In this document: piece by piece, positions 1 to 64,000 of the stretch | Numbering within the stretch: the first letter of the stretch is position 1 | How the letters are laid out: the number at the start of each line of letters is the position of its first letter | From: Filimonas lacunae | Lineage (GTDB): Bacteria > Bacteroidota > Bacteroidia > Chitinophagales > Chitinophagaceae | DNA length: 64,000 nucleotides | Reading direction: 5' to 3' | NCBI RefSeq assembly: GCF_002355595.1 | Contig: NZ_AP017422.1 | Span: 6,080,823-6,144,822 of the forward strand | The notes under the pieces: model-generated | Told to the model about the DNA's origin: nothing | Databases searched by the model: none | What the model saw: only the letters and a program-made list of their open reading frames with translations | Program-made: the position numbers and the translations under genes

Positions 1-66
1 ATGCCTGCATTGGAGAGAGATGATAGAATAATAATATATACTATGTATTCATAAGCAGCAAAAAGA

Positions 67-90
67 AAGGGCGTCCAGAAGAACGCCCCT
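67..90 (-). terminator. Rho-independent terminator of the EF-hand-like gene
   Basis: Inverted repeat with arms GGGCGT (69-74) and ACGCCC (83-88). Read on the minus strand the hairpin is followed by CTTTCTTTTT, directly downstream of the stop codon at 104. The stem is short but GC-rich. Confidence 0.7.
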
Positions 91-103
91 TATACATCTA
101 TCA

Positions 104-595
104 CTATTTGAACATTTTGGTAAGATCGTTTAAATCTACATCGCCATCACCATCCTTATCCAGTCCCAGCTTTACGCCAAAACCACTTAAGGTAGACTGA
201 AGGTTACCACCACCACTGCCACCTAACGATGACAATAACGACTGAATATTGAATGCACTGCCGTTACCGCCGGTGCCACCACGTAAAGCATTTAATATGG
301 TAGGAATTAAAGTAGCCGCAATGCCACTGGCTGCCGCACCATTAATACCAAACTTTTGCATGATGTTGCCTGCAAAATTGCTTTCCATTTGCTGCGCCAC
401 AGGATGGTTAGGATTTTGCACTACTTCTGCTGCTTCGTCTGCACGTCCGCTGGCGGTTAAATCTGATAAGGTTTGTGTAATTGTGTTTTTAGCTTCTGCT
501 ATCACACTTTCATTGTGTTCATTGGGTACAGCCGGATTGTTTACCACTGACTGCTGCGTTACCTGTTGAATAAGCTGTGTAATTTGATCCCACAT
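104..595 (-). CDS. Small Gln/Gly-rich protein with C-terminal EF-hand-like loop, function unknown
   Basis: I do not recognise this gene with confidence. The start is placed at MWDQITQLIQ (595) rather than at the longer in-frame Met at 625, because the extra ten residues look like untranslated leader; the product is then 163 aa. The N-terminal half is polar and helical with no signal peptide. The middle is rich in Gly, Ser and Asn. The C-terminus carries DKDGDGDVDLNDL, the calcium-binding loop pattern of an EF-hand or dockerin half-site. The overall look (short helical start, Gly-rich middle) resembles DUF937-type small bacterial proteins, but that is a guess. Its upstream region is the 21-bp repeat array, so the array may bear on its expression. 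A terminator follows it at 67-90. Confidence 0.6.
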   Translation of the reverse strand: MWDQITQLIQQVTQQSVVNNPAVPNEHNESVIAEAKNTITQTLSDLTASGRADEAAEVVQNPNHPVAQQMESNFAGNIMQKFGINGAAASGIAATLIPTILNALRGGTGGNGSAFNIQSLLSSLGGSGGGNLQSTLSGFGVKLGLDKDGDGDVDLNDLTKMFK

Positions 596-661
596 AGGAG
601 GTACATTTTGATAAAAGTACAGCATTTGGTAAACAAAAAAATGAACAGATGATCTATTGCA

Positions 662-1257
662 GGTTACCCTACAGCAACTTCCCGCCAGCCTGTAAATGAT
701 TTTAGCCTTACTGCAATCTATTCAAATAACCCATGCGCCATTTTTGGCTAACCAAAACTCACTTTAGGTTAGCCTGCAACTAGTTCAGGTTAGACGGGAC
801 TCATTTTTAGTTACCTAAAACTAAGTTTATGCTACCTGCATGCATTTTTGGTTAACCCAAAATCAGTGTTAGCTAACCTCAAAGATTTTAAGGTTAACCT
901 ACAGCCAGTTTCAGTTAACCTAAAACAATTACCAACTACCCCAAAATACAGCCAGGCAACCCCGCAATAACTCCAGGTTATGTTCGTGCAATTGCCAAAA
1001 GTTATATAGTAATTTTTCGCCAACTAATAAGCAATTCAGGTTAGCTGAAAGTCATTTTAGGTTAACCTGTATCCATTTCAGGCTAACCTAAAATGAATAC
1101 AAGCTGGCTTAAAATCATTTCAGGCTAACCATAACTGGTTTTAGGGTTAGCCTGAAATGATCTTTGGCTACCCTAAAATGGTGGCAAGCTAACCTAAACT
1201 GATTGTAGGGTAGCCTGGACTGACTTTAGATTACCTTAAAATGTTTTTGAATTAACC
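662..1257. repeat. Degenerate 21-bp tandem array with palindromic GGTTAACC core
   Basis: GGTTAACC-like cores recur every 21 bp. Examples are at 746, 767, 788, 809, 830, 871, 892, 913, 1039, 1060, 1081, 1123, 1145, 1166, 1187, 1208, 1229 and 1250. From 662 to 1250 is exactly 28 periods, so phase is kept although single units drift by one base. Variants GGCTAACC, GGTTAGCC and GGCTACCC are common. The 13-bp spacers tend to TAAAATNATTTTA, itself a palindrome, so the whole unit has dyad symmetry. 21 bp equals two helical turns. There is no supported coding frame. The weaker continuation to about 1515 is listed separately. Confidence 0.9.
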
Positions 1258-1515
1258 GTGAATAATCTTATATCAATCACCATTTCAATGCAGACACACT
1301 ACAATTACTGTAGTGTGTCTGGCAATTACTATAAAGTTTGACAGAATTACTCCAATGTACCCTAAAAACAACTTCCGTTACCCTAGAGTGATTTTAGATT
1401 CATTGCGAATAAATTCACATTAACCAATATTTCAATGAGGCAACACTACAATCACTACAATGTACCAGGCAATTACTATAAACTGTGCTAGAATTACTCC
1501 ACTGTACCCTAAAAT
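1258..1515. repeat. Diverged continuation of the 21-bp array with a ~147-bp imperfect direct duplication
   Basis: Two copies of a block of about 105 bp (roughly 1261-1366 and 1408-1515) share GGCAATTACTATAAA (1321 and 1469), GAATTACTCC (1344 and 1491) and TGTACCCTAAAA (1356 and 1503). The offset is 147-148 bp, which is seven 21-bp periods. Array-like cores remain in phase at 1356, 1377, 1397 and 1418. The first copy contains a perfect hairpin, AGACACACTACA (1292-1303) with TGTAGTGTGTCT (1309-1320); the second copy lacks it. The stretch 1516-1591 holds nothing that I can recognise. Confidence 0.75.
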
Positions 1516-1591
1516 GCGACGCACATCATCCATACATACAATAACTTAATAGAATACAGCAACTACCTTCCTGTAAGCTACCAACAAAAAA

Positions 1592-1613
1592 GGCGCTCCT
1601 GGACAGGAGCGCC
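1592..1613 (-). terminator. Rho-independent terminator of the GH3 gene
   Basis: Perfect 9-bp inverted repeat GGCGCTCCT (1592-1600) and AGGAGCGCC (1605-1613) with a GGAC loop. On the minus strand it is followed by TTTTTTG, 27 bp after the stop codon of the GH3 gene. Confidence 0.9.
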
Positions 1614-1639
1614 GAACAAGTACCAATTATTATACTAAT

Positions 1640-3799
1640 CTACATTTTTACTTTTCCGGCCAGTTGTAAACTCCGGGATGATCCGCCCACCACAATATCA
1701 AACACGCCCGGCTCTTCTACCCATGCATGCTTGTTATCATCGTAGTAACTGAAAGCATCTTCTTTCAGATTGATGGATATTTTTTTCTCTTCACCCGGCT
1801 GTAACACTACTTTTTCAAAACCTTTCAGTTCTTTATAAGGACGGGGTAAGGCGCTTACTTCCTGCCTTACATACAGCTGTGCCACTTCGGCACCCGCTAC
1901 TTTACCCGTGTTTTTTACAGTGAACGTAACAGCAGCCCCTTTGCCATTTTTAGTAACGGTAAGGTTGCCATAAGCAAATGTGGTGTACGACAAGCCATGA
2001 CCAAAAGCAAACTGTGGCTCTACCTGGTAGGTATCGAAGTAGCGATAGCCCACATAAATATCATCAGTGTAATACATGTTCAAGCTATCCTTTGCATACA
2101 TACCCAGTTTTTCGGCTGGGTTATCTTCCAGCTTTTTAGGAAAGGTCATAGGCAGTTTACCGGATGGATTGACTTTACCCACCAGTATGTTAGCCAATGC
2201 AGTACCCCCTTCCATGCCGGGATACCATGCCTGAACAATAGCGGGTGTGTTGTTGATCCATTGGTTCATATCCACTGCGCCGCCGCCCATCAGCACTACA
2301 ATGGTTTTAGGATTAGCCGCCAGCACTGCTTTTATCAGTTCGTTCTGCCCAAAAGGCATTTGCATATCCGGCTTGTCTACATCTTCTGCATCATAGGCAT
2401 TATCGGCCCATACGTTATAGTTATAACCATGCGTCCATCCACCCACTACAATAGCTACCTCTGCCTTACGGGCTGCATCGGCTGCTTCCTGTATTAAGGC
2501 AGCATTGGCCTGTGCGCCACGTTCAATAGTATAGCCCTGGCTATAGGTAATGTTCACCTGTTTGCCGGCAACGGCTTTTAACCCCTGCAACGGCGTTATT
2601 TCATAAAACGCTCTTATCTGTGAGCTGCCACCACCCATGCTTTGCTTTCTATCGGCATTCAAGCCTATTACCGCTATCGATTTAACGGCAGCAGTTAATG
2701 GCAGCGTTTTGTTTTCATTCTTTAATAATACAATACCTTCTTCTGCAATTTTTTGTGCGGTTTGCTGGTGTGCTTTAGTATTGTATTCGCCCTTTTTACG
2801 TACGCCATCTGCCACATTGGTTTTATACATCAGGTATAAAATACGGCGTACTTTTTCGTCTACTACCGCTTCTGCCACCTTACCACTTTTTACCAGGGCG
2901 ATAACGGTATCCCCCATATAAAACTTACTGTAATCAGGTTTAGGCAGCATGCTTAAATCGGTACCCATTTCCAGGTCGCATCCATAATACAAGGCTTCTA
3001 TGGTGTTATGCACCGCGCCCCAATCGCTCATCACCACACCTGTAAAACCCCATTCCTTTTTCAACACCTGGTTTACCAGGTAATCGTTGTGTGTGCAGTA
3101 TTGCCCGCGAAACTTATTGTAGGCGCCCATTAACGAGTTTACGCCCCCTTCCATCACCGCCGCTTTAAAGCCCGGCAGGTATATCTCACGCAAAGCACGT
3201 TCGCTCATCAGCACATTTACAAAGTTCCTCCTGGTTTCAATGTTGTTGGCTGCATAGTGTTTTACACAGGCCGAAACGCCCTGGTCCTGTACACCTTTTA
3301 CATAGCCCACCACCATCTTCGACACCAGGTAAGGATCTTCACTTTGATATTCAAAATTGCGACCATTCACCGGCGTGCGCAGGATGTTAACACCTGGCCC
3401 CAATATAATGTCTTTACCACGATAGTTGGCTTCACTGCCCAGCACACTGCCAAAGCTATAGCCCAGCTGTGTGTTCCAGGTAGCTGCCAGGCATACTCCT
3501 GTAGGTAAATAAGTGCCGGAATCGGCCATAGGCGCTACCGGCCCCCAATACCTGCCCTGTTCGGGCCTTACGCCATGCGGACCATCACTCATTACCAGCT
3601 CGCGTATACCTAAGCGGCTTACTCCGGGCGAGGTAAAACCAGAGTTGCCATGTATCATGGCTACCTTTTCTTCCAGGGTTAGCTTTTTCAATGTGGCTTC
3701 TACCTTGGCAGATAAGGCAGCCGGCGTTTGCGCACTGGCGGCTGCACCCGCCATTACCAATGCCACAATAGCCCATAAGCGATGTTTGATACAATACAT
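1640..3799 (-). CDS. Secreted glycoside hydrolase family 3 (beta-glucosidase/beta-xylosidase type)
   Basis: The 719-aa product starts with a Sec signal peptide (cleavage near AASAQ, residue 24). The GH3 N-terminal barrel carries SDGPHGVRP, the KHYAANN motif and the nucleophile Asp in VMSDWGAVH (about residue 258). The GH3 C-terminal domain follows (about 355-590), then a fibronectin-III-like domain ending in PGVFDIVVGGSSR. These are the standard parts of bacterial BglX-like enzymes, which release terminal beta-linked glucose or xylose from oligosaccharides in the periplasm. It is the last gene of locus 1, 67 bp after susD but separated from it by a terminator-like hairpin, so its level may be lower than that of SusCD. 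Family certain; sugar specificity cannot be read from the sequence. Confidence 0.93.
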   Translation of the reverse strand: MYCIKHRLWAIVALVMAGAAASAQTPAALSAKVEATLKKLTLEEKVAMIHGNSGFTSPGVSRLGIRELVMSDGPHGVRPEQGRYWGPVAPMADSGTYLPTGVCLAATWNTQLGYSFGSVLGSEANYRGKDIILGPGVNILRTPVNGRNFEYQSEDPYLVSKMVVGYVKGVQDQGVSACVKHYAANNIETRRNFVNVLMSERALREIYLPGFKAAVMEGGVNSLMGAYNKFRGQYCTHNDYLVNQVLKKEWGFTGVVMSDWGAVHNTIEALYYGCDLEMGTDLSMLPKPDYSKFYMGDTVIALVKSGKVAEAVVDEKVRRILYLMYKTNVADGVRKKGEYNTKAHQQTAQKIAEEGIVLLKNENKTLPLTAAVKSIAVIGLNADRKQSMGGGSSQIRAFYEITPLQGLKAVAGKQVNITYSQGYTIERGAQANAALIQEAADAARKAEVAIVVGGWTHGYNYNVWADNAYDAEDVDKPDMQMPFGQNELIKAVLAANPKTIVVLMGGGAVDMNQWINNTPAIVQAWYPGMEGGTALANILVGKVNPSGKLPMTFPKKLEDNPAEKLGMYAKDSLNMYYTDDIYVGYRYFDTYQVEPQFAFGHGLSYTTFAYGNLTVTKNGKGAAVTFTVKNTGKVAGAEVAQLYVRQEVSALPRPYKELKGFEKVVLQPGEEKKISINLKEDAFSYYDDNKHAWVEEPGVFDIVVGGSSRSLQLAGKVKM

Positions 3800-3820
3800 G
3801 GTGTAGTATTTGAAAATAAA

Positions 3821-3857
3821 AAAACAGGTGCATTACTACTAACAGCAATGCACCTGT
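3821..3857 (-). terminator. Terminator-like hairpin between susD and the GH3 gene
   Basis: Arms ACAGGTGCATT (3824-3834) and AATGCACCTGT (3847-3857) form a perfect 11-bp stem. On the minus strand it is followed by TTTTTTATTTTC. It lies 10 bp after the susD stop and just before the GH3 start codon, so it can end or attenuate transcription inside the apparent operon. Confidence 0.85.
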
Positions 3858-3866
3858 ATGTAAAGA

Positions 3867-5396
3867 TTAATAGTTATCATTCTGCTTTAAACCAGCTGTT
3901 TTCACATCCTGGTCAGGAATAGGCAACACTTCATTTTTACCTTTCTTAAAGCCCAGTGGTCCCAGCTCTTGCTCAGCCAGTCCCCAACGAACCAGGTCTA
4001 AGAAACGGAAGCCTTCAAAAGCCAGTTCCAGCTCACGTTCTGTAACAATAGCAGTAAATAGTGCTGTGCCGGTAGCACTTACATCTCCAAGGCCTGAACG
4101 GTTTCTTACCTTGTTTAAGTAAGTTCGGCTGGTACCTTCACTACCCGCACGATATTGCGCTTCAGCAGCCATCAGCAACACATCTGCATAACGGATCAAA
4201 CGCCAGTTGGTACCATAGTTTAACTCAGGAATAGCACTACCGTTAGAATTGGTTTGTGTGGAGAACGAACCATATTTACGCTGAAAATAACCTTCGTATT
4301 CATAAGCAGTAGGTGCATTCCAGTCACCACCGGCAGCTTTCAGTTCCGCTTCGCTCATGACCGTAGTTTTTCTTCTTACTACATCACCGGCAGCCACATA
4401 AGCATCATATAGTTTCTTTTTCGGACGGCAAAATCCCCAGCCAGCCAGCAACGAATCTCCAGGTGCTTTGGTATAATTATCGGAACGTGGCCCCATCAGC
4501 TGAATATAGATATTCGCTTCCGGCGCTTTGTCCCAGGGAAAATTACCCCAATCGTAAGACTGAGTTTCACTATAAGATATCTCGAATAAAGACTCTATAC
4601 CAAACTCGCCCGACCTCGCAAATACAGCAGCCACAGATGGAGCCAGGTTGTATTCACCGGAATTGATCACCAGGTCAAACTGAGTAGCTGCATCTGTCCA
4701 TTTCTCCTGGTACAGGTATGCCTTACCCAACAATGCCTGGGCAGCACCCTTGGACATGCGGAATTTATCGCCGGCAGCATAACCGCTTTTTACAGGCAGT
4801 ACTGGTATTGCTTCCTGCAAATCTTTTACAATCTGCGCATAAATATCCGCCTTGGGCGAACGCTTTGTTTTTGTATAGTCTTCCGGCGCTATATCTGCCA
4901 GCACCAGTGGCACATCACCCCACAGCGTTACCAGCTCGAAATAATTATAAGCACGTAATGCTTTCGCTTCTGCTATCAGTCTTTTACGCAAATCGTTATC
5001 CGGAGTAACTTTTGCTACCACTTTATTGGCACGGTAAATAGTGTAATAACACAAGCGCCAGCCCCAGTATACCTTCTCATTCTGGCTGTCGTGTTTAAAC
5101 AGATCCATATCCTGGAAACCGGGCTGATCACCAGGACCATTACCGCCTGCATTGCTTTCATCGCTCAGCATCAGCCTTCCTATAAACATGCTACCCCATA
5201 CCGTATTGTAGTCCGTTTGCATCATATCATATACAGCCGTGGCTGCCTGCATGGCATCTTTATCTGTTTTATAAAATTCATCTTCCGGCAGTATGCCATT
5301 TACAGGTTGCTCCAGAAATTTGTTGCACCCGGAAGAAAACGTGATAGCGGCTATACTTGCTACCACCATTGCTTTTTGTATGAATAAGTTTTTCAT
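3867..5396 (-). CDS. SusD/RagB-family outer-membrane nutrient-binding lipoprotein (locus 1)
   Basis: The 509-aa product has a lipoprotein signal (lipobox-like FSSGC near residue 24) followed by NKFLEQPVNG, the usual SusD N-terminus. The TPR-rich body includes AKALRAYNYFELVTLWGDVPLV, a typical SusD helix pair (quoted here only in part of its length: ALRAYNYFELVTLWG). The C-terminal motif ERELELAFEGFRFLDLVRW is the strongly conserved SusD signature. SusD binds the substrate at the cell surface as a lid over its SusC partner, whose gene ends 23 bp upstream. The binding specificity is unknown; the downstream GH3 gene points to a beta-glucan or xylan-type oligosaccharide. Confidence 0.95.
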   Translation of the reverse strand: MKNLFIQKAMVVASIAAITFSSGCNKFLEQPVNGILPEDEFYKTDKDAMQAATAVYDMMQTDYNTVWGSMFIGRLMLSDESNAGGNGPGDQPGFQDMDLFKHDSQNEKVYWGWRLCYYTIYRANKVVAKVTPDNDLRKRLIAEAKALRAYNYFELVTLWGDVPLVLADIAPEDYTKTKRSPKADIYAQIVKDLQEAIPVLPVKSGYAAGDKFRMSKGAAQALLGKAYLYQEKWTDAATQFDLVINSGEYNLAPSVAAVFARSGEFGIESLFEISYSETQSYDWGNFPWDKAPEANIYIQLMGPRSDNYTKAPGDSLLAGWGFCRPKKKLYDAYVAAGDVVRRKTTVMSEAELKAAGGDWNAPTAYEYEGYFQRKYGSFSTQTNSNGSAIPELNYGTNWRLIRYADVLLMAAEAQYRAGSEGTSRTYLNKVRNRSGLGDVSATGTALFTAIVTERELELAFEGFRFLDLVRWGLAEQELGPLGFKKGKNEVLPIPDQDVKTAGLKQNDNY

Positions 5397-5419
5397 TTGT
5401 GTAATGTTTAATAGTTTGA

Positions 5420-8400
5420 TTAGAAGCTTAACGTTAAACCCACCATGGCCTTTCTGGGTATAGGATATACACCACGATCAATGCCCAGACTGTTGTTATC
5501 ATTACTACCTGCTTCCGGATCAAGCCCTGGATACTTCGTAAACGTAAAGAAGTCATCCAGCGAAACATATATTCTTACATTATGTAAAGCCGCTTTATCA
5601 GCCAGCGATTTAGGCAGCGTATAACCTAATTGCAGCTGACGTATACGGGCATAAGAACCTTTAAACACCATCAGATCGCTGTTATACACATAAACACTGT
5701 TGGTGTTAGGAGCAAACCATTTATTGGTGCTGCCTTCACCCGTCCAGCGGTCGTTATAAAAGAACGCAGGCTTATTGGCTGTAGAACGGTCTGTACGGTT
5801 AAAGCCCATTAAGATATCATTGCCATGCTGGCCTTGTAAAAAGGCAATCACATCAAATCCTTTATAAGCCATATTAATACGGAAGCCATACACAAACTTA
5901 GGTAGCGGGCTACCCATATAGCTTTGATCTGCATTACTCAGTTGCTTATCACCATTTACATCTAACACAATAGGATCGCCTGGTTTAGGCGCATAACCGG
6001 TAAGGCCTGTTTTAGCCAGGTAAGCGTCAATTTGCTGCTGGTTCTGGAAAATACCATCGGTTTTATAACCATTAAAATACCATACAGGATAACCAGGTTT
6101 AAAGATAGAAGCCGTCCAGCCAGTACCTACACCCGCACCGTTAATCTGGTTAACCAGGCGGTTAATAGACAATACTTCATTGTGTATAGTACTGAGGTTG
6201 CCACCTACTTCATAATGGAAACCATCCTTACGGCCTCCTCTGAACGATACATCAAACTCCCAGCCACGGTTCAACACATTTCCACTGTTTACCAGGCTTA
6301 AGGTGTTACCGGCAAACAACGGCGTAACGCCTGCTCCCGGCGTAATCAGGTTCTTTGTTTGTTTGTTGTAATAGTCAACAGATACACTCAGTTTGTTATT
6401 CAGGAAAGCAAGGTCAACACCAATATCTGTTTGCTGACTGATTTCCCAGGTTAAATCGGGGTTAGCCAGGTTTGTAGGAGCCGCCCCAATCAGGTAAGTA
6501 CCTAAATCGGTAGGATAGCCCGGTGTGGTAGGCGATATAGAGTTTTGCCATTTACCCGGGCCCACGTTTAAGCTGCTACCGTTTTTACCCCAGCTACCAC
6601 GCACTTTGGCATAGTTGACAATATGATCCACACTTCCGAAAAAGTTTTCATTGCTCAATACCCAACCTGCTGAGAAGAAGGGGAAAGTAGCCCACTTATG
6701 TCCGGCAGCAAAATCGCTGGATGCATCTCTTCTTACCAGCGCCTGCAACAGGTATTTATTTTTATAATCGTAACTCACCCTTCCATAGAAAGAAGCCTGT
6801 GTGGTAATAGTGGCACTGCTACCAATTCTGTCCTGCAAATCAGGAGCATTATCTCCATAAGAGAAACCATCTGTTTCGCGAAATAAACCGGAATAAGAAC
6901 CACCCACATAATTCCAGCTGCTTTTGCGTATAGAAGTACCACCCAGAAAGCTGAAGTTATGACTGCCGAACTTACGGGTATAGGTAGCAAAGTTTTCCCA
7001 CTGCCAGGTAAACCAGTTGTCCTGCTTGTCGGCACCACCCGCCAGCGTGTTCAGCTTCTCGGGCGAGAACCAGAAAGTAGGCGTCCAGCTATGTTGCTTT
7101 TGAAAAGCAGCATCAATACCAAAGCGGGAGGTAAGCACCAGGTCTTTCACTGGTTCCAGGTTCGCATACACGTTACCTACTACTTTATTCTGTACGGTAC
7201 CGCTATGTGTATTTTGTATCATTGCCAGCGGGTTGCCATACTCTCCAAAAATATAATCAGAAATACCATAGTATTTTCCCTGCGGATTTTGCACCAGCGT
7301 ATAACCTGCTGCCAACGCATCTGCTGCACGTGTGCTTAAAGCTCCCGGAAACACTACCGGTGTTAACGGATCCATTACAATGGCACTGCTTAACACAGAA
7401 CCAAACTCATCATCTTCGGCAATACCATTTCTTTTAAAATTAGCGTAAGAGAATCTTTCGCCAACGGTAAGCCAGGGCTTCACTTTGCTTTCTGTGTTCA
7501 CCCTTACCGTGTAACGGTCAAACTTAGCTTTATCACCGCCTATAATACCATTTTGCGTATAGTAAGTTCCATCTATCAGGTAAGTAGTTTTGTCACTACC
7601 GCCACTAAATGCCAGTGTATGGCGCATTAAGGGGGCGGTTTCAAACACCTGGTCCATCCAGGTGGTGCCATTACCCACAGCAGCAGCAGCGGCAGCCGTA
7701 GGTGCATTCGTGGTGTTAGATGCAGTAAGATACTCCTGGTATTGCTTGGCATTCATCATTTCCATTTTCTTACCTACCGATTGGCGTGCATACTGCATGT
7801 TGTAGGTAATTTCTGATGAATTTTTCTTACCGGTTTTAGTAGTGATGATAATAACGCCATTAGCGCCATCCATACCATAGATAGCGGCAGACGCATCTTT
7901 CAGCACATCTACAGAAGCTATTTCAGAAGGGTCGAGGTATTCGATACCACCCGCTCTTACTCCATCAATGATATACAGCGGATTGCTGGAACCGTTGGTA
8001 CCTACACCGCGAATAGTGATGCGCATAGCGCTACCCGGAGAACCTGATGCAGGTAATACAGACACACCCGGTGTGCGGCCCTGTAAAGCCTGATCGATAC
8101 GGCCGGCAGAAGTAGTAGCTATCACATCTGATTTTACAGAAGATACCGCAGCGGTTACACTGCTTCTTTTTTGTGCACCATAACCAATTACCACTATTTC
8201 ATCCAGGCCGGCTACTGCATCTTTTAAAGAAACAGACAGTTCCTGTTTGCCCGATACAGCAATCTCGGTCATCTGGTAGTTTAATGCCTTCACTTCCAAT
8301 ACAGCAGTAGTGGCATCATTTACATTCAACGTAACCCATCCATCAGCATCAGTAACCGCACCATTCGTTGTTCCCTTTTCTACTACTGACACGCCTTGCA

Positions 8401-8818
8401 CAGGCAGGCCCTTGCTGTCGAGAACACGGGCCTTGATCTTATCTTTTTTTGATTCGCCGGACATTATAACTACCACATGCTCTTCCAGTATTTTATAGGT
8501 AAGCGATGTATTAGCCAGTATTTTATCCAGCACTTTATTCAGCTGTTCATCTTTTATATCCAGATCGATAAACTTATCGGCCGGAATGCTTTCATTGTTA
8601 AATAAAAAACGATAACTGGTTTTTTGTTCAATTTCCAGTAATACCTTGTTCAGCGGCATTTTTTTAACCTTCAGGCTTACAGTGGTTTGTGAAAGAAGGT
8701 TTGCCGAAGCATTTAAACAAAAAGCAAAAGTTAGTAGCAAAGTCAACTTCATAAGCACAGTTATTTTCCACAGCATACTTTTCCGGAAAAAAGCATACTC
8801 CCGTTGATTTTTTTTCAT
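5420..8818 (-). CDS. SusC/RagA TonB-linked outer-membrane transporter with STN domain (locus 1)
   Basis: The product is 1132 aa. After a signal peptide (hydrophobic stretch about 22-40) comes an STN domain (about 65-118), the periplasmic part that contacts FecR-type anti-sigma factors. Next is a carboxypeptidase-regulatory-like beta-sandwich (about 128-198), then the TonB-box region DEIVVIGYG (206-214) and the plug, with NPLYIIDGVRAGG and DVLKDASAAIYG, which are SusC hallmarks. The rest is a 22-strand-type barrel ending in Phe (GLTLSF). It imports oligosaccharides using TonB energy, in complex with the SusD encoded 23 bp downstream. The STN domain and the adjacent FecR and ECF sigma genes indicate trans-envelope signalling from this transporter to its own transcription. 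Confidence 0.95.
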   Translation of the reverse strand: MKKNQREYAFFRKSMLWKITVLMKLTLLLTFAFCLNASANLLSQTTVSLKVKKMPLNKVLLEIEQKTSYRFLFNNESIPADKFIDLDIKDEQLNKVLDKILANTSLTYKILEEHVVVIMSGESKKDKIKARVLDSKGLPVQGVSVVEKGTTNGAVTDADGWVTLNVNDATTAVLEVKALNYQMTEIAVSGKQELSVSLKDAVAGLDEIVVIGYGAQKRSSVTAAVSSVKSDVIATTSAGRIDQALQGRTPGVSVLPASGSPGSAMRITIRGVGTNGSSNPLYIIDGVRAGGIEYLDPSEIASVDVLKDASAAIYGMDGANGVIIITTKTGKKNSSEITYNMQYARQSVGKKMEMMNAKQYQEYLTASNTTNAPTAAAAAAVGNGTTWMDQVFETAPLMRHTLAFSGGSDKTTYLIDGTYYTQNGIIGGDKAKFDRYTVRVNTESKVKPWLTVGERFSYANFKRNGIAEDDEFGSVLSSAIVMDPLTPVVFPGALSTRAADALAAGYTLVQNPQGKYYGISDYIFGEYGNPLAMIQNTHSGTVQNKVVGNVYANLEPVKDLVLTSRFGIDAAFQKQHSWTPTFWFSPEKLNTLAGGADKQDNWFTWQWENFATYTRKFGSHNFSFLGGTSIRKSSWNYVGGSYSGLFRETDGFSYGDNAPDLQDRIGSSATITTQASFYGRVSYDYKNKYLLQALVRRDASSDFAAGHKWATFPFFSAGWVLSNENFFGSVDHIVNYAKVRGSWGKNGSSLNVGPGKWQNSISPTTPGYPTDLGTYLIGAAPTNLANPDLTWEISQQTDIGVDLAFLNNKLSVSVDYYNKQTKNLITPGAGVTPLFAGNTLSLVNSGNVLNRGWEFDVSFRGGRKDGFHYEVGGNLSTIHNEVLSINRLVNQINGAGVGTGWTASIFKPGYPVWYFNGYKTDGIFQNQQQIDAYLAKTGLTGYAPKPGDPIVLDVNGDKQLSNADQSYMGSPLPKFVYGFRINMAYKGFDVIAFLQGQHGNDILMGFNRTDRSTANKPAFFYNDRWTGEGSTNKWFAPNTNSVYVYNSDLMVFKGSYARIRQLQLGYTLPKSLADKAALHNVRIYVSLDDFFTFTKYPGLDPEAGSNDNNSLGIDRGVYPIPRKAMVGLTLSF

Positions 8819-8850
8819 AATTTAGTTTTGATTACGGTTTGAGCAATAGA

Positions 8851-8883
8851 GGTCACAACGCTCCTTTCCAAAAGAGTGTGGCC
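8851..8883. other. Imperfect hairpin in the FecR-SusC gap of locus 1
   Basis: GGTCACAACGCTC (8851-8863) can pair, with a bulge, with GAGTGTGGCC (8874-8883). It lies in the 205-bp region between the FecR stop and the SusC start, which is otherwise non-coding. It could fold in the susC leader or in an opposite-strand RNA ending at the plus-strand terminator at 8903-8938. Confidence 0.4.
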
Positions 8884-8902
8884 TTTAGTAAACTGTTTTT
8901 GT

Positions 8903-8938
8903 AACGGGAGATGTTGGTAGCATTTCCCGTTTCTTTTT
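8903..8938 (+). terminator. Plus-strand terminator-like hairpin upstream of susC (locus 1)
   Basis: AACGGGA (8903-8909) pairs with TCCCGTT (8925-8931), and the plus strand continues with TCTTTTTT. Read on the minus strand, in the direction of the flanking genes, no T-run follows. It therefore looks like the 3' end of an RNA transcribed opposite to susC. Confidence 0.5.
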
Positions 8939-9023
8939 TAAATATGGATTGTGTATTTACGGCGAGATATTCATAGCAATCGTTTTTGTTTATAGAATGA
9001 TCATATGGCGTGTTTGAAAAGCA

Positions 9024-10127
9024 TTATTGAATAACCACGATGTTTTTATTCTTATCTATTTTATAATGGAATGGATAAGACAGGCGCAAAATTTCCAGTG
9101 CTTCACTAATTGACTCGTGGTAAAACGAACCGGTAAAGTGTTTTTGCAGTAAGGCACTATCACTACACTCAAAGCTTACATTATACCAACGTTCCATATC
9201 CTTGGCTAACTCTTCAAAGCTTTTATTCCGGAATATCAGTTTATTTTTAATCCAGGCAGTTTCTGGTATGGTGCTATCAGATGGCGATACATTGCCGATT
9301 TTTGAAAAAGAGATCAACGGCTCTTCTGCATTACGGGTGGGCTTATGCGTGGTTTCTACAATAGCCTTATCACTCATATCAAACTTCTGTATCTCGCCAT
9401 TCATTACCGATATTTTCTCATTCGGTTTCAGCAGCATTCTATCGGATGGTCTGTTGTTAAACGACACTTCAATCAATCCATGAATTAACGACGCTTCTGT
9501 TCGTTTATCATCGGGGTAAGCGCGCACATTAAAGGCAGTACCCAACACCTTTATGTTTATTTCGTTAGCATGTATGATAAACGGATGTTCCGCATCTTTT
9601 GACACATCAAAAAACGCTTCTCCTATCAGCTTCACTTCACGCAGCTCCTGACCAAAAGAATCGCTGTAAGCCAGCTGACTTCCTCCGTTCAGCCATACCA
9701 CCGTACCATCAGGCAGCTGCACTTTAGAACGTGATCCATTTTTAGTAGAGATAATATTTTGCTTCGCCATTCCATGCGGGCGGGACAGCTTCCACATTAC
9801 AATACCTGCCGCTACTATGGTAGCCAAACAGGCAGCTGCTGCATAAGGCAACAAGATTTTCAATATACTTTTGCGGGCAACAGGCAATGCATCTACAGCG
9901 GCCCCAGCCGCTATTTTAGCTTGTAAAGCATTCCACCTATCCTGAACATACACCGGCGAAGCCGCTGCATTTTCCACAGGCTGGTTCCAGATAGCATCCG
10001 CTTTAGCCAAAGCGCGTCTTGCTGCTTCCTCCTCTTTCAGCAAAACATTCAGCTCTATCAACTCGGAAGGAGATAGTTCTGCGGATTTCTTTTTGGCAAT
10101 AAGATCGGATAACCTGTTTTGTGTCAT
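9024..10127 (-). CDS. FecR-family anti-sigma factor (locus 1)
   Basis: The start is taken at MTQNRLSDLIAKKK (10127), giving 367 aa; the longer in-frame start at 10178 adds an unlikely 17-residue tail. The N-terminal cytoplasmic part is helical and charged. One membrane segment follows (about residues 90-112, AAAACLATIVAAGIVMW). The periplasmic FecR domain has GSRSKVQLPDGTVVWLNGGS and VLGTAFNVRAYPDD, and a DUF4974-type C-terminal domain ends in KNIVVIQ. In this family the periplasmic part senses the STN domain of the cognate SusC and the N-terminal part holds the ECF sigma factor. It sits between the sigma gene and susC, as expected for such a trio. Confidence 0.93.
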   Translation of the reverse strand: MTQNRLSDLIAKKKSAELSPSELIELNVLLKEEEAARRALAKADAIWNQPVENAAASPVYVQDRWNALQAKIAAGAAVDALPVARKSILKILLPYAAAACLATIVAAGIVMWKLSRPHGMAKQNIISTKNGSRSKVQLPDGTVVWLNGGSQLAYSDSFGQELREVKLIGEAFFDVSKDAEHPFIIHANEINIKVLGTAFNVRAYPDDKRTEASLIHGLIEVSFNNRPSDRMLLKPNEKISVMNGEIQKFDMSDKAIVETTHKPTRNAEEPLISFSKIGNVSPSDSTIPETAWIKNKLIFRNKSFEELAKDMERWYNVSFECSDSALLQKHFTGSFYHESISEALEILRLSYPFHYKIDKNKNIVVIQ

Positions 10128-10215
10128 ACAATAACAACCTGCTACCGATAAGGCAGTTTTTCTGAAAAAATCCCCCAAACCATTTTCACATTTTTTTTAC
10201 AGAAAGGAAAAAATA

Positions 10216-10815
10216 TTATTGCGCCTGCCCCAGCGACAGTAGCTGGGAGGCCTGGGCAGTTAGCTTTTGTACCGCTATAGCCATTTGATTTTCAACAGTT
10301 TTGGCAGTAATGTTCAGTAGCTCCGCTACCTCTTTATAGCGTAAACCATCTTCTTTTACCAGGCGAAAAATAAGCCGGCACTTGGGTGGCAATGTATTGA
10401 TAATGCTTTCAATTTCCAGTAATGCCTGCTCCGATATCATCATATCTTCGGGCGTACGGCGAAAGTGCAGTTCCGCTGCATCCATTTCATCCAAACTAAA
10501 ACTGTGGTATTTGCGGCGTTGTTTTTCCAGGTAGTTAATGGCAGCATGCTTGGTGGCTACATACAAATAGTAGTTGAGGTTTTTAATAGCCGGTAACACT
10601 TTCCGGTTTTCCCATAACTTAATAAACACGTCTTCCACCACCTCCTCGGCAAACATTTTATTTTTCATATACGCTTGCGCAAACGACAGCAACCCCGGAA
10701 AGAAATGGGTAAACAATTCCTGAAACGCGCACTGGTCGTCGTTTTCAGCAACGTTAATGGTAGCTTTTATTAGTTTCTCATTTAGGACTTGCATTGGAGC
10801 AGATATGGCAATCAA
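10216..10815 (-). CDS. ECF RNA polymerase sigma factor, Bacteroidota FecI-like (locus 1)
   Basis: The 199-aa product has sigma region 2 (about 25-90, with MKNKMFAEEVVEDVFIKLWE) and region 4 (about 130-185, with LPPKCRLIFRLVKEDGLRYK and a helix-turn-helix around EVAELLNITAKTVENQ). There is no anti-sigma or extra domain. A Met at residue 8 (10794) is an equally possible start. It should direct transcription of the downstream susCD genes when FecR is released by transporter signalling. FecR starts about 90 bp downstream on the same strand. Confidence 0.93.
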   Translation of the reverse strand: MIAISAPMQVLNEKLIKATINVAENDDQCAFQELFTHFFPGLLSFAQAYMKNKMFAEEVVEDVFIKLWENRKVLPAIKNLNYYLYVATKHAAINYLEKQRRKYHSFSLDEMDAAELHFRRTPEDMMISEQALLEIESIINTLPPKCRLIFRLVKEDGLRYKEVAELLNITAKTVENQMAIAVQKLTAQASQLLSLGQAQ

Positions 10816-10950
10816 ACTTTATATAGCACTACCAAATTAGAAATATTTTTTAACTAACAAACATTTTTTTCTGCTAACAGGGGAACATATAGTCTTATTA
10901 TGGGACAGGAAAATATGGCTTACTACTATGAAAATGATATCTTTAGCTAC

Positions 10951-11655
10951 ATGAAAAATCGAATATCCTTTTGCTATATACTATTGGTTTCGTTGTTGTT
11001 TTCTATCACAAGTTACGCCCAGCAAACACCTGCTGTAACAACGCCTAAATTCCCGGGCGGGCCTATTGCCTGGATGAAATTTGTCAACAAGTTCCTTGAT
11101 AACGATACCACTGTACAAAATTTACCTCCCGGTACCTACCGGTCTACCTTTCGCTTTGACGTAGATGTTACAGGCAATATTTCTCACATTACTGAAGAAG
11201 GCAACCTGATGCAGCATAAAATCAGTCTCCTGTATATTATGCAAAAAAGCCCCTACTGGATTCCTGCGTACCAAAACGGCCGCGCTATTCCTTATCGCCA
11301 TGTCGCCACTATCAATTTTGAAATGTTTCCACCAGATGAAGACACTTTACCCGCTTCTTTCATTGGCGGCAAAGATGAATGGAAGAAATATCTCATGAAC
11401 GCTATTGCAAAGGCAACCATTACTTTTCCTAATGCCCCCGCAGCCACCTATAATATAACTACTCATTTTACTGTTGATTCAACAGGAAGAATCACAAATA
11501 TTCTATTGGATCGAAAATATGGTTACGGTATAGATGCCGCTATAATCAGGGTATTACAAGATAGCCCTCGTTGGAACCCAGGCACCTACAATTCTATCAA
11601 AGTAGCTACCAAACGGGAAGAATTTTTCTCATTTGAAGTCATGCAGCCACGGTAA
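10951..11655 (+). CDS. Secreted protein with two tandem TonB-C-terminal-like repeats
   Basis: The start is taken at MKNRISFCYILLVS (10951) because it opens a clear Sec signal peptide (cleavage after SYAQ); an upstream in-frame ATG at 10900 would bury it. The mature part is two copies of a domain of about 95 residues. Copy 1 runs from FPGGPIAWMKFVNKFL to SPYWIPAYQNG. Copy 2 runs from FIGGKDEWKKYLMNAI to SPRWNPGTYNS. The pattern (x-GG start, RFDVDVTGNI/HFTVDSTGRI strand pair, P-x-W-x-P-G end) is that of the TonB C-terminal domain found in many Bacteroidota energy transducers, but there is no membrane anchor or proline-rich spacer. It is diverged from its minus-strand neighbours. The function is unknown. 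Confidence 0.75.
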   Translation: MKNRISFCYILLVSLLFSITSYAQQTPAVTTPKFPGGPIAWMKFVNKFLDNDTTVQNLPPGTYRSTFRFDVDVTGNISHITEEGNLMQHKISLLYIMQKSPYWIPAYQNGRAIPYRHVATINFEMFPPDEDTLPASFIGGKDEWKKYLMNAIAKATITFPNAPAATYNITTHFTVDSTGRITNILLDRKYGYGIDAAIIRVLQDSPRWNPGTYNSIKVATKREEFFSFEVMQPR

Positions 11656-11671
11656 AAATTTATAAATACAA

Positions 11672-11693
11672 AAGCCTCCTGGAAAGGAGGCTT
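11672..11693 (-). terminator. Terminator hairpin between the convergent genes, serving the locus 2 operon
   Basis: Perfect 9-bp inverted repeat AAGCCTCCT (11672-11680) and AGGAGGCTT (11685-11693) with a GGAA loop. On the minus strand it is followed by TTGTATTTATAAATTTTT, so it mainly ends the GH35 operon. The plus-strand gene may use it too. Confidence 0.85.
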
Positions 11694-11728
11694 CTCATTC
11701 GCGCTATATTGCGATTGCTATACTGTAC

Positions 11729-13546
11729 CTATTTTAACTGGTCGAGGATAGGTTTCTCTAATCCTTCCAGCGAATTTTGTTCAGGTGTGATCATTTCAAA
11801 TATGACTACTTCATTGGCACCTTTCTTCAACCATTCTACCGGCAGGTACACTGTTTGCTGCGGGCCTTTATTCCAGTAGCGGCCCAGGTTGTGGCCGTTT
11901 ACCCATATACATCCTTTGCCCCAGTTACTAAGATTAAGATAAGTATCGCCGGTTTTCGTTAACGTAAAACTGCCTTTCTTCAGCACAGGTGCATTCTTAC
12001 CCGGTTTGTTGTTGTATACAATACCTTTTACGCTATTCATAGGCAAGGAATACATTTGCCAACCAGTTAACACTTTACCATTCAGTGTTACCTGTTGCGT
12101 AATGCCTTTAGTGTTTTGCAGCAGGTACTTGCCAAAGTTGATGCGGCCCAGGTTTTCAACCAGTATATCTATTACCTGCTCGCTGCTGCCGGCTTCAATA
12201 GCAAGGCTATCTGTATGGAGCATACGATCTACCACACCCTGTCTTTTGCCATTTACAAATACAATCCCGTAATCGCGCAGCTCTTTTATTTTCAGCACAC
12301 CAGCTTCGCCTTTGGGCAGGCGGGTGCGGTATAGTACATAACCATAATCCTGGTTCAGCTGCTCAAAGGTCAGAGGCTGCGCAGCGGTTACAGGTTTAGG
12401 TAGCACGGAAAAAACATCGGCCTGTTGCTGAAATTGTATGTTATGGATAGCTATAACAGGTTTGGCAACCGGCACCAGTGGAAGCACTGCCCCGGCAGGT
12501 AAATGTTTTTGTATCACCTGTCTGAACTGCATAAACTTATCGGTAGCATTACCTGCTTCATCCAGCGGCGCATCATAGTCGTAGCTGCTTACCTGCGGCT
12601 GAAAACCTGAGCTATCATAGTAGTTAGCACCATTCATAAAACCACGGGTGGTGCCACCATGAAACATGTACATGTTAATAGAAATACCTGCCGCCAGCAG
12701 TGTATCCAGTCTGCCGGTGTAATGCTCAGCCGGTACGGTATGATGCTTTTCGCCCCACCAGTCGAACCAGGCGGGATACCATTCTGCTACATAAAATGGA
12801 CCTTTACCATTGTGGTATTGTTTTACCATGGCCTGTATTTTAGCGGGATCATCTATACCATTTACAGCAGGCAGCAAGCCAGGTAAATATCCTTTGGCCA
12901 CATCCCTGGCAGGATCGCAGGTGTACAGGATACCATCAAAACCGGCCCGTATAAATAGCTGGCGGTTTTGCTCCAGGTAGTCTTTATCACTGGCATAGCT
13001 ACCATACTCATTCTCTACCTGCACCATGATAATATTACCGCCTTTATTTACCTGCAAGGGCGCCAGCTGCTTGCCTACCTGTCGAATATAATTTTCGTAT
13101 GCTTTAATATAACCTGCTTCACGACTGCGCACGACCAACCCTTTTTCTTTTTGCAGCCAGTAAGGATAACCACCAAACTCCCACTCAGCACATACATACG
13201 GACTCGGCCTTAGCACTATCCACAAACCTTCTTCGGCAGCAATTTTCACAAAGGCAGCAATATCATTATTACCTGCAAAATCGTAAGTGCCTTTTTGTGG
13301 TTCATGCACATTCCAGAACACGTATGTGCCTATGGTGTTGATGCCCATTGCTTTTGCCATTCGCATACGCTGCCGCCATGCCTCACGCGGCACACGCGGA
13401 TAATGTATTTCGGCAGAGATCATTTGAAAAGGCTTGCCATCGAGTAAAAACGCACTTTCGCCCAGTGCAAAGGTATGCAGGGGCTTTTGCGCCTGCACGC
13501 CTGCACACAACTGTACAGCCAGTAGTGCCGCTATCCATTTTTTCAT
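11729..13546 (-). CDS. Secreted glycoside hydrolase family 35 beta-galactosidase
   Basis: The 605-aa product has a signal peptide (cleavage near GVQAQ). The GH35 barrel begins with ISAEIHYPRVPREAW and INTIGTYVFWNVHEP. The acid/base Glu lies in VQVENEYGSY (about residue 177) and the nucleophile Glu in PFYVAEWYPAWFDWWG (about residue 254). C-terminal jelly-roll domains follow, including GCIWVNGHNLGRYWNKGPQQ. GH35 enzymes remove terminal beta-galactose, in the periplasm here. The gene starts 9 bp after the GH30 stop in the SusC-SusD-GH30-GH35 operon, so it probably finishes the degradation of galactose-rich oligosaccharides released by GH30. Confidence 0.94.
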   Translation of the reverse strand: MKKWIAALLAVQLCAGVQAQKPLHTFALGESAFLLDGKPFQMISAEIHYPRVPREAWRQRMRMAKAMGINTIGTYVFWNVHEPQKGTYDFAGNNDIAAFVKIAAEEGLWIVLRPSPYVCAEWEFGGYPYWLQKEKGLVVRSREAGYIKAYENYIRQVGKQLAPLQVNKGGNIIMVQVENEYGSYASDKDYLEQNRQLFIRAGFDGILYTCDPARDVAKGYLPGLLPAVNGIDDPAKIQAMVKQYHNGKGPFYVAEWYPAWFDWWGEKHHTVPAEHYTGRLDTLLAAGISINMYMFHGGTTRGFMNGANYYDSSGFQPQVSSYDYDAPLDEAGNATDKFMQFRQVIQKHLPAGAVLPLVPVAKPVIAIHNIQFQQQADVFSVLPKPVTAAQPLTFEQLNQDYGYVLYRTRLPKGEAGVLKIKELRDYGIVFVNGKRQGVVDRMLHTDSLAIEAGSSEQVIDILVENLGRINFGKYLLQNTKGITQQVTLNGKVLTGWQMYSLPMNSVKGIVYNNKPGKNAPVLKKGSFTLTKTGDTYLNLSNWGKGCIWVNGHNLGRYWNKGPQQTVYLPVEWLKKGANEVVIFEMITPEQNSLEGLEKPILDQLK

Positions 13547-13555
13547 GTGTTATTA

Positions 13556-15091
13556 TTATTTCTTATTGTAATGCACCACAACTGTTACAATGCTTTGCGC
13601 TGGTATAACAGTGTTGTTGATGGAGGAATAACTTTTTTGTAACCCGCCTGCATGGCTGGTGGTGTATACTATGGCCTGCGCCGTTGCATCATTCACACCT
13701 GCAACATCATTTACAAAATTCAGTAACTGCGATTGGCTTTCGGCGTTCACCACTACAAACACCAACTCACGGGCTACCCCATCCACAAAGCCGGAAACCC
13801 GTAATGTACCTGGGGCATCCACTGCTATCCGCTGCATGCCTGGCCTTACAAAGCGACTGTAGTTACCCAACGCCCACAGCATTTTGCTATCGCTATAATT
13901 ACCATCGGCTTTGTTTTTGTCTACATAGATCAATCCGTCTTTATAATTATACGCTGATATAGCCAGCCACCACTGCCAGGCAGCAGCGTTGGCATACACC
14001 AGATCGTTATGTACTACACCTGCCAGGTATAAAGCAGCCGTAATACCCGTATCTTTTTTACTGCCATTGATTTCACCGGCATTATCGCCCAGTATACAAT
14101 ATTCCGATTGCCAGAACTCCAGCCCCTTCACCCCTGCCACCTGGTTACCTATACGCTTGCGCATAGCAATAGCATCTGTTGCCGGCGAAGTAGTAAAATA
14201 ACTGTGTGCCGCAATAGTGTTGCTTACGGATGACAGGTTGCCGATATAACAACTTTCGCCGGGTTGAAAAAAGGCTTGTACCTGGTTGTCTTTTCCTGGC
14301 TTGTTCGATTGTGGCAGCAGATAGTTATACTGCCCTGCTTCGGTTACCAACAACTTAGTAGCAATGCGATTGCTTACAAAAGCCTGGTGCATGGCTTTTA
14401 CCACTCCATATATATCGTTATTGAAATAGGGGCATCCTTCCTGTCCGCCATCGCTCCAATCCCATTGCGGCTCATTTACAGGACTGAGATAGTTCAGGCG
14501 GATACCGGTTTGTTTTTTCACTTCCTGAATATCTTTTACCGCTTCCAATGCAAAGGCATTATACGCCGTGCTGTCCAGGTTGGTTTTACCACCTGTGGCA
14601 AAGGCTTTTCCATTGCGCGTAATGTGCACCGGCGGGCTATTGTAAAACCCAAGAAACTGTGTAACACCTCTGGCTTTAGCCGCCTGCATCCACCATAACT
14701 GGGCCTGCACTTCTTTACTCCCTTTTGCCCGGAAGCTGGCCGCCCTACGCCATTCGTCCCTGATGCCAGAGCTATCGCCCTGCTGCGTACTGCCGGCCCC
14801 CAGGTTTACACGCCATAAAGAAAGTCCTATTCCTTTAGGCGCGCCATTGGGCAAGGTATCCCTACTAAACAGCCAGTCGGCCACCTGGTTCTTTTTAGCA
14901 GCGGGCCAATTGCCTACAAACTGACCACACCAGGCATCGGAAGCCGCAAAGTTGCGCACCGTTTGGTAGGTGGTGCCTGCATTAAAATGTACGGTAACCG
15001 GCTGCTGTTGCTGGGCATAGCTTTGTACGGCATTACCCGTAAACACTGCCGCTATACCCAACCAGCCCATCTTTTTTTGCATATTGCTCAT
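13556..15091 (-). CDS. Secreted glycoside hydrolase family 30 (endo-beta-1,6-galactanase-like)
   Basis: The 511-aa product has a signal peptide (ends near SYAQQ); a Met at residue 4 (15082) is an alternative start. The barrel carries NFAASDAWCGQFVGNWP, GIGLSLWRVNLGAGS and LGFYNSPPVH, the acid/base Glu in LSPVNEPQWDW (about 206) and the nucleophile Glu in LEFWQSEYCIL (about 329). A beta-sandwich C-terminus follows. These are GH30 (clan A) features, and the NEPQ context matches the branch with beta-1,6-galactanases. Its position with GH35 supports a galactan substrate, for example side chains of arabinogalactan; this is inference. It lies 14 bp after susD in a tight operon. Confidence 0.82.
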   Translation of the reverse strand: MSNMQKKMGWLGIAAVFTGNAVQSYAQQQQPVTVHFNAGTTYQTVRNFAASDAWCGQFVGNWPAAKKNQVADWLFSRDTLPNGAPKGIGLSLWRVNLGAGSTQQGDSSGIRDEWRRAASFRAKGSKEVQAQLWWMQAAKARGVTQFLGFYNSPPVHITRNGKAFATGGKTNLDSTAYNAFALEAVKDIQEVKKQTGIRLNYLSPVNEPQWDWSDGGQEGCPYFNNDIYGVVKAMHQAFVSNRIATKLLVTEAGQYNYLLPQSNKPGKDNQVQAFFQPGESCYIGNLSSVSNTIAAHSYFTTSPATDAIAMRKRIGNQVAGVKGLEFWQSEYCILGDNAGEINGSKKDTGITAALYLAGVVHNDLVYANAAAWQWWLAISAYNYKDGLIYVDKNKADGNYSDSKMLWALGNYSRFVRPGMQRIAVDAPGTLRVSGFVDGVARELVFVVVNAESQSQLLNFVNDVAGVNDATAQAIVYTTSHAGGLQKSYSSINNTVIPAQSIVTVVVHYNKK

Positions 15092-15105
15092 ATCCTGTAT
15101 TGCTA

Positions 15106-16803
15106 TTAATATCCTGTACTCTGCAAGATCTTATTATTGGAAGCCTGTATTTCGGCACGCGGAATAGGCAACCAGTAATGCTTTGTTTCAAACTTACGGC
15201 CATCCAAAGCTGTTTTACGAGTGTAGGTATAAGTAGTACCGGTTTTAACAACCGTAATACCATACGCAGGTACATTCTCGGTGGTTTCGGCAATCTTCCA
15301 TCTTCTTACATCATAAAAGCGATGCTCTTCAAAAGCCAGTTCCACCCTACGCTCGTAACGAACAGCAGTACGCATGGCATCTTTACTTAAGCCTGCTTCC
15401 AACGCCGGCATATCTACCCCTGCACGGGTTCTTACCAGGTTTAATGCCGCACGTGCAGTAAGCGTTCCACCTGTTGGCACCACGTCTGCGCCAAATGCCT
15501 CATTCGCAGCTTCTGCATAATTTAGCAATATTTCGGCATAGCGGAAATAATACCAGGGTTGAAAACCGGCATTACCCCAGGGATTGACCAAAGGATAAGT
15601 TTCATTGGTAAACTTGCGCAGGTAATACCCTGTTTTAGAAGTATTCCAGTTATCTGAGCCTTCCTGACTGTCTTTACCACCTGGCGTAAATGTTTCTATA
15701 GTACTGCCGCGATAGCTGGCCCCGTTATACAGGATGGAGGCATAAAAACGTTTGTCACGACCTGTATACGGATTATTGATATCATAGCCCGAAGTGCCAT
15801 CTGTAATAGGCTTACCATTGCTCATTTCATAATCATCTACCAGGTTTTGTAAAGGCGTATTGCCGCCCCATCCACCATAACCGTTAGGACCATTGGCTAT
15901 TTCGAGGCAGGTGTGGTTGGCGTTTTTGGTATACAGGCGTGCAAAAATACTTTCCTTATTTTCGGCAGTAACATCTAAAAACAGGTTACTGTAACCGCCA
16001 CTATAAATGCTGTATTTGTTCAGTGCTATTACCGCTTGCGCTGCGTCAATAGCCGCCTGCCAGGTACCTACGTTATACAACGGACTAGCCGCATATAAAG
16101 CCAGCCTTGATTTTACAGCCAATGCAGCGCCCTTGGTAGCGCGACCGGTTTTCCAGCCATCATTGTTATCTACCGGCAAATACAACGCTGCAGAATCCAG
16201 CTGCTCCAACGCATAATCCATACTCTGCTGTAACGTGCTTTTGGCAAACAAAGCCGGATCTTGCAGATTATCGGTAAGATTATATACTTTATTACCCATC
16301 AGTATAACACCGCCATAGTTGCGAATGAGATCGTGATAGCGGAATGCACGAATAAACTGCAGCTCGCTACGCAAACGGCTTTTATGTGCATCGGACATCA
16401 CTACTTTATCCAGGTTATTTAAAGCATAATTACACTCGCGTATGCTACGATAGCTACGACTCCATATGGTGCCGGCAATACCCGTGTTTTCAGGAGCCAT
16501 TAAACCCCGTTGTATTAGCCAGGTATTATCATCATTGGTGTACATGCTTTCATCGGTAAGCGAACTCCACAAAGCATATTCAAAGCCCCTTCCGAAACCG
16601 GGGGCTGATCCGTCGCCTTCCTTGTTTTGCAGGGTCACCCCTAAATAACGGTTCAGCACAAAATCTTCAAACAGAGAGGAATCGCCCAGCAATACATCTT
16701 CCGATAACCGGTCGGTAGGTTTTATATCCAGAAAATTTTTCTTGCACGATACAGCGAATAAAACTCCTGTACAAAGCAGAATATTGAATATTTTATTTTT
16801 CAT
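15106..16803 (-). CDS. SusD/RagB-family outer-membrane nutrient-binding lipoprotein (locus 2)
   Basis: The 565-aa product has a lipoprotein signal (lipobox AVSC, Cys near residue 20) followed by KKNFLDIKPTDRLSED, the classic SusD start. SELQFIRAFRYHDLIRNYGG is the TPR signature, and YERRVELAFEEHRFYDVRRW is the conserved C-terminal signature. It ends with STGY, typical of the family. It is the surface lid and substrate-binding partner of the SusC encoded 19 bp upstream. The GH30 and GH35 genes directly downstream give the best hint at substrate. Confidence 0.95.
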   Translation of the reverse strand: MKNKIFNILLCTGVLFAVSCKKNFLDIKPTDRLSEDVLLGDSSLFEDFVLNRYLGVTLQNKEGDGSAPGFGRGFEYALWSSLTDESMYTNDDNTWLIQRGLMAPENTGIAGTIWSRSYRSIRECNYALNNLDKVVMSDAHKSRLRSELQFIRAFRYHDLIRNYGGVILMGNKVYNLTDNLQDPALFAKSTLQQSMDYALEQLDSAALYLPVDNNDGWKTGRATKGAALAVKSRLALYAASPLYNVGTWQAAIDAAQAVIALNKYSIYSGGYSNLFLDVTAENKESIFARLYTKNANHTCLEIANGPNGYGGWGGNTPLQNLVDDYEMSNGKPITDGTSGYDINNPYTGRDKRFYASILYNGASYRGSTIETFTPGGKDSQEGSDNWNTSKTGYYLRKFTNETYPLVNPWGNAGFQPWYYFRYAEILLNYAEAANEAFGADVVPTGGTLTARAALNLVRTRAGVDMPALEAGLSKDAMRTAVRYERRVELAFEEHRFYDVRRWKIAETTENVPAYGITVVKTGTTYTYTRKTALDGRKFETKHYWLPIPRAEIQASNNKILQSTGY

Positions 16804-16822
16804 ATGTTCTCACTTTTAAAAA

Positions 16823-19800
16823 TCAGAAACGAACGTTTACACCCAGGTTAATAATACGCTGTTGCGGATAAAACTGACCACTGGCATTGTTTCCCTCCGG
16901 ATCATAGTCTTTCACTTTGGTAATGGTAAATACGTTAAAAGCATTTACATACACTCTTGCAGCCTGCAAACGTGTTTTCTGCAACAGGCGGCCGGTGAAA
17001 TTATAGCCCAGCTCTATGTTTTTTAAACGCAGGAAAGAAGCGTTGTTTAACCAAAAGTTATTCTCGTATAAACCGCCGTTTACAGAAGAAGAAGCACGCG
17101 TATCTACCCGGGGATAATATCCACCAGGATTGGTTGGGCTCCACCGGTTAGCAGCCCAGCTGTTATAAAAATTACCGACCGTACCCGCTTCGGGCAACAC
17201 GTATTGGCTTACACGTGCCTGGCCGGAAAGCACTATACTGATATCTATGTTTTTATAGCCACCATTCATTACCAGGCCATAGGTAATTTCAGGAACATTC
17301 CCATATTTGGTTCTTACCTGGTCATCCGCATTAATCACACCGTCGTTATTTATATCCTGATAAATTAAATCGCCCGGCTGCGCCACACTTAAATGTGGAT
17401 ACTTGGCGATATCATCTGCTGACTGAAAAATGCCTATAGCATTATATAGCAGGTAGGTATTGAGCGGGCGTCCGGTTTTCTTTTGATAGTCCAGCACACC
17501 TGCCGCTTCATCTATAAAAATAATTTTGCTTTTGGCATAGGTGAAGTTTCCGGTAATACCATACGACCAATCGCCTTTCTTTTTATTGTATCCCAATGTT
17601 GCTTCAATACCACTACTATTTATTTTACCTATGTTTTCATCGGGCACCAATGGGAATACGGTGTTATCAGGTATATAAGGGTTTACAATACCGGTTACAC
17701 CAGGAATGGAAGCATTGCGGGTAGCCAGGATATTGGAGCGCATTTGTTTAAAATACACCAGCTCTAGGTTAATGCTGTTAAACAACACTGCTTCTACACC
17801 TATGTCCAGTTTCTTCGCTTCTTCCCAATGGATTTTGGTGTTGGCCAGTTTAGTAAGATTAATACTGGGTACAATAGCGCCCCCCTGCACCACCTGACTG
17901 TTAAACGTGTAGTTATCCAGGTATTGAAACAAACCCACGTTATCGTTACCCAACACACCAAACGAACCACGCAGCTTTAAATCGTTGACAAAAGGCACAT
18001 GAAAAAAGGATTCTTTAGAAACGCGCCAGCCGGCTGATACAGAAGGGAAATAACCATATTGGCTGCCACTGGGAAAAGTGGAAGAACCATCAATACGCAT
18101 CTGCACATCGGCCAGGTATTTTTCGCTATAGTTATACCCTACTTTACCAATGTAGCTTCTACGGGTAAAATGATAACTGCTACCACTGTTGTTTAAATCG
18201 GTAGCAGCGGTACCGCCCTGCGACAGCTCAGGTGTTTCGGTGCTGGGAAAATTCTGGCGGGTAGCGCCAAAGGTTTCCCTGTTCAATTCACTCTGTTCGT
18301 AACCTGCAAAAGCGCTGATGGCATGGCTACCAAAACTTCTTACATAATTCAGCTTTATATTATAGGTAAGCTGGCTTTGGTTTACCTGGGTTTCGTTTAA
18401 GTTAGCCAGGTTATTAGAGCCACCTACTATAGTAGAGGGATATGTGTTGGTTGTTTTATCGTAGTTATACAACAGGTAAGGTTTGGCAAACGCCTTGGTA
18501 AAATTCCATGATTTATCCATGGCCATAAAGCCATCTACTGACAAACCTTTTACCGCGCTGATATTGTAACTACCTTTTAAAATACCATTGAATACTGACT
18601 GCGGATTGCTGCTGGTGCCCCCTATATCCGTAACCATCATCACCGGGTTATTGCCCTCAATACCACGCGAAGGCAAACCGTTAGGGTAATAAGCCGGAAT
18701 AGTAGCATACGCACGATAGATGCTGCGGAATATATCGCCAGCACCGGTAAGCGGATATTTACGATCTTCCTGCCGGCCCGATAAATACAGGCCTACTTTA
18801 AAATCGGAAGTAATGCTGGCGTCTATATTTGAGCGAAAACTGTATTGCTTGTATTGTGTAACACCGTTTTTATACAAACCATCCTGATACAAGGTTCCGG
18901 CTGATAAAAAATACCTCACATCCTCCGATCCGCCTGATACAGAAATATTCGCCTGGTTTTGTAAGGCCGCTCCTTTGAGCGTAACCTTGGCCCAATCGGT
19001 ATTGGGGTAGTTTAAAGGATCAGACCCGTTGGCAAACTTGGCAATTTCATCGGGTGTATATATCTGGTTCATTCCACCCGCCTTATTATCGTAGTACGCT
19101 ATCTCGTTGCGGATAGCCGCATAGGTGGCTGCATCAGCCATTTTAGGCAAACGGGTGGGCGATGAAAAGCCCTGGTTAAAACTAAAAGCGATAGCAGGCT
19201 TGCCGGATTTACCCCGTTTGGTAGTAACCAGTATTACCCCGTTAGCCGCACGGCTACCATAAATAGCGGCCGATGCATCTTTTAACACCGACACACTTTC
19301 AATATCATTGGGATTTAACCTTTCCAGGCCCCCTATTTGGCCCGGCACTCCATCCACTACTACTAACACGTCATTATTACCAGTAGTGGCCAGACCACGT
19401 ATTAAAATACTGGAACCATCATATCCCGGCTCGCCGGTACGGTTACTGATGGTCATACCCGAAAAACGTCCGGCAAAAGAATTGGACACGTTGGCAGCGG
19501 GACTCTTTACCAGGTCTGATCCTTTTACCACCGAAATGGAACCGGTAACAGTAGCTTTCTTTTGCGAGCTATATCCCACAACAATCACCTCACCTACGCT
19601 ACCCGCCAGGGCAGTAAGCTCTACCGAAACATTTGTTTGCCCATTCAAAGGCAGTTCTTTGATTCCAAAATTTACGTGTGAAAATACCAGGGTGGCATTC
19701 ACATCGGCTGTAATAGTAAACTTGCCATCTGTACCCGTTTTTACACCGGTGGCAGCACCTTTTACGGTTACAGAAGCATCGGCCACAGGTAATTTATCGG

Positions 19801-19939
19801 CTATTACCGTTCCGGTAATTTTTTGTTGCTGCGCCCACAGCGGCAAGGTGAACGCCGTTAGCAGCAGCAGTGAACATACCCAGGTTACATAATGAGCAAC
19901 CGGCAGCAAAGGCCGGCCACAGGTAAGCAGTTTTTTCAT
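16823..19939 (-). CDS. SusC/RagA TonB-linked outer-membrane transporter without STN domain (locus 2)
   Basis: The 1038-aa product has an N-terminal signal (hydrophobic about 20-36, ending LWAQ) and then goes directly into the carboxypeptidase-regulatory-like domain (about 40-110). There is no STN domain, unlike the other three SusC proteins in the window. The TonB box GEVIVVGYSSQKK (about 116-128) precedes the plug, with DVLVVVDGVPGQIGG and SVLKDASAAIYGSRAANG. The barrel ends in INLGVNVRF. No ECF sigma or FecR gene is adjacent, which fits the missing STN. It heads the operon SusC-SusD-GH30-GH35. The regulator of this operon is not in view. Confidence 0.95.
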   Translation of the reverse strand: MKKLLTCGRPLLPVAHYVTWVCSLLLLTAFTLPLWAQQQKITGTVIADKLPVADASVTVKGAATGVKTGTDGKFTITADVNATLVFSHVNFGIKELPLNGQTNVSVELTALAGSVGEVIVVGYSSQKKATVTGSISVVKGSDLVKSPAANVSNSFAGRFSGMTISNRTGEPGYDGSSILIRGLATTGNNDVLVVVDGVPGQIGGLERLNPNDIESVSVLKDASAAIYGSRAANGVILVTTKRGKSGKPAIAFSFNQGFSSPTRLPKMADAATYAAIRNEIAYYDNKAGGMNQIYTPDEIAKFANGSDPLNYPNTDWAKVTLKGAALQNQANISVSGGSEDVRYFLSAGTLYQDGLYKNGVTQYKQYSFRSNIDASITSDFKVGLYLSGRQEDRKYPLTGAGDIFRSIYRAYATIPAYYPNGLPSRGIEGNNPVMMVTDIGGTSSNPQSVFNGILKGSYNISAVKGLSVDGFMAMDKSWNFTKAFAKPYLLYNYDKTTNTYPSTIVGGSNNLANLNETQVNQSQLTYNIKLNYVRSFGSHAISAFAGYEQSELNRETFGATRQNFPSTETPELSQGGTAATDLNNSGSSYHFTRRSYIGKVGYNYSEKYLADVQMRIDGSSTFPSGSQYGYFPSVSAGWRVSKESFFHVPFVNDLKLRGSFGVLGNDNVGLFQYLDNYTFNSQVVQGGAIVPSINLTKLANTKIHWEEAKKLDIGVEAVLFNSINLELVYFKQMRSNILATRNASIPGVTGIVNPYIPDNTVFPLVPDENIGKINSSGIEATLGYNKKKGDWSYGITGNFTYAKSKIIFIDEAAGVLDYQKKTGRPLNTYLLYNAIGIFQSADDIAKYPHLSVAQPGDLIYQDINNDGVINADDQVRTKYGNVPEITYGLVMNGGYKNIDISIVLSGQARVSQYVLPEAGTVGNFYNSWAANRWSPTNPGGYYPRVDTRASSSVNGGLYENNFWLNNASFLRLKNIELGYNFTGRLLQKTRLQAARVYVNAFNVFTITKVKDYDPEGNNASGQFYPQQRIINLGVNVRF

Positions 19940-20240
19940 AATAACAAGGATTTAATGAATCGTTATCTGTAACAAAGTAAGGCTGCTCAGCGCGTTACGA
20001 AGAGGGGGTAAATCGGGAAAAAGGGTGGGGAAATTGACAAAAACAGGTGAAAATGAGCTATTTCCCCCCTTTGGAAGCGACAGTCCGCTGGAGAAGTAGT
20101 TTAGCAAACAGGTGGGCACTGCCCCTGAAAAGTTCGCTTCAATAGTGCGCATCAACGCCGCACTGAATACATGGAGTCGGTATACTTCGCTGGCAGAGAT
20201 ATGCCAGGAGAACCCATATTTTGACCAGGCCCATTTTATC
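19940..20240. other. Non-coding region upstream of the locus 2 operon
   Basis: About 300 bp between the locus 2 susC start and the hairpin at 20241-20280. It should hold the promoter of the operon. I see no repeat, RNA gene or credible short gene in it; a 96-residue minus-strand reading frame (19952-20242) has no recognisable features. No -33/-7 match convincing enough to report was found. Confidence 0.5.
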
Positions 20241-20280
20241 AAAGGCCTCAGGCAGTATGGGGGATACTCCTGAAGCCTTT
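20241..20280 (-). terminator. Terminator-like hairpin after the thioredoxin-hydrolase fusion gene
   Basis: AAAGGCCTCAGG (20241-20252) pairs, with one mismatch, with CCTGAAGCCTTT (20269-20280). AGTAT/ATACT extends the stem towards the loop. It lies 39 bp after the fusion gene stop. The T-run on the minus strand is weak (CCTTTGAT), so termination strength is uncertain. Confidence 0.6.
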
Positions 20281-20318
20281 AGAAATGACAATCCTTAAAC
20301 AAACAGCTCCTCAGCTAT

Positions 20319-23300
20319 TTATTTTACCGCCAGTATAAACCGGCCCATTTTTTCCAGTACTTCCGGTGCAAACGTTTCGCTCAGCTCGGCATACTCCTGC
20401 GTGGTGCAGGTAATGCAATGCTGGTACAGATGATTAACACCCGGTACTATCCAGGTTTGTAACCACCTGCGCTTTATATATTTTTGAAAACCCTGTATAT
20501 TTTCATTGGCCAGGGAAATAATGTCTTTATCGCCATTCATTGCCAGCACCGGCACTTTAATAGCACCAAACACCTTGGCCGGGTTATAAGAAATAAACCC
20601 TCTGTACCAGGGGCCGGTAGCCTGCATTACATAGCTTTCAAAAGGATAAAAGAAATGATCGGTTAATTTCTTATCCGCTATGCCGGATACATACACACTG
20701 TCTTCTATTTTCCATTGGGCATAAGCTGCACGCAATTGTTTTTCCAAACTGCTGTCGTTAGCATACTTATAAGCAACAGGCAGGAAGGTTTGATTAGCTT
20801 TATTAAAACGCAGTTTATTTTCTGCCGTAATAGGCGCTTTCTCTACAATCGCTTTATTCTGTAACAATAAGGCATCCAACCCTAATATACCAATGCCCGA
20901 CAAGCTGATTACAAAAGCTACTTTAGCAGAACGGGAAGCTGCTATGCAGGCAGCTGCACCACCTTCGCTATGGCCTACTAAACCTATTTTATGACTGTTG
21001 ATTTTGGCATTGCCCCCTAAAAAAGCAATCCCTGCCAGGGCATCTTCTGCAAACTGCGCTGTAGTGGTAGAGGTATAATTACCCGTAGTTTCATTTACAC
21101 CCCTGTCATCTACCCGCAGCACAGCAATGCCATGCCTGGATAAATAATCTGCTATTACTGCAAAGGTTTGATGCCCGGCCATAGTACCATTTCTATCCTG
21201 CTGCCCGGTACCGGACAATATCACCACCGCCGGAAATTGCGCCCCGCTATCGGGCATCGTCAATGTAGCTCCAAAACGAATGCTGCTGTCTGCATTATAA
21301 TAGCTTACATTTTCGCTGGTGTAGGTAAAAGGCGCCGTGGGTTGCTGTGGCAAATGCACTGGCTGTAAATGTAAAACCTGTTGCATTACAACAGGTTTTA
21401 CAGCATCTTTTATATATAAGGCACAGGTGATCGTTTTTTTATCCGGCGATAGTTTGCCGCGTATGGTACCCACGTAGGAAGGCCCTTCGGCAATAATACT
21501 ATCTCCCGCAACGGTAAAGCTGGTAACCGCCTGCCCGTTCACAAATTGTTCCGGGGCATCTATCCATGCTTTAGCGCCGGTTTCGGTACCGGTAGTTTTT
21601 AACAGGATACGACGGGTGCCGGTTTGTCCCTGCCAGCGGGTGGTATCAGCTGCCGGCGGCACTTCTCCTTCTTTCCTGGCCATTTCTATCATGGTGCTTA
21701 TTTCATCCGCCAAACCGGTAGGACTTCCTTTATAACCCACATTGGCAAAATTGAGTATCCCCTGTTGGTTAATCACTATTTTAAAAGGAATACCAGAGGT
21801 ATGTATCTGCTTAGCATACTTAGCATACGTTTCTTCGCCGTTATCAAACAGGATGCGGAAGTTATCGTAATGCATCTGTTGTAAAAACGTGTTCACTTTT
21901 TGTTTGTACTCCGGATCACGCTCCTGTGTATCAACAAAGAAGAACACCACGTTCGTGTCTTTACTATATTTATCCGCTACCATTTTCATACCTGCCATGC
22001 CTGCTTTACAAGGTGCACACCAGGTAGCCCAAAAATCCAGCACAACTATTTTGCCTTTACAGGAAGACAAACCTGCCATGCCTGCATTCCTTTCCTGTAA
22101 GGTAAAGTCGGCTGCTTTTTCTTTCCGCAAATCCTTTTTAATCTCTTCCCGCATCAGCTCCATGGTATGTTCGTCTTTCAACGATTCCAGGTAGCTATCC
22201 ACCATAGCAGATGTTGCTTTGGCATGTGTAGCCAGGTATTGTTTTTTTAACAGGTTAATCATATAACCGGAGGTCTGGTTTAAACGAATGCTTTTTTCCA
22301 ACACTTCCCGCATTTGTTTGGTGTTACCTGTTTTTTCCAGTACGCGCACCTGGGTTTCGTTTAATATAGTACGGCTATACTGGTATTCCCTTTGTGCGGT
22401 TTCCACCAATTGCAGGGCTTCTTTCACATGACCGTTTTCCAATTCAATCTCAGCTTGCGTGACATAGTCGCTTTTAAACATCTTGTCTATATAAGCCAAC
22501 CATTCACTGGGCGAATAATACCAGAACGCTGCCGGCTGATGTGTTTTCAAATATTGCAATCTGCCCATAATAGCTGCCGCCATTGGAGCAATATTTTCTG
22601 CAGAAACACTTTTCCAGTCTGCATAGGGTATTTCCACCGATTTATAATACACCTCCGCTAAACGAATCAATGGAGCACCGGGCAGGAATTCCATTACCAG
22701 CTCTGTTTTTTGCCGGGCTATAGCGATGGCAAAAAGAGACCGGTATGCTTTATCATAATCTATACCCAGTAATTGGTTCACCTCTTCCTGTGCTTCGTTA
22801 AAAGGATAAGCCCTTACAAAAGCTACCGCCAGTTCCAATTGCTTATCCGGATTACGATCGGCATAAATAGCCTGGTACGCTTTTAAACGAGCCAGCGCCC
22901 CGTTAGGGAACTGTTGTTGTAAAGCCTGTTTAATAGAGTCAATGACTACACTGTCTTTTAAATAGATCTGGTGTATCAACAGCAGCTTCACCAACCTGCT
23001 TTCCTCTCCATTAATATTTTTAGCCAGATAGGCAGCTGCCAGTCCTGCTGTATTAATTCCTTTCTCAGCCCCCTTAAAGCGCATATTCGCTACCAGGTAA
23101 GGCATTACCAACGGAAAACGGGCAACAGCAGAATGACGTAATATTTCGTTGCTTAACCACATATAAGTGGCGGTGTCGCTGATACTGTAATTTTTAAAAT
23201 AACCCGGCACTCCAAACCCATAAGAAGGAGAACGCAGCAAGCCATAACCCGCTTCTGCCCCACCCGCATTACCACCATGCACACTGTTGATCATGCAGAA

Positions 23301-23636
23301 ATAACCCATGTCATTGTTGTTATCGTAATAGTCACCATCTGTAAAACGCCAGGCAATAAAACCCGCATCACCTGGTAAGGCATACTCGCCCTTCCAGGCA
23401 GTATCGTTTTGTTTTTTCATAGGCAGGTCATATGTATGCCAGCGATACAAGGTATCGTAGATATACATAATCCCTTTTACTGCTGCCGATTTGCGTAGCA
23501 CACTATCCGGATGATAGGTTACTGTAATAGTACTGCCACCTGTTGGTCGTTGCGGCTGCACATCAAAACTGCCACCAGTTTGGGCAAAGCTGCTTCCAAA
23601 CCACAAACACATCACTGCTCTGATTATTCTTTTCAT
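20319..23636 (-). CDS. Multidomain secreted protein: thioredoxin (TlpA-like) domain fused to an alpha/beta hydrolase
   Basis: The 1105-aa product starts with a short signal peptide (ends GSSFAQ). Residues about 20-130 look like a beta-sandwich, and 150-500 are helical. A TlpA/AhpC-type thioredoxin domain (about 510-660) has the redox motif WATWCAPC (about 540) and the cis-Pro region TSGIPFKIVI. After a beta-rich linker, an alpha/beta-hydrolase domain (about 785-1105) has nucleophile GHSEGG (Ser about 890), a likely acid in MNGDKD (about 1033) and His in GVNHLYQH (about 1069), so the triad appears intact. It follows susD of locus 3 by 94 bp with a strong terminator-like hairpin between. Predicted roles are periplasmic thiol chemistry and ester or peptide hydrolysis; the substrate is unknown. 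Confidence 0.85.
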   Translation of the reverse strand: MKRIIRAVMCLWFGSSFAQTGGSFDVQPQRPTGGSTITVTYHPDSVLRKSAAVKGIMYIYDTLYRWHTYDLPMKKQNDTAWKGEYALPGDAGFIAWRFTDGDYYDNNNDMGYFCMINSVHGGNAGGAEAGYGLLRSPSYGFGVPGYFKNYSISDTATYMWLSNEILRHSAVARFPLVMPYLVANMRFKGAEKGINTAGLAAAYLAKNINGEESRLVKLLLIHQIYLKDSVVIDSIKQALQQQFPNGALARLKAYQAIYADRNPDKQLELAVAFVRAYPFNEAQEEVNQLLGIDYDKAYRSLFAIAIARQKTELVMEFLPGAPLIRLAEVYYKSVEIPYADWKSVSAENIAPMAAAIMGRLQYLKTHQPAAFWYYSPSEWLAYIDKMFKSDYVTQAEIELENGHVKEALQLVETAQREYQYSRTILNETQVRVLEKTGNTKQMREVLEKSIRLNQTSGYMINLLKKQYLATHAKATSAMVDSYLESLKDEHTMELMREEIKKDLRKEKAADFTLQERNAGMAGLSSCKGKIVVLDFWATWCAPCKAGMAGMKMVADKYSKDTNVVFFFVDTQERDPEYKQKVNTFLQQMHYDNFRILFDNGEETYAKYAKQIHTSGIPFKIVINQQGILNFANVGYKGSPTGLADEISTMIEMARKEGEVPPAADTTRWQGQTGTRRILLKTTGTETGAKAWIDAPEQFVNGQAVTSFTVAGDSIIAEGPSYVGTIRGKLSPDKKTITCALYIKDAVKPVVMQQVLHLQPVHLPQQPTAPFTYTSENVSYYNADSSIRFGATLTMPDSGAQFPAVVILSGTGQQDRNGTMAGHQTFAVIADYLSRHGIAVLRVDDRGVNETTGNYTSTTTAQFAEDALAGIAFLGGNAKINSHKIGLVGHSEGGAAACIAASRSAKVAFVISLSGIGILGLDALLLQNKAIVEKAPITAENKLRFNKANQTFLPVAYKYANDSSLEKQLRAAYAQWKIEDSVYVSGIADKKLTDHFFYPFESYVMQATGPWYRGFISYNPAKVFGAIKVPVLAMNGDKDIISLANENIQGFQKYIKRRWLQTWIVPGVNHLYQHCITCTTQEYAELSETFAPEVLEKMGRFILAVK

Positions 23637-23657
23637 TCGATGCTGTTTATAAAAAAA

Positions 23658-23686
23658 ATCCCGCCAGCCGTGAAGGCCGGCAGGAT
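23658..23686 (-). terminator. Terminator hairpin between susD and the fusion gene (locus 3)
   Basis: ATCCCGCCAGCC (23658-23669) pairs with GGCCGGCAGGAT (23675-23686) with two mismatches. The minus strand then reads eight consecutive T, the clearest T-run of any terminator in the window. It lies 45 bp after susD and about 20 bp before the fusion gene start. Confidence 0.85.
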
Positions 23687-23730
23687 AGTATGTATAAAAC
23701 GGGGGAAGTTGAGGGTTGAAGAAAATAGGT

Positions 23731-25170
23731 TTATGGATTCTGCTCGATTTCAGGATTTAATGAGCGATAATACTCCGCTATGCGAAACACATATCTGTCG
23801 CTGTTTGGTGCCAATGTATACTGCGTACCATTGAATGAACGTGTTAATGTGCGCTGGAAACGGCTATCACTTTTCAGCCTGCGCATATCCCACCAACGCA
23901 GCATACGGCAGAAAAATTCACGTTGACGCTCCTGTATCACTTTCACCAGCGCATCATCTGCATTAGCAGCTGTTAAATCAGCATAGCTCCCTGCTTTTAT
24001 ACGCTTCACACGCAGCTTATTCACCCATAACATAGCATTAGTGGCATCGTTATTACGCGCATAATACTCTGCTTTAATCAGCATCATTTCAGGAACACTA
24101 ACACCCGTATTACGTGCTCCACCATATTGTGCCGCACTTACATTCGGGCTTTCCATGTATAAATAATAACCACCGGCATCTGTATAATTAGAAGTAGTGG
24201 AAATAACGCTGGCAGAAGTGGTAAACAAATTCAACCGTTGGTCATTAGGTCCCAGAACAGATACCAGCGTATCACTTAAACGTAACACCCCTGAGCCGGA
24301 AGTGGCAATACTGTATCCTTTTTCAGATTTGGATAAAAGCAATTCCGGACTGTTATAGAATACAGGGTTAGAGCCTGCCGGGCTTGTAAGTGTGCTAAGA
24401 TCTTTCAATGTTGATTTATAAGCCAGCGCACTATCTGCATAACGTGCCGCACTATCATACATATTCATGTAGAAATAACATCTTGCCAGTACTCCAAAGC
24501 CAGAAGCTTTGGCTGGAATAAACGTCATGCTTTGCGTCTGCGGCAAATAGGGAATCGCCTCTTTCAGATCGGTAATAATCTGGCTATATACTGTTTGTAC
24601 AGAAGCACGATTCAGTACCTGTGCGGTGGTAGGACTTAACACTAAAGGGACACCTAAATCACTACCAGCAGTACTTTGGATATAGGGCTTAGCATATACA
24701 TTCACCAGCGACAGGTAAGCATCTGCCCTATGCACCAGTGCCTGTGCTATCAGGGCAGCCTTTTGAGCTGCTGTACCATCTGTTACAGATGGTACTTCCT
24801 GAATAATAGTATTGGCTACAAATATGGTATTATAAAGGTTCAACCAGGTATAATCGGCATAGTTGGTAGCAGCCTCATACACAGCAGGTTGCCACGTATA
24901 ACTGCGCACATAATATCCATATGTGTTGGTATTGCCAGCAAGTTCTTTTTGCTGCGTACTTCCATCCACTAACTGTACATCATCAGAAGCCAGATCACAA
25001 ATAGCAGCAGGACCGGCATCAAAATTACCATACCCATTCATCAGCACGGTATAGTTATCCAGTTTTCCGGAAACCATTTGCCCCTGCGTTTTAATATCGG
25101 TATACTTGGCACAACTGGTTAATAACACCAATTGTAAACCTGCCATTTTTAAATAATTAGTTATTCTCAT
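23731..25170 (-). CDS. SusD/RagB-family outer-membrane nutrient-binding lipoprotein (locus 3)
   Basis: The 479-aa product has a lipoprotein signal (LLTSC, Cys about residue 20). HRADAYLSLVNVYAKPY is the TPR-type signature, and VKVIQERQREFFCRMLRWWD with MRRLK is the conserved C-terminal SusD motif (here with FFCR, less usual than the ELAFEG form of the other copies). It is shorter than most SusD proteins but complete. It starts 11 bp after the end of its SusC partner. The next gene encodes a thioredoxin-hydrolase, not a glycosidase, so the ligand may not be a glycan. Confidence 0.93.
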   Translation of the reverse strand: MRITNYLKMAGLQLVLLTSCAKYTDIKTQGQMVSGKLDNYTVLMNGYGNFDAGPAAICDLASDDVQLVDGSTQQKELAGNTNTYGYYVRSYTWQPAVYEAATNYADYTWLNLYNTIFVANTIIQEVPSVTDGTAAQKAALIAQALVHRADAYLSLVNVYAKPYIQSTAGSDLGVPLVLSPTTAQVLNRASVQTVYSQIITDLKEAIPYLPQTQSMTFIPAKASGFGVLARCYFYMNMYDSAARYADSALAYKSTLKDLSTLTSPAGSNPVFYNSPELLLSKSEKGYSIATSGSGVLRLSDTLVSVLGPNDQRLNLFTTSASVISTTSNYTDAGGYYLYMESPNVSAAQYGGARNTGVSVPEMMLIKAEYYARNNDATNAMLWVNKLRVKRIKAGSYADLTAANADDALVKVIQERQREFFCRMLRWWDMRRLKSDSRFQRTLTRSFNGTQYTLAPNSDRYVFRIAEYYRSLNPEIEQNP

Positions 25171-25181
25171 AAAATGCAGGA

Positions 25182-28100
25182 TTAAAAGTTAACATTTAAA
25201 GAAAAATTATAAGACTTGGCAGCCGGCAAACCGAAAGAACGACCAGGATAGCCTATAAAATCAGGATCATATCCTTCTTTATTTGCTCTCCATATTAATC
25301 CCAGGTTGCGCACAGTTGCCGTAAAGCTCATACCTTTCACTACATTGCTTATAAAACCAGTAGAAGGGAATTGATAACTCAAAGACACTTCTCTTAAACG
25401 AACATAATCACCAGAAAGAACGTTAATATCCGAATACTGGAATCTATTGACGTTTTGAGAAGAATAAGAAGCAACTCCAATACCAGGTACATTGGTAATA
25501 TTCTCGTCACCTGCTTTCTGCCAACGACTGGCTATCGCTTTACTCATATCATACACCTGTACAGAAGAGTAAACAGTATATTGTGATATCGTTGGCTTCA
25601 AAAACACACTTCCAAACTGGTAAGTAGCCAAAGCGTATAAAGTAAACTGTTTATATCTTATTGAAGTATTTACACTTCCAAAATAAGGAGCAGTGGTACG
25701 TCCCGCATACTTCATATCGCGCAGATAGGTTACCTGACTAGCTGCAACGGTGTCTCCTTTATAATTATATACGCGTGTCATGCCATTAGCACTCAACCCT
25801 GCATTCCTGTACACCATCAGCTTATCTGTAGCATACCCATAAAGATTGGGAACACTGGCAGGACTATAATTATAAATATAAGAACCGCCCAGTGTGGAAT
25901 CAATACGCTTATCCGTTATTTTATTGGTATTATATGCGAAGGTTTCACCAACAGAAACAGTCCAGTCTTTATTGCTGAATACCTGGGCACGTAAACTCAT
26001 CTCAATCCCCTTATTCACCATAGAAGCTACGTTACGGGAAAGAGTAGTGATAGTGCCTGTGTATGTAGGACCAGAAGGTAAATTATACAACAGATCTTTT
26101 CCATTTCTGCGGTATACTTCAATAGAACCAGCCAGTTTATTTTGCAAAAAGCCGAAATCCACACCCAGGTTAGTTACATATGTCTTTTCCCATCTCAACT
26201 GCGGATTGGGCGGATTTATAATAGAAGACTGTGGTAACCCGGTTGTTCCATCTGTATACGGCGTTCCAATATAAGTATAAGGATATTGATCTTGCGCAAC
26301 GTTACCATTCACTCCATAAGTGGCACGTAAACTAAGACTTGAGATCCATTTATAGGTTTTCATAAAACCCTCTTTATAAATATCCCATTTAGCACCAGTT
26401 GACCATAATGGAGTAGCGCGATATTTTCTGTCTAATCCGAAATTATTATAATCATCATACCTTACACTACCTGAAAGAGAATATTTGCCCATCAGCGTAT
26501 AAGCGGCATTGGAGAAATAAGACAGGAAACGACGAACCTTATCCTGCTGACTAGGCGTACCAGTATTATACCAGTAGGTTGTTCCGCTTACACCAGGAAA
26601 TGAACTACCATTTGTGATAGTTACACTTGCGCCTGTTGCCATGTTATATCCCATTAACGTAAAAGCAGTTCCCCCTATTTGAGTTTGTCTTATTTCACTA
26701 CCTGCAATCACATTTAACTGATGAATGCCGTTAATTGTTTTATCGTATGATAATTGTCCACGTACAGCATAGTTATTAGTAGTGGTATTGCCCACCAGCA
26801 ATTGTCCCGAGCTGGTGCTATAACCAAGGGAATTGGTTGTAGAAGTAGGAGCTGTATACTGATTCAGAAGATTTCTGATATTAAAACTCTGCGGATCATA
26901 AAATTGACGGGAGTTGCTATAAGATCTTTCGTTTGTATACATTACCGAAGCTGACAATCCACGATAGATGGGAACACTCAAATTGATATTTACCACATAA
27001 TTCTGATCTTTCTGCACATTATCATTTAACCGTAATTCATTCAGGTAATTATACGTCCAGGCAGGACGACCTGCTGCAAGGGAATTAATAAAAGCAGGGT
27101 TATACCAGTTTAAATTTACCCCATTGCCATTATTGTCTGCAATTTGCTCGTACGGAAAGAGATTATGTGCATTAGAAGTAGAATATAAAGAACTCAGCGC
27201 AATACCATCGTTCACATAATTAAAGAACGACCCTTTAAAGCTGGTACTTAATGTAGCTATTTTAAACAGCTTCCAGCTGTTATTCAATGTCAGTGTAAGC
27301 CTGTCGCCTGTCGTTCTTTTTACATTGGTACCTTCCTTGCTATATGAAGCAGAATAGTAATAAGAAGAATAAGCATTACCACCGCTTACGGATAAATTAT
27401 ACTGCTGATTCCTGGCGCTTTGCATCAGATATTTCTCTACCTGGGAAGTATTATCAATCGCTTTTAAAGAATCTATTGATTTATTATAAGCATCCTGCGT
27501 AATAGTACCGGCTTTTAACATTAAAGCCAGTTCGGCACCTTTATGTGGATAAGAGGTATAATTGAAAGCAGAAGGAGTAAGCAGCGCTGTAGTTAATAAA
27601 TTACGATTCACCAGTTCAGTTTCGTAATTAATCATTTCAGCAGAATTCATTCTGCGCAGATAATTCAGATTCGGCTTGCCCGACACATTGAATCCGGCAG
27701 AGAAATTAATAGCAGGTACCTGGTTACTTCTTCCCTTTTTGGTAGTAATTACAATAACACCGTTAGCTGCACGCACGCCCCAGATAGAGGCTGCTGCTGC
27801 ATCTTTCAGGAAAGTAATATTTTCAATATCAGCAGGATTAATAGCAGAAATATCAAGATCTGTAATAGCACCGTCCAATACTGTTAACGGATACTTCTCA
27901 GCATTTAAAGACCCTGTTCCACGAATAGTAGCATTATAGTCGTTTTGCCCTACCGTGCGGGTAGCACTGTTTATTGATTTACCATTGCCACTAGTACCAC
28001 CACCACCGTATATAAAACTTCTATCTCCAGCCAGCACGCTGATTTTAACACCAGGTACCAAACCTTCCAGCCTTTGAATAACGTTGGGCACCGGCACTTT

Positions 28101-28826
28101 TTCCAGGTCTTTTGCAGTTACAGTAGCAAATGAACCAGTAGCACGTTCTTTAGGCAACTGCTGTAAACCGGTACTTACCACCACCACTTCACTCAATGAG
28201 TTTTTGCCATCGCTTTGCATTTGCACATTCACAGTGTAACGTCCATCAATGCCTACACGTTGCGTAATATAACCTACATAAGTAAAAATCAAAGTATCAT
28301 TCGCATCTACATTAGCTAGAATAAAATCACCCTTATCTAAAGTTTGTGCGCCGTTATTAGAACCTTTCACCCAAATGTTTACAAAAGGTAATGGGTTGCC
28401 TATAACATCAGTAACGCTACCTCTTACAGTATACTTACCAGGCGCTTGTCCCGCACTTGCTACTGCTTGTTGTGCAGGGGCACCCGCCTGCTCGTTTCCT
28501 TTAAAGAAACTGGCGCTGCGTGATACAATAGAATAAGCGTTATTGCTTACATATAAGAAAATAAGATTGTTGGGGTATAAAATGTCTTTCAACACTTCGG
28601 CTACGGTTTCTGCTTCCAGGGCTTTGGTAGTAGTATACTTGCCCTCCAGCAGGTTGTGCTCGTACGCGAATTTGGTTCCGAATTTCTTCTCCACCGCTTC
28701 TAACGCCTGCTTCAGGGTAATCTTCTTCTCCTGTTGGCTCTGAGCAATTACCGGGTGCGCCACTACTGTTTCAAAAAACAATAGCATCAAAAAGCACCGA
28801 AGCACATAAACAGTTGTTTTCGTCAT
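25182..28826 (-). CDS. SusC/RagA TonB-linked outer-membrane transporter with STN domain (locus 3)
   Basis: At 1214 aa this is the longest SusC in the window. Signal peptide about 1-29; STN domain about 34-102 (ITLKQALEAVEKKFGTKFAY); an Ala/Gln-rich linker; carboxypeptidase-regulatory-like domain about 132-210; TonB box LSEVVVVSTGLQQLPKERAT; plug with YPLTVLDGAITDLD and TFLKDAAAASIWGVRAANG, where Trp replaces the usual Tyr of AAIYG. The barrel ends in NFSLNVNF. The gene begins 36 bp after FecR, so sigma, FecR, SusC and SusD form one cluster. STN-FecR contact should couple transport to expression. The imported substrate is unknown. Confidence 0.95.
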   Translation of the reverse strand: MTKTTVYVLRCFLMLLFFETVVAHPVIAQSQQEKKITLKQALEAVEKKFGTKFAYEHNLLEGKYTTTKALEAETVAEVLKDILYPNNLIFLYVSNNAYSIVSRSASFFKGNEQAGAPAQQAVASAGQAPGKYTVRGSVTDVIGNPLPFVNIWVKGSNNGAQTLDKGDFILANVDANDTLIFTYVGYITQRVGIDGRYTVNVQMQSDGKNSLSEVVVVSTGLQQLPKERATGSFATVTAKDLEKVPVPNVIQRLEGLVPGVKISVLAGDRSFIYGGGGTSGNGKSINSATRTVGQNDYNATIRGTGSLNAEKYPLTVLDGAITDLDISAINPADIENITFLKDAAAASIWGVRAANGVIVITTKKGRSNQVPAINFSAGFNVSGKPNLNYLRRMNSAEMINYETELVNRNLLTTALLTPSAFNYTSYPHKGAELALMLKAGTITQDAYNKSIDSLKAIDNTSQVEKYLMQSARNQQYNLSVSGGNAYSSYYYSASYSKEGTNVKRTTGDRLTLTLNNSWKLFKIATLSTSFKGSFFNYVNDGIALSSLYSTSNAHNLFPYEQIADNNGNGVNLNWYNPAFINSLAAGRPAWTYNYLNELRLNDNVQKDQNYVVNINLSVPIYRGLSASVMYTNERSYSNSRQFYDPQSFNIRNLLNQYTAPTSTTNSLGYSTSSGQLLVGNTTTNNYAVRGQLSYDKTINGIHQLNVIAGSEIRQTQIGGTAFTLMGYNMATGASVTITNGSSFPGVSGTTYWYNTGTPSQQDKVRRFLSYFSNAAYTLMGKYSLSGSVRYDDYNNFGLDRKYRATPLWSTGAKWDIYKEGFMKTYKWISSLSLRATYGVNGNVAQDQYPYTYIGTPYTDGTTGLPQSSIINPPNPQLRWEKTYVTNLGVDFGFLQNKLAGSIEVYRRNGKDLLYNLPSGPTYTGTITTLSRNVASMVNKGIEMSLRAQVFSNKDWTVSVGETFAYNTNKITDKRIDSTLGGSYIYNYSPASVPNLYGYATDKLMVYRNAGLSANGMTRVYNYKGDTVAASQVTYLRDMKYAGRTTAPYFGSVNTSIRYKQFTLYALATYQFGSVFLKPTISQYTVYSSVQVYDMSKAIASRWQKAGDENITNVPGIGVASYSSQNVNRFQYSDINVLSGDYVRLREVSLSYQFPSTGFISNVVKGMSFTATVRNLGLIWRANKEGYDPDFIGYPGRSFGLPAAKSYNFSLNVNF

Positions 28827-28862
28827 ACTTTTTTATTTTTTAATCAGCAGTTACGGAAAGCT

Positions 28863-29879
28863 TTATTTCGATCTTAACCAGATCTGCTTCCCTTTTCTAT
28901 CTATATCAGCATTCAGAATGTTGGCCAACATGAACAACAGATTGTCATCTGTTCCTATTGAAATAGTGCCGTCTATAGTCTTTTGAGCAAGGGACGGATT
29001 ATCTAAAATAATCTGTACCCCATACGTATCTTCATAATTATTAATAATATCCTGCACCGTCATACCCGTTGCCACAATCTTCCTGTCTACCCATGCCTGC
29101 GGCTGATTGGTAAGCTGGTTTACCTGGCTGGTTTCTACCTTTCCTTCTGCCATACGAAACACTTCCCCTTTCTGCAGAATAACCGGTTTATCAACATGTG
29201 CTTCTTCGGTAACTTTTACTTTGCCTTCCAGCAGGGCTATTATTACCCGGTTGCGACGCTCCTTTACATTAAACGTAGTACCCAGCACTTCCACTTTCAA
29301 CTTTCCTGCATAAGCAGTAAAGCGTTCTGCTGGTGGCACGCCGGCTGCGTCTTTATCCTGGTACTGCACCTTAAACAATCCTTCACCGGCAAGCCACACT
29401 TCTCTTTTTTTATGCCACCACCATGCGCGGTAGTAGGTAAGCGAAGAGTTGGCATTTAAGGTTACTTCACTGTTATCGGGCAGTGTTATTGTACGATGTT
29501 CGCCCAGTGTTGTTGATACGGTTACGCGGGAGTTGACATACCATAAAGAAGCTACCAGCAGGCACAAACAGGCCGCTATACCGGTAGCAAACATTCTGAC
29601 ATACCTTTTACGTTGCAGTTTTTTTTCCTGCAGGGAAATGTCTTCCTGGATATGCTCCCATAGATGATTTTCGAGGTAGGCGGGTGCTGTAATACGTGTA
29701 GCCCCCAACACGGCAGTAAGCCAGGCATGCGCCTGCCGGAAAGCGGATTCATTATCCGGATGACTTTGCAGCCAGTTATCCCACGCACGCACCGCTTCTT
29801 CTTCTCCATATTTGCAATAGGTGATAAAGTAGTCGTCGTTTAAAAAATCGTCGGTGGTATAACTATTATATTTCTCCAA
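28863..29879 (-). CDS. FecR-family anti-sigma factor (locus 3)
   Basis: The 338-aa product has a helical cytoplasmic N-terminus with the WDNWLQSHPDNESAF signature, and one membrane segment (about 97-115, FATGIAACLCLLVASLWY). The FecR domain includes LGEHRTITLPDNSEVTLNAN and VEVLGTTFNVKERRN. A DUF4974-type C-terminal domain contains the VQDIINNYEDTYGVQI strand-helix and ends in QIWLRSK. It is predicted to hold the adjacent ECF sigma factor inactive until the STN domain of the locus 3 SusC signals. The gap to the sigma gene is 123 bp and to susC 36 bp. Confidence 0.93.
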   Translation of the reverse strand: MEKYNSYTTDDFLNDDYFITYCKYGEEEAVRAWDNWLQSHPDNESAFRQAHAWLTAVLGATRITAPAYLENHLWEHIQEDISLQEKKLQRKRYVRMFATGIAACLCLLVASLWYVNSRVTVSTTLGEHRTITLPDNSEVTLNANSSLTYYRAWWWHKKREVWLAGEGLFKVQYQDKDAAGVPPAERFTAYAGKLKVEVLGTTFNVKERRNRVIIALLEGKVKVTEEAHVDKPVILQKGEVFRMAEGKVETSQVNQLTNQPQAWVDRKIVATGMTVQDIINNYEDTYGVQIILDNPSLAQKTIDGTISIGTDDNLLFMLANILNADIDRKGKQIWLRSK

Positions 29880-30002
29880 ATAAGGATGCCTGTTTGTGAT
29901 AAAACAGACAAAAGGAAAAAATTACCCCACGGGAACAAGTTTTTTTTTGAAAAATTTTACATTTTTATTTCCGCCATCTGTAAAAGAGGGTAATAGCAGT
30001 AT

Positions 30003-30590
30003 TTATTGAAAGTAGATTTTGCATAATGCGAGTAGCACCAGCAGGTCTTTTTTAGAAATATCCAGAATATCCTTCAGGGCGTCCAACGCGCGGCTGTTGA
30101 GTTTGTACACGCCTTTTACCGACACATCCATTAATTCTGCAATTTGTTCGTACGGCATTTCTTCAAAAAAACGCAGGTATATCACCTCTTTTTGCCGCCC
30201 GGTAAGCTGATTCATAGCATCTATCAGCTGTTTCGTTTTTTCATCAGCACCGGCCAGTTTATCCGTTTCGGTAAAACTGAGCTGAAAGTAATCTTCCTCG
30301 CGGTCGCCTGTATGTGATACCCGGCCGTTGGCAGTTTGGGCACTGACAATGGTGTTTTTAAGCGAGGTGATTAAGTAGTATTTGGGATTGGCCGTTTCGC
30401 TAATGCCCTGGCGGTTGAGCCACAACTTTACAAACAGGGCCTGCATACATTCTTTTACCAGCTCTTCATCATTGGTTTTGCGCATGCCAAATTCATACAG
30501 GCTGCGATAATGCAGCCGGTAAATTTGCTCAAACGATGCTTTATCACCGTTTAAAAACTGACGCCATAATAACGAATCGCTGGTAATCAA
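30003..30590 (-). CDS. ECF RNA polymerase sigma factor (locus 3)
   Basis: The 195-aa product has region 2 (about 10-80, with FEQIYRLHYRSLYEFGMRK and CMQALFVKLWLNR) and region 4 (about 125-180, with LTGRQKEVIYLRFFEEMPYE and a helix-turn-helix at QIAELMDVSVKGVYKLNSRA). The tail is hydrophobic (LLVLLALCKIYFQ), which is slightly unusual for an ECF sigma factor. It should pair with the FecR encoded downstream. An AraC-type regulator gene lies 72 bp upstream on the same strand and might be co-transcribed. Confidence 0.92.
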   Translation of the reverse strand: MITSDSLLWRQFLNGDKASFEQIYRLHYRSLYEFGMRKTNDEELVKECMQALFVKLWLNRQGISETANPKYYLITSLKNTIVSAQTANGRVSHTGDREEDYFQLSFTETDKLAGADEKTKQLIDAMNQLTGRQKEVIYLRFFEEMPYEQIAELMDVSVKGVYKLNSRALDALKDILDISKKDLLVLLALCKIYFQ

Positions 30591-30591
30591 C

Positions 30592-30617
30592 AGGGTAAAG
30601 ATAAATAATATTACCCT
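30592..30617. promoter_or_regulatory. Inverted repeat just upstream of the locus 3 sigma gene
   Basis: AGGGTAA (30592-30598) and TTACCCT (30611-30617) form a dyad with a 12-bp centre, 2-27 bp before the sigma start codon. A further GGGTAATA occurs at 29985-29992, upstream of FecR. It could be an operator or an RNA hairpin that hides the ribosome binding site. Confidence 0.35.
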
Positions 30618-30662
30618 CCGGCATTGCGCAGCTTACCACTAATCAACCTGGTGCCACTGTAT

Positions 30663-31472
30663 TTATACTAACTGGCAGGTTTGCCGGAAGTATAATGGTG
30701 TTACCCCTGCTTTCTTTTGAAAGAAACGCGTAAAGTAAGTTCGTGTAAATCCCAACATATAAGCAATTTCAGAAATACTTCTATCGGACTGGATCAACAA
30801 CTTACGCGCTTCAATATACCTGCGCATATCAATCAACTGCAACACCGTTTTACCCGTAACCCGCAGCACCATTTCATTTAACGAGCGAAAAGTAATATGT
30901 AACTCCCGTGCATAAAAGCTCACTTTATGACTGGTGTAAAAATGAGCTTCCAGCAATTGCATAAAACGTTTACACACATCATAATCCCTGTCTTTATATA
31001 CATCCCCGTCGCCATCCGTTCGCCGTATAAATTCAATTTTAGCCAGCAAGGCCAGTAACAGGTAATGCATGCTGGTATCTTCTTCTGCTTCAGCCACACT
31101 TTCAGGCTGCATCAGTTCAAACAAATGCAGTATGGCTTTTTGCTGATGCTCGGCCACCACCTGCATATCGTAACTGCTGAAGTAATGCATAAAGAAATCC
31201 ACTTTATTAACAGGTAAAAACTCTGTTTTAAAGCGCACCGCATACCCCCTTGCATCAGGGAAAGGTATAAAAACACTGTTTACACTTTTAGGTACATATA
31301 TAAGCCTGGGCAGGTTATCCTGTATCTCGTAATCGAAAGTGTTAACTGCTCCTTTGCCTTTGGTGAGATAAATAATTTCTGAAAAGTCTTTCTCATAATG
31401 ATGATCATTTCTTTGTAACGTTTGCAGAGACTGGCTTTGGGAGAAGCGACAGCACTCAATTGGTTTCTTCAT
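30663..31472 (-). CDS. AraC-family transcriptional regulator
   Basis: The 269-aa product has an N-terminal cupin-like part (about 20-115, with SEIIYLTKGKGAVN) and an AraC helix-turn-helix pair at the C-terminus: helix region KVSFYARELHITFRSLNEMV, then SDRSISEIAYMLGFT with YFTRFFQKKAGVTPLYFR (about 190-265). The family usually senses small ligands and activates nearby genes. It is divergent from the pectate-lyase gene at 31690 across a 217-bp promoter region and lies upstream of the locus 3 sigma gene, so either could be its target. No ligand can be assigned. Confidence 0.9.
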   Translation of the reverse strand: MKKPIECCRFSQSQSLQTLQRNDHHYEKDFSEIIYLTKGKGAVNTFDYEIQDNLPRLIYVPKSVNSVFIPFPDARGYAVRFKTEFLPVNKVDFFMHYFSSYDMQVVAEHQQKAILHLFELMQPESVAEAEEDTSMHYLLLALLAKIEFIRRTDGDGDVYKDRDYDVCKRFMQLLEAHFYTSHKVSFYARELHITFRSLNEMVLRVTGKTVLQLIDMRRYIEARKLLIQSDRSISEIAYMLGFTRTYFTRFFQKKAGVTPLYFRQTCQLV

Positions 31473-31689
31473 GGGACTATGTGCGGTTTATATAAAAGAT
31501 TAGCTTTTACCGGATAGTTTATGATGCAGGGTTATTCTACGCTATTGAAATTAAAGACGAACATAAACATTTTTTGTACTTAATGAACATGTGTGTTTTT
31601 TATACATTCTTTTCTCTATTTTTTTAAAACAGGGTGCAGAAAAAAATCACTGGGCAACTAACAGATAAATTGCGCCTAAATAACCAATT

Positions 31690-33960
31690 ATGATACAACG
31701 CTACTTGCTGTTCTGCGGCCTGGCCTGCAGCAGCTTTACCTATGCCCAAACCACGCTATACGTAGCGCCCAACGGCACCGCCTCTAACCCGGGCACCTCT
31801 ATTACTTCTCCCACCACCTTAGCCAACGCCATCAGCAGCGTAACAGCAGGCGGCACTATTTACCTGCGTGGTGGCAACTATGCGCTCTCTTCTACTATTG
31901 TGATAGCTGATAACAACAACGGCACTGCCGCTGCCAACAAAAACATAGTAGCTTATAATAACGAAGTACCTGTGCTGGACTTCTCTTCCCAGTCTGTTGC
32001 CGATGCCAACAGAGGTATTGTACTGGATGGCGACTATTGGCATATTACCGGCATTACCATTTCCGGTGCGGGCGACAACGGCATGCTGTTATCAGGCAAT
32101 GGCAACACCCTTGAAAAATGCATCTTCACTAAAAACCATGACACCGGCCTGCAGTTAAGTCGCTACAAAACAGCCAATGCCACTTTAAGCACCTGGCCTA
32201 TGAACAACCTGGTATTGAACTGCGAAGCATTTGACAACCAGGATCCCGGCAATGAAAATGCAGATGGCTTTGCAGCAAAGCTTACCTGCGGTACGGGAAA
32301 TACATTCCGTGGTTGTATATCGCACCACAACATTGATGATGGCTGGGACTTTTATGCCAAAGACGAAACCGGCCCTATAGGCCCTGTTACGCTGGAAGGT
32401 TGTGTTGCTTACAGCAATGGCCAGTTAAGCACCGGATCAACTTCGGGTAGCGGTGATAAGAATGGTTTTAAGCTGGGCGGCTCGGGCATTGCTGTAAACC
32501 ATATTGTACGCAGGTGTATTGCCTTCAACAATGGGCATCATGGCTTTACCGATAATGATAACCCCGGCAACATCATAGTAACCAACAACACGAGCTACAA
32601 TAATGCGGAAAGCAATTTCAACTTCCGCACCGGCAGCACTGCTACTTTTACTAACAACCTCAGTTACCTGGCAGGCAGCAGTGATAAATACAATGGCACG
32701 CAAACAGGCAACACCAATGTATGGTGGGCCAATAGCCAAAGCACCAACAGCGGCTCGCTGGTGGTAAGCAGCGCCGACTTTGCATCGCTTACCCCTGCTG
32801 TTACTAAAAACACAGACGGCAGCCCTAACACCGGTAATTTTTTATCACTGGCAAGTGGCAGTGTTATGATCAATGCCGGTGCTACAGCAACCGGTATTAC
32901 CTATAGCGGATCGGCACCTGATATTGGCGCTAAAGAATATGCAAGCACCACTACTACACCTACTCCCGCCACTTATACACTTACCACCACAGCAACACCC
33001 ACAACAGGCGGCAGCATAACACGTAGCAGCGATTCTGCGGTTTACACTGCAGGCACCACGGTTACCCTCACCGCTACACCTGCCAGCGGCTATACATTTA
33101 CCGGCTGGAGCGGTGGCATTACCAGCACAGCCAGTTCTGTACAGGTAACCATCACCGCCAACCTCGCAGTAACAGCCAGCTTTACTGTTATTACCACTGG
33201 CAACGGCAATACTTTACGTATTGATGATGCGGCCACTTCTACCTCGGGTTACTGCGGAGCAGACGGCAGCCGTCAGAACACCTACGCAGGAGCAGATGGC
33301 GGCTATTATATCAACTTATCCAACTCAGCATCTAAAGGCATTAACTATTATATCAGCGTGCCTGCTGCAGGCAGCTATACTTTACAATGGCGCTATGCAC
33401 ATGGCACCAGCAGTGGTTCTACTGTAGCACGCCTGCTGGTAAACGGCAGCACAGCCGTGACAGCCATCAACTTCCCGGTAACAGGTTCCTGGAGTAGCTG
33501 GGCTACCACAACTGCTATTACGGTTGCACTACCTGCCGGGGTGAGCAGCATACGACTGGAAACTACAGAAGCAAAAGAATTTGCCAATATTGACTGGATG
33601 GAAGTAACCGGCAACACACCTGTTGCTTATTCCTGCACTACCGCTTCGGCCAAAACCATCGCGCAGGTAGTTGATAACAGCCTGGTAGCAGAAAGCACGG
33701 ACAATAACATCGCTTTACAATTATTCCCCAACCCAGCTACTACCAGCGCTACAGTAGGCTTTACTAACAGAAAAGCCGGACACATAGCCGCATACCTGTA
33801 TAATACTGCAGGCCAGTTGGTACAAATGCTGGCGAATAAAGATTTTCCACAAGGCTACAACCAAGTACCTTTCAGCTGTCAATACTTAACAGCGGGCATG
33901 TACTTTATACGCCTGGAAGGAAATGCCATCAAAGCATCCTTATCTTTTATAAAACAATAA
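31690..33960 (+). CDS. Secreted PL9-like pectate lyase with repeat domain, carbohydrate-binding module and type IX sorting tail
   Basis: The 756-aa product has a signal peptide (ends FTYAQ). A right-handed parallel beta-helix (about 22-420) carries the PL9 hallmarks NADGFAAKLTCGTGNTFRGC (about 197-216), DDGWDFYAKD (about 215-224) and KNGFKLGG. Family 9 lyases cleave pectate by beta-elimination with a catalytic Lys and Ca2+. Next comes a divergent InlB-type repeat (about 425-497, TLTATPASGYTFTGW), then a CBM6/35-like module (about 505-645, LQWRYAHGTSSG and IDWMEVTG). The C-terminal sorting domain starts at LQLFPNPATTSATV and ends in FIRLEGNAIKASLSFIKQ, so the enzyme should leave the cell by the Por system. 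It is divergent from the AraC gene, which may regulate it. Confidence 0.88.
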   Translation: MIQRYLLFCGLACSSFTYAQTTLYVAPNGTASNPGTSITSPTTLANAISSVTAGGTIYLRGGNYALSSTIVIADNNNGTAAANKNIVAYNNEVPVLDFSSQSVADANRGIVLDGDYWHITGITISGAGDNGMLLSGNGNTLEKCIFTKNHDTGLQLSRYKTANATLSTWPMNNLVLNCEAFDNQDPGNENADGFAAKLTCGTGNTFRGCISHHNIDDGWDFYAKDETGPIGPVTLEGCVAYSNGQLSTGSTSGSGDKNGFKLGGSGIAVNHIVRRCIAFNNGHHGFTDNDNPGNIIVTNNTSYNNAESNFNFRTGSTATFTNNLSYLAGSSDKYNGTQTGNTNVWWANSQSTNSGSLVVSSADFASLTPAVTKNTDGSPNTGNFLSLASGSVMINAGATATGITYSGSAPDIGAKEYASTTTTPTPATYTLTTTATPTTGGSITRSSDSAVYTAGTTVTLTATPASGYTFTGWSGGITSTASSVQVTITANLAVTASFTVITTGNGNTLRIDDAATSTSGYCGADGSRQNTYAGADGGYYINLSNSASKGINYYISVPAAGSYTLQWRYAHGTSSGSTVARLLVNGSTAVTAINFPVTGSWSSWATTTAITVALPAGVSSIRLETTEAKEFANIDWMEVTGNTPVAYSCTTASAKTIAQVVDNSLVAESTDNNIALQLFPNPATTSATVGFTNRKAGHIAAYLYNTAGQLVQMLANKDFPQGYNQVPFSCQYLTAGMYFIRLEGNAIKASLSFIKQ

Positions 33961-33977
33961 TAAACGGTTCGCAAAGC

Positions 33978-34009
33978 AAACGGGCTGCCTTTATATGGGC
34001 AGCCCGTTT
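33978..34009 (+). terminator. Terminator between the PL9 gene and the convergent receiver gene
   Basis: Perfect 12-bp stem AAACGGGCTGCC (33978-33989) with GGCAGCCCGTTT (33998-34009). It is followed by GTGTTTATT on the plus strand. On the minus strand it follows the stop of the 34034 gene and may serve both. Confidence 0.8.
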
Positions 34010-34033
34010 GTGTTTATTGCAGTCTCCGGCATT

Positions 34034-34480
34034 TTACACACTATACCTCCACAGGTAAGCGTTTTTATCTTTAATGGAGCTATTGAAGTTTTTTACATTG
34101 GCTAATATGCCCTTCATTAATTCCAGGATTTTTATATAACTGTAAGGCTTTACAATATACCGGGTAGCGCCACTTTCAAATGTATCATCAATATCTTTTC
34201 CCCTGCTGGAAGTGGTCATCATCATAATAGGAACAGAAGCATAACGGGCAGATTGCCGTAGTTTTTCCAAACACAACTTGCCATTACAAAAGGGCAAATT
34301 AATATCCATAAAAATCATGTCAATGTGGGGTGCATTACTATCATCCGCCAGCTGGCACAGTTCCTTACCATTGGTTATTTCCATCAAATAAGCGGAGGGA
34401 TACACTTCTTTAATAGCTGAGGATAAGATCTCCCTGTCGTCCAGGTCATCTTCTACCAATAGAATAACTATCTTTTCCAT
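34034..34480 (-). CDS. Single-domain CheY-like response regulator
   Basis: The 148-aa product is a stand-alone receiver domain: acidic pair in LLVEDDLDD (residues 11-12), phospho-acceptor Asp59 in IFMDINLP, Thr at 89-90 in MMMTTSS and Lys111 in IVKPYS. There is no output domain. No histidine kinase is adjacent, so its partner is encoded elsewhere or it acts by protein contact, as many Bacteroidota single receivers do. The upstream region contains nested inverted repeats (34541-34610). Confidence 0.92.
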   Translation of the reverse strand: MEKIVILLVEDDLDDREILSSAIKEVYPSAYLMEITNGKELCQLADDSNAPHIDMIFMDINLPFCNGKLCLEKLRQSARYASVPIMMMTTSSRGKDIDDTFESGATRYIVKPYSYIKILELMKGILANVKNFNSSIKDKNAYLWRYSV

Positions 34481-34540
34481 ATAAGCAGCGGATGTAAGGT
34501 TTACTAATACCTTTCCTGGGGAGAAAGGCTAACTACGGAT

Positions 34541-34610
34541 TTCGATTAAAGTTAACCGGGAAGGTAATAAAAACCAAATCCGGTTCATTCCGCCACCTAA
34601 GTTAATCGAA
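34541..34610. promoter_or_regulatory. Nested inverted repeats upstream of the receiver gene
   Basis: TTCGATTAA (34541-34549) is mirrored by TTAATCGAA (34602-34610). Inside it, AACCGG (34554-34559) is mirrored by CCGGTT (34580-34585). The element lies 60-130 bp before the start codon at 34480 and could be a paired operator or a leader fold. Confidence 0.4.
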
Positions 34611-34680
34611 TTTTAATGTCATTTAAGCGATAATTCTAATTCATTCATCCATTTTTGCAGCAGGCTTATCATCAAAATTT

Positions 34681-34716
34681 AAAGGGCTGTATTCCAGCGA
34701 AAGAATACAGCCCTTT
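34681..34716 (-). terminator. Terminator of the locus 4 operon
   Basis: AAAGGGCTGTATTC (34681-34694) and GAATACAGCCCTTT (34703-34716) form a perfect 14-bp stem. T-rich sequence follows on both strands. It lies 38 bp after the stop of the GldF-GldG-like gene. Confidence 0.9.
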
Positions 34717-34753
34717 TTCATGACTTTCAGTGCAGGATTTCTCCCATACACTT

Positions 34754-37039
34754 CTATCTACGTGCCCTTCGCATCAGCAACAAGGCTACAGCCGCCGCCA
34801 GTAGGGCTGGCAAAATGCCCACCAGCCACCACTTAAGCCTGTTTACGCCTTTTGCAGACACCAGAATAGCATCATCAGTTGAAGGCTTGCGATATACATC
34901 TACAGGAAATTCATTATAAGTAAACCATTTATACATTTCCATCAGCAGGGTAAAGTTACCGGTTTGAATATTGGCTCGCAGCAATTCGCTGTTGCTCATA
35001 AAATCGGCATCACCTGCCACTATAATACGCTGTTGTTTATGATTCACCTCGCGGGTTAAACCTACCAGCACCGGGAAAACGCCCCTTTCATCATGCAGGC
35101 TGGCAGTATATTGCACGGTGCGTAAACTGTCGTCTACCGCAGCAATACGCCGTAAAGTATGCAGGGTATCGGTAACAATTAAAGGAGTAATAGCAAACCC
35201 TGCATCTGCTTTAGCAGAAACAGTAGCCGCACCCGGAAACACCATCCCGGCCATCAGGCGATAATTAGCACGCGCCTGTAGTAGCTGCATCCCTTTTGCA
35301 GAGATAGGTGCTTTTAACAGGGAGGGAGCAAAATCTTCACTTTGCTGTAATACCAACCCATTGTCCAACTTCAATCCCAGCAGGTCTAATACTGGCTGCA
35401 CTACCTCTTTACGCTTAGGTTCTCCTGCAATAAGCAGGTTGCCGCCTGCCTGGATAAACTGCCGGATCTTTGTCAACTCCACGGGCGAATAAGGAGTACG
35501 CGGGTCGGCAATCACCAGTATTGCCGCATCAGCTGGTATATCCTGCTGTTCCATCAACAGATCTACCACATCAAAACCCTGGTTTACCAATGAATTGCGG
35601 AAAGTGATTTCGGTAGTAGCCAGCTTTACATCATCATCCCCCATACGACGTATGCTTCTTTCGTTATGCCCGCTTACAAACACAACCTTGGGAGCAGCAA
35701 CCGTAAGACGTTTTAAGGCCGCTGCAAATTCCTGCTCACCCGGCTGGCGCATCAGATCGTTATATACACGCAGGAAAGTGGTTTTATTACCCGCTTTCAA
35801 CTGCCTTACAAAACGGAATTGCTCCTCGCTTAAATCCATCTGCTTTTTCATTTCGGCAGGCGTAAGAAAAGAAGCAAAGTCCAGGTTCATGGTTTTGGCC
35901 ATGCTACGCGCTACTTCCCCCGCAGGCATCCCTTTAAAGCGTTTAAACAGCTCATCGTTTTTGGTGCTATCCCAGTAATACACATACTTTACATTGATAT
36001 CGTGTTTATGACGGATATACTGATTATACCTGGACAAATCGCTATTGCGGGCAATGGGTAAGCCGGAGAAATAGTTTTCGTCTAACAGGTTCACATAGGT
36101 AGTTATTTCCAGTGGTTCTTTAATAGCATTCAATATATGCTGGCTGGCAGGCGTTAGAGTTTGCTTATGGGTAGATGTCATATCACAGTACCCCGTAAGC
36201 GTGGGACGCGAGGTAATATACCCTAACCCTAGTGCTACTATTAATAGCACCGCATAGCGAAGCGCCTTTATGTAAAAAGGTTTGGATTCCCTGTCGCCCC
36301 GCAGCTTTAAAATAGTAAGCCCTACAAATAGGCAGGCCACAATTACAAAATACAATACATCTTTACTGGAGATAAGGCCATCGATAAAATCATCTGCCCT
36401 GCCAGAGATAGATAAGAAGTAAGTAATGTCTCTTACAAAATCCACATCCTGCCAAAGCTTGCCCACATAGTTTAAGCCGGCCAGCAACGCCAGTGTGCTA
36501 ATGGCTGCCACCACCTGGTAAGTAGTGAGCGACGACATAAACAAACCTATGGCCGCATAGGCACATACCTGTAAAAACAATCCGATGATACCGGATGCTA
36601 CCAGCAACAAGTCTGCATCTTTAATTGCAAAGCCCACGCTGAGCATTAACACTACCAGGCAAAGCATGAGCAAAAACCCATAGCAAACCATGGCCAGGAA
36701 CTTACCCCATACCACAGCACTTACCCTTACCGGTGAGGAATACACCAGCTTAATAGAACCACTGCCGGTTTCGCGACTGATTAATCCCATGGTAAGCAAC
36801 GGTATATATAAATAGAGATATTCTTTTATTTTAGTGAACACCCCAAAGTAACCGGAAAACACCACATTGGTAAGGTTGCCATTATCGCTGCCCATTTGCT
36901 GCGAACGTTCCATGCGTTCCAGCAAGGCACTAAACTCCCAGCCACCCTGCACCAGGAATATGATAAGCACCACCCAGGCCACCGGCGAGAAAAAGAGATT
37001 GCTCAGTTCCAGCCTGGCTATCCTAAACGTAAGCTTCAT
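34754..37039 (-). CDS. ABC-2 type permease fused to a GldG-like extracytoplasmic domain
   Basis: The product is 761 aa. Residues 1-245 are an ABC-2 permease like GldF (about six membrane segments; LISRETGSGSIKLVYSSPVR is the family motif). Another membrane segment lies near 260-280, then a GldG/ABC-auxiliary periplasmic region (about 285-720, with VVFVSGHNERSIRRMGDDD and ILVIADPRTPYSP), and a final membrane anchor (about 732-752) ending in RRARR. In Flavobacterium GldF and GldG are separate proteins of the gliding ABC transporter; here they are one chain. It follows its ATPase by 10 bp at the end of the SusCD-protease operon. A role in gliding is possible, but the context fits transport linked to peptide use; unresolved. 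Confidence 0.85.
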   Translation of the reverse strand: MKLTFRIARLELSNLFFSPVAWVVLIIFLVQGGWEFSALLERMERSQQMGSDNGNLTNVVFSGYFGVFTKIKEYLYLYIPLLTMGLISRETGSGSIKLVYSSPVRVSAVVWGKFLAMVCYGFLLMLCLVVLMLSVGFAIKDADLLLVASGIIGLFLQVCAYAAIGLFMSSLTTYQVVAAISTLALLAGLNYVGKLWQDVDFVRDITYFLSISGRADDFIDGLISSKDVLYFVIVACLFVGLTILKLRGDRESKPFYIKALRYAVLLIVALGLGYITSRPTLTGYCDMTSTHKQTLTPASQHILNAIKEPLEITTYVNLLDENYFSGLPIARNSDLSRYNQYIRHKHDINVKYVYYWDSTKNDELFKRFKGMPAGEVARSMAKTMNLDFASFLTPAEMKKQMDLSEEQFRFVRQLKAGNKTTFLRVYNDLMRQPGEQEFAAALKRLTVAAPKVVFVSGHNERSIRRMGDDDVKLATTEITFRNSLVNQGFDVVDLLMEQQDIPADAAILVIADPRTPYSPVELTKIRQFIQAGGNLLIAGEPKRKEVVQPVLDLLGLKLDNGLVLQQSEDFAPSLLKAPISAKGMQLLQARANYRLMAGMVFPGAATVSAKADAGFAITPLIVTDTLHTLRRIAAVDDSLRTVQYTASLHDERGVFPVLVGLTREVNHKQQRIIVAGDADFMSNSELLRANIQTGNFTLLMEMYKWFTYNEFPVDVYRKPSTDDAILVSAKGVNRLKWWLVGILPALLAAAVALLLMRRARR

Positions 37040-37049
37040 GATATATCAG

Positions 37050-37976
37050 TTATTTTACTTTATTAGATAATCGGGCAAAAATTTCTTCCAGCGAGCTACG
37101 CTCCAGGTGCAGCTCCTGCAATCGCCAGCCTTGACTAACACTCAGCGACACTATCTTCTCAGCAATGGAAGGTTCTGCCTCAAAGCTTACTCTTACCCGG
37201 TGTTTATCCAACGTTTTCACCTGCGTTACCCCTTCTACCGCCAGCAACGCTGCTTCGGCAGGAGGATTGTTCAGGTACAACACCATAGAACTGGGTGCGA
37301 TATAGTTATTAAAATCATCTACCGTACCGTTAAACACTACCTGCCCTTGTTCTATCATACGGATAGAATCGCAGGTAGCCTGCACTTCGGACAAGATGTG
37401 AGAAGAGAAAATAACACAGCGATCGCTCCCTATTTCCTTTATCAACTCACGCACCTCGGCTATCTGATTAGGATCCAATCCGTTAGTGGGCTCGTCCAGC
37501 ACCACCATTTTGGGCTTATGGATAATAGCCTGTGCAATACCTACCCGTTGTTTGTAGCCACCGGACAAATTCTTTAACAGGCGCTTACTGAAATGCGCCA
37601 CACCACAACGTTCTTTTGCTTCTTCCATAGCCTGCTTTACCTGGCCATCAGGAATACGGCGCATATAAGCGCAATGACGCAGGTATTCATCCACCGTAAG
37701 ATCAAGATATAAAGGCGCATTCTGTGGCAGAAACCCGATCAGCTTTTTAGCTTCCAGTGGAAAAGCACGCAAATCAATGCCGTCGATCAACACACGTCCC
37801 TGTGTTTGATTCAGCACGCCACATAATATATTCATGGTGGTAGACTTACCAGCTCCATTAGAGCCCAGCAGCCCGGTAACACCAATATTTTTTATTTCCA
37901 GGTTAATATCCTTAATAGCCCAGGCCTTAGTGTACCTGTGCGAAAGGTTTTCAATTTTTACAATGCTTGTACTCAT
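37050..37976 (-). CDS. ABC transporter ATP-binding protein, GldA-like
   Basis: The 308-aa product has Walker A GSNGAGKST (about 39-47), Q-loop in GFLPQNAPLY, signature LSGGYKQRVG (about 137-146), Walker B MVVLDEPTNGLD and the switch His in IFSSHILSEV, all intact. The C-terminal extension is typical of ABC-2 exporter ATPases. It is the partner of the ABC-2/GldG permease encoded 10 bp downstream and follows the TlpA-like gene by 44 bp. Confidence 0.93.
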   Translation of the reverse strand: MSTSIVKIENLSHRYTKAWAIKDINLEIKNIGVTGLLGSNGAGKSTTMNILCGVLNQTQGRVLIDGIDLRAFPLEAKKLIGFLPQNAPLYLDLTVDEYLRHCAYMRRIPDGQVKQAMEEAKERCGVAHFSKRLLKNLSGGYKQRVGIAQAIIHKPKMVVLDEPTNGLDPNQIAEVRELIKEIGSDRCVIFSSHILSEVQATCDSIRMIEQGQVVFNGTVDDFNNYIAPSSMVLYLNNPPAEAALLAVEGVTQVKTLDKHRVRVSFEAEPSIAEKIVSLSVSQGWRLQELHLERSSLEEIFARLSNKVK

Positions 37977-38020
37977 ATTCCGGTTTCAATTGTACACAGT
38001 TGAAGAAATAGCTGCCTGGT

Positions 38021-39082
38021 TTATTTTCCGGCAAACAGCTGATTAACAAACTCTACCCACTTTTCACCTCTCAGGTTAACAGCCATGATGTTACCTTCTT
38101 TATCCAGCATATAGTTCTGCGGTATAGCATGCACGCCATACAATTCAGTGATAGCTCCACCATATGCTTTCAAGTCGCACAACTGCAGCCAGGTCAGGTT
38201 GTCTTTAGCGGCCGACGCCAGCCACTGTGGCTTATTGCTGTCCAGTGAAATGCTTACTATTTCCAATCCCTTGCTATGATATTGCTGGTAGGCTTTTACC
38301 AAACCGGGATTTTCTTTACGGCAGGGTACGCACCAGCTGGCCCAGAAATCGATAAGTACATATTTACCCCTGAATTCCGTAACAGCATGCTTTACACCGT
38401 TAGAATCGGGTAATTCAAAATAAGGCGCTTTCATTCCTATGCCAGTTCTGTTGCCGGAATCCAGCATATATAGAATACGTTTTCCATAGGCCGATTGCTG
38501 CACTTTGGGTTCCAGCTTATTGTATAAACGCCTTGCCGTAGGCTTATTCATGTATACAATAAACTTATCGTACAGCACCATAGCAGCACAATAATTACCG
38601 GTATGATCCAGGATAAAATCTTCGGCTGCTTTATCTAATCCCCGTGCAAAAGCAGTATCGCCCGGCGCTTTACGCGGCGGCACCTTACCCATATAATCCC
38701 TGCGATAGCTGGCATAAGCCTGCTGCTCGGGAGAACCGGTTACTTCTGTATCGAACAACCTTTGCTTATGGGCTTTTATAGTAATGGTATCCGTAGCAGT
38801 AAAGAACGGGAACTGTTGCATGCTTCCAGACACTTTTAAAACGGCCTGTAAAGGCTCCGGCATATAGCCCGATAACACAAAGGTTCCTTGTATCAATTTA
38901 GCAGAATCCAGATGGGGCTGATGGTTGTATTCATAAGAAACATACACATACCCGCTATCGGCTCCGTCTATCTGTCCCTGTATCACATACATGCTATCCG
39001 GAACCGGCGCAGCAAATAATGCTGCACCGGTGGATAACATCAGGGCCAGGGTTGTAATAAACAAACTACTTATTCTTGTCAT
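38021..39082 (-). CDS. TlpA-family thiol-disulfide oxidoreductase with DUF4369-like N-terminal domain
   Basis: The start is taken at MTRISSLFITTLALM (39082), giving 353 aa and a clear signal peptide ending near LFAAP. A beta-sandwich DUF4369-like domain follows (about 30-130, VIQGQIDGADSGYVYVSY), then a helical linker. The thioredoxin domain (about 210-353) has FWASWCVPCRKENPG and cis-Pro in HAIPQNYMLD. The start codon overlaps the end of the metalloprotease gene by 17 bp, so the two are translationally linked. It probably keeps thiols or disulfides of secreted or surface proteins in order. This domain pair is common next to SusCD genes in the phylum. Confidence 0.9.
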   Translation of the reverse strand: MTRISSLFITTLALMLSTGAALFAAPVPDSMYVIQGQIDGADSGYVYVSYEYNHQPHLDSAKLIQGTFVLSGYMPEPLQAVLKVSGSMQQFPFFTATDTITIKAHKQRLFDTEVTGSPEQQAYASYRRDYMGKVPPRKAPGDTAFARGLDKAAEDFILDHTGNYCAAMVLYDKFIVYMNKPTARRLYNKLEPKVQQSAYGKRILYMLDSGNRTGIGMKAPYFELPDSNGVKHAVTEFRGKYVLIDFWASWCVPCRKENPGLVKAYQQYHSKGLEIVSISLDSNKPQWLASAAKDNLTWLQLCDLKAYGGAITELYGVHAIPQNYMLDKEGNIMAVNLRGEKWVEFVNQLFAGK

Positions 39083-41582
39083 CGAAGAACTTTTTAATGC
39101 CGTCCAGTATAAATTCCAGGTGCTGTTTGCTGGTAGCATCTTTTACGCCTGGGATAGCAGCAGCCACCATTTTCTGCACTTTTACCAGGTGCGCTTTGGC
39201 TAGTATTTTCATATCAGAATTCGCCATCTGCTGTGCCGACATAGAAGCAATTAAACCAGCGACGCCACCCTTTACCTGTGAAGCATCTATTAATCCTTTT
39301 AAACCATCTGCATAGCTGCGCTGTAACTTGCGGCGATAAAAATCGATAGGCTTGCCGGTGCGCAGCTCACTCCACAACTCATTTTCAATATCGCTCAGCA
39401 GTTCTTCCGGCGTGTACATGTCTTTGTCCTTAAAGCGGTTCACCTGTGCTTCCAGCCTGGTTAACCTGCCGCCTGACATCATCAGCATTAACATAGTACC
39501 TTGTCCTTCAGAAACAGGCTCACCCAAACCGGGGTTATTGATCCGGTTTAAAATAGCAGTGTCCAGCAACCATTCCGGCGTTTGCAGCTCGTACTTACAC
39601 AAAAAGGCAACTGCTTCTTTTTGAATAGCCCGCGGCGTATACGCATAAATGGCACCAGCCTGATCTACACTCTTAGCCGTTTGCGGAACACCGGCCAGGT
39701 TTTTCAACACATGGCCCAGGTAACGCTCTCTTTGCGTCATCACCGCTTTATACATAGTAGCCAGGTTGTTATAATCATCCCCGTCACGCTCTTTCGTCCA
39801 CTCAATTAAATGAGGCACTATGCGCATCAGGTTTTTCATACCATATTCACTTGCCTTCATGCTGTTATCACCCAGGTCTTCAGTTTGTGAACGTGGATCG
39901 TAATCTTTGCCCTCACCACTAAACCATAAGCGCGGGTTAGCACTTAAGCTGTCTTTGATCCATTTATTCAGGATAGGCAATTCCTCTTTACCAGTGGCCG
40001 CTTCGGGAATAGGCGTGTAGCCCCACTGGATAGCCCACTTATCATAATCGTTAATACGGGGAAAGATACCGGCATGACTGATATTATCTTCCGGCTGCGC
40101 TACGTAGTTAAAACGTGCATAGTCCATAATAGAAGCCGTGTGACCATGCGCTTCTACCCAGGCTTTGTCGCGCAATTTTTCTACAGGCGTAGCACTGCTG
40201 GCTCCCATGTTGTGACGTAAGCCCAGTGTGTGACCTATTTCGTGCGACGACACAAAACGGATCAGCTGCCCCATTAAGGTATCGTCAAATACCATCTTAC
40301 GGGCACCCGGATCAATAGCACCAGCCTGTGTAAAATACCAATCGTGTACCAGCTTCATTACATTATGATACCAGCCAACATGACTTTCAATAATTTCACC
40401 ACTGCGCGGGTCGGCCACATTAGGACCATACGCATTTTCAACAGAAGCCGCGAAATAGCGCACTACAGAATAGCGTGCATCGTCCAGGCTCATTGTGGAA
40501 TCATTCTCCGGCCATTCTTTACCGGATATGGCATTTTTAAAACCAGCCTGCTCAAACGCTTTACACCAGTCGTTAATACCGGCAATAAGGTAAGGACGCC
40601 ATTTTTTAGGCGTAGCAGGATCGATATAATAAACAATAGGTTTAGCCGGCTCCACCAGTTCGCCACGCTTCCACTTCTCCATATCTTCCGGCTTCGGCTC
40701 CAGTCTCCAGCGGTGTATATAACTTTCTTCCTGTACCTGCTGCTGGGCGTCGCTGAATTTTTTATAATCGCTGGAAAAGAACCCTACACGATAATCGAAA
40801 TGGCGCATTTTCATGGGCACCTTGGGCAGCAATACAAAAGAATTATTCATTTCAATGGTAATAGCTCCTGCCTCAGCCAAAGCAGGTAAGCCTGGCTTAT
40901 CTGCAGGCGGCATGCCCTGGTAGGTTTTTACGGTACGCACTTCCGTGTTCAATGGATAAGAGCGCACACTTACCACGTAGCTTCTGTCAGCCGCCAGTGC
41001 AGTAAGATTAAAAGAACGCTTGGCAGCCGGTGTAAAAGCCAGCAGCATATTATCACCTTTGATAAAATCTGTTACATCAATCACAGCACCCGCTCCATCC
41101 TTGCCCTTGGCTTTTATGTCGAAAGCGGCTGCAATAGGATATACGTTAGAATTTTCTATGGCTTTATAAATCTGATTGGTAGAGTCAGCAGTGCTGATTA
41201 AGGTAATCACCCGTAAAAACACATTGTTATTCGGGCCTTTTTCCCAACGCAACATTTGCTCGTTCATTTCTTCACCACCGAAGTTACCGGCGCCTGGCGT
41301 TGATTTACTTAAGCGGGATACCAGTAATATATCACGACCAAAGATGGTATCGGCCAGTTCAAAAAAGTATTTACCATCCTGCTCATGCACGGTGAATAAA
41401 CCTTTTCTGGTAACAGCCTTCGCGGTAATTACATCGCTAAATGGCTTTATGCCAGCCGGGCGGGCACTGTCTTTTTTTACAGTAGGCGCAGGAGGGGCCA
41501 CAGCAGGCTTGTGGCTTTGTTTTTGAAACAAAGCACACGAGCTTACTGTAGTCACCAGCAAACCGGCAACTAACTTCTTCAT
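39066..41582 (-). CDS. Secreted zinc-dependent metalloprotease (metzincin-type, DUF5117-like)
   Basis: The 838-aa product has a lipoprotein-like signal (SSCALFQKQ, Cys about residue 16), so it is probably membrane-anchored. The N-terminal 300 residues resemble the DUF5118/DUF5117 pair seen with this family. The catalytic core has HEIGHTLGLRHN (about residue 446), which fits the metzincin HExxHxxGxxH zinc site, and a Met-turn SIMDY about 30 residues later. A long helical C-terminus follows. It is predicted to hydrolyse proteins or peptides in the periplasm or at the surface. It is 27 bp after susD and overlaps the TlpA-like gene, placing a protease where most SusCD loci carry glycosidases. Confidence 0.9.
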   Translation of the reverse strand: MKKLVAGLLVTTVSSCALFQKQSHKPAVAPPAPTVKKDSARPAGIKPFSDVITAKAVTRKGLFTVHEQDGKYFFELADTIFGRDILLVSRLSKSTPGAGNFGGEEMNEQMLRWEKGPNNNVFLRVITLISTADSTNQIYKAIENSNVYPIAAAFDIKAKGKDGAGAVIDVTDFIKGDNMLLAFTPAAKRSFNLTALAADRSYVVSVRSYPLNTEVRTVKTYQGMPPADKPGLPALAEAGAITIEMNNSFVLLPKVPMKMRHFDYRVGFFSSDYKKFSDAQQQVQEESYIHRWRLEPKPEDMEKWKRGELVEPAKPIVYYIDPATPKKWRPYLIAGINDWCKAFEQAGFKNAISGKEWPENDSTMSLDDARYSVVRYFAASVENAYGPNVADPRSGEIIESHVGWYHNVMKLVHDWYFTQAGAIDPGARKMVFDDTLMGQLIRFVSSHEIGHTLGLRHNMGASSATPVEKLRDKAWVEAHGHTASIMDYARFNYVAQPEDNISHAGIFPRINDYDKWAIQWGYTPIPEAATGKEELPILNKWIKDSLSANPRLWFSGEGKDYDPRSQTEDLGDNSMKASEYGMKNLMRIVPHLIEWTKERDGDDYNNLATMYKAVMTQRERYLGHVLKNLAGVPQTAKSVDQAGAIYAYTPRAIQKEAVAFLCKYELQTPEWLLDTAILNRINNPGLGEPVSEGQGTMLMLMMSGGRLTRLEAQVNRFKDKDMYTPEELLSDIENELWSELRTGKPIDFYRRKLQRSYADGLKGLIDASQVKGGVAGLIASMSAQQMANSDMKILAKAHLVKVQKMVAAAIPGVKDATSKQHLEFILDGIKKFFDDKNK

Positions 41583-41609
41583 ACTCTAAATCCTGTTTTT
41601 ATATTTTAA

Positions 41610-43082
41610 TTAATATCCTTCGTTTTGTGGTAATAGGTTGGGATTGCTTTTTGAAGCTTCTTCTGGTACTGGATATAATACTGCAGTGGCTTTCCAGGTT
41701 GCAGGTTTTAACACAGAAAATAAAGCATTTGCCGTATTGGTACGCTTTAAATCCAGCCAGCGGTGACCAAATTCAGCAAACAGCTCTATCTGGCGTTCGT
41801 GAGCTACTGCTTTCAGAAGAGCGGCTTGGTCGGCAGGATCTACATTACCTAAGCCTGCCCTGTTACGTACCTTATTTAAATCGATAGCCCCGGCAGCAAC
41901 ATTGCTATATGCTAACGCTTCGGCCCTTATCAGGTATACTTCTGCCAAACGCAGTAAAGTATATTGCTCTAAAACACCACCGGTATAAGAGGTAGTGGAA
42001 GAGTTATTCTTATACTTCAGAGGCACTTTATAGGTAATAGCACTTCCCGTAGGTGTGTAATTCATGATCCAGCTGGTTTTCCGGATATCACCTGTTTCAA
42101 AGGAATTCAGTAAAGTATCTCTTAAATTATACACCGTGGTAGTGGTAGCGCTCGCGGGTCTAAACTGTGTTCCTTCATACGTGCCATTGGTAGCTGTTAC
42201 TAAAGGATAATACTGCAGAATAGCCTCTGCGCTGTTCTTATAAAAAGGCGAGCTGGTAGAAATGTTTACCAGGCTGTACAAACCAGCGCTGTCTATTACC
42301 AGGCTGGCATGTTTGGCAGCCTGTGTCCAATCACCCCTGTATAAATATACCCTGGCCAGCATAGCAGCAGCCCCCCATTTGTTTACACGGGTACGGTCGC
42401 CTGCAGTAGAAGAGTATTTATAATCCTTAGCCAGGTTATTTTCAGCGTAGGTAAGATCCTCTATAATTTTGGCGTATACCTCATCCACCGATGCACGTGC
42501 CTGGGTGGCCGTTACGTTAATATTAGTAGTAGTAATCAGCGGCACTTTACCATACATATTCGTAAGGTAAAAATGCGAAAACGCACGCACAAACCTGGCT
42601 TCAGCCGTATACTGCACCTTCAGTGAATCAGACACTTTACTTTCTGCGTTAGCCAGGCCTTCAATAATGGCATTGGCCTGATAAATAATGGTATAGGGAT
42701 TACTCCATAAAGCATAGTTATCAGAATTATTGATGGTAAGAAGATTGTTAGCCATAAACTGGTTATACGAATCTTTAGCCGTAGAAGTATAGGTAAACTC
42801 ATCAGCCGACATACCTGCAAACGCCGTAAACACACCATTAAAAACAGGAGTACTGGACTGACTCATGGTACTATACATACCTGCAACAGCCGAATTGGCG
42901 GTATTATTGGAATTGAACACCAATGCCGCCGGCGTTCTGCTGGCAGGAACTTCGGGATCTAATGCTTTCTTACAACTGAACATAGCCTGTGAAGCAAAGA
43001 GCGTAGCCAGTGCAGGCAGGAACATTTTTCCTTTACGGATTTTTGAAATCAATGATATACGGAATGTATTTGAATACAACAT
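41610..43082 (-). CDS. SusD/RagB-family outer-membrane nutrient-binding lipoprotein (locus 4)
   Basis: The 490-aa product has a rather long signal with a basic start (ISKIRKGK) and lipobox MFSC (Cys about residue 37). ARFVRAFSHFYLTNMYGKVP is the SusD TPR signature, and HERQIELFAEFGHRWLDLKR the conserved C-terminal motif. It ends in LLPQNEGY. It starts 11 bp after susC. With a metalloprotease rather than glycosidases downstream, the ligand is more likely a peptide, as in the RagAB peptide importers; this is inference. Confidence 0.95.
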   Translation of the reverse strand: MLYSNTFRISLISKIRKGKMFLPALATLFASQAMFSCKKALDPEVPASRTPAALVFNSNNTANSAVAGMYSTMSQSSTPVFNGVFTAFAGMSADEFTYTSTAKDSYNQFMANNLLTINNSDNYALWSNPYTIIYQANAIIEGLANAESKVSDSLKVQYTAEARFVRAFSHFYLTNMYGKVPLITTTNINVTATQARASVDEVYAKIIEDLTYAENNLAKDYKYSSTAGDRTRVNKWGAAAMLARVYLYRGDWTQAAKHASLVIDSAGLYSLVNISTSSPFYKNSAEAILQYYPLVTATNGTYEGTQFRPASATTTTVYNLRDTLLNSFETGDIRKTSWIMNYTPTGSAITYKVPLKYKNNSSTTSYTGGVLEQYTLLRLAEVYLIRAEALAYSNVAAGAIDLNKVRNRAGLGNVDPADQAALLKAVAHERQIELFAEFGHRWLDLKRTNTANALFSVLKPATWKATAVLYPVPEEASKSNPNLLPQNEGY

Positions 43083-43093
43083 AATTTCCCCGA

Positions 43094-46000
43094 TTATAAT
43101 GTTAATTGAATACCCGCTGTAATAGTACGAAGCGGAGGCAGTGAAATAGATTTGGTTTCGGGATCAAAGCCTTTATAACCAGTAATAGTAAACAGGTTCT
43201 GCGCCTGCATATACAGTCTTATCGTTTGCATATGCCATTTTTTTAAAAGTTCTGCCGGTAAAGTATACGACAGATTTACACTCTTTAATCTTACAAAAGA
43301 CGCATCTACAAAATTGGCATCTGAAGCCACCCAACGGCCAAAAGCAGTATATGCATCGCCATAGCCTTGTGTAATTTTCTTATTACCCGCCCACTTATCA
43401 GGGGTGCCCAGGTAACTGATAATCATATCACGCGAGTAGTTAAAGTAAGCAGCATTGCCCGGAGGGTTATAAGCAGTAGCCGCAATGCTACGCCCTTTTT
43501 GCTTGGTAAACTGAATAAACACATCCAGTTGGAAATTTTTATAAGTAAGGCTGTTATTTAAACCACCGAAAAATTGGGGAGCTGTATTTCCTGCATATAG
43601 ATAATCACCTCTCCCATTATCAAAAATACCATTAGTAAACCTTCCATCTTTATTAGCGTCCTGGAAAGTAGGCAATCCTGTAACAGGATCATCGCCCAGG
43701 TACTTATACAAAAAGGAACTGGTTAAAGGATACCCCTGGGCATAAGAAGCCGCTAAGGTAGAAGCAGCCCCCTGGGTTAAATCGGGATAATACACCAGCT
43801 TATTACGTGGCAGGGTAATGTTTACAGTAGTAGTGTACTTCAGCTTGCCCTTGTTGATATTAATAGTAGTAGCGGAAAATTCCCAGCCGGAGTTTTCTAC
43901 CAATGCAGGCATATTGGCGGTATAGCTGGTAAAGCCTGACTGCGGACTTAACGTGTAGCTTACCAGCTGACTGTTACTGCGGTTGCGATACCAGGCAGCA
44001 TTGAATAAAATACGGTCTTTCAAAAAGCCCAGCTCTGTAGCCAGTTCCATCTTACGATTCACTTCCCATTGTATCCGGGGATTGGCTATACCGGAAGGCA
44101 CAATAGCAGAAGTGGCGCCATAAGCAGTAGTGGTGGTGTAGAAAGCAGTGTATAGATAATCACCCGTTTGGTCGTTACCAGCTACACCATAGCTACCGCG
44201 CAGTTTACCAAAGCTTAAAGCTGGAATGGCTTTCGCAAAATTTTCTTCGGAGAATAACCAGGCAGCACCAATAGAACCAAAGTTTCCAAAGCGCTTGTCC
44301 GGACCAAACCTCGAAGATCCATCTCTTCTTACCGCACCATTAACAATGTACTTGTTTTTCCAGTTATATGTAACACGGCCAAACAGGGAGGCATATAGGT
44401 ACTGGTTGCTGGAAACACTGACACTACGTGAAGTAGCGGCCTGCGGATCGGACAGGTTATCATCAGAAGTATATCCTGATGTAGACAGGTTAAACGGCAT
44501 TTTGCCCTTTGTATTCTGCCAGGTACCGCCAGCCAATACATTTAAACGTCCTTGCCCGATAACGGTAGAATAAGTAGCCTGGGGCTCTATAATAAAGCTT
44601 TCCTGGGTGTAATTGGAGAAGCTACCCGTACCGCTGGTAACGTTGAAGGTAGGGTTATAGTAAGTAGTGGGAGTTAACCTCACCTGGTCGGTGGTCATTT
44701 TATTATATCCAAGACTGGTTTTAATATCCAGGCCTGGAATAATGGTATAGCGGAATAAGGCACGACCACTCAGGTTATTGGAGCTGGCTTTATAAGAAGC
44801 ATTTAAATAACCCAGCGGGTTAGCCATAGTCCAGTTTAAAGTACCATTGGCATTATATAAAGGATAGTTAGGCGCTAACACATATGCATAAGAAGTAGGA
44901 TCCAGATAAGAAAGGTTGTTCACATCGGAAGAATACTGTACAGAGGCATTTACATTGAACTTGCCATCCAGAGAAGTATGATCGTTGTTGAACATCACAG
45001 AAGCACGCTTATATCCCTGATCGTTCACAAACACGGTATTCTCTTTATGATAAGAGGCACTTAATAAGAATTTATTCCTGGCATCACCACCTGATAAAGA
45101 GCCGTTGGCATCGGTAGTTGTCATGGTACCACCAATAAACTTGTCGTAGAAATCATTTGTTTTGGTAGAATCCCACACCAGTAAATCAGGAGCATTAGTA
45201 GTGGTAGGGGTTACACCATCATTGGCAAAGGCTATTTTGCGTATAGTTCTGTACTCCTGCGTAGAAAGCATTTGAGGGGTATGGCCTACTACTGAACGAC
45301 CTGTCCACACATTGGCACTGAAAGTAGTTTTACCGGCTTTGCCTTTTTTGGTAGTAATTAAGATAACACCATTGGCAGCACGGGATCCATAGATAGCCGA
45401 AGCATCCGCATCTTTCAATATTTCAATACTCTCTATATTGGCAGGGTTCAGCACATTAAAGGGGCTGGTTTCACCAGTGGCGCCATCCACAGCGCTTGAA
45501 CCACTGATAGATCTATTAATAGCAGTAGAAGGGAAAGGAACACCATCAATTACATATAAAGGATCATTCCGACCAATAGTAGAGGTGCCAATAAAGTTTT
45601 GGCCACGCACCTGCAAGGTTACCTTAGAACCGGTTACACCATTAGCCTGGGTAACCTGTACGCCTGCCATACGGCCCTGTAAAGCCAGTAAAGGGTTAGT
45701 AACAGGTTGCTTGGCTATATCTTCTGCAGTTACACGTGCAATATTACCAGTGTTATAACGACGTGTAGTAGTGCCATAGGCCATTACTACCGTTTCATCC
45801 AGCTGGTTTTGAGAAGCAGACAGGTAAATAACTCCCATATTAGGGCCTTTTACAGTTACCACTCTGGTTTCAAAACCTACATAAGTAATCACCAGCAGAT
45901 CGCCTTCATTGGCATCAAGGGTAAACTTACCCTGATTATCAGTGCTAACACCCGATTTAGTGCCTTTCACCTGCACCGTAGCACCCACCAATGCATCTCT

Positions 46001-46414
46001 ACCGTCCTGACGCAATAAGTAACCAATTACTTTGATTGGCGGAGGCGGAGCCATATATTCAACTGGGGCATAGCCGGCAGGAGGTGTAGCAGGCACAGCT
46101 GGCTTTGCCGATACAATAATAGTTTGTGCTTCAATAGAATATTGCAGCCCCTGGTTTTTCAACAACAGATCCAGGAATTGTTTCAACGGCATTTTTTCAG
46201 CAGAAATAGTTACAGTTCCGGCATTGTTCAATAGCTTTTTATTGCCAATAACCAGGTAGCCCGTCTGGGCCTTAATTTCAGCAAAAGCCTTCTCCAGTTT
46301 CACATCTTTCCCTTTAAAGCTGATGCTTTGAGGAGACACCTTTGCACTCACATGTAAGCAGAAAGCTAAAAGCAGTACAGTGGTCAATTTCATAATTTTC
46401 ACCGTTTTGGCCAT
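43094..46414 (-). CDS. SusC/RagA TonB-linked outer-membrane transporter with STN domain (locus 4)
   Basis: The start is taken at MAKTVKIMKLTTVLLLAF (46414), which opens a normal signal peptide; the frame is open up to 46507, but that part looks like leader. The product is then 1106 aa. It has an STN domain (ISFKGKDVKLEKAFAEIKAQ), a proline-rich linker (EYMAPPPPIKV), a carboxypeptidase-regulatory-like domain, the TonB box LDETVVMAYG, and a plug with RNDPLYVIDGVPFPS and EILKDADASAIYGSRAANG. It ends in TITAGIQLTL. It pairs with the SusD encoded 11 bp downstream. The STN domain implies signalling to the FecR encoded upstream, yet no sigma gene is nearby. Confidence 0.94.
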   Translation of the reverse strand: MAKTVKIMKLTTVLLLAFCLHVSAKVSPQSISFKGKDVKLEKAFAEIKAQTGYLVIGNKKLLNNAGTVTISAEKMPLKQFLDLLLKNQGLQYSIEAQTIIVSAKPAVPATPPAGYAPVEYMAPPPPIKVIGYLLRQDGRDALVGATVQVKGTKSGVSTDNQGKFTLDANEGDLLVITYVGFETRVVTVKGPNMGVIYLSASQNQLDETVVMAYGTTTRRYNTGNIARVTAEDIAKQPVTNPLLALQGRMAGVQVTQANGVTGSKVTLQVRGQNFIGTSTIGRNDPLYVIDGVPFPSTAINRSISGSSAVDGATGETSPFNVLNPANIESIEILKDADASAIYGSRAANGVILITTKKGKAGKTTFSANVWTGRSVVGHTPQMLSTQEYRTIRKIAFANDGVTPTTTNAPDLLVWDSTKTNDFYDKFIGGTMTTTDANGSLSGGDARNKFLLSASYHKENTVFVNDQGYKRASVMFNNDHTSLDGKFNVNASVQYSSDVNNLSYLDPTSYAYVLAPNYPLYNANGTLNWTMANPLGYLNASYKASSNNLSGRALFRYTIIPGLDIKTSLGYNKMTTDQVRLTPTTYYNPTFNVTSGTGSFSNYTQESFIIEPQATYSTVIGQGRLNVLAGGTWQNTKGKMPFNLSTSGYTSDDNLSDPQAATSRSVSVSSNQYLYASLFGRVTYNWKNKYIVNGAVRRDGSSRFGPDKRFGNFGSIGAAWLFSEENFAKAIPALSFGKLRGSYGVAGNDQTGDYLYTAFYTTTTAYGATSAIVPSGIANPRIQWEVNRKMELATELGFLKDRILFNAAWYRNRSNSQLVSYTLSPQSGFTSYTANMPALVENSGWEFSATTININKGKLKYTTTVNITLPRNKLVYYPDLTQGAASTLAASYAQGYPLTSSFLYKYLGDDPVTGLPTFQDANKDGRFTNGIFDNGRGDYLYAGNTAPQFFGGLNNSLTYKNFQLDVFIQFTKQKGRSIAATAYNPPGNAAYFNYSRDMIISYLGTPDKWAGNKKITQGYGDAYTAFGRWVASDANFVDASFVRLKSVNLSYTLPAELLKKWHMQTIRLYMQAQNLFTITGYKGFDPETKSISLPPLRTITAGIQLTL

Positions 46415-46581
46415 AAACCGGCTTTCTTCCCTGTGGTAAATACCTGCGGGTAACTGCTGATAAATTACAGCATGAAGCAGCCGGTTACAAAGAGTGTTAA
46501 ATTGCATAACTTTGTAACAGTTTGGTTAAATGATTAAGCAGTCTTGCGTGACTATATGAATCAGGCGGCCTTAACTACTTG

Positions 46582-46612
46582 CCGTTCCGGTCACTACCCG
46601 GAGCGGTTTTTT
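46582..46612 (+). terminator. Plus-strand terminator-like hairpin upstream of susC (locus 4)
   Basis: CCGTTCCGG (46582-46590) pairs with CCGGAGCGG (46598-46606), one mismatch, and six T follow on the plus strand. No T-run follows on the minus strand, the direction of the flanking genes. It lies in the FecR-SusC gap, like the hairpin at 8903-8938 in locus 1. Confidence 0.55.
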
Positions 46613-46651
46613 GTTACTACCTGCCCAAAAAACTCCAATGTCTTTATCTCA

Positions 46652-47833
46652 TTAAGGCATTACAATCAGTTTGTTATCTTCATTCATAGTAAACTTCACA
46701 CCCGATTTTTCCAATACCTGCAACACCTGTAGCAGGTTCAGGTTTTTACCCATCTCGCCAAAAAACTCAATATTAGGTACAGCTCCTGCGTATGCTACTT
46801 CTATATTGTACCAGCGGGCCAGTTGACGCATTACCACTTCCAGTTTCTGATTCTCAAAATTGAACACTCCGTTTTTCCAGGCAGTTACCTGTGCTATATC
46901 AGGGTGATTATTCAATTCTACTTCCTTAGCTGCACTTACCAATGCCTGCTGGCCAGGCTGCAATTGCAACGCCTGCTTTCCGGCATTTACACGTACAGCT
47001 CCCGAGATTAATGTAGTGGCTGCTTTAGCCTCATTGGCATAGGCATTAATATTAAACTCAGTACCCAACACTTCTATAGTATTATTACCCGGGGCTTCTA
47101 CTATAAAAGGGACTCCTGCTTTAGCAGCTACTTCGAAATAAGCTTCGCCTGTTATCTCTACCCTTCTATCCTTACCCTCAAACACTACCGGGTAATGCAA
47201 AGAAGAACCTGCATTCAGCCATACTTTACTACCATCAGGCAGGTTCAATTCAAACTGGCGCCCCAATGGAGTACTAATAGTATTATAAGCAATCTCTCCT
47301 TTATTATCAGCTGTGTTGCTATATACCAGTTGTCCGTTTTGCAGTGTAATAACCGTTCCCTTGTCAGTAGCCACAACCCCATTAGGCAAGCTATCCAGCT
47401 CCACCACTTTGCCATTAGCCAATGTTAGCAAGGCACCTTTATGGCCTGGCGCTATTTTAGCCAGGTTTACTTGTAAGCCACTTGTAGCAGGTTTATTACG
47501 CACCAGAAGGAATAAGCCCCCTGTTAATAATATAGCCAGCACGGCCGCTGCCGCCCATATACGATTACGAAAACGGCTGTATAACGTGCGTACAGGTGCC
47601 GCTTCTTTAGTTCTGTCGGCTTCCAGTACTTTATCCAGCACCGGTTGCCAGTAAGTTTCGTTATAAGCAACCGTTTCCGGATGTTGTAATAACAGAGTGG
47701 TTACCAAACTCACATATTCCTCACGGTTAGCGCCGGATATAAGCCAATCTTCAAAATCCGCTTTTTCAGCCTCTGTAAGTGTGGCTGAAAAGCTTTTTTC
47801 GATCAGATATATTGCTCTTTCCTTATTAATCAT
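46652..47833 (-). CDS. FecR-family anti-sigma factor without adjacent sigma gene (locus 4)
   Basis: The 393-aa product has an N-terminal helical part (ATLTEAEKADFEDWLISGAN), one membrane segment (about 92-110, AAAVLAILLTGGLFLLV), a FecR domain (STPLGRQFELNLPDGSKVWL, VLGTEFNINAYANE) and a DUF4974-type C-terminal domain (LEVVMRQLARWYNIEVAYAG). All parts look intact. The upstream 350 bp contain no sigma gene and the next gene is an unrelated TolC, so the cognate ECF sigma factor must be encoded elsewhere or is missing. It leads the operon FecR-SusC-SusD-protease-TlpA-ABC. Confidence 0.92.
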   Translation of the reverse strand: MINKERAIYLIEKSFSATLTEAEKADFEDWLISGANREEYVSLVTTLLLQHPETVAYNETYWQPVLDKVLEADRTKEAAPVRTLYSRFRNRIWAAAAVLAILLTGGLFLLVRNKPATSGLQVNLAKIAPGHKGALLTLANGKVVELDSLPNGVVATDKGTVITLQNGQLVYSNTADNKGEIAYNTISTPLGRQFELNLPDGSKVWLNAGSSLHYPVVFEGKDRRVEITGEAYFEVAAKAGVPFIVEAPGNNTIEVLGTEFNINAYANEAKAATTLISGAVRVNAGKQALQLQPGQQALVSAAKEVELNNHPDIAQVTAWKNGVFNFENQKLEVVMRQLARWYNIEVAYAGAVPNIEFFGEMGKNLNLLQVLQVLEKSGVKFTMNEDNKLIVMP

Positions 47834-48119
47834 AATAATATAAATGTGTGGAGTTTAAGCAGAGGTGAGCAGTTTACAGGCATCTGAACATGTGCCTTCT
47901 AAGTAAAGAATACCCTCAAAAAGTTTTGTACCTACCCAAACCTGATTTTTTTACTATTTTTTCAAAAAAGAAAAAGCAACAGGCAGGAGGTACGGCAGGC
48001 TGCTTTTTTACAATATAGACAAAGGAGCTAAAAATGGCCCTTAAAGTTTTTTAAGCAGGGCCGCCATTTTCACACAGCTCTCAAAAAAGGAGAATTAACT
48101 TTATTCACAGGCAAAAAAA
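47834..48119. other. Non-coding region upstream of the orphan FecR gene
   Basis: About 290 bp that should contain the promoter of the locus 4 operon. No open frame resembling a sigma factor is present. The only structure is an imperfect hairpin, AAAATGGC (48031-48038) with GCCATTTT (48063-48070), with further pairing of GGCCC/GGGCC and CTTAAA/TTTAAG inside. Poly-A/T tracts are frequent. Confidence 0.5.
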
Positions 48120-48145
48120 GGGAGCTTTCTAAAAAGAAAGCTCCC
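48120..48145 (-). terminator. Terminator of the ABC/HlyD/TolC export operon
   Basis: Perfect 11-bp stem GGGAGCTTTCT (48120-48130) with AGAAAGCTCCC (48135-48145). On the minus strand it is followed by TTTTTTTGCC. It lies 37 bp after the TolC stop. Confidence 0.92.
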
Positions 48146-48181
48146 GGGTGTTATAGAAAACAACGGATGGTTTATTTCATC

Positions 48182-49573
48182 TTACTGCAACATACCCGCG
48201 GCCCACGATACGGCGTAAGCTGATTTCAGGTACTTTACGCGTAACTCGGTTTGCTTTTGCAGCAATTCAATCAGCTTGCTTTCGCGACTATTAATCACAA
48301 ACAAACTGCTTTCACCTTGCGAAAATTTCAGTTCTTCGTTCTTTAACAAAGCCTGGTAATTACGATACATGCTACTGGTTGTTCCCAGCTGCTGTTGTAA
48401 TAAAGTATACTCGTTATAGTACGAACGTATTTTGTTGCTTAACTGCCAGCGTTTGTTTTCCAGCTGTAGACTAGTTTCCTGTATCTTCAGTTTGGCCTTT
48501 CTGTAATCTCCCCTTCCTTCCCGTAACAACAGCGGCATCTTTAATTCGATACCCCATTTGTAGTTATTCTCCAGCATAGTGCCGCTCACATTCTTCAACA
48601 CATAATAATCTTTGTTCAGCAGATTGGCTTTCAGATTAATATAAGGTAACAGGCTTTGAAACTTCAAACGCCTTTCCACTTCCAGCCCATCCAGCTTAAA
48701 CTGGTAGCTGCGCAAATCAGGATGCTTTTCCAGCGCCTGTGACACCAGATCTTCCACAGCCGACACATCCTTTTCCGAAGCAAATTGCAAAGTATCAGGC
48801 CTGAAATGGTCTGGCAACATTACCGCACTGTCGTTTTGCAACCACAGATAATTGCTCAGTTCCAGTGATGCGTTGTTCAGCTTTAGCAAGGCTTCGGTCT
48901 GGTTCATACGGTAGCCCTGTATTTGCGTATAAGCTTCCAGCGTATCCATCATAGCTTTATCGCCATTATTATAGGCAGTGCGTAATAAACGTAAACGGTT
49001 ACCGGCCACTTCAATATAACGGGTATACATGCTGTATAACTGGTAAGCTCCCGCCCACTGCCAGTAGCTTACATAGGCATCGAACAACAGATCGTTCAAC
49101 ATACTTAAACGTTCCTGCTCACTTTGATTCACGTATATTTTAGCCTGCTGCAAAACAGCCCTGCGCTTATCAAACAATAAGCCTTTACCCACCGGCACTT
49201 CAACTCCCAGGTAACTGGTTTGCCCCTTGGTAACTTCGGAGGTAATATAATTACCTCCATTGTTTTCCAAACCGGTTTTAATATCTATACCAATAGGTGT
49301 TGGTATTTTCAGCTCGGGGTTGGTATAGTAATAATAGTTTTTGCCATCAAAGGTTTTTCGGCTGGCGTTTAAGCCTACCGTAGGATCGAAGCCCCCACGC
49401 GCACTGGTAAGTTCCGCCTCAGCCTTGTTCACCTGCAAATTAGCCTGGCGGGCTACCGGGTGAAATTGCTTTACCCATTGGATAAAATCATCTGCAGTGA
49501 ACAATTGCTGGGCACTAACCCTACTAAATACACAAGTAACCAGTATAAAAAACAACAATATATATTGCTTCAT
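48182..49573 (-). CDS. TolC-family outer-membrane channel protein (ABC export trio)
   Basis: The 463-aa product has a signal peptide (ends SRVSAQ) and two long helical repeats of the outer-membrane-efflux family, including FIQWVKQFHPVARQANLQVN and the second-repeat helix with LEKHPDLRSYQFKLDGLEVE. It would form the trimeric channel-tunnel across the outer membrane for the HlyD-like adaptor encoded directly upstream (its stop abuts this start). Together with the ABC protein it forms a type I-like export set. No obvious protein substrate gene is adjacent. Confidence 0.9.
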   Translation of the reverse strand: MKQYILLFFILVTCVFSRVSAQQLFTADDFIQWVKQFHPVARQANLQVNKAEAELTSARGGFDPTVGLNASRKTFDGKNYYYYTNPELKIPTPIGIDIKTGLENNGGNYITSEVTKGQTSYLGVEVPVGKGLLFDKRRAVLQQAKIYVNQSEQERLSMLNDLLFDAYVSYWQWAGAYQLYSMYTRYIEVAGNRLRLLRTAYNNGDKAMMDTLEAYTQIQGYRMNQTEALLKLNNASLELSNYLWLQNDSAVMLPDHFRPDTLQFASEKDVSAVEDLVSQALEKHPDLRSYQFKLDGLEVERRLKFQSLLPYINLKANLLNKDYYVLKNVSGTMLENNYKWGIELKMPLLLREGRGDYRKAKLKIQETSLQLENKRWQLSNKIRSYYNEYTLLQQQLGTTSSMYRNYQALLKNEELKFSQGESSLFVINSRESKLIELLQKQTELRVKYLKSAYAVSWAAGMLQ

Positions 49574-50938
49574 TTATTTGTCTTTTTTGCCACCGCCGTC
49601 TTTTTCTTTTACAGCAGAAGGTTTATAATACTCTGGTGGGAAGCCGTTAATATTCCGCCATAATTCAAAGTACACCGGCACATCTTTCAGTAGTGCTATA
49701 CCATTAGCACCACCACCCATGCGCAACAGGGAAGGCCACTTTTTCTCAGACGGATCTTCCGTAACCAATACCCGGAACTTACCGTTATAGCTAACTGAAG
49801 TTTCTACAGCCGACACACGCCCCGCAAAAGTGCCATAGCTGCTGGAGGGCCAGCCACTGAACACGATAGCCGGAAACCCATCAAAGATGAAACGCACCTT
49901 CTGTCCGGTATCCATCAACGGCAAATCCATAGGCGCCACATACATTTCCACCGCATATTGTACATGGTCAGGCACAATCTCCACAATCATATCCCCCTCC
50001 TTCACCATCTCACCAATACCTTCTTTACGTGCCTTGGTTATTTGGCCGCTTTGGGGAGCTATTATATAATACAGTTTATTACGGATATCGTAGCTGGCAT
50101 AAGCATTCTGCAGCTTAGCCACATCAGCCTCTGTGCTCGCAACACTGCTTAATGAAGAATACCGATCCCCTTCTGCCTTGGATATTTTATCGGTATACTC
50201 CTGCACTGCACTGTTCATTTCAATACGCAGCGCTATTAATTCCTGTCTGCTTTGAGCCAGTTTATTCTGACTGCTGATGCGCTTAGCGCTTGCATTCTGG
50301 TAACCCACTTTACGCTTTTCAAAATCCACCAGCGATATAGAGCCACTGTCCAGCATCAGCTGTGCGGCGGCAATCTGGCGTTTGTATACACTCAGCTCAT
50401 TTTCTACTGCTATCAGGTCTGTACTATCACTGATCACTTTCAAATACTGTTGCTGCAACTTGTTTTCCAGTGACTGCAGTTTTAATTCACGTCCCTGGGC
50501 AAGCGCTTTGGCCTGTGTTACGGCAGTATTGGCTTTGTTCTTATACCCTTCAATACTTTGCTGCTTGGCAGTGATCTGTTGCTTTGTACGGGGCAGTAAT
50601 TCAGGATCGAAATAATCGACCTTTACTTCCCCCAACCGCAGCAGGGTATCACCCGCCTGTACAAAATCACCTTCTTTTACATACCACTTCTCCACACGTC
50701 CTGCTATCACCGTGTTTATCTCCTGCGGACGCTGCTCCTGGCGCAGGGTGGTCACCGTTCCCTTGGCGCGGATGTTCTGCGTCCAGGGCAAAAACATTAC
50801 AATAATTAATACCACCAACACTCCCAGCAACCATTGTTTGATATTGCTTTTATGGCGGATACGGTAAATTTTTCCAAATGCCTGCCACTTACTGCCAGGC
50901 AACGTTTCTTCTATATTAGCAGTAATAAATTTTTCCAT
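49574..50938 (-). CDS. HlyD-family membrane-fusion adaptor (ABC export trio)
   Basis: The start is taken at MEKFITANIEETLPG (50938); an in-frame Met three codons earlier (50947) is possible. One N-terminal membrane segment (about 36-55, LLGVLVVLIIVMFLPW) is followed by a biotinyl-lipoyl-like half (GRVEKWYVKEGDFVQAGDTL), a long coiled coil (about 110-275), and the second lipoyl half with beta-barrel (APQSGQITKARKEGIGEMVK). The tail is Lys/Gly-rich (KEKDGGGKKDK). It bridges the inner-membrane ABC protein and TolC. The three genes abut one another and are surely co-transcribed. Confidence 0.93.
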   Translation of the reverse strand: MEKFITANIEETLPGSKWQAFGKIYRIRHKSNIKQWLLGVLVVLIIVMFLPWTQNIRAKGTVTTLRQEQRPQEINTVIAGRVEKWYVKEGDFVQAGDTLLRLGEVKVDYFDPELLPRTKQQITAKQQSIEGYKNKANTAVTQAKALAQGRELKLQSLENKLQQQYLKVISDSTDLIAVENELSVYKRQIAAAQLMLDSGSISLVDFEKRKVGYQNASAKRISSQNKLAQSRQELIALRIEMNSAVQEYTDKISKAEGDRYSSLSSVASTEADVAKLQNAYASYDIRNKLYYIIAPQSGQITKARKEGIGEMVKEGDMIVEIVPDHVQYAVEMYVAPMDLPLMDTGQKVRFIFDGFPAIVFSGWPSSSYGTFAGRVSAVETSVSYNGKFRVLVTEDPSEKKWPSLLRMGGGANGIALLKDVPVYFELWRNINGFPPEYYKPSAVKEKDGGGKKDK

Positions 50939-50947
50939 ATTATTCAC

Positions 50948-52618
50948 TTATGCAGGGTTGTTTTGAATGGTTCCTTTATTCATACGCACTACCATATGGC
51001 AGCTATCTGAAAGACTTTCATCCTCTGAAGCAATAAACACCGTAGCGTTGCTTTCGGATTTTATCAGTGCCAACATCTGCTTTCTGCACTCTTCATCCAG
51101 ATGCGCAAACGGCTCTTCCAGCAGCAACAACCTGTGTTTACCCAACAATGCCCTTACCAGCAGGATGTTTTGCCTTACATGGTGCGATAAGCGTTTACCC
51201 GTAGGGTCCAGTATTACATCATATCCCTCTTTATTAGAACGTACAAACTGATCCAGCCCGGTTTTAGCAGCCAGTGCTGTAATCTCTTCCATAGCAATAG
51301 CATTACCCAGCGTTATATTTTCTAACAATGTGCCCTGGAAAATATCCTGACTGCTTAATAAAATACCTGTTTGAGAACGCAGGCTGTCCAGGTTATAATT
51401 GCCTACCGGCACTTCATCAATCAATACGCTTCCGGTAAAATTTTTATAGTTACCGGTAAGCATGCGCAACAAAGTGCTCTTACCACTGCCACTGGCCCCC
51501 GCAATGTGAACAAGGGTACCAGCGGGCACAGTAAGATTAACTTTTTCTAATGCCTTGCTGCCGTTGGGATAAGAGAACCCGGCATCTGTGAAACGAACCT
51601 GCACTCCTTTATTGTTATCCGCGAGTACGATTGATCCACCCTCTTCTGTATCTGCATCCACTATTTTGCCTAATTTCTCTACCGACACCAATGCATCGTA
51701 TACTTTATCCAGGCTCAGAATAATTTTTTCTACAGAGCTGATGATAGCCAGTATCACAATATCAGCAGCAATAAACTGTCCTATGTTAATCTGTTGATTT
51801 ACCAGCAGCACAGCACCCACCAGCAACATAGCTGCTGTAATAATCACTTTAAAGCTGATAAGACTCCAGAACTGGGTAAGCAACACATGAAAGTAGCGTG
51901 TGCGCGAATCGAGATAACCACTTACCAGCTTGTCTGTTTTTTCAATGTGCATGGAAGTGCTTTTCGCGTACTTGAAAGTGCGTATCACCCTTGCTGTTTC
52001 TTCCAGCCAGGCAGCTACATGATATTTATAATCGCTGGCCTGTAAAGCAGAAGCCAAACCACGCGGAGAAGTTAAGCGCAGGATAATAATAACAATAATG
52101 AGCAGTAAAGCGCCGAATGCAATAAATACCGGGTGATAGAACGACAACAGCAACACACCAAAAAGCACCTGTATTACTGCAGCTGGTAAATCCAGCAATA
52201 GCTTTTCCAGTCCTTTTTGCAGCGAAACGGTGTCGAAAAAACGGTTTACCAGCTCGGGCAGGTAATAACTATCCAGTTTTTCCACATTCAGTTTAGGCAG
52301 TCTGTCGCTGAACTCAAAAGAATAGCGCAGAAAAATTTTCTGCTGCATCTTTTCTATTACCTGTAACTGCCTCACCTGTAGCAGACCATTAAAAAGCACC
52401 CCCAGCACTACCATGATAATTAACACTGCAATGGAGGTGGAGAAAGAGCCTGCCATTACAAAACTAATAATCGTTTGTACGCCCAGCGGCACCGATAATT
52501 GCAGTAACCCGGCCAGTATAGCCAGTATGTAAATGGCCGTTACATCCTTTTTGTCCAGCCGCAGTATATTATAAAACCGAAGGAAGGATTTGCCAATCGA
52601 AATTTTGTCTGTTGCCAT
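50948..52618 (-). CDS. ABC exporter with fused membrane and degenerate ATPase domains
   Basis: The 556-aa product has an ABC type-1 membrane domain (about 1-310, six segments) and one nucleotide-binding domain (about 335-556). There is no N-terminal peptidase. Walker A is normal (GASGSGKST, about 373-381). The signature expected as LSGGQ reads LSHHV (about 478-482). Walker B reads LLLLEEP, with Glu for the usual Asp. The switch His is replaced, in VFIASEDES. These three changes make normal ATP hydrolysis doubtful. It lies directly before the HlyD and TolC genes. It may need a separate catalytic partner, or use ATP binding only. The reading frame is intact and neighbours look normal, so it is not a simple pseudogene. 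Confidence 0.88.
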   Translation of the reverse strand: MATDKISIGKSFLRFYNILRLDKKDVTAIYILAILAGLLQLSVPLGVQTIISFVMAGSFSTSIAVLIIMVVLGVLFNGLLQVRQLQVIEKMQQKIFLRYSFEFSDRLPKLNVEKLDSYYLPELVNRFFDTVSLQKGLEKLLLDLPAAVIQVLFGVLLLSFYHPVFIAFGALLLIIVIIILRLTSPRGLASALQASDYKYHVAAWLEETARVIRTFKYAKSTSMHIEKTDKLVSGYLDSRTRYFHVLLTQFWSLISFKVIITAAMLLVGAVLLVNQQINIGQFIAADIVILAIISSVEKIILSLDKVYDALVSVEKLGKIVDADTEEGGSIVLADNNKGVQVRFTDAGFSYPNGSKALEKVNLTVPAGTLVHIAGASGSGKSTLLRMLTGNYKNFTGSVLIDEVPVGNYNLDSLRSQTGILLSSQDIFQGTLLENITLGNAIAMEEITALAAKTGLDQFVRSNKEGYDVILDPTGKRLSHHVRQNILLVRALLGKHRLLLLEEPFAHLDEECRKQMLALIKSESNATVFIASEDESLSDSCHMVVRMNKGTIQNNPA

Positions 52619-52678
52619 ATAGCTGTATCTATTTCCTGTTTTGAGGTGGGCAAGATAGCAGCGACTACTTAGTAGGGT

Positions 52679-52707
52679 ATTAGAACCAGATTAGAATGAG
52701 ATTAGAA
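52679..52707 (-). promoter_or_regulatory. Three direct repeats ATTAGAA at 11-bp spacing upstream of the ABC export operon
   Basis: ATTAGAA occurs at 52679-52685, 52690-52696 and 52701-52707, each 11 bp apart, 61-89 bp before the ABC start codon. On the coding strand it reads TTCTAAT three times. Short direct repeats one helical turn apart are the usual layout of OmpR- or LytTR-type regulator sites. A small palindrome CTACTTAGTAG (52665-52675) follows towards the gene. Confidence 0.55.
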
Positions 52708-52812
52708 AGGCAGAGTTTAACATTTCTTAACTTAACAACAAGCTATCCTTCCCTATCCTGAGGAAGCCGCTACTTAGCCAATACTAATTGTTATTCATTT
52801 AATAATACATAG

Positions 52813-52856
52813 AAAAGGGAGGTTATAACCACTTTGATGGTTATAACCTCCCTTTT
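52813..52856 (-). terminator. Strong terminator of the siderophore receptor gene
   Basis: Perfect 19-bp stem: AAAAGGGAGGTTATAACCA (52813-52831) with TGGTTATAACCTCCCTTTT (52838-52856) and a six-base loop. T-runs flank it on both strands, so it can act in both directions. It isolates the receptor gene from the ABC operon. Confidence 0.95.
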
Positions 52857-52906
52857 TGAAAACCCAGACAGTCAAGATCATGGACTTTACAAAAAACATA
52901 TAGGTG

Positions 52907-55246
52907 CTAAAACTTAAAAGATACGCTGGCTGCAAAATTTCTGGGCAGCTGGGGGTTGCCCCAGGGGCCCCAGTATTTCTGATTCGTAAGATTATCTACC
53001 CGCAAACCTAATGTCCAGTTTTGAACGTCGTAAGAAAGTACGCCGTTAAACACTACAAACTCAGGAACAGTAAACGTGTTAGCGTCATCATAATAACTAA
53101 TGCTATTATAGTTTACACCAGCTCCCAGCCCCAGCCCTTTTAACTTCCCCTTAGGTTGACGATAATTAACAAAGGCATTAGCCATATGCTTAGGTGCATG
53201 AGAGGCTATTTTACCTACGATTGAAGGATTACCGGACGTAAACTGGTTATCGTTATAAGCATACCCTGCCATAATATTCAACCCATTTACCGGATGGGCA
53301 GCAATATCCAGTTCTACCCCTTTGCTTACCTGTGCCCCATCCTGCACCTGGAAACCAGTGGAAGCAGCAACAGTTGGATCGGAACGCAGCTTATCTTTTA
53401 CTTTGATATGATAGTAGTTAGCCGTAACTGATAACCGGCCATTCATTAATTCAGTTTTAACACCACCCTCTAACTGATTAGCCTGTTCGGGATTGAAGTG
53501 ATTACCATTTTTATCAACAGAAGCTGAATAGGTATATCCATTCAGGTAATTACCAAATAAAGAAACTTTATCTTTTATCAACTGATATACCACACCTGCT
53601 TTAGGAGAGAAAGTAGTTCTGGTAAATGCAGCAGCGGTAGCACCAGTTAACAGGTTAGTGGTACCTCTTGAATCTACCTTATCCAAACGCCCACCAATCA
53701 TTACGTTCAGGTTTTCCAAAATATTGATTACATCAGAAAAATAAGCCCCGTAATAGGTAATCTTTGACTTGGATGCGGAAGTAAAACTCTTTTGACTAAA
53801 CATTTGCTGCACCTTATCCATGGAGATATAAGGAGTCACTCCCATAATACTTACTGAATCAAACGTTATGTTTTTTAAATAAGTAGGATTTGTAACAGCG
53901 TCATTCACGTCCACCCCAAGTACCAGTCGGTTTCTAATACCGGCTACAATTACATCTCCATTCAGATTTACCTGTGCATTCTGGTTATAATAATTATGAG
54001 AATAGCGCTGTATGCCACGATAAATAGTATCGGCATTTTTAAAAGAAGGCAAAAACTGGTATTGATTGGTAGCATCTACTCCGGCATAGTTATATACGGC
54101 ACTAAGGCTCCAGTTGTTGTTAATGCTATACTCAGCTTTTGTATAAAAGGTATATCCCTTCAAATTAGACACCAGGTCATTGGAGCCATAATTACGATTA
54201 TATATTTTATTCAAATCCTGGTATCCTGTCATACCAATACCGGCTTTAGGAGAAAAACCGATACCAGTGTTGGTTCCCTGGTTACTGTAAGCTTCCATAT
54301 CAGCAAAAAAGGTAAGCTTATCATTGACCTTGTAAGAGAAAGAAGGTGCTATAAAGTAATTGCTTTGATAACCGGTTTCCTGGAAGCTTCCCGTATAGTG
54401 TTTAGCGGCATTTACACGAAACAAAGCTGTTTTTTCTTTATTTAAAGGCGCATTGACATCTACCGCAATCCTGCTTAATGCATAACTGCCACCTGTATAG
54501 GAAATGGTAGTTTGTGCGGAATCAAAGGGCTTCTTGGTAATTCTGTTCACAACACCACCATAGGATATATAAGAAGAACCAAACAAAGTACCTGATGGAC
54601 CTTTAATTACCTCGATTCTATCCAGGTTAGCAATTTCGGTAGCAGTCAGCTGCGAAGCTACTACACCATTACGCATATAGTTACCGGTTCTGAAACCACG
54701 TATAAAAGCACTGGTACGGCCATTCGATATTTGCTCCAGAGAATTAACACCCGATACATTTCTGAAAGCGTCCCGGTAATCAACCAGAACCTGGTCTTTA
54801 ATCAGCTGAGAAGTAATAGTAGCATATACCTGCGCATTTTCCAGGTTTTTGAGCGGAATTCTGGCTACCGACTCGCTCGACTTCCGTGCATACCTGTTCT
54901 TTTGAGCGTTTACAATCACCTGCCCTAACTCTAAAGCAGTTTCGCGGGTAACAAAGTTCATTTCAACAGTCTGACCTGCTGTTACCTCTACTGTTTGTTC
55001 CTGTGCTTCCAGGCCAACAGCTGATAACTTCAGCACGTGCTTACCCGGCTTTAATTTCTTAAAAGAAAAAAAGCCCCTATCGTCCGTTAAAGTGCCATAA
55101 GGAGTACCTTCTATTTGTACGGAAATAGCCGGAAGCGGTTTGCCATCGCTCGATTGCACCTGTCCTTTAATAGCTATGGGTTGGTTCTGACTGTGCGCAA
55201 GCGGCTGCAATAACAGCAGCAGGGATAATAATAAAAATTGTTTCAT
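52907..55246 (-). CDS. TonB-dependent siderophore-type receptor
   Basis: The start is taken at MKQFLLLSLLLLLQP (55246), which opens a signal peptide ending HSQNQ; this gives 779 aa. A carboxypeptidase-regulatory-like domain (about 22-105) precedes a plug with VDYRDAFRNVSGVNSLEQIS, FIRGFRTGNYMRNG and RIEVIKGPSGTLFG, the FhuA/FpvA-type siderophore receptor pattern. The barrel ends in GLRVDNLTNQKYWGP and a C-terminal Phe. It should import ferric siderophores, perhaps ones made by other microbes, since no synthesis genes are seen. No STN domain is present, so iron control is not by FecR signalling. No Fur box was identified. Confidence 0.92.
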   Translation of the reverse strand: MKQFLLLSLLLLLQPLAHSQNQPIAIKGQVQSSDGKPLPAISVQIEGTPYGTLTDDRGFFSFKKLKPGKHVLKLSAVGLEAQEQTVEVTAGQTVEMNFVTRETALELGQVIVNAQKNRYARKSSESVARIPLKNLENAQVYATITSQLIKDQVLVDYRDAFRNVSGVNSLEQISNGRTSAFIRGFRTGNYMRNGVVASQLTATEIANLDRIEVIKGPSGTLFGSSYISYGGVVNRITKKPFDSAQTTISYTGGSYALSRIAVDVNAPLNKEKTALFRVNAAKHYTGSFQETGYQSNYFIAPSFSYKVNDKLTFFADMEAYSNQGTNTGIGFSPKAGIGMTGYQDLNKIYNRNYGSNDLVSNLKGYTFYTKAEYSINNNWSLSAVYNYAGVDATNQYQFLPSFKNADTIYRGIQRYSHNYYNQNAQVNLNGDVIVAGIRNRLVLGVDVNDAVTNPTYLKNITFDSVSIMGVTPYISMDKVQQMFSQKSFTSASKSKITYYGAYFSDVINILENLNVMIGGRLDKVDSRGTTNLLTGATAAAFTRTTFSPKAGVVYQLIKDKVSLFGNYLNGYTYSASVDKNGNHFNPEQANQLEGGVKTELMNGRLSVTANYYHIKVKDKLRSDPTVAASTGFQVQDGAQVSKGVELDIAAHPVNGLNIMAGYAYNDNQFTSGNPSIVGKIASHAPKHMANAFVNYRQPKGKLKGLGLGAGVNYNSISYYDDANTFTVPEFVVFNGVLSYDVQNWTLGLRVDNLTNQKYWGPWGNPQLPRNFAASVSFKF

Positions 55247-55354
55247 GATAGTAGTGTGGAAATAATGGCGCAAAGGTTCGGACTACAAACGAACAAAATT
55301 GTCGCAAAAGGGAAATCCATTAACGAAATATGAAATTATTATCCTGCCAATCAT

Positions 55355-56614
55355 TTAAAAGTTGACAGTAAATACAGTTCTCCCCTCCTGCACCTGTTGT
55401 AATGAAAATGTAAAACCATGCGCCAACAGCACTTCTTTCACCAGTGTAAGTCCAATGCCTTGACCATCTCTTTTAGTGCTAAAGAAAGGCGTAAATAATT
55501 GAGCGGCGGTATCGGCGCTTATTCCCTTTCCAGTGTCAATAATTTCCAGCAAACGCTGTTGAGGGCATAATTGCAAAGTTATCAAGCCATTATCCCCTAT
55601 CGCTTCCATCGCATTTTTTACTACATTAATCCACACCTGTTCCAGAAGGCGTTCATCTCCCTCTATATAAAAAGGTTCGTTGGCAAGTACCTGAATAGTT
55701 ACCAGCCTTTCCTGCCCCCTGGCTTCCATCAGCAGCGCTATAGCATGCATCTGTTGTTGTAAATTAATACGGGCCATTACCGGAATGGGCAGACGTACCA
55801 GATCGGCATAATTACGCATGAAACTGTTGAGGTTATAATTGCGATCAATGGCCACCTGTAGCGCATGCTGCAAGGGCCGATGTCCACCATCCTGCCATAG
55901 ACTGCCTGCGCTGAGTGCCGACTGTAGTATGGAATTTACAGGCCCAATGCTGTTATTCACTTCGTGGGCCATCATCCGTATCACCTTTCCATACGCTTTC
56001 TTTTCGGCCGCCAGAATTTCTTCTGTCAGTTCTTCTATCATCACAAAGTGGCGGGCAAACCCTCTGTCTATAAAATGAGATTTCTGCAACTTATAAGTAA
56101 CCACCCCATTTACACTAAAGGAGCTTCGCTGTCCAGAGGGCAGCTGAATTACTTTTTCTAAAAATTGCGCGGGTAAACTGTCCAGCAACTGTTGCGCTCT
56201 GGGGTTTACCTGCTGCACACGCTCATCGTAGTTCAGTACAATAATGCCTGTAGGTGACGTGTTGATTAATTTATGCAAAAACAAATGTTGCTGCTCCTGC
56301 AAAGTGCGTTCCTTACGCAGTTCATCAATCATCTGGTTATAGATAGCAATAAGCTTATTCATTTCATGGCTGGCAGTAGGCAGCAAACGCACTGTAAAAT
56401 CTTTATCCTGTATAGTTTCCGCTCCCTGCATTAACAGCTTCAAAGGTGTTATCAGCTGCCGGTATAAATGCCAGGCAATCACCATTGAAAGTACTACCAG
56501 CACTTCCGATACAATAAACCAAAGCGGATATTCGTGCAATGCGATATAAGCCAGCACCAGCGCAATGCTGTGCAGCAGGGCTACAAACAATATGTATTTA
56601 GTCCGCAGCTTCAT
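55355..56614 (-). CDS. NtrY-like sensor histidine kinase
   Basis: The 419-aa product has two N-terminal membrane segments (about 7-26 and 31-50), a HAMP-like linker (ITPLKLLMQGAETIQDKDFT), a PAS-like domain (about 115-200, LINTSPTGIIVLNYDERVQQ), a dimerisation domain with the phospho-acceptor His in MMAHEVNNSIGP (about 216), and an ATPase domain with NAMEAI (N-box), IIDTGKGIS and GQGIGLTLVKEV. Its start overlaps the sigma-54 regulator stop by 17 bp. It is the last gene of the efflux operon and presumably senses a membrane or periplasmic stress and phosphorylates the regulator. Confidence 0.93.
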   Translation of the reverse strand: MKLRTKYILFVALLHSIALVLAYIALHEYPLWFIVSEVLVVLSMVIAWHLYRQLITPLKLLMQGAETIQDKDFTVRLLPTASHEMNKLIAIYNQMIDELRKERTLQEQQHLFLHKLINTSPTGIIVLNYDERVQQVNPRAQQLLDSLPAQFLEKVIQLPSGQRSSFSVNGVVTYKLQKSHFIDRGFARHFVMIEELTEEILAAEKKAYGKVIRMMAHEVNNSIGPVNSILQSALSAGSLWQDGGHRPLQHALQVAIDRNYNLNSFMRNYADLVRLPIPVMARINLQQQMHAIALLMEARGQERLVTIQVLANEPFYIEGDERLLEQVWINVVKNAMEAIGDNGLITLQLCPQQRLLEIIDTGKGISADTAAQLFTPFFSTKRDGQGIGLTLVKEVLLAHGFTFSLQQVQEGRTVFTVNF

Positions 56615-57971
56615 CGTAAGGAATATTGTATTTATCCAGCCGGCGATAGAGCGAGCTGCGTGTAATGCCCAGCGATACAGCCGCTTTGGCTACTTTGTTT
56701 TTATGAAAATCCAATGCTTTTTTTATCATCTGCACTTCCAGCTCATCTAAAGTAACGGTACCCACTTCCGGCAATTGAATATTACCTTTTTTAACGGAGG
56801 ACATAGCCAGCTGTGATTGAAAATCGCCCACATCCAAAACCGGCTTTCTGCTTACCAGTACGGAACGCTCTATCAGGTTTTTCAGCTGACGAATATTACC
56901 CGGAAAAGGCAGTTGCTGTAACCACTTCATGGCAGCCGGCGTAACATTTAATTCAGACCTGCGATACAGGATTTTAAGGTTATCTATAAAAAAATGTACC
57001 AGCAACGGAATATCCTTCGTCCTTTCCCGCAAAGAGGGCAGGCGTACGGTAATCAGGTTAATACGATAAAAAAGATCTTCCCGGAATGTACCTGCCGCCA
57101 CCATATCTTCCAGGTTGCGATTAGTGGCGCATACCACCCGCATATCCACCATGCGTGTGCGGCTGCTTCCCAGTACTTCATACGTTCTATCCTGTAATAC
57201 CCGCAGCAGCTTTACCTGGCTGCTCATATCCAGTTCACCAATTTCATCCAGGAAAATAGTACCCTTATGGGCCATCTCAAAACGGCCAATGCGGTCTGTT
57301 TTGGCATCGGTAAAAGCACCACGTACGTGACCAAACATTTCGCTTTCAAAAAGCGAGGTGGCAATGCCGCCCAGGTTCACTTTTACGAAGGCCTTGCCGT
57401 TGCGCAGGCTATTTTGATGAATCGCTTCCGCTATCAACTCTTTACCGGTACCACTTTCTCCGGTTATCAGCACCGGTGCATCTGTAGCAGCAATATGCCC
57501 TATTGTTTCCAGCACTTCCAACAATTGCGGGTCTTCTCCCACAATAGGCGCCAGCTGGTACAGGCTGTTGAGTTGCCTGCGGCTATGCTGCTCTGGCTTG
57601 CTATCCTGCAAATGCAGCAAGGTGCGTATAGTCTGTAGCAAATGATCGTTGCTCCAGGGCTTGTTAATAAAATCGCCAGCCCCCAGTTTCATCCCCTGCA
57701 CTGCCAGTTCAATAGTGCCCCACCCGGTAATCAGTATCACCGGCAGGCTACTGTTCCGTTGCTTTAGTTGCTGTAACAACGCCATCCCCTCCGATCCGGA
57801 TGTTTCAATAGAAAAATTCAAATCCAGTATTACCAGGGAAACCGGGTTGTTTTCATATGCCGTTAAAGCTTCTTCCACAGAAGCTGCGGTTATAGCAGCA
57901 AAACCTTCCTGCTGCAATAGCAACAGCAGGGAGGTTTGTACCGCTATATCATCATCTATAATTAATATCAT
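56598..57971 (-). CDS. Sigma-54-dependent response regulator, NtrC family
   Basis: The 457-aa product has a receiver domain (Asp in LVILDLNFS, about 51), an AAA+ domain with Walker A GESGTGKE (about 169-176), an intact GAFTDA sigma-54 contact loop (about 216), Walker B GTIFLDEIGELD and an arginine-finger region. The C-terminal Fis-type helix-turn-helix (about 410-452) has KVAKAAVSLGITRSSLYRRL. It should bind enhancer-like sites and drive RpoN-dependent promoters. It lies within the efflux operon, 36 bp after a permease gene, and its probable target is the promoter in front of the first gene (63875-63889), making a feedback circuit. Confidence 0.95.
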   Translation of the reverse strand: MILIIDDDIAVQTSLLLLLQQEGFAAITAASVEEALTAYENNPVSLVILDLNFSIETSGSEGMALLQQLKQRNSSLPVILITGWGTIELAVQGMKLGAGDFINKPWSNDHLLQTIRTLLHLQDSKPEQHSRRQLNSLYQLAPIVGEDPQLLEVLETIGHIAATDAPVLITGESGTGKELIAEAIHQNSLRNGKAFVKVNLGGIATSLFESEMFGHVRGAFTDAKTDRIGRFEMAHKGTIFLDEIGELDMSSQVKLLRVLQDRTYEVLGSSRTRMVDMRVVCATNRNLEDMVAAGTFREDLFYRINLITVRLPSLRERTKDIPLLVHFFIDNLKILYRRSELNVTPAAMKWLQQLPFPGNIRQLKNLIERSVLVSRKPVLDVGDFQSQLAMSSVKKGNIQLPEVGTVTLDELEVQMIKKALDFHKNKVAKAAVSLGITRSSLYRRLDKYNIPYDEAAD

Positions 57972-57993
57972 CGTTTATAGTAGCAAGATAACA

Positions 57994-58009
57994 AAAAAGT
58001 ATACTTTTT
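57994..58009. other. Self-complementary 16-mer between permease and regulator genes
   Basis: AAAAAGTATACTTTTT is a perfect palindrome at the permease stop codon and 23 bp before the regulator start. It could be a weak hairpin with T-rich ends that reduces expression of the distal regulator genes, or chance in A/T-rich sequence. Confidence 0.35.
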
Positions 58010-59195
58010 ATTCTTCATGTAATGCCACAGCAGGCAGAATGGCCGCCGCCTGCCTGCCCGGATACAAGGCACATAACAGCACCAGCACTACCAGCATTGC
58101 TGTAGCCAGTAACAGGCCCATATAATACACTACGCTTTCTACATCAAACACATGCAAAAGCGGGAACTGAACAGCTATAATAACGCCGGGCACCAATGCC
58201 AGTGAAACCAGTAATAATGATTCGGTAACCAGTTGAGCGGCAATGTTTTTTGCGGTAGCCCCCACTGCCCTGCGCAAAGCCAGTTCACCTTTTCGCTGGC
58301 TAATAGTATACCAGAGCACTCCCAATAAACCCAGTAACACATTTCCTACCAGGAATACACTTACAATACAGGTAATTACAGCAGGAATAAAAGAGTTGCT
58401 GTTGATCACCTTGCGCAATTCAGGCATCCTTTCTATAACAATACCATCCAGCTTTAAGTCATTGGCCAGGATTTTATACACTTTTCCTTCCAGGGCATAT
58501 CCCGATCCGGGGGCTACTTTTACTACCAATCTGGCTAACTGACTCAGCTCACTGGTATCTGCATTCTGCAACACCGCATACCCGGGTTTGCGATAATCTC
58601 CCTGGAATTTCACATCATTGGTAACTCCTATAATCTGGCAATTACCCCAGGCGTTTACACGTTTACCTACAGCAGCAGAATCGCCAAACAAAGCCTTGCT
58701 TAATGCCTGGGTAATAACCAGGGGCTTTATAGCAGCAGTTTTGTCCTGTGGCGCATAATAACGACCCTCTGCCATAGTAATACCCAGAACAGGGCCAAAG
58801 TGTTCATCTGCTATATACCAGTTTACAGCGGTGATTTTACGACCATTATATGTGACCGCATTCTGCACGGCTATATCATAAAAAGGTAAATTCCATGAAC
58901 TAAAACTTACCATTTGTACACCGGGTACAGCCAGCAGACTGTTACGGATAAGTTGTTGCTGTGTTTGCAATGTGTCTGCCGGAGGTGCAGGGTAATGTAC
59001 AGGCAGGTAAACAGACCACAGGTTGTCAGGCTCCATACCTAATGGCTTGCGATAATTACGATATAATCCGGTTAATAAAGTAAAAACAGCAAACAGCACC
59101 AGGAAACAAATCAGCATTTCCGTTACCAGTAATGCGTGCTTTCTCTTCTTATTCCAGGTAAGTGTTATCAAATGTTGTAACATAGTCAAATTCAT
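58008..59195 (-). CDS. FtsX/MacB-type ABC transporter permease, second of the pair
   Basis: The 395-aa product has one N-terminal membrane segment (about 22-44), a large periplasmic MacB-like domain (about 45-270) and an FtsX core with three C-terminal membrane segments (TISQRKGELALRRAVGATAK is the conserved cytoplasmic loop). It pairs with the permease encoded 12 bp upstream, and together they use the ATPase at 60451-61116. MacB-type systems do not pump through the membrane but couple ATP use to movement of substrate from the periplasm through TolC. Confidence 0.93.
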   Translation of the reverse strand: MNLTMLQHLITLTWNKKRKHALLVTEMLICFLVLFAVFTLLTGLYRNYRKPLGMEPDNLWSVYLPVHYPAPPADTLQTQQQLIRNSLLAVPGVQMVSFSSWNLPFYDIAVQNAVTYNGRKITAVNWYIADEHFGPVLGITMAEGRYYAPQDKTAAIKPLVITQALSKALFGDSAAVGKRVNAWGNCQIIGVTNDVKFQGDYRKPGYAVLQNADTSELSQLARLVVKVAPGSGYALEGKVYKILANDLKLDGIVIERMPELRKVINSNSFIPAVITCIVSVFLVGNVLLGLLGVLWYTISQRKGELALRRAVGATAKNIAAQLVTESLLLVSLALVPGVIIAVQFPLLHVFDVESVVYYMGLLLATAMLVVLVLLCALYPGRQAAAILPAVALHEE

Positions 59196-59207
59196 TTTAT
59201 GGATATC

Positions 59208-60425
59208 TTATCCTTTTAAAGCTTTTGCCACCTGCATACGCGACATACGCCATGCCGGGTATACGCCCGAGATAAAACCAAATACCAGGCAGGTAAAAAA
59301 CGCTGTAAGCAATACAGTAAAATCGATAGTGAGTGCAGTATATTCAAAAACATTCGTTTGGTTAATATACAGGAGCACCAGCCAGGCTACCACTATACCC
59401 GCCAGGCCGCCCAACAGGGTAAGCAGCAGGTTCTCTACCAGGAACTGTCCGGCCAATGTAACACGTGAAGCACCAAAAGCTTTACGAACGCCTATTTCCG
59501 AACTCCTTTCCATAATACGGGTAATATTTATGTTCACCATATTAATAGCAGGCAGCGCCATAATCAGTAACACAAATATGCCCACCGAACCCCATAGCAG
59601 CCAGAAACCATCAATATCATTCACGGTTTCTATCAGCGAATCGCTATAGCTCTGTGCTTTACAAACCACTACTGACGCATAGGGGCGGTTGGAGGGAGGA
59701 ATACGCTTTGCCATAGCATCAAACTCATTTTGCATCGCTGTTACGGCTGTGGCAGACGTTGCCATCAGGATGGCATAATAATTCCCATAAAAAGAAGTGG
59801 ACTGTGTAACATAATCCAGGCTAAGAGGTATAAAAAAATTTCCTGAGAAGTAATAACCAAAACCAGGCGCCTGTTTTACTACACCTACTACACGGTAGCG
59901 CTGCCTGTTCATTTCAATATACTTTCCTACAGCGGTAGTATTGCCAAAATAATCTTTCCGGAGCGACTCCCCTATCACCGCCACCCTTTCACCCAAACGC
60001 TCCTGCGTTGCCGTAAAACATTTACCCTCCAGAAAGGTAAAGTCCATAATATCCCAGTAAGCCGCATTTACCGACCTCGATTCAAAGCTTACTTTACGGT
60101 CATTGAAATAACTATACGTAGCCGACTGCATGCTCACCACCGCTATCTTTTCCGGCTGCTTTAGTGAATACAGATAATGATCGATAAAATACCGGGAAAG
60201 GCTTCCGCCATTAAAACTGGTAGCCCCTTTTTCGTAAATACCCTTGATATATAAACAACGGCTTCTTTTAGCATCAGGGTAATTTTTCAGCAATACGGTA
60301 TCCAGTACAGCAGCCAGCACCAGTATCATAGCCAGTGTAAAACAAATACCAAACAAGCTGATAAAGGAGAAAAATTTTCTGCGCCTGAATACGGCTATGG
60401 CTATTTTCAAATAGTTAATAAGCAT
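59208..60425 (-). CDS. FtsX/MacB-type ABC transporter permease, first of the pair
   Basis: The start is taken at MLINYLKIAIAVFRRRKF (60425); the open frame to 60515 overlaps the ATPase gene and is not needed. The product is 405 aa with an N-terminal membrane segment (about 20-42, FISLFGICFTLAMILVLAAV), a periplasmic domain with FTATQERLGERVAVIGESLR, and an FtsX core (MERSSEIGVRKAFGASRVTL) with three C-terminal segments. It follows the ATPase gene by 25 bp. It forms a heterodimer with the next permease, in contrast to the MacB homodimer of Escherichia coli, where ATPase and permease are fused. Confidence 0.92.
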   Translation of the reverse strand: MLINYLKIAIAVFRRRKFFSFISLFGICFTLAMILVLAAVLDTVLLKNYPDAKRSRCLYIKGIYEKGATSFNGGSLSRYFIDHYLYSLKQPEKIAVVSMQSATYSYFNDRKVSFESRSVNAAYWDIMDFTFLEGKCFTATQERLGERVAVIGESLRKDYFGNTTAVGKYIEMNRQRYRVVGVVKQAPGFGYYFSGNFFIPLSLDYVTQSTSFYGNYYAILMATSATAVTAMQNEFDAMAKRIPPSNRPYASVVVCKAQSYSDSLIETVNDIDGFWLLWGSVGIFVLLIMALPAINMVNINITRIMERSSEIGVRKAFGASRVTLAGQFLVENLLLTLLGGLAGIVVAWLVLLYINQTNVFEYTALTIDFTVLLTAFFTCLVFGFISGVYPAWRMSRMQVAKALKG

Positions 60426-60450
60426 GTTAAGCAATATGAATGTGAAATAA

Positions 60451-61116
60451 TTATTGCACCTGGGCACCATCAAACAAGCGCAACAAACGATGTGTTTTAT
60501 TCGCCATATGCTCATCGTGTGTAACCATAATAATAGTGGTACCCTCTTTTACATTCAACTGCAGCAGAATGTCCATAATTTCGTTTCCCATAGCGCTATC
60601 CAGGTTACCTGTAGGCTCATCAGCCAGTATAATATCCGGCTTGCCCACAATAGCCCGGGCAATGGCCACTCGCTGCTTTTGTCCACCTGACAATTGAGAA
60701 GGAAAATGTTTCATACGATTGCTAAGTCCCACCTTTCCCAATGCTTCTGCCGACAACTGTTTTCTTTCACGCGCCGAAGTGCCCCGGTACAATAAGGGCA
60801 ACTCTACATTATCCAGTACTTTCAGGTCATTGATCAGGTGATAACTCTGGAAAATAAACCCCAGCTTCTGGTTACGAAACTGCGCCAGTTTTTTGTCGCT
60901 CCAGTTTTGTAATGGGGTGTTATCTATCACCATTTCCCCTTTGGTGGGCGCATCCAGCAAACCCATAAGATTCAGCAAGGTGCTTTTACCACAGCCGCTG
61001 GGGCCCATTACAGATACAAATTCACCTCTTCCAATTTCCAGGTTAATATTGCTAAGGGCCAGTGTTTCCACCGTATCGGTACGGTATACCTTTTCTACAT
61101 TGGTTAATCGTATCAT
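60451..61116 (-). CDS. ABC transporter ATPase, MacB/LolD type
   Basis: The 221-aa product has Walker A GPSGCGKST (about 39-47), signature LSGGQKQRVAIARAI (about 141-155), Walker B IILADEPTGNLD and switch His in IIMVTHDEHMA, all intact. The X-loop region and length match the LolD/MacB ATPases. It powers the FtsX-type permease pair encoded directly downstream and follows the TolC gene by 9 bp. Confidence 0.95.
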   Translation of the reverse strand: MIRLTNVEKVYRTDTVETLALSNINLEIGRGEFVSVMGPSGCGKSTLLNLMGLLDAPTKGEMVIDNTPLQNWSDKKLAQFRNQKLGFIFQSYHLINDLKVLDNVELPLLYRGTSARERKQLSAEALGKVGLSNRMKHFPSQLSGGQKQRVAIARAIVGKPDIILADEPTGNLDSAMGNEIMDILLQLNVKEGTTIIMVTHDEHMANKTHRLLRLFDGAQVQ

Positions 61117-61125
61117 ACTCAGGTT

Positions 61126-62589
61126 TTATTGATAGTGAATTTTTTCATGCTTTTCAAAGTCGTATAAGGAAAGATATCGCAACTGGTAATAAGCACCCCA
61201 GAAATTACGCAAGGCAAAAATGTAATCGCGTTTGGCCTGGTCTTTCTCCTGGAAAGCAATACTTAAATCGGTAATACTTACATTCCCCAACACATACCGG
61301 TCTTTGGCTATCTGGTATTTTTCGGTGGCAATACCATCTGCTTCCATTGTTAATTGCAGCTGTTCCTGCATCATGGTAAACAAGGTTACCTGTGTGTATA
61401 TTTCCTGCACAAACACCTGTTTTGCCTGCTCTACTTCGTAGGAGGTAAACTCCATGTTGGCCTGTGCCGTTTTCAACCGGGAAGTGCTGCGTCCCCAGTC
61501 TAACAGGGGAATGGAGAATGTAATACTCACCTCCTGTTGATCCTGCGGCTGCCGGTATACCTTACCCAGGGTAGGCGCACTTTTCGAATATCCCAGCTGT
61601 GCAGTTAAGGCAGCATTGAGCCCATTATCGCCTTTGGCTTTAGCCACATCCCTGCGGGCTTCGGCAATACGTCGGGTAAAAGCAATAGCATCGCTACGAT
61701 TGGCGTAAGCTTCTGCCAGCACCTTATCGGCCTTTGCTTCCATATTAATAACCGTTTCCGGTAGCATCAGCACCACAGGATCGGCTTGCGACAACCCGGT
61801 ATAACTGCGCAGGTTCAATGCCGCTATTTCACAATCACGCCGTGCACTTCCCACTGCCTTTTGCGACTTCAATTGTTCTAATTCCAGTTGCAGCATTTCG
61901 TTCTTAGAAACTTTCCCCAACGCCAGCTTCTCCCTGGCTATCTCCTGTATCATCTTCGTGTTGGTTAAATTCGTTTCTGCTATCTGCAGATTCACCTGAG
62001 CCAGCAGCAGGTCAAAGAAATAACCACTTGCCACAATAGCAATCTGCTCCATCGATTCAATATACCCCTGTATGCTTTCCCTGTATTTTAATGGCTCTAT
62101 TTTTTTATCCCATTTCAGCGGGTTGAATTGCCATAAGGGCTGTGTATAGCCTATACCAAACGGTACGCTATTGTATAAGGTTACCTCACTTTCAAAATCA
62201 TCGAACCGCTGCAGCTGCGTAGTGCCAAAAATATTGCCCCCGGTAGCAGCAATGCTTTGGCTGAAAGAGAGGTTTACAGAAGAATTATTGTTGTGCACCG
62301 GCTGAAACAGCACCGACCCGTCTGGCTGCTGTACCTCAGTATAGGTTTTATTATATCCGGGCAATATTCCATTCAAAGATAACTGGGGTTGATAATTGCT
62401 ACGGTAAGTGCGGTATTGCCAATACCGGGTTTTGCGTATAGTAGCCGCCTGCCGGGCTGCAATAGATTGCGTTTTCGCCAGTTGCACTACCTGCTGTAAA
62501 CTCAGCCGCAGGGTATCTGCCGGTTGCTGTGCAGCTACATAGCCGGTTAACAACAACAATAGCCACACCATATGCTTGCTCCGTTTCAT
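61126..62589 (-). CDS. TolC-family outer-membrane channel protein (MacAB-like system)
   Basis: The start is taken at MKRSKHMVWLLLLLTGYV (62589), giving a signal peptide ending VAAQQ and 487 aa; the longer open frame (62631) overlaps the adaptor gene. Two outer-membrane-efflux helical repeats are visible (LQQVVQLAKTQSIAARQAAT; AEAYANRSDAIAFTRRIAEA). It gives the outer-membrane exit for the adaptor encoded 13 bp upstream and the ABC proteins encoded downstream. It is clearly distinct from the TolC at 48182. Confidence 0.92.
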   Translation of the reverse strand: MKRSKHMVWLLLLLTGYVAAQQPADTLRLSLQQVVQLAKTQSIAARQAATIRKTRYWQYRTYRSNYQPQLSLNGILPGYNKTYTEVQQPDGSVLFQPVHNNNSSVNLSFSQSIAATGGNIFGTTQLQRFDDFESEVTLYNSVPFGIGYTQPLWQFNPLKWDKKIEPLKYRESIQGYIESMEQIAIVASGYFFDLLLAQVNLQIAETNLTNTKMIQEIAREKLALGKVSKNEMLQLELEQLKSQKAVGSARRDCEIAALNLRSYTGLSQADPVVLMLPETVINMEAKADKVLAEAYANRSDAIAFTRRIAEARRDVAKAKGDNGLNAALTAQLGYSKSAPTLGKVYRQPQDQQEVSITFSIPLLDWGRSTSRLKTAQANMEFTSYEVEQAKQVFVQEIYTQVTLFTMMQEQLQLTMEADGIATEKYQIAKDRYVLGNVSITDLSIAFQEKDQAKRDYIFALRNFWGAYYQLRYLSLYDFEKHEKIHYQ

Positions 62590-62602
62590 TTGCTTACAAG
62601 AA

Positions 62603-63850
62603 TTAAGGGTGAATAGTGATATTTTGTACATTTTTATACCGGCTCATATCCGATATAATCACCACTTCACCCGGCTGCACATTGCCTTTGATTTCTACGT
62701 AATCAAAATTGCTCAGCCCTATTTCCACACTTCTTCGCCGCGCCACCCCGTTCTTTACCACAAAAATGTCCTGTAAAGCAGGCCCTTTAAACGCTGGTCC
62801 ATTAGCCAACCGCAACACCTGTTTATGGCTTTCGGTAACCACATACACTTCTACTTTCATGTTGGGCCTTAACAAAGCATAACCCGCAGTATCAGGCTGC
62901 ACTTCAAAACCTGCAATATTGTTTTGCACAGAGGGTTGAATATGAGTAATCACACCACGTATACGACTATCGTTCACTTTCACAATAACCGGTTGTCCAT
63001 TGTACAATTGTGGCAGGTAAGTATCAGTAATGCTTCCCTGTATAGTAAAGCTGCTTAAATCGGCAATACGTGCCACAGGCTCGCCTTCATGAATGGCAAT
63101 ACCTACATTCCTGTTCACCCAGGTAACCACACCGTGACGGCTGGCAGAAACTTTGGCCTGTGCTAACTTATGCTGTAATTGCTTCAACTCGTTTTCCTGA
63201 ATGCTGGCAGTAATGGCCGCTTCGCGCAGTTGCAGCTGCATGGTCTGTTGCCGGTTCGTCAGGTCGTTTTCCAGTTGCTGTTTTTCCAGGCGCGCCACCT
63301 TTAATTCCAGCTCTGCTTTCTCTATGCTTTCCCGGGTACCGCCACCTGCCTTGTATAAACGCTTTGCGTTTTCTACATCGGCTTCCAGGCTGGCTATGCG
63401 CAAGTGTTTTACCTCATTGTTCGATTGCAGATCGTAATAGCTTTTATCTAACTCCAGCTTTAGTTTTCGCATATCGTTATGCCTAGATTCCAGCTGAAAT
63501 GTCAATTTCTCATAATCCGTTTGTGCAGTGGCTTTATCCAGCAATAGCACTGGCGTACCGGCTTCTACCGTACTTCCTGGCGGTAGCAATACCTGGCGGA
63601 TAGTGGCGTTTACTGAACTACTAATGGTTTCTTCAAAAGCAGGCAGTACCTCACCTGAAGCAGTAAGCGTGTTTTCAATATCACCCATTTCTACCGCGGC
63701 CGTCATCACCTTGTCACTGTCCAACGTCACTCCCACCCAGGCATGTATGCTCCATAACAACACAGCCAGTAATAACAGCAGTCCGCCTGTATACCACAGT
63801 AGTTGCTTTAGTTTGGTTCTTTTTACTTCCGTTTCAATAATTGTATCCAT
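62603..63850 (-). CDS. Periplasmic adaptor (HlyD/MacA-like) of the MacAB-TolC-type efflux system
   Basis: The 415-aa product has one N-terminal membrane segment (about 17-38, LLWYTGGLLLLLAVLLWSIH), a lipoyl-like half (SSVNATIRQVLLPPGSTVEA), a coiled coil (about 105-215), the second lipoyl half (VTWVNRNVGIAIHEGEPVAR), a beta-barrel and a membrane-proximal domain (GEVVIISDMSRYKNV). It is the first gene of a seven-gene operon (adaptor, TolC, ATPase, permease, permease, NtrC-type regulator, kinase). A sigma-54-like promoter starts only about 25 bp upstream. The exported compound is unknown; relatives export antibiotics, peptides or lipids. Confidence 0.93.
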   Translation of the reverse strand: MDTIIETEVKRTKLKQLLWYTGGLLLLLAVLLWSIHAWVGVTLDSDKVMTAAVEMGDIENTLTASGEVLPAFEETISSSVNATIRQVLLPPGSTVEAGTPVLLLDKATAQTDYEKLTFQLESRHNDMRKLKLELDKSYYDLQSNNEVKHLRIASLEADVENAKRLYKAGGGTRESIEKAELELKVARLEKQQLENDLTNRQQTMQLQLREAAITASIQENELKQLQHKLAQAKVSASRHGVVTWVNRNVGIAIHEGEPVARIADLSSFTIQGSITDTYLPQLYNGQPVIVKVNDSRIRGVITHIQPSVQNNIAGFEVQPDTAGYALLRPNMKVEVYVVTESHKQVLRLANGPAFKGPALQDIFVVKNGVARRRSVEIGLSNFDYVEIKGNVQPGEVVIISDMSRYKNVQNITIHP

Positions 63851-63874
63851 ACAAACAATGATGACGGAAGGGTT

Positions 63875-63889
63875 TCAAGAGGGATGCCA
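63875..63889 (-). promoter_or_regulatory. Sigma-54 (-24/-12) promoter-like element of the efflux operon
   Basis: The minus strand reads TGGCATCCCTCTTGA. The consensus is TGGCAC-G-N4-TTGC: the GG at -24 and the TTG before -12 are at the right distance, but the last base is A where C is usual. The predicted start of transcription lies near 63863, leaving a leader of about a dozen bases before the start codon at 63850. Confidence 0.6.
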
Positions 63890-63939
63890 AACCTAATACA
63901 TTCACTATGATGCACTTACGCCATCTCACAGACGTTTTT

Positions 63940-63957
63940 TTGTCCGGTATCGGACAA
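63940..63957. promoter_or_regulatory. 18-bp dyad, candidate enhancer site for the NtrC-type regulator
   Basis: TTGTCCGGTATCGGACAA has perfect 7-bp arms (TTGTCCG / CGGACAA) around GTAT. Its centre lies about 85 bp upstream of the predicted sigma-54 start, the usual distance for an activator site bound by a Fis-type helix-turn-helix dimer. Confidence 0.55.
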
Positions 63958-64000
63958 GTTGTTTGTTATTGGGAAAAGAAGGGTGTTAGCTAATTAAAAA

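Follow-up and report, generated by a model that had tools for sequence, protein, structure and literature searches.

Phased 21-bp arrays of dyad-symmetric units in the genome of Filimonas and their possible origins

The nearest described element found for the arrays reported here is BrickBuilt, a minisatellite-bearing MITE of Porphyromonas gingivalis. It is composed of a 23-nt repeat, a leader, a tail and inverted-repeat ends (PMC4596501). Like BrickBuilt, the Filimonas arrays belong to Bacteroidota, are intergenic, consist of tandem units that follow one another without spacers and span about two helical turns each, and occur in many copies per genome. They differ from it in that BrickBuilt has one 23-nt sequence, whereas the arrays here have a step of 21 bp, dyad units and many unrelated sequences. 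Moreover, BrickBuilt carries inverted-repeat ends in that account (PMC4596501), and none were found around the array in which this analysis began. A search of the literature returned no description of the array class; most subscription papers lie outside the coverage of the search, and this is a weak negative.

The usual explanation of a bacterial minisatellite is slippage of a single sequence. The cyanobacterial STRR heptamer arrays have short units, are intergenic and are scattered in the genome. In heptamer arrays such as TAACTGA and STRR the sequence of 7 nt is fixed, the unit does not span two helical turns and there is no dyad unit. REPs can be grouped by shared sequence into families, and they fold into hairpins. 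In plasmid centromere and iteron arrays, for instance parS of pSM19035, direct and inverted sites are bound cooperatively by dimers; such arrays sit beside rep/par genes and have one consensus. The Filimonas arrays, in contrast, lie on the chromosome, and both their number and the variety of their sequences are large. They share with the TAACTGA arrays short units and intergenic positions scattered in the genome (PMC4679880); the same source reports TAACTGA arrays in five Bacteroidetes too. With the REP/BIME elements they have in common repeated extragenic palindromes of 20–40 bp (PMC3733652). In contrast to REP/BIME elements, compensatory pairing is absent from the first array, and no sequence is common to the arrays. 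If a class sharing geometry only (21 bp, a dyad each turn) is real, it would suggest that either a nucleoprotein recognises spacing and symmetry or duplication proceeds by counts of helical turns. Both readings are directly testable on the array described below.

Period, register and surroundings of the window array

The window, which is the whole stretch of 64,000 nucleotides analysed, covers 6.08–6.14 Mb of the 7.81-Mb single-contig genome of Filimonas lacunae (G000; Chitinophagaceae). The array in it (the window array) sits between P0001 and a glycoside hydrolase family 3 (GH3) gene. The features are collected in Table 1.

Table 1. Features of the window array and its flanks (positions in the window)
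Feature	Start	End	Strand	Remarks
P0001	104	625	-	173 aa; weakly DUF937-like, E 0.0085, below cut-off
Window array	655	1537		42 units x 21 bp (~880 bp); consensus CATTTTAGGTTAACCTAAAAT
20-bp step	823	842		Register -1; from segmentation (823 to 843)
22-bp step	1116	1137		Register +1, grid restored; from segmentation (1116 to 1138)
137-bp higher-order repeat, copy 1	1231	1367		Spacing 147 = 7 x 21 bp
137-bp higher-order repeat, copy 2	1378	1514		75% identical, ungapped
Perfect 13-bp inverted repeat	1291	1321		5-nt loop; weak part of array; read by eye
Terminator-like hairpin GGCGCTCCT/AGGAGCGCC	1585	1613	-	A-run on + strand; read by eye
GH3 gene	1640	3799	-	Glycoside hydrolase family 3; gene end 103 bp from array

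An earlier note on this DNA had described a 21-bp array that keeps its phase for about 40 periods. Autocorrelation of positions 660–1260 gave a lag-21 identity of 0.51 against a null of 0.26 (z 13.0), and the array is thus real. Further peaks were seen at lags 42, 63 and 84, and a periodic peak was still present at lag 504, the longest lag tried. At lags 210–336 the peak was one base short because of a one-base register shift within the array. Segmentation was carried out with steps of 19–23 permitted and a penalty of 3 or 6 bits per shift, and it gave 42 units. The score was 468, compared with 71 +/- 15 (maximum 92) in 20 Markov-1 simulations. A step of exactly 21 bp separates the units in 38 of 41 cases, the others being one step of 20 bp and two of 22 bp.

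The segmentation also upheld the distance of 28 x 21 bp from 662 to 1250. The compensating one-base shifts of the earlier note came down to one opposite pair, the 20-bp step at 823 and the 22-bp step at 1116; a further 22-bp step is located at the far end of the array, from 1495 to 1517. The weaker cores at 1356, 1377, 1418 and 1503 were found on the grid within one base, and belong to the copies of the 137-bp repeat. Some units, at 990, 1264, 1285 and 1327, match the consensus poorly. The array was absent from the output of Tandem Repeats Finder at a score of 40.

The consensus is a 20-bp palindrome plus one base, centred on TTAA (between TT and AA), which bears out the dyad units with a palindromic spacer that had been claimed. 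Together with the 21-bp period, it places a dyad axis every 10.5 bp. Similarity between units is nearly flat over distance (0.49 at one unit, 0.47 at 13–20 units and 0.43 at 21–40 units). In an array of another genome of the family (G048), which was called young, it drops from 0.80 to 0.52, and a drop with distance is also seen in some other arrays (L166, L179 and L185). Lone copies of the unit were not in excess, with 8 forward sites, 5 of them inside the window array, against 10 in the reversed control. Lone operator copies were therefore dropped as a lead to a regulator.

The listed start of P0001 lies 30 bp from the near edge of the array, which is upstream of this gene. The closest relative of P0001 among the named genomes is a protein of Filimonas zeae (G002), 72% identical. 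On the other side, the array is probably not part of the GH3 transcript, since the terminator-like hairpin stands between them. No Rfam match was obtained across the array. A sub-threshold match to ncS54 at 1585–1662 (24.8 bits, cut-off 43) overlies the GH3 terminator, outside the array, and is probably due to chance.

Arrays of the same step in the genome and in relatives

Sixty stretches of 20 kb were sampled from G000, of which 59 (1.18 Mb) were readable; L211 was all N and was left out. The stretches were scanned at lags 10–60 in windows of 168 with a threshold of 0.44; detection by lag 21 is biased towards arrays still in phase. Nineteen repeat places were detected. Lag 21 or 42 leads in 13 of them, and lag 18, 30 or 60 in the remaining 6. 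As an open frame overlaps all 19 places, codon usage was scored against 324 long open frames of G000. One of the 13 places (L192) is a coiled-coil gene. The other 12 period-21/42 arrays, overlapped by open frames of 65–219 codons, fell under the 5% quantile of the 324 genes in 11 cases, and L187 was at 7%. Among the six places of other periods, five were gene-like with quantiles of at least 10%, although in one of them (L186) the best frame contains a stop; the sixth (L159, period 30/60) was at 4.6% and may be non-coding. By these scores the G000 sample has 12 or 13 places unlike genes, and the period is 21/42 in 12 of them. Extrapolation from these 12 arrays in 1.18 Mb would give about 80 in the whole genome. 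At the centre of L155 and of both window-type arrays, no open frame exceeds 63 codons.

A profile (R1) of three window-array units revealed a second array of the same type at 402.5–403.2 kb of G000, and also matched a different array at 2.7035 Mb. Its matches were confined to 2 of 98 genomes of the family (its own and G048), and under stricter filters to 2 of 396 genomes of the order (its own and G250). The match in G250 was ruled out as a window-type array, being a different 21-bp repeat of four copies. Outside the family but within the order, one genome has a locus (L282, 1506–1590) at which the 21-bp unit ACGTCACCCTGAACTTGTTTC is repeated four times in tandem, the copies being near-identical.

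The scan of 400 kb of F. zeae detected 12 places. Lag 21 or 42 leads in five of these, lag 11 in two and lag 14 in one; the other four are led by multiples of 3 and lie inside frames of at least 240 codons. Arrays of the same step elsewhere, which the earlier note had named as support, are thus present both in G000 and in F. zeae. A second Filimonas genome (G001, 400 kb) gave five places, three of 11 bp, one of 19 and one of 15, and no 21-bp array in the part scanned. Four genomes of other genera (G006, G056, G086 and G107; 400 kb) gave 12 places, two led by 21 and five by 11, the latter all in G086 and G107. One of the two lag-21 places is a 7-bp repeat and the other is weak (0.443), with no visible repeat. 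The 80 loci obtained from a search for P0001 relatives included two led by 21, of which L060 is a 7-bp repeat and L079 is at the threshold (0.44).

Twenty-two arrays (16 of G000, one of G048 and five of F. zeae) were segmented, with bounds set by hand and shifts penalised. Of the 453 steps in these, 441 measure exactly 21 bp, with a mean unit identity to the consensus of 53–90%. The consensus differs from array to array, for example GGTTAACC, CAGAAAnTTTTCTG, GGAAAGCTTCC, CCGTTTGnnCAAACGG and GATGAGTGACTCATC, and some arrays group in families. Because of these differences, one sequence-specific protein cannot explain the class. Dyad symmetry was significant (p<0.05) in 18 of the 22 arrays, the four lacking it being L157, L174, L156 and the F. 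zeae array at G2A 340. When the window array and L154, L155 and L156, which were found by likeness to it, are left out, 15 of 18 arrays are dyadic. The same test was positive for 6 of 60 random segments, and its false-positive rate is thus about 10%, not 5%. The common period, the class itself and, in most arrays, the symmetry are matters of observation.

Higher-order repeats occur in multiples of 21 (42, 84, 147 and 252). F. zeae has a homogeneous array, called young, with 15 units at 0.90. In G000, L166 2215–2740 and L179 6440–6760 are copies of a single array that lie far apart on the chromosome and are 82% identical over 326 bp; their flanks are unrelated and their edge motif is related. 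The L166 array lies 0.2 kb from a tRNA-Gly gene.

Positions and neighbours of the arrays

The earlier note had set conservation of position beside orthologous genes as support for its claim, and absence from close relatives as evidence against it. At the syntenic locus of F. zeae, P0001 (74% identical) and GH3 flank a RidA-like gene (assigned by eye), with no array between them. The expectation failed for a second array as well: the ROK gene beside L213 has orthologues in F. zeae and G001 (85% and 78% identical), and no array was present within 1.5 kb on each side of either. The absence of arrays at both orthologous loci indicates that array positions are lineage-specific at the two loci compared. 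For the DinB-like neighbour of L154 there was no match in G001 or G002, and the best match of the L185 neighbour was merely 46% identical and without an array.

Genes beside arrays are of many kinds and in many orientations, with three related pairs among direct neighbours. L155 8440–8800 and an F. zeae array (G2B, G002:C4 ~542.96–543.28 kb), which have different consensus sequences, lie directly before the starts of related genes (MKKYKDF...; 31% over 207 aa) in the two species. L174 13780–14262 and L202 16931–17581 lie upstream of related regulator genes, CRP-like by eye, that are 28% identical over 153 aa. The neighbours of L213 and of the array at G2A 104.8 kb are related (36% over 118 aa), are OmpA-like by eye and are found on the 3' side. 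These three pairs probably represent common families. As few neighbours recur, a shared neighbour gene was set aside as an explanation of the class. No replication or partition gene was recognised by eye among the neighbours, few of which were scanned against Pfam.

A shared end motif was found in three arrays only (L166, L179 and L157:9756) and was discarded as a feature of the class; a convincing inverted-repeat end was seen only around L157 9087–9829. The repeat at L015 1560–2302 (G000:C1 ~7.413 Mb) keeps a 21-bp phase, contains a duplication of 252 bp (12 x 21) and looks like a MITE carrying an array.

Constraint on the arrays and competing explanations

Conservation in the window array is uneven over the columns of the unit (0.33–0.90; chi2 p 1.6e-12). 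It is mirrored about the dyad (0.58, p 0.011, after allowing for A/T versus G/C columns), a value that a palindrome decaying at equal rates reached in 0 of 60 simulations. Taken alone, mirrored conservation has p<0.05 in 6 of 22 arrays, and pooled over the 22 its p is 0.001. The equal decay over columns expected of a drifting minisatellite was not seen in the window array. Conserved columns mirrored in this manner suggest the pattern of a two-fold symmetric binding site.

Length changes were counted in gapped alignments of three array pairs, which gave 130 substitutions and 5 indels. In a small control of 289 columns, taken from non-coding parts of G000/F. zeae alignments, there were 52 substitutions and 15 indels. 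Indels are thus fewer in the array pairs (Fisher p 7e-5, or p 0.01 with an assumed ratio of 1:10). The effect of indels on the phase was simulated by star-like decay, with 60 runs per setting and the observed lag identity of 0.49 as the target. With 1 indel per 50 substitutions, 47% of the runs reached the target at a divergence of 0.35 and 3% at 0.45; with 1 per 20, the corresponding values were 5% and 0%. No run reached the target once indels were as frequent as 1 per 10 substitutions or more (60 runs at each of three divergences). In this model, plain decay would hold the observed phase only with fewer than about 1 indel per 20–50 substitutions. The decayed minisatellite, which the earlier note gave as the simpler alternative, would be compatible with the phase at 1 per 50, borderline at 1 per 20 and incompatible at 1 per 10 or more, the small control being the source of the neutral ratio. 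For the array pairs themselves the ratio comes to 1 per 26. Plain decay is borderline at such a value, and the phase-keeping argument against it is therefore suggestive, not conclusive.

We tentatively favour, with a probability of about 0.38, the reading that the arrays are platforms for putative two-fold symmetric DNA-binding proteins and that their spacing is under selection. The class would be genome-wide, non-coding and phase-locked, built of a half-unit of ~10.5 bp (one helical turn) that alternates in orientation; the alternation would give rise to the 21-bp period, with one dyad axis per turn, all on the same face of the helix. Founder palindromes unrelated to one another would have been amplified at many intergenic places, after which base changes would be tolerated and length changes mostly removed. 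Most likely, the arrays would then serve as cooperative platforms for one protein of this kind with loose specificity, or for several, in a nucleoid-type or a parasitic nucleoprotein filament. The dimeric protein proposed in the earlier note is consistent with the window array, where independent halves and mirrored conservation are as expected for the half-sites of a dimer; what falls is its extension to the class as one sequence-specific protein. One classical regulator is also hard to reconcile with sequences so varied and with positions that are lineage-specific. On the same grounds, neutral duplication stays a near-equal rival, in which any sequence is duplicated in tandem in steps of whole helical turns (21 bp here, 11 bp in relatives) to form a satellite without function. 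Such a process would account for the differing sequences, the positions not conserved at two loci, the higher-order repeats in multiples of 21, the young F. zeae array and the 11-bp arrays in G001, F. zeae (two, beside five of 21/42), G086 and G107. It does not predict the mirrored column conservation or the shortage of indels in array pairs, and an indel ratio of 1:10 never gave the observed phase. The platform reading can be carried further, and then becomes doubtful: Filimonas would have a bacterial counterpart of phased satellite DNA, in which dozens of unrelated palindromes are each fixed in arrays at two turns, length and not sequence is selected, a symmetric protein polymerises by reading geometry over letters, and relatives use an 11-bp, one-turn version.

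That the arrays are mobile elements of the MITE type bearing a minisatellite, as is BrickBuilt, is unlikely. The copies at L166 and L179, which have a related edge motif and no common flanks, could be attributed to transposition of this sort, and the array at L015 1683–2250 lies within an inverted repeat of 36 nt (86% complementary). The window array, however, has no inverted repeat outside it within 620–1600, inverted matches in self-comparison with 1.5-kb flanks were confined to array interiors, and the repeat sequence is not common to the arrays. Folding of the palindromic units into tandem DNA or RNA hairpins, like those of REP/BIME elements, is very improbable. In the window array, halves match within the same unit (0.429) as they do between different units (0.432), and at the second axis the values are 0.455 and 0.460. 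Compensatory pairing within units was thus absent at either axis, and hairpins were rejected for this array, over which Rfam was also silent; halves of one unit vary independently, and base pairing is not what is kept. Weak pairing within units was found at one axis of L210 (z 2.1) and L189 (z 2.3). L187 and L167 gave a strong signal at one axis (z 3.3 and 2.9) and an opposite one at the other (z -3.6 and -2.6), which was read as alternation of unit types. As 21 bp is seven codons, the arrays might also encode a seven-residue repeat or be the remains of one, and the open frames over the 12 sampled arrays, together with the 7% quantile of L187, point this way. We consider it scarcely credible. 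The window array has 19–38 stops in each of the six frames and no ORF above 63 aa inside, by which a coding heptad repeat is refuted there. For the 12 sampled arrays it was rejected by codon usage in 11. Differences between L166 and L179, the one pair tested, are spread evenly over codon positions (17/15/18), and the dyad symmetry of the arrays argues against coding as well.

Arrays of other short periods were also noted. In G001, 11-bp (one-turn) arrays are located at ~45.2, 147.9 and 240.2 kb of G001:C1, and those of G086 and G107 are at L247, L248, L250, L252 and L253. Near P0001 relatives of Flavobacterium, arrays with a period of 8 bp are present, for example at L088 4662, L106 2739 and L118 2742. 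The 11-bp arrays at L250 and L252 have a forward run followed by an inverted one, and each thereby forms one large dyad.
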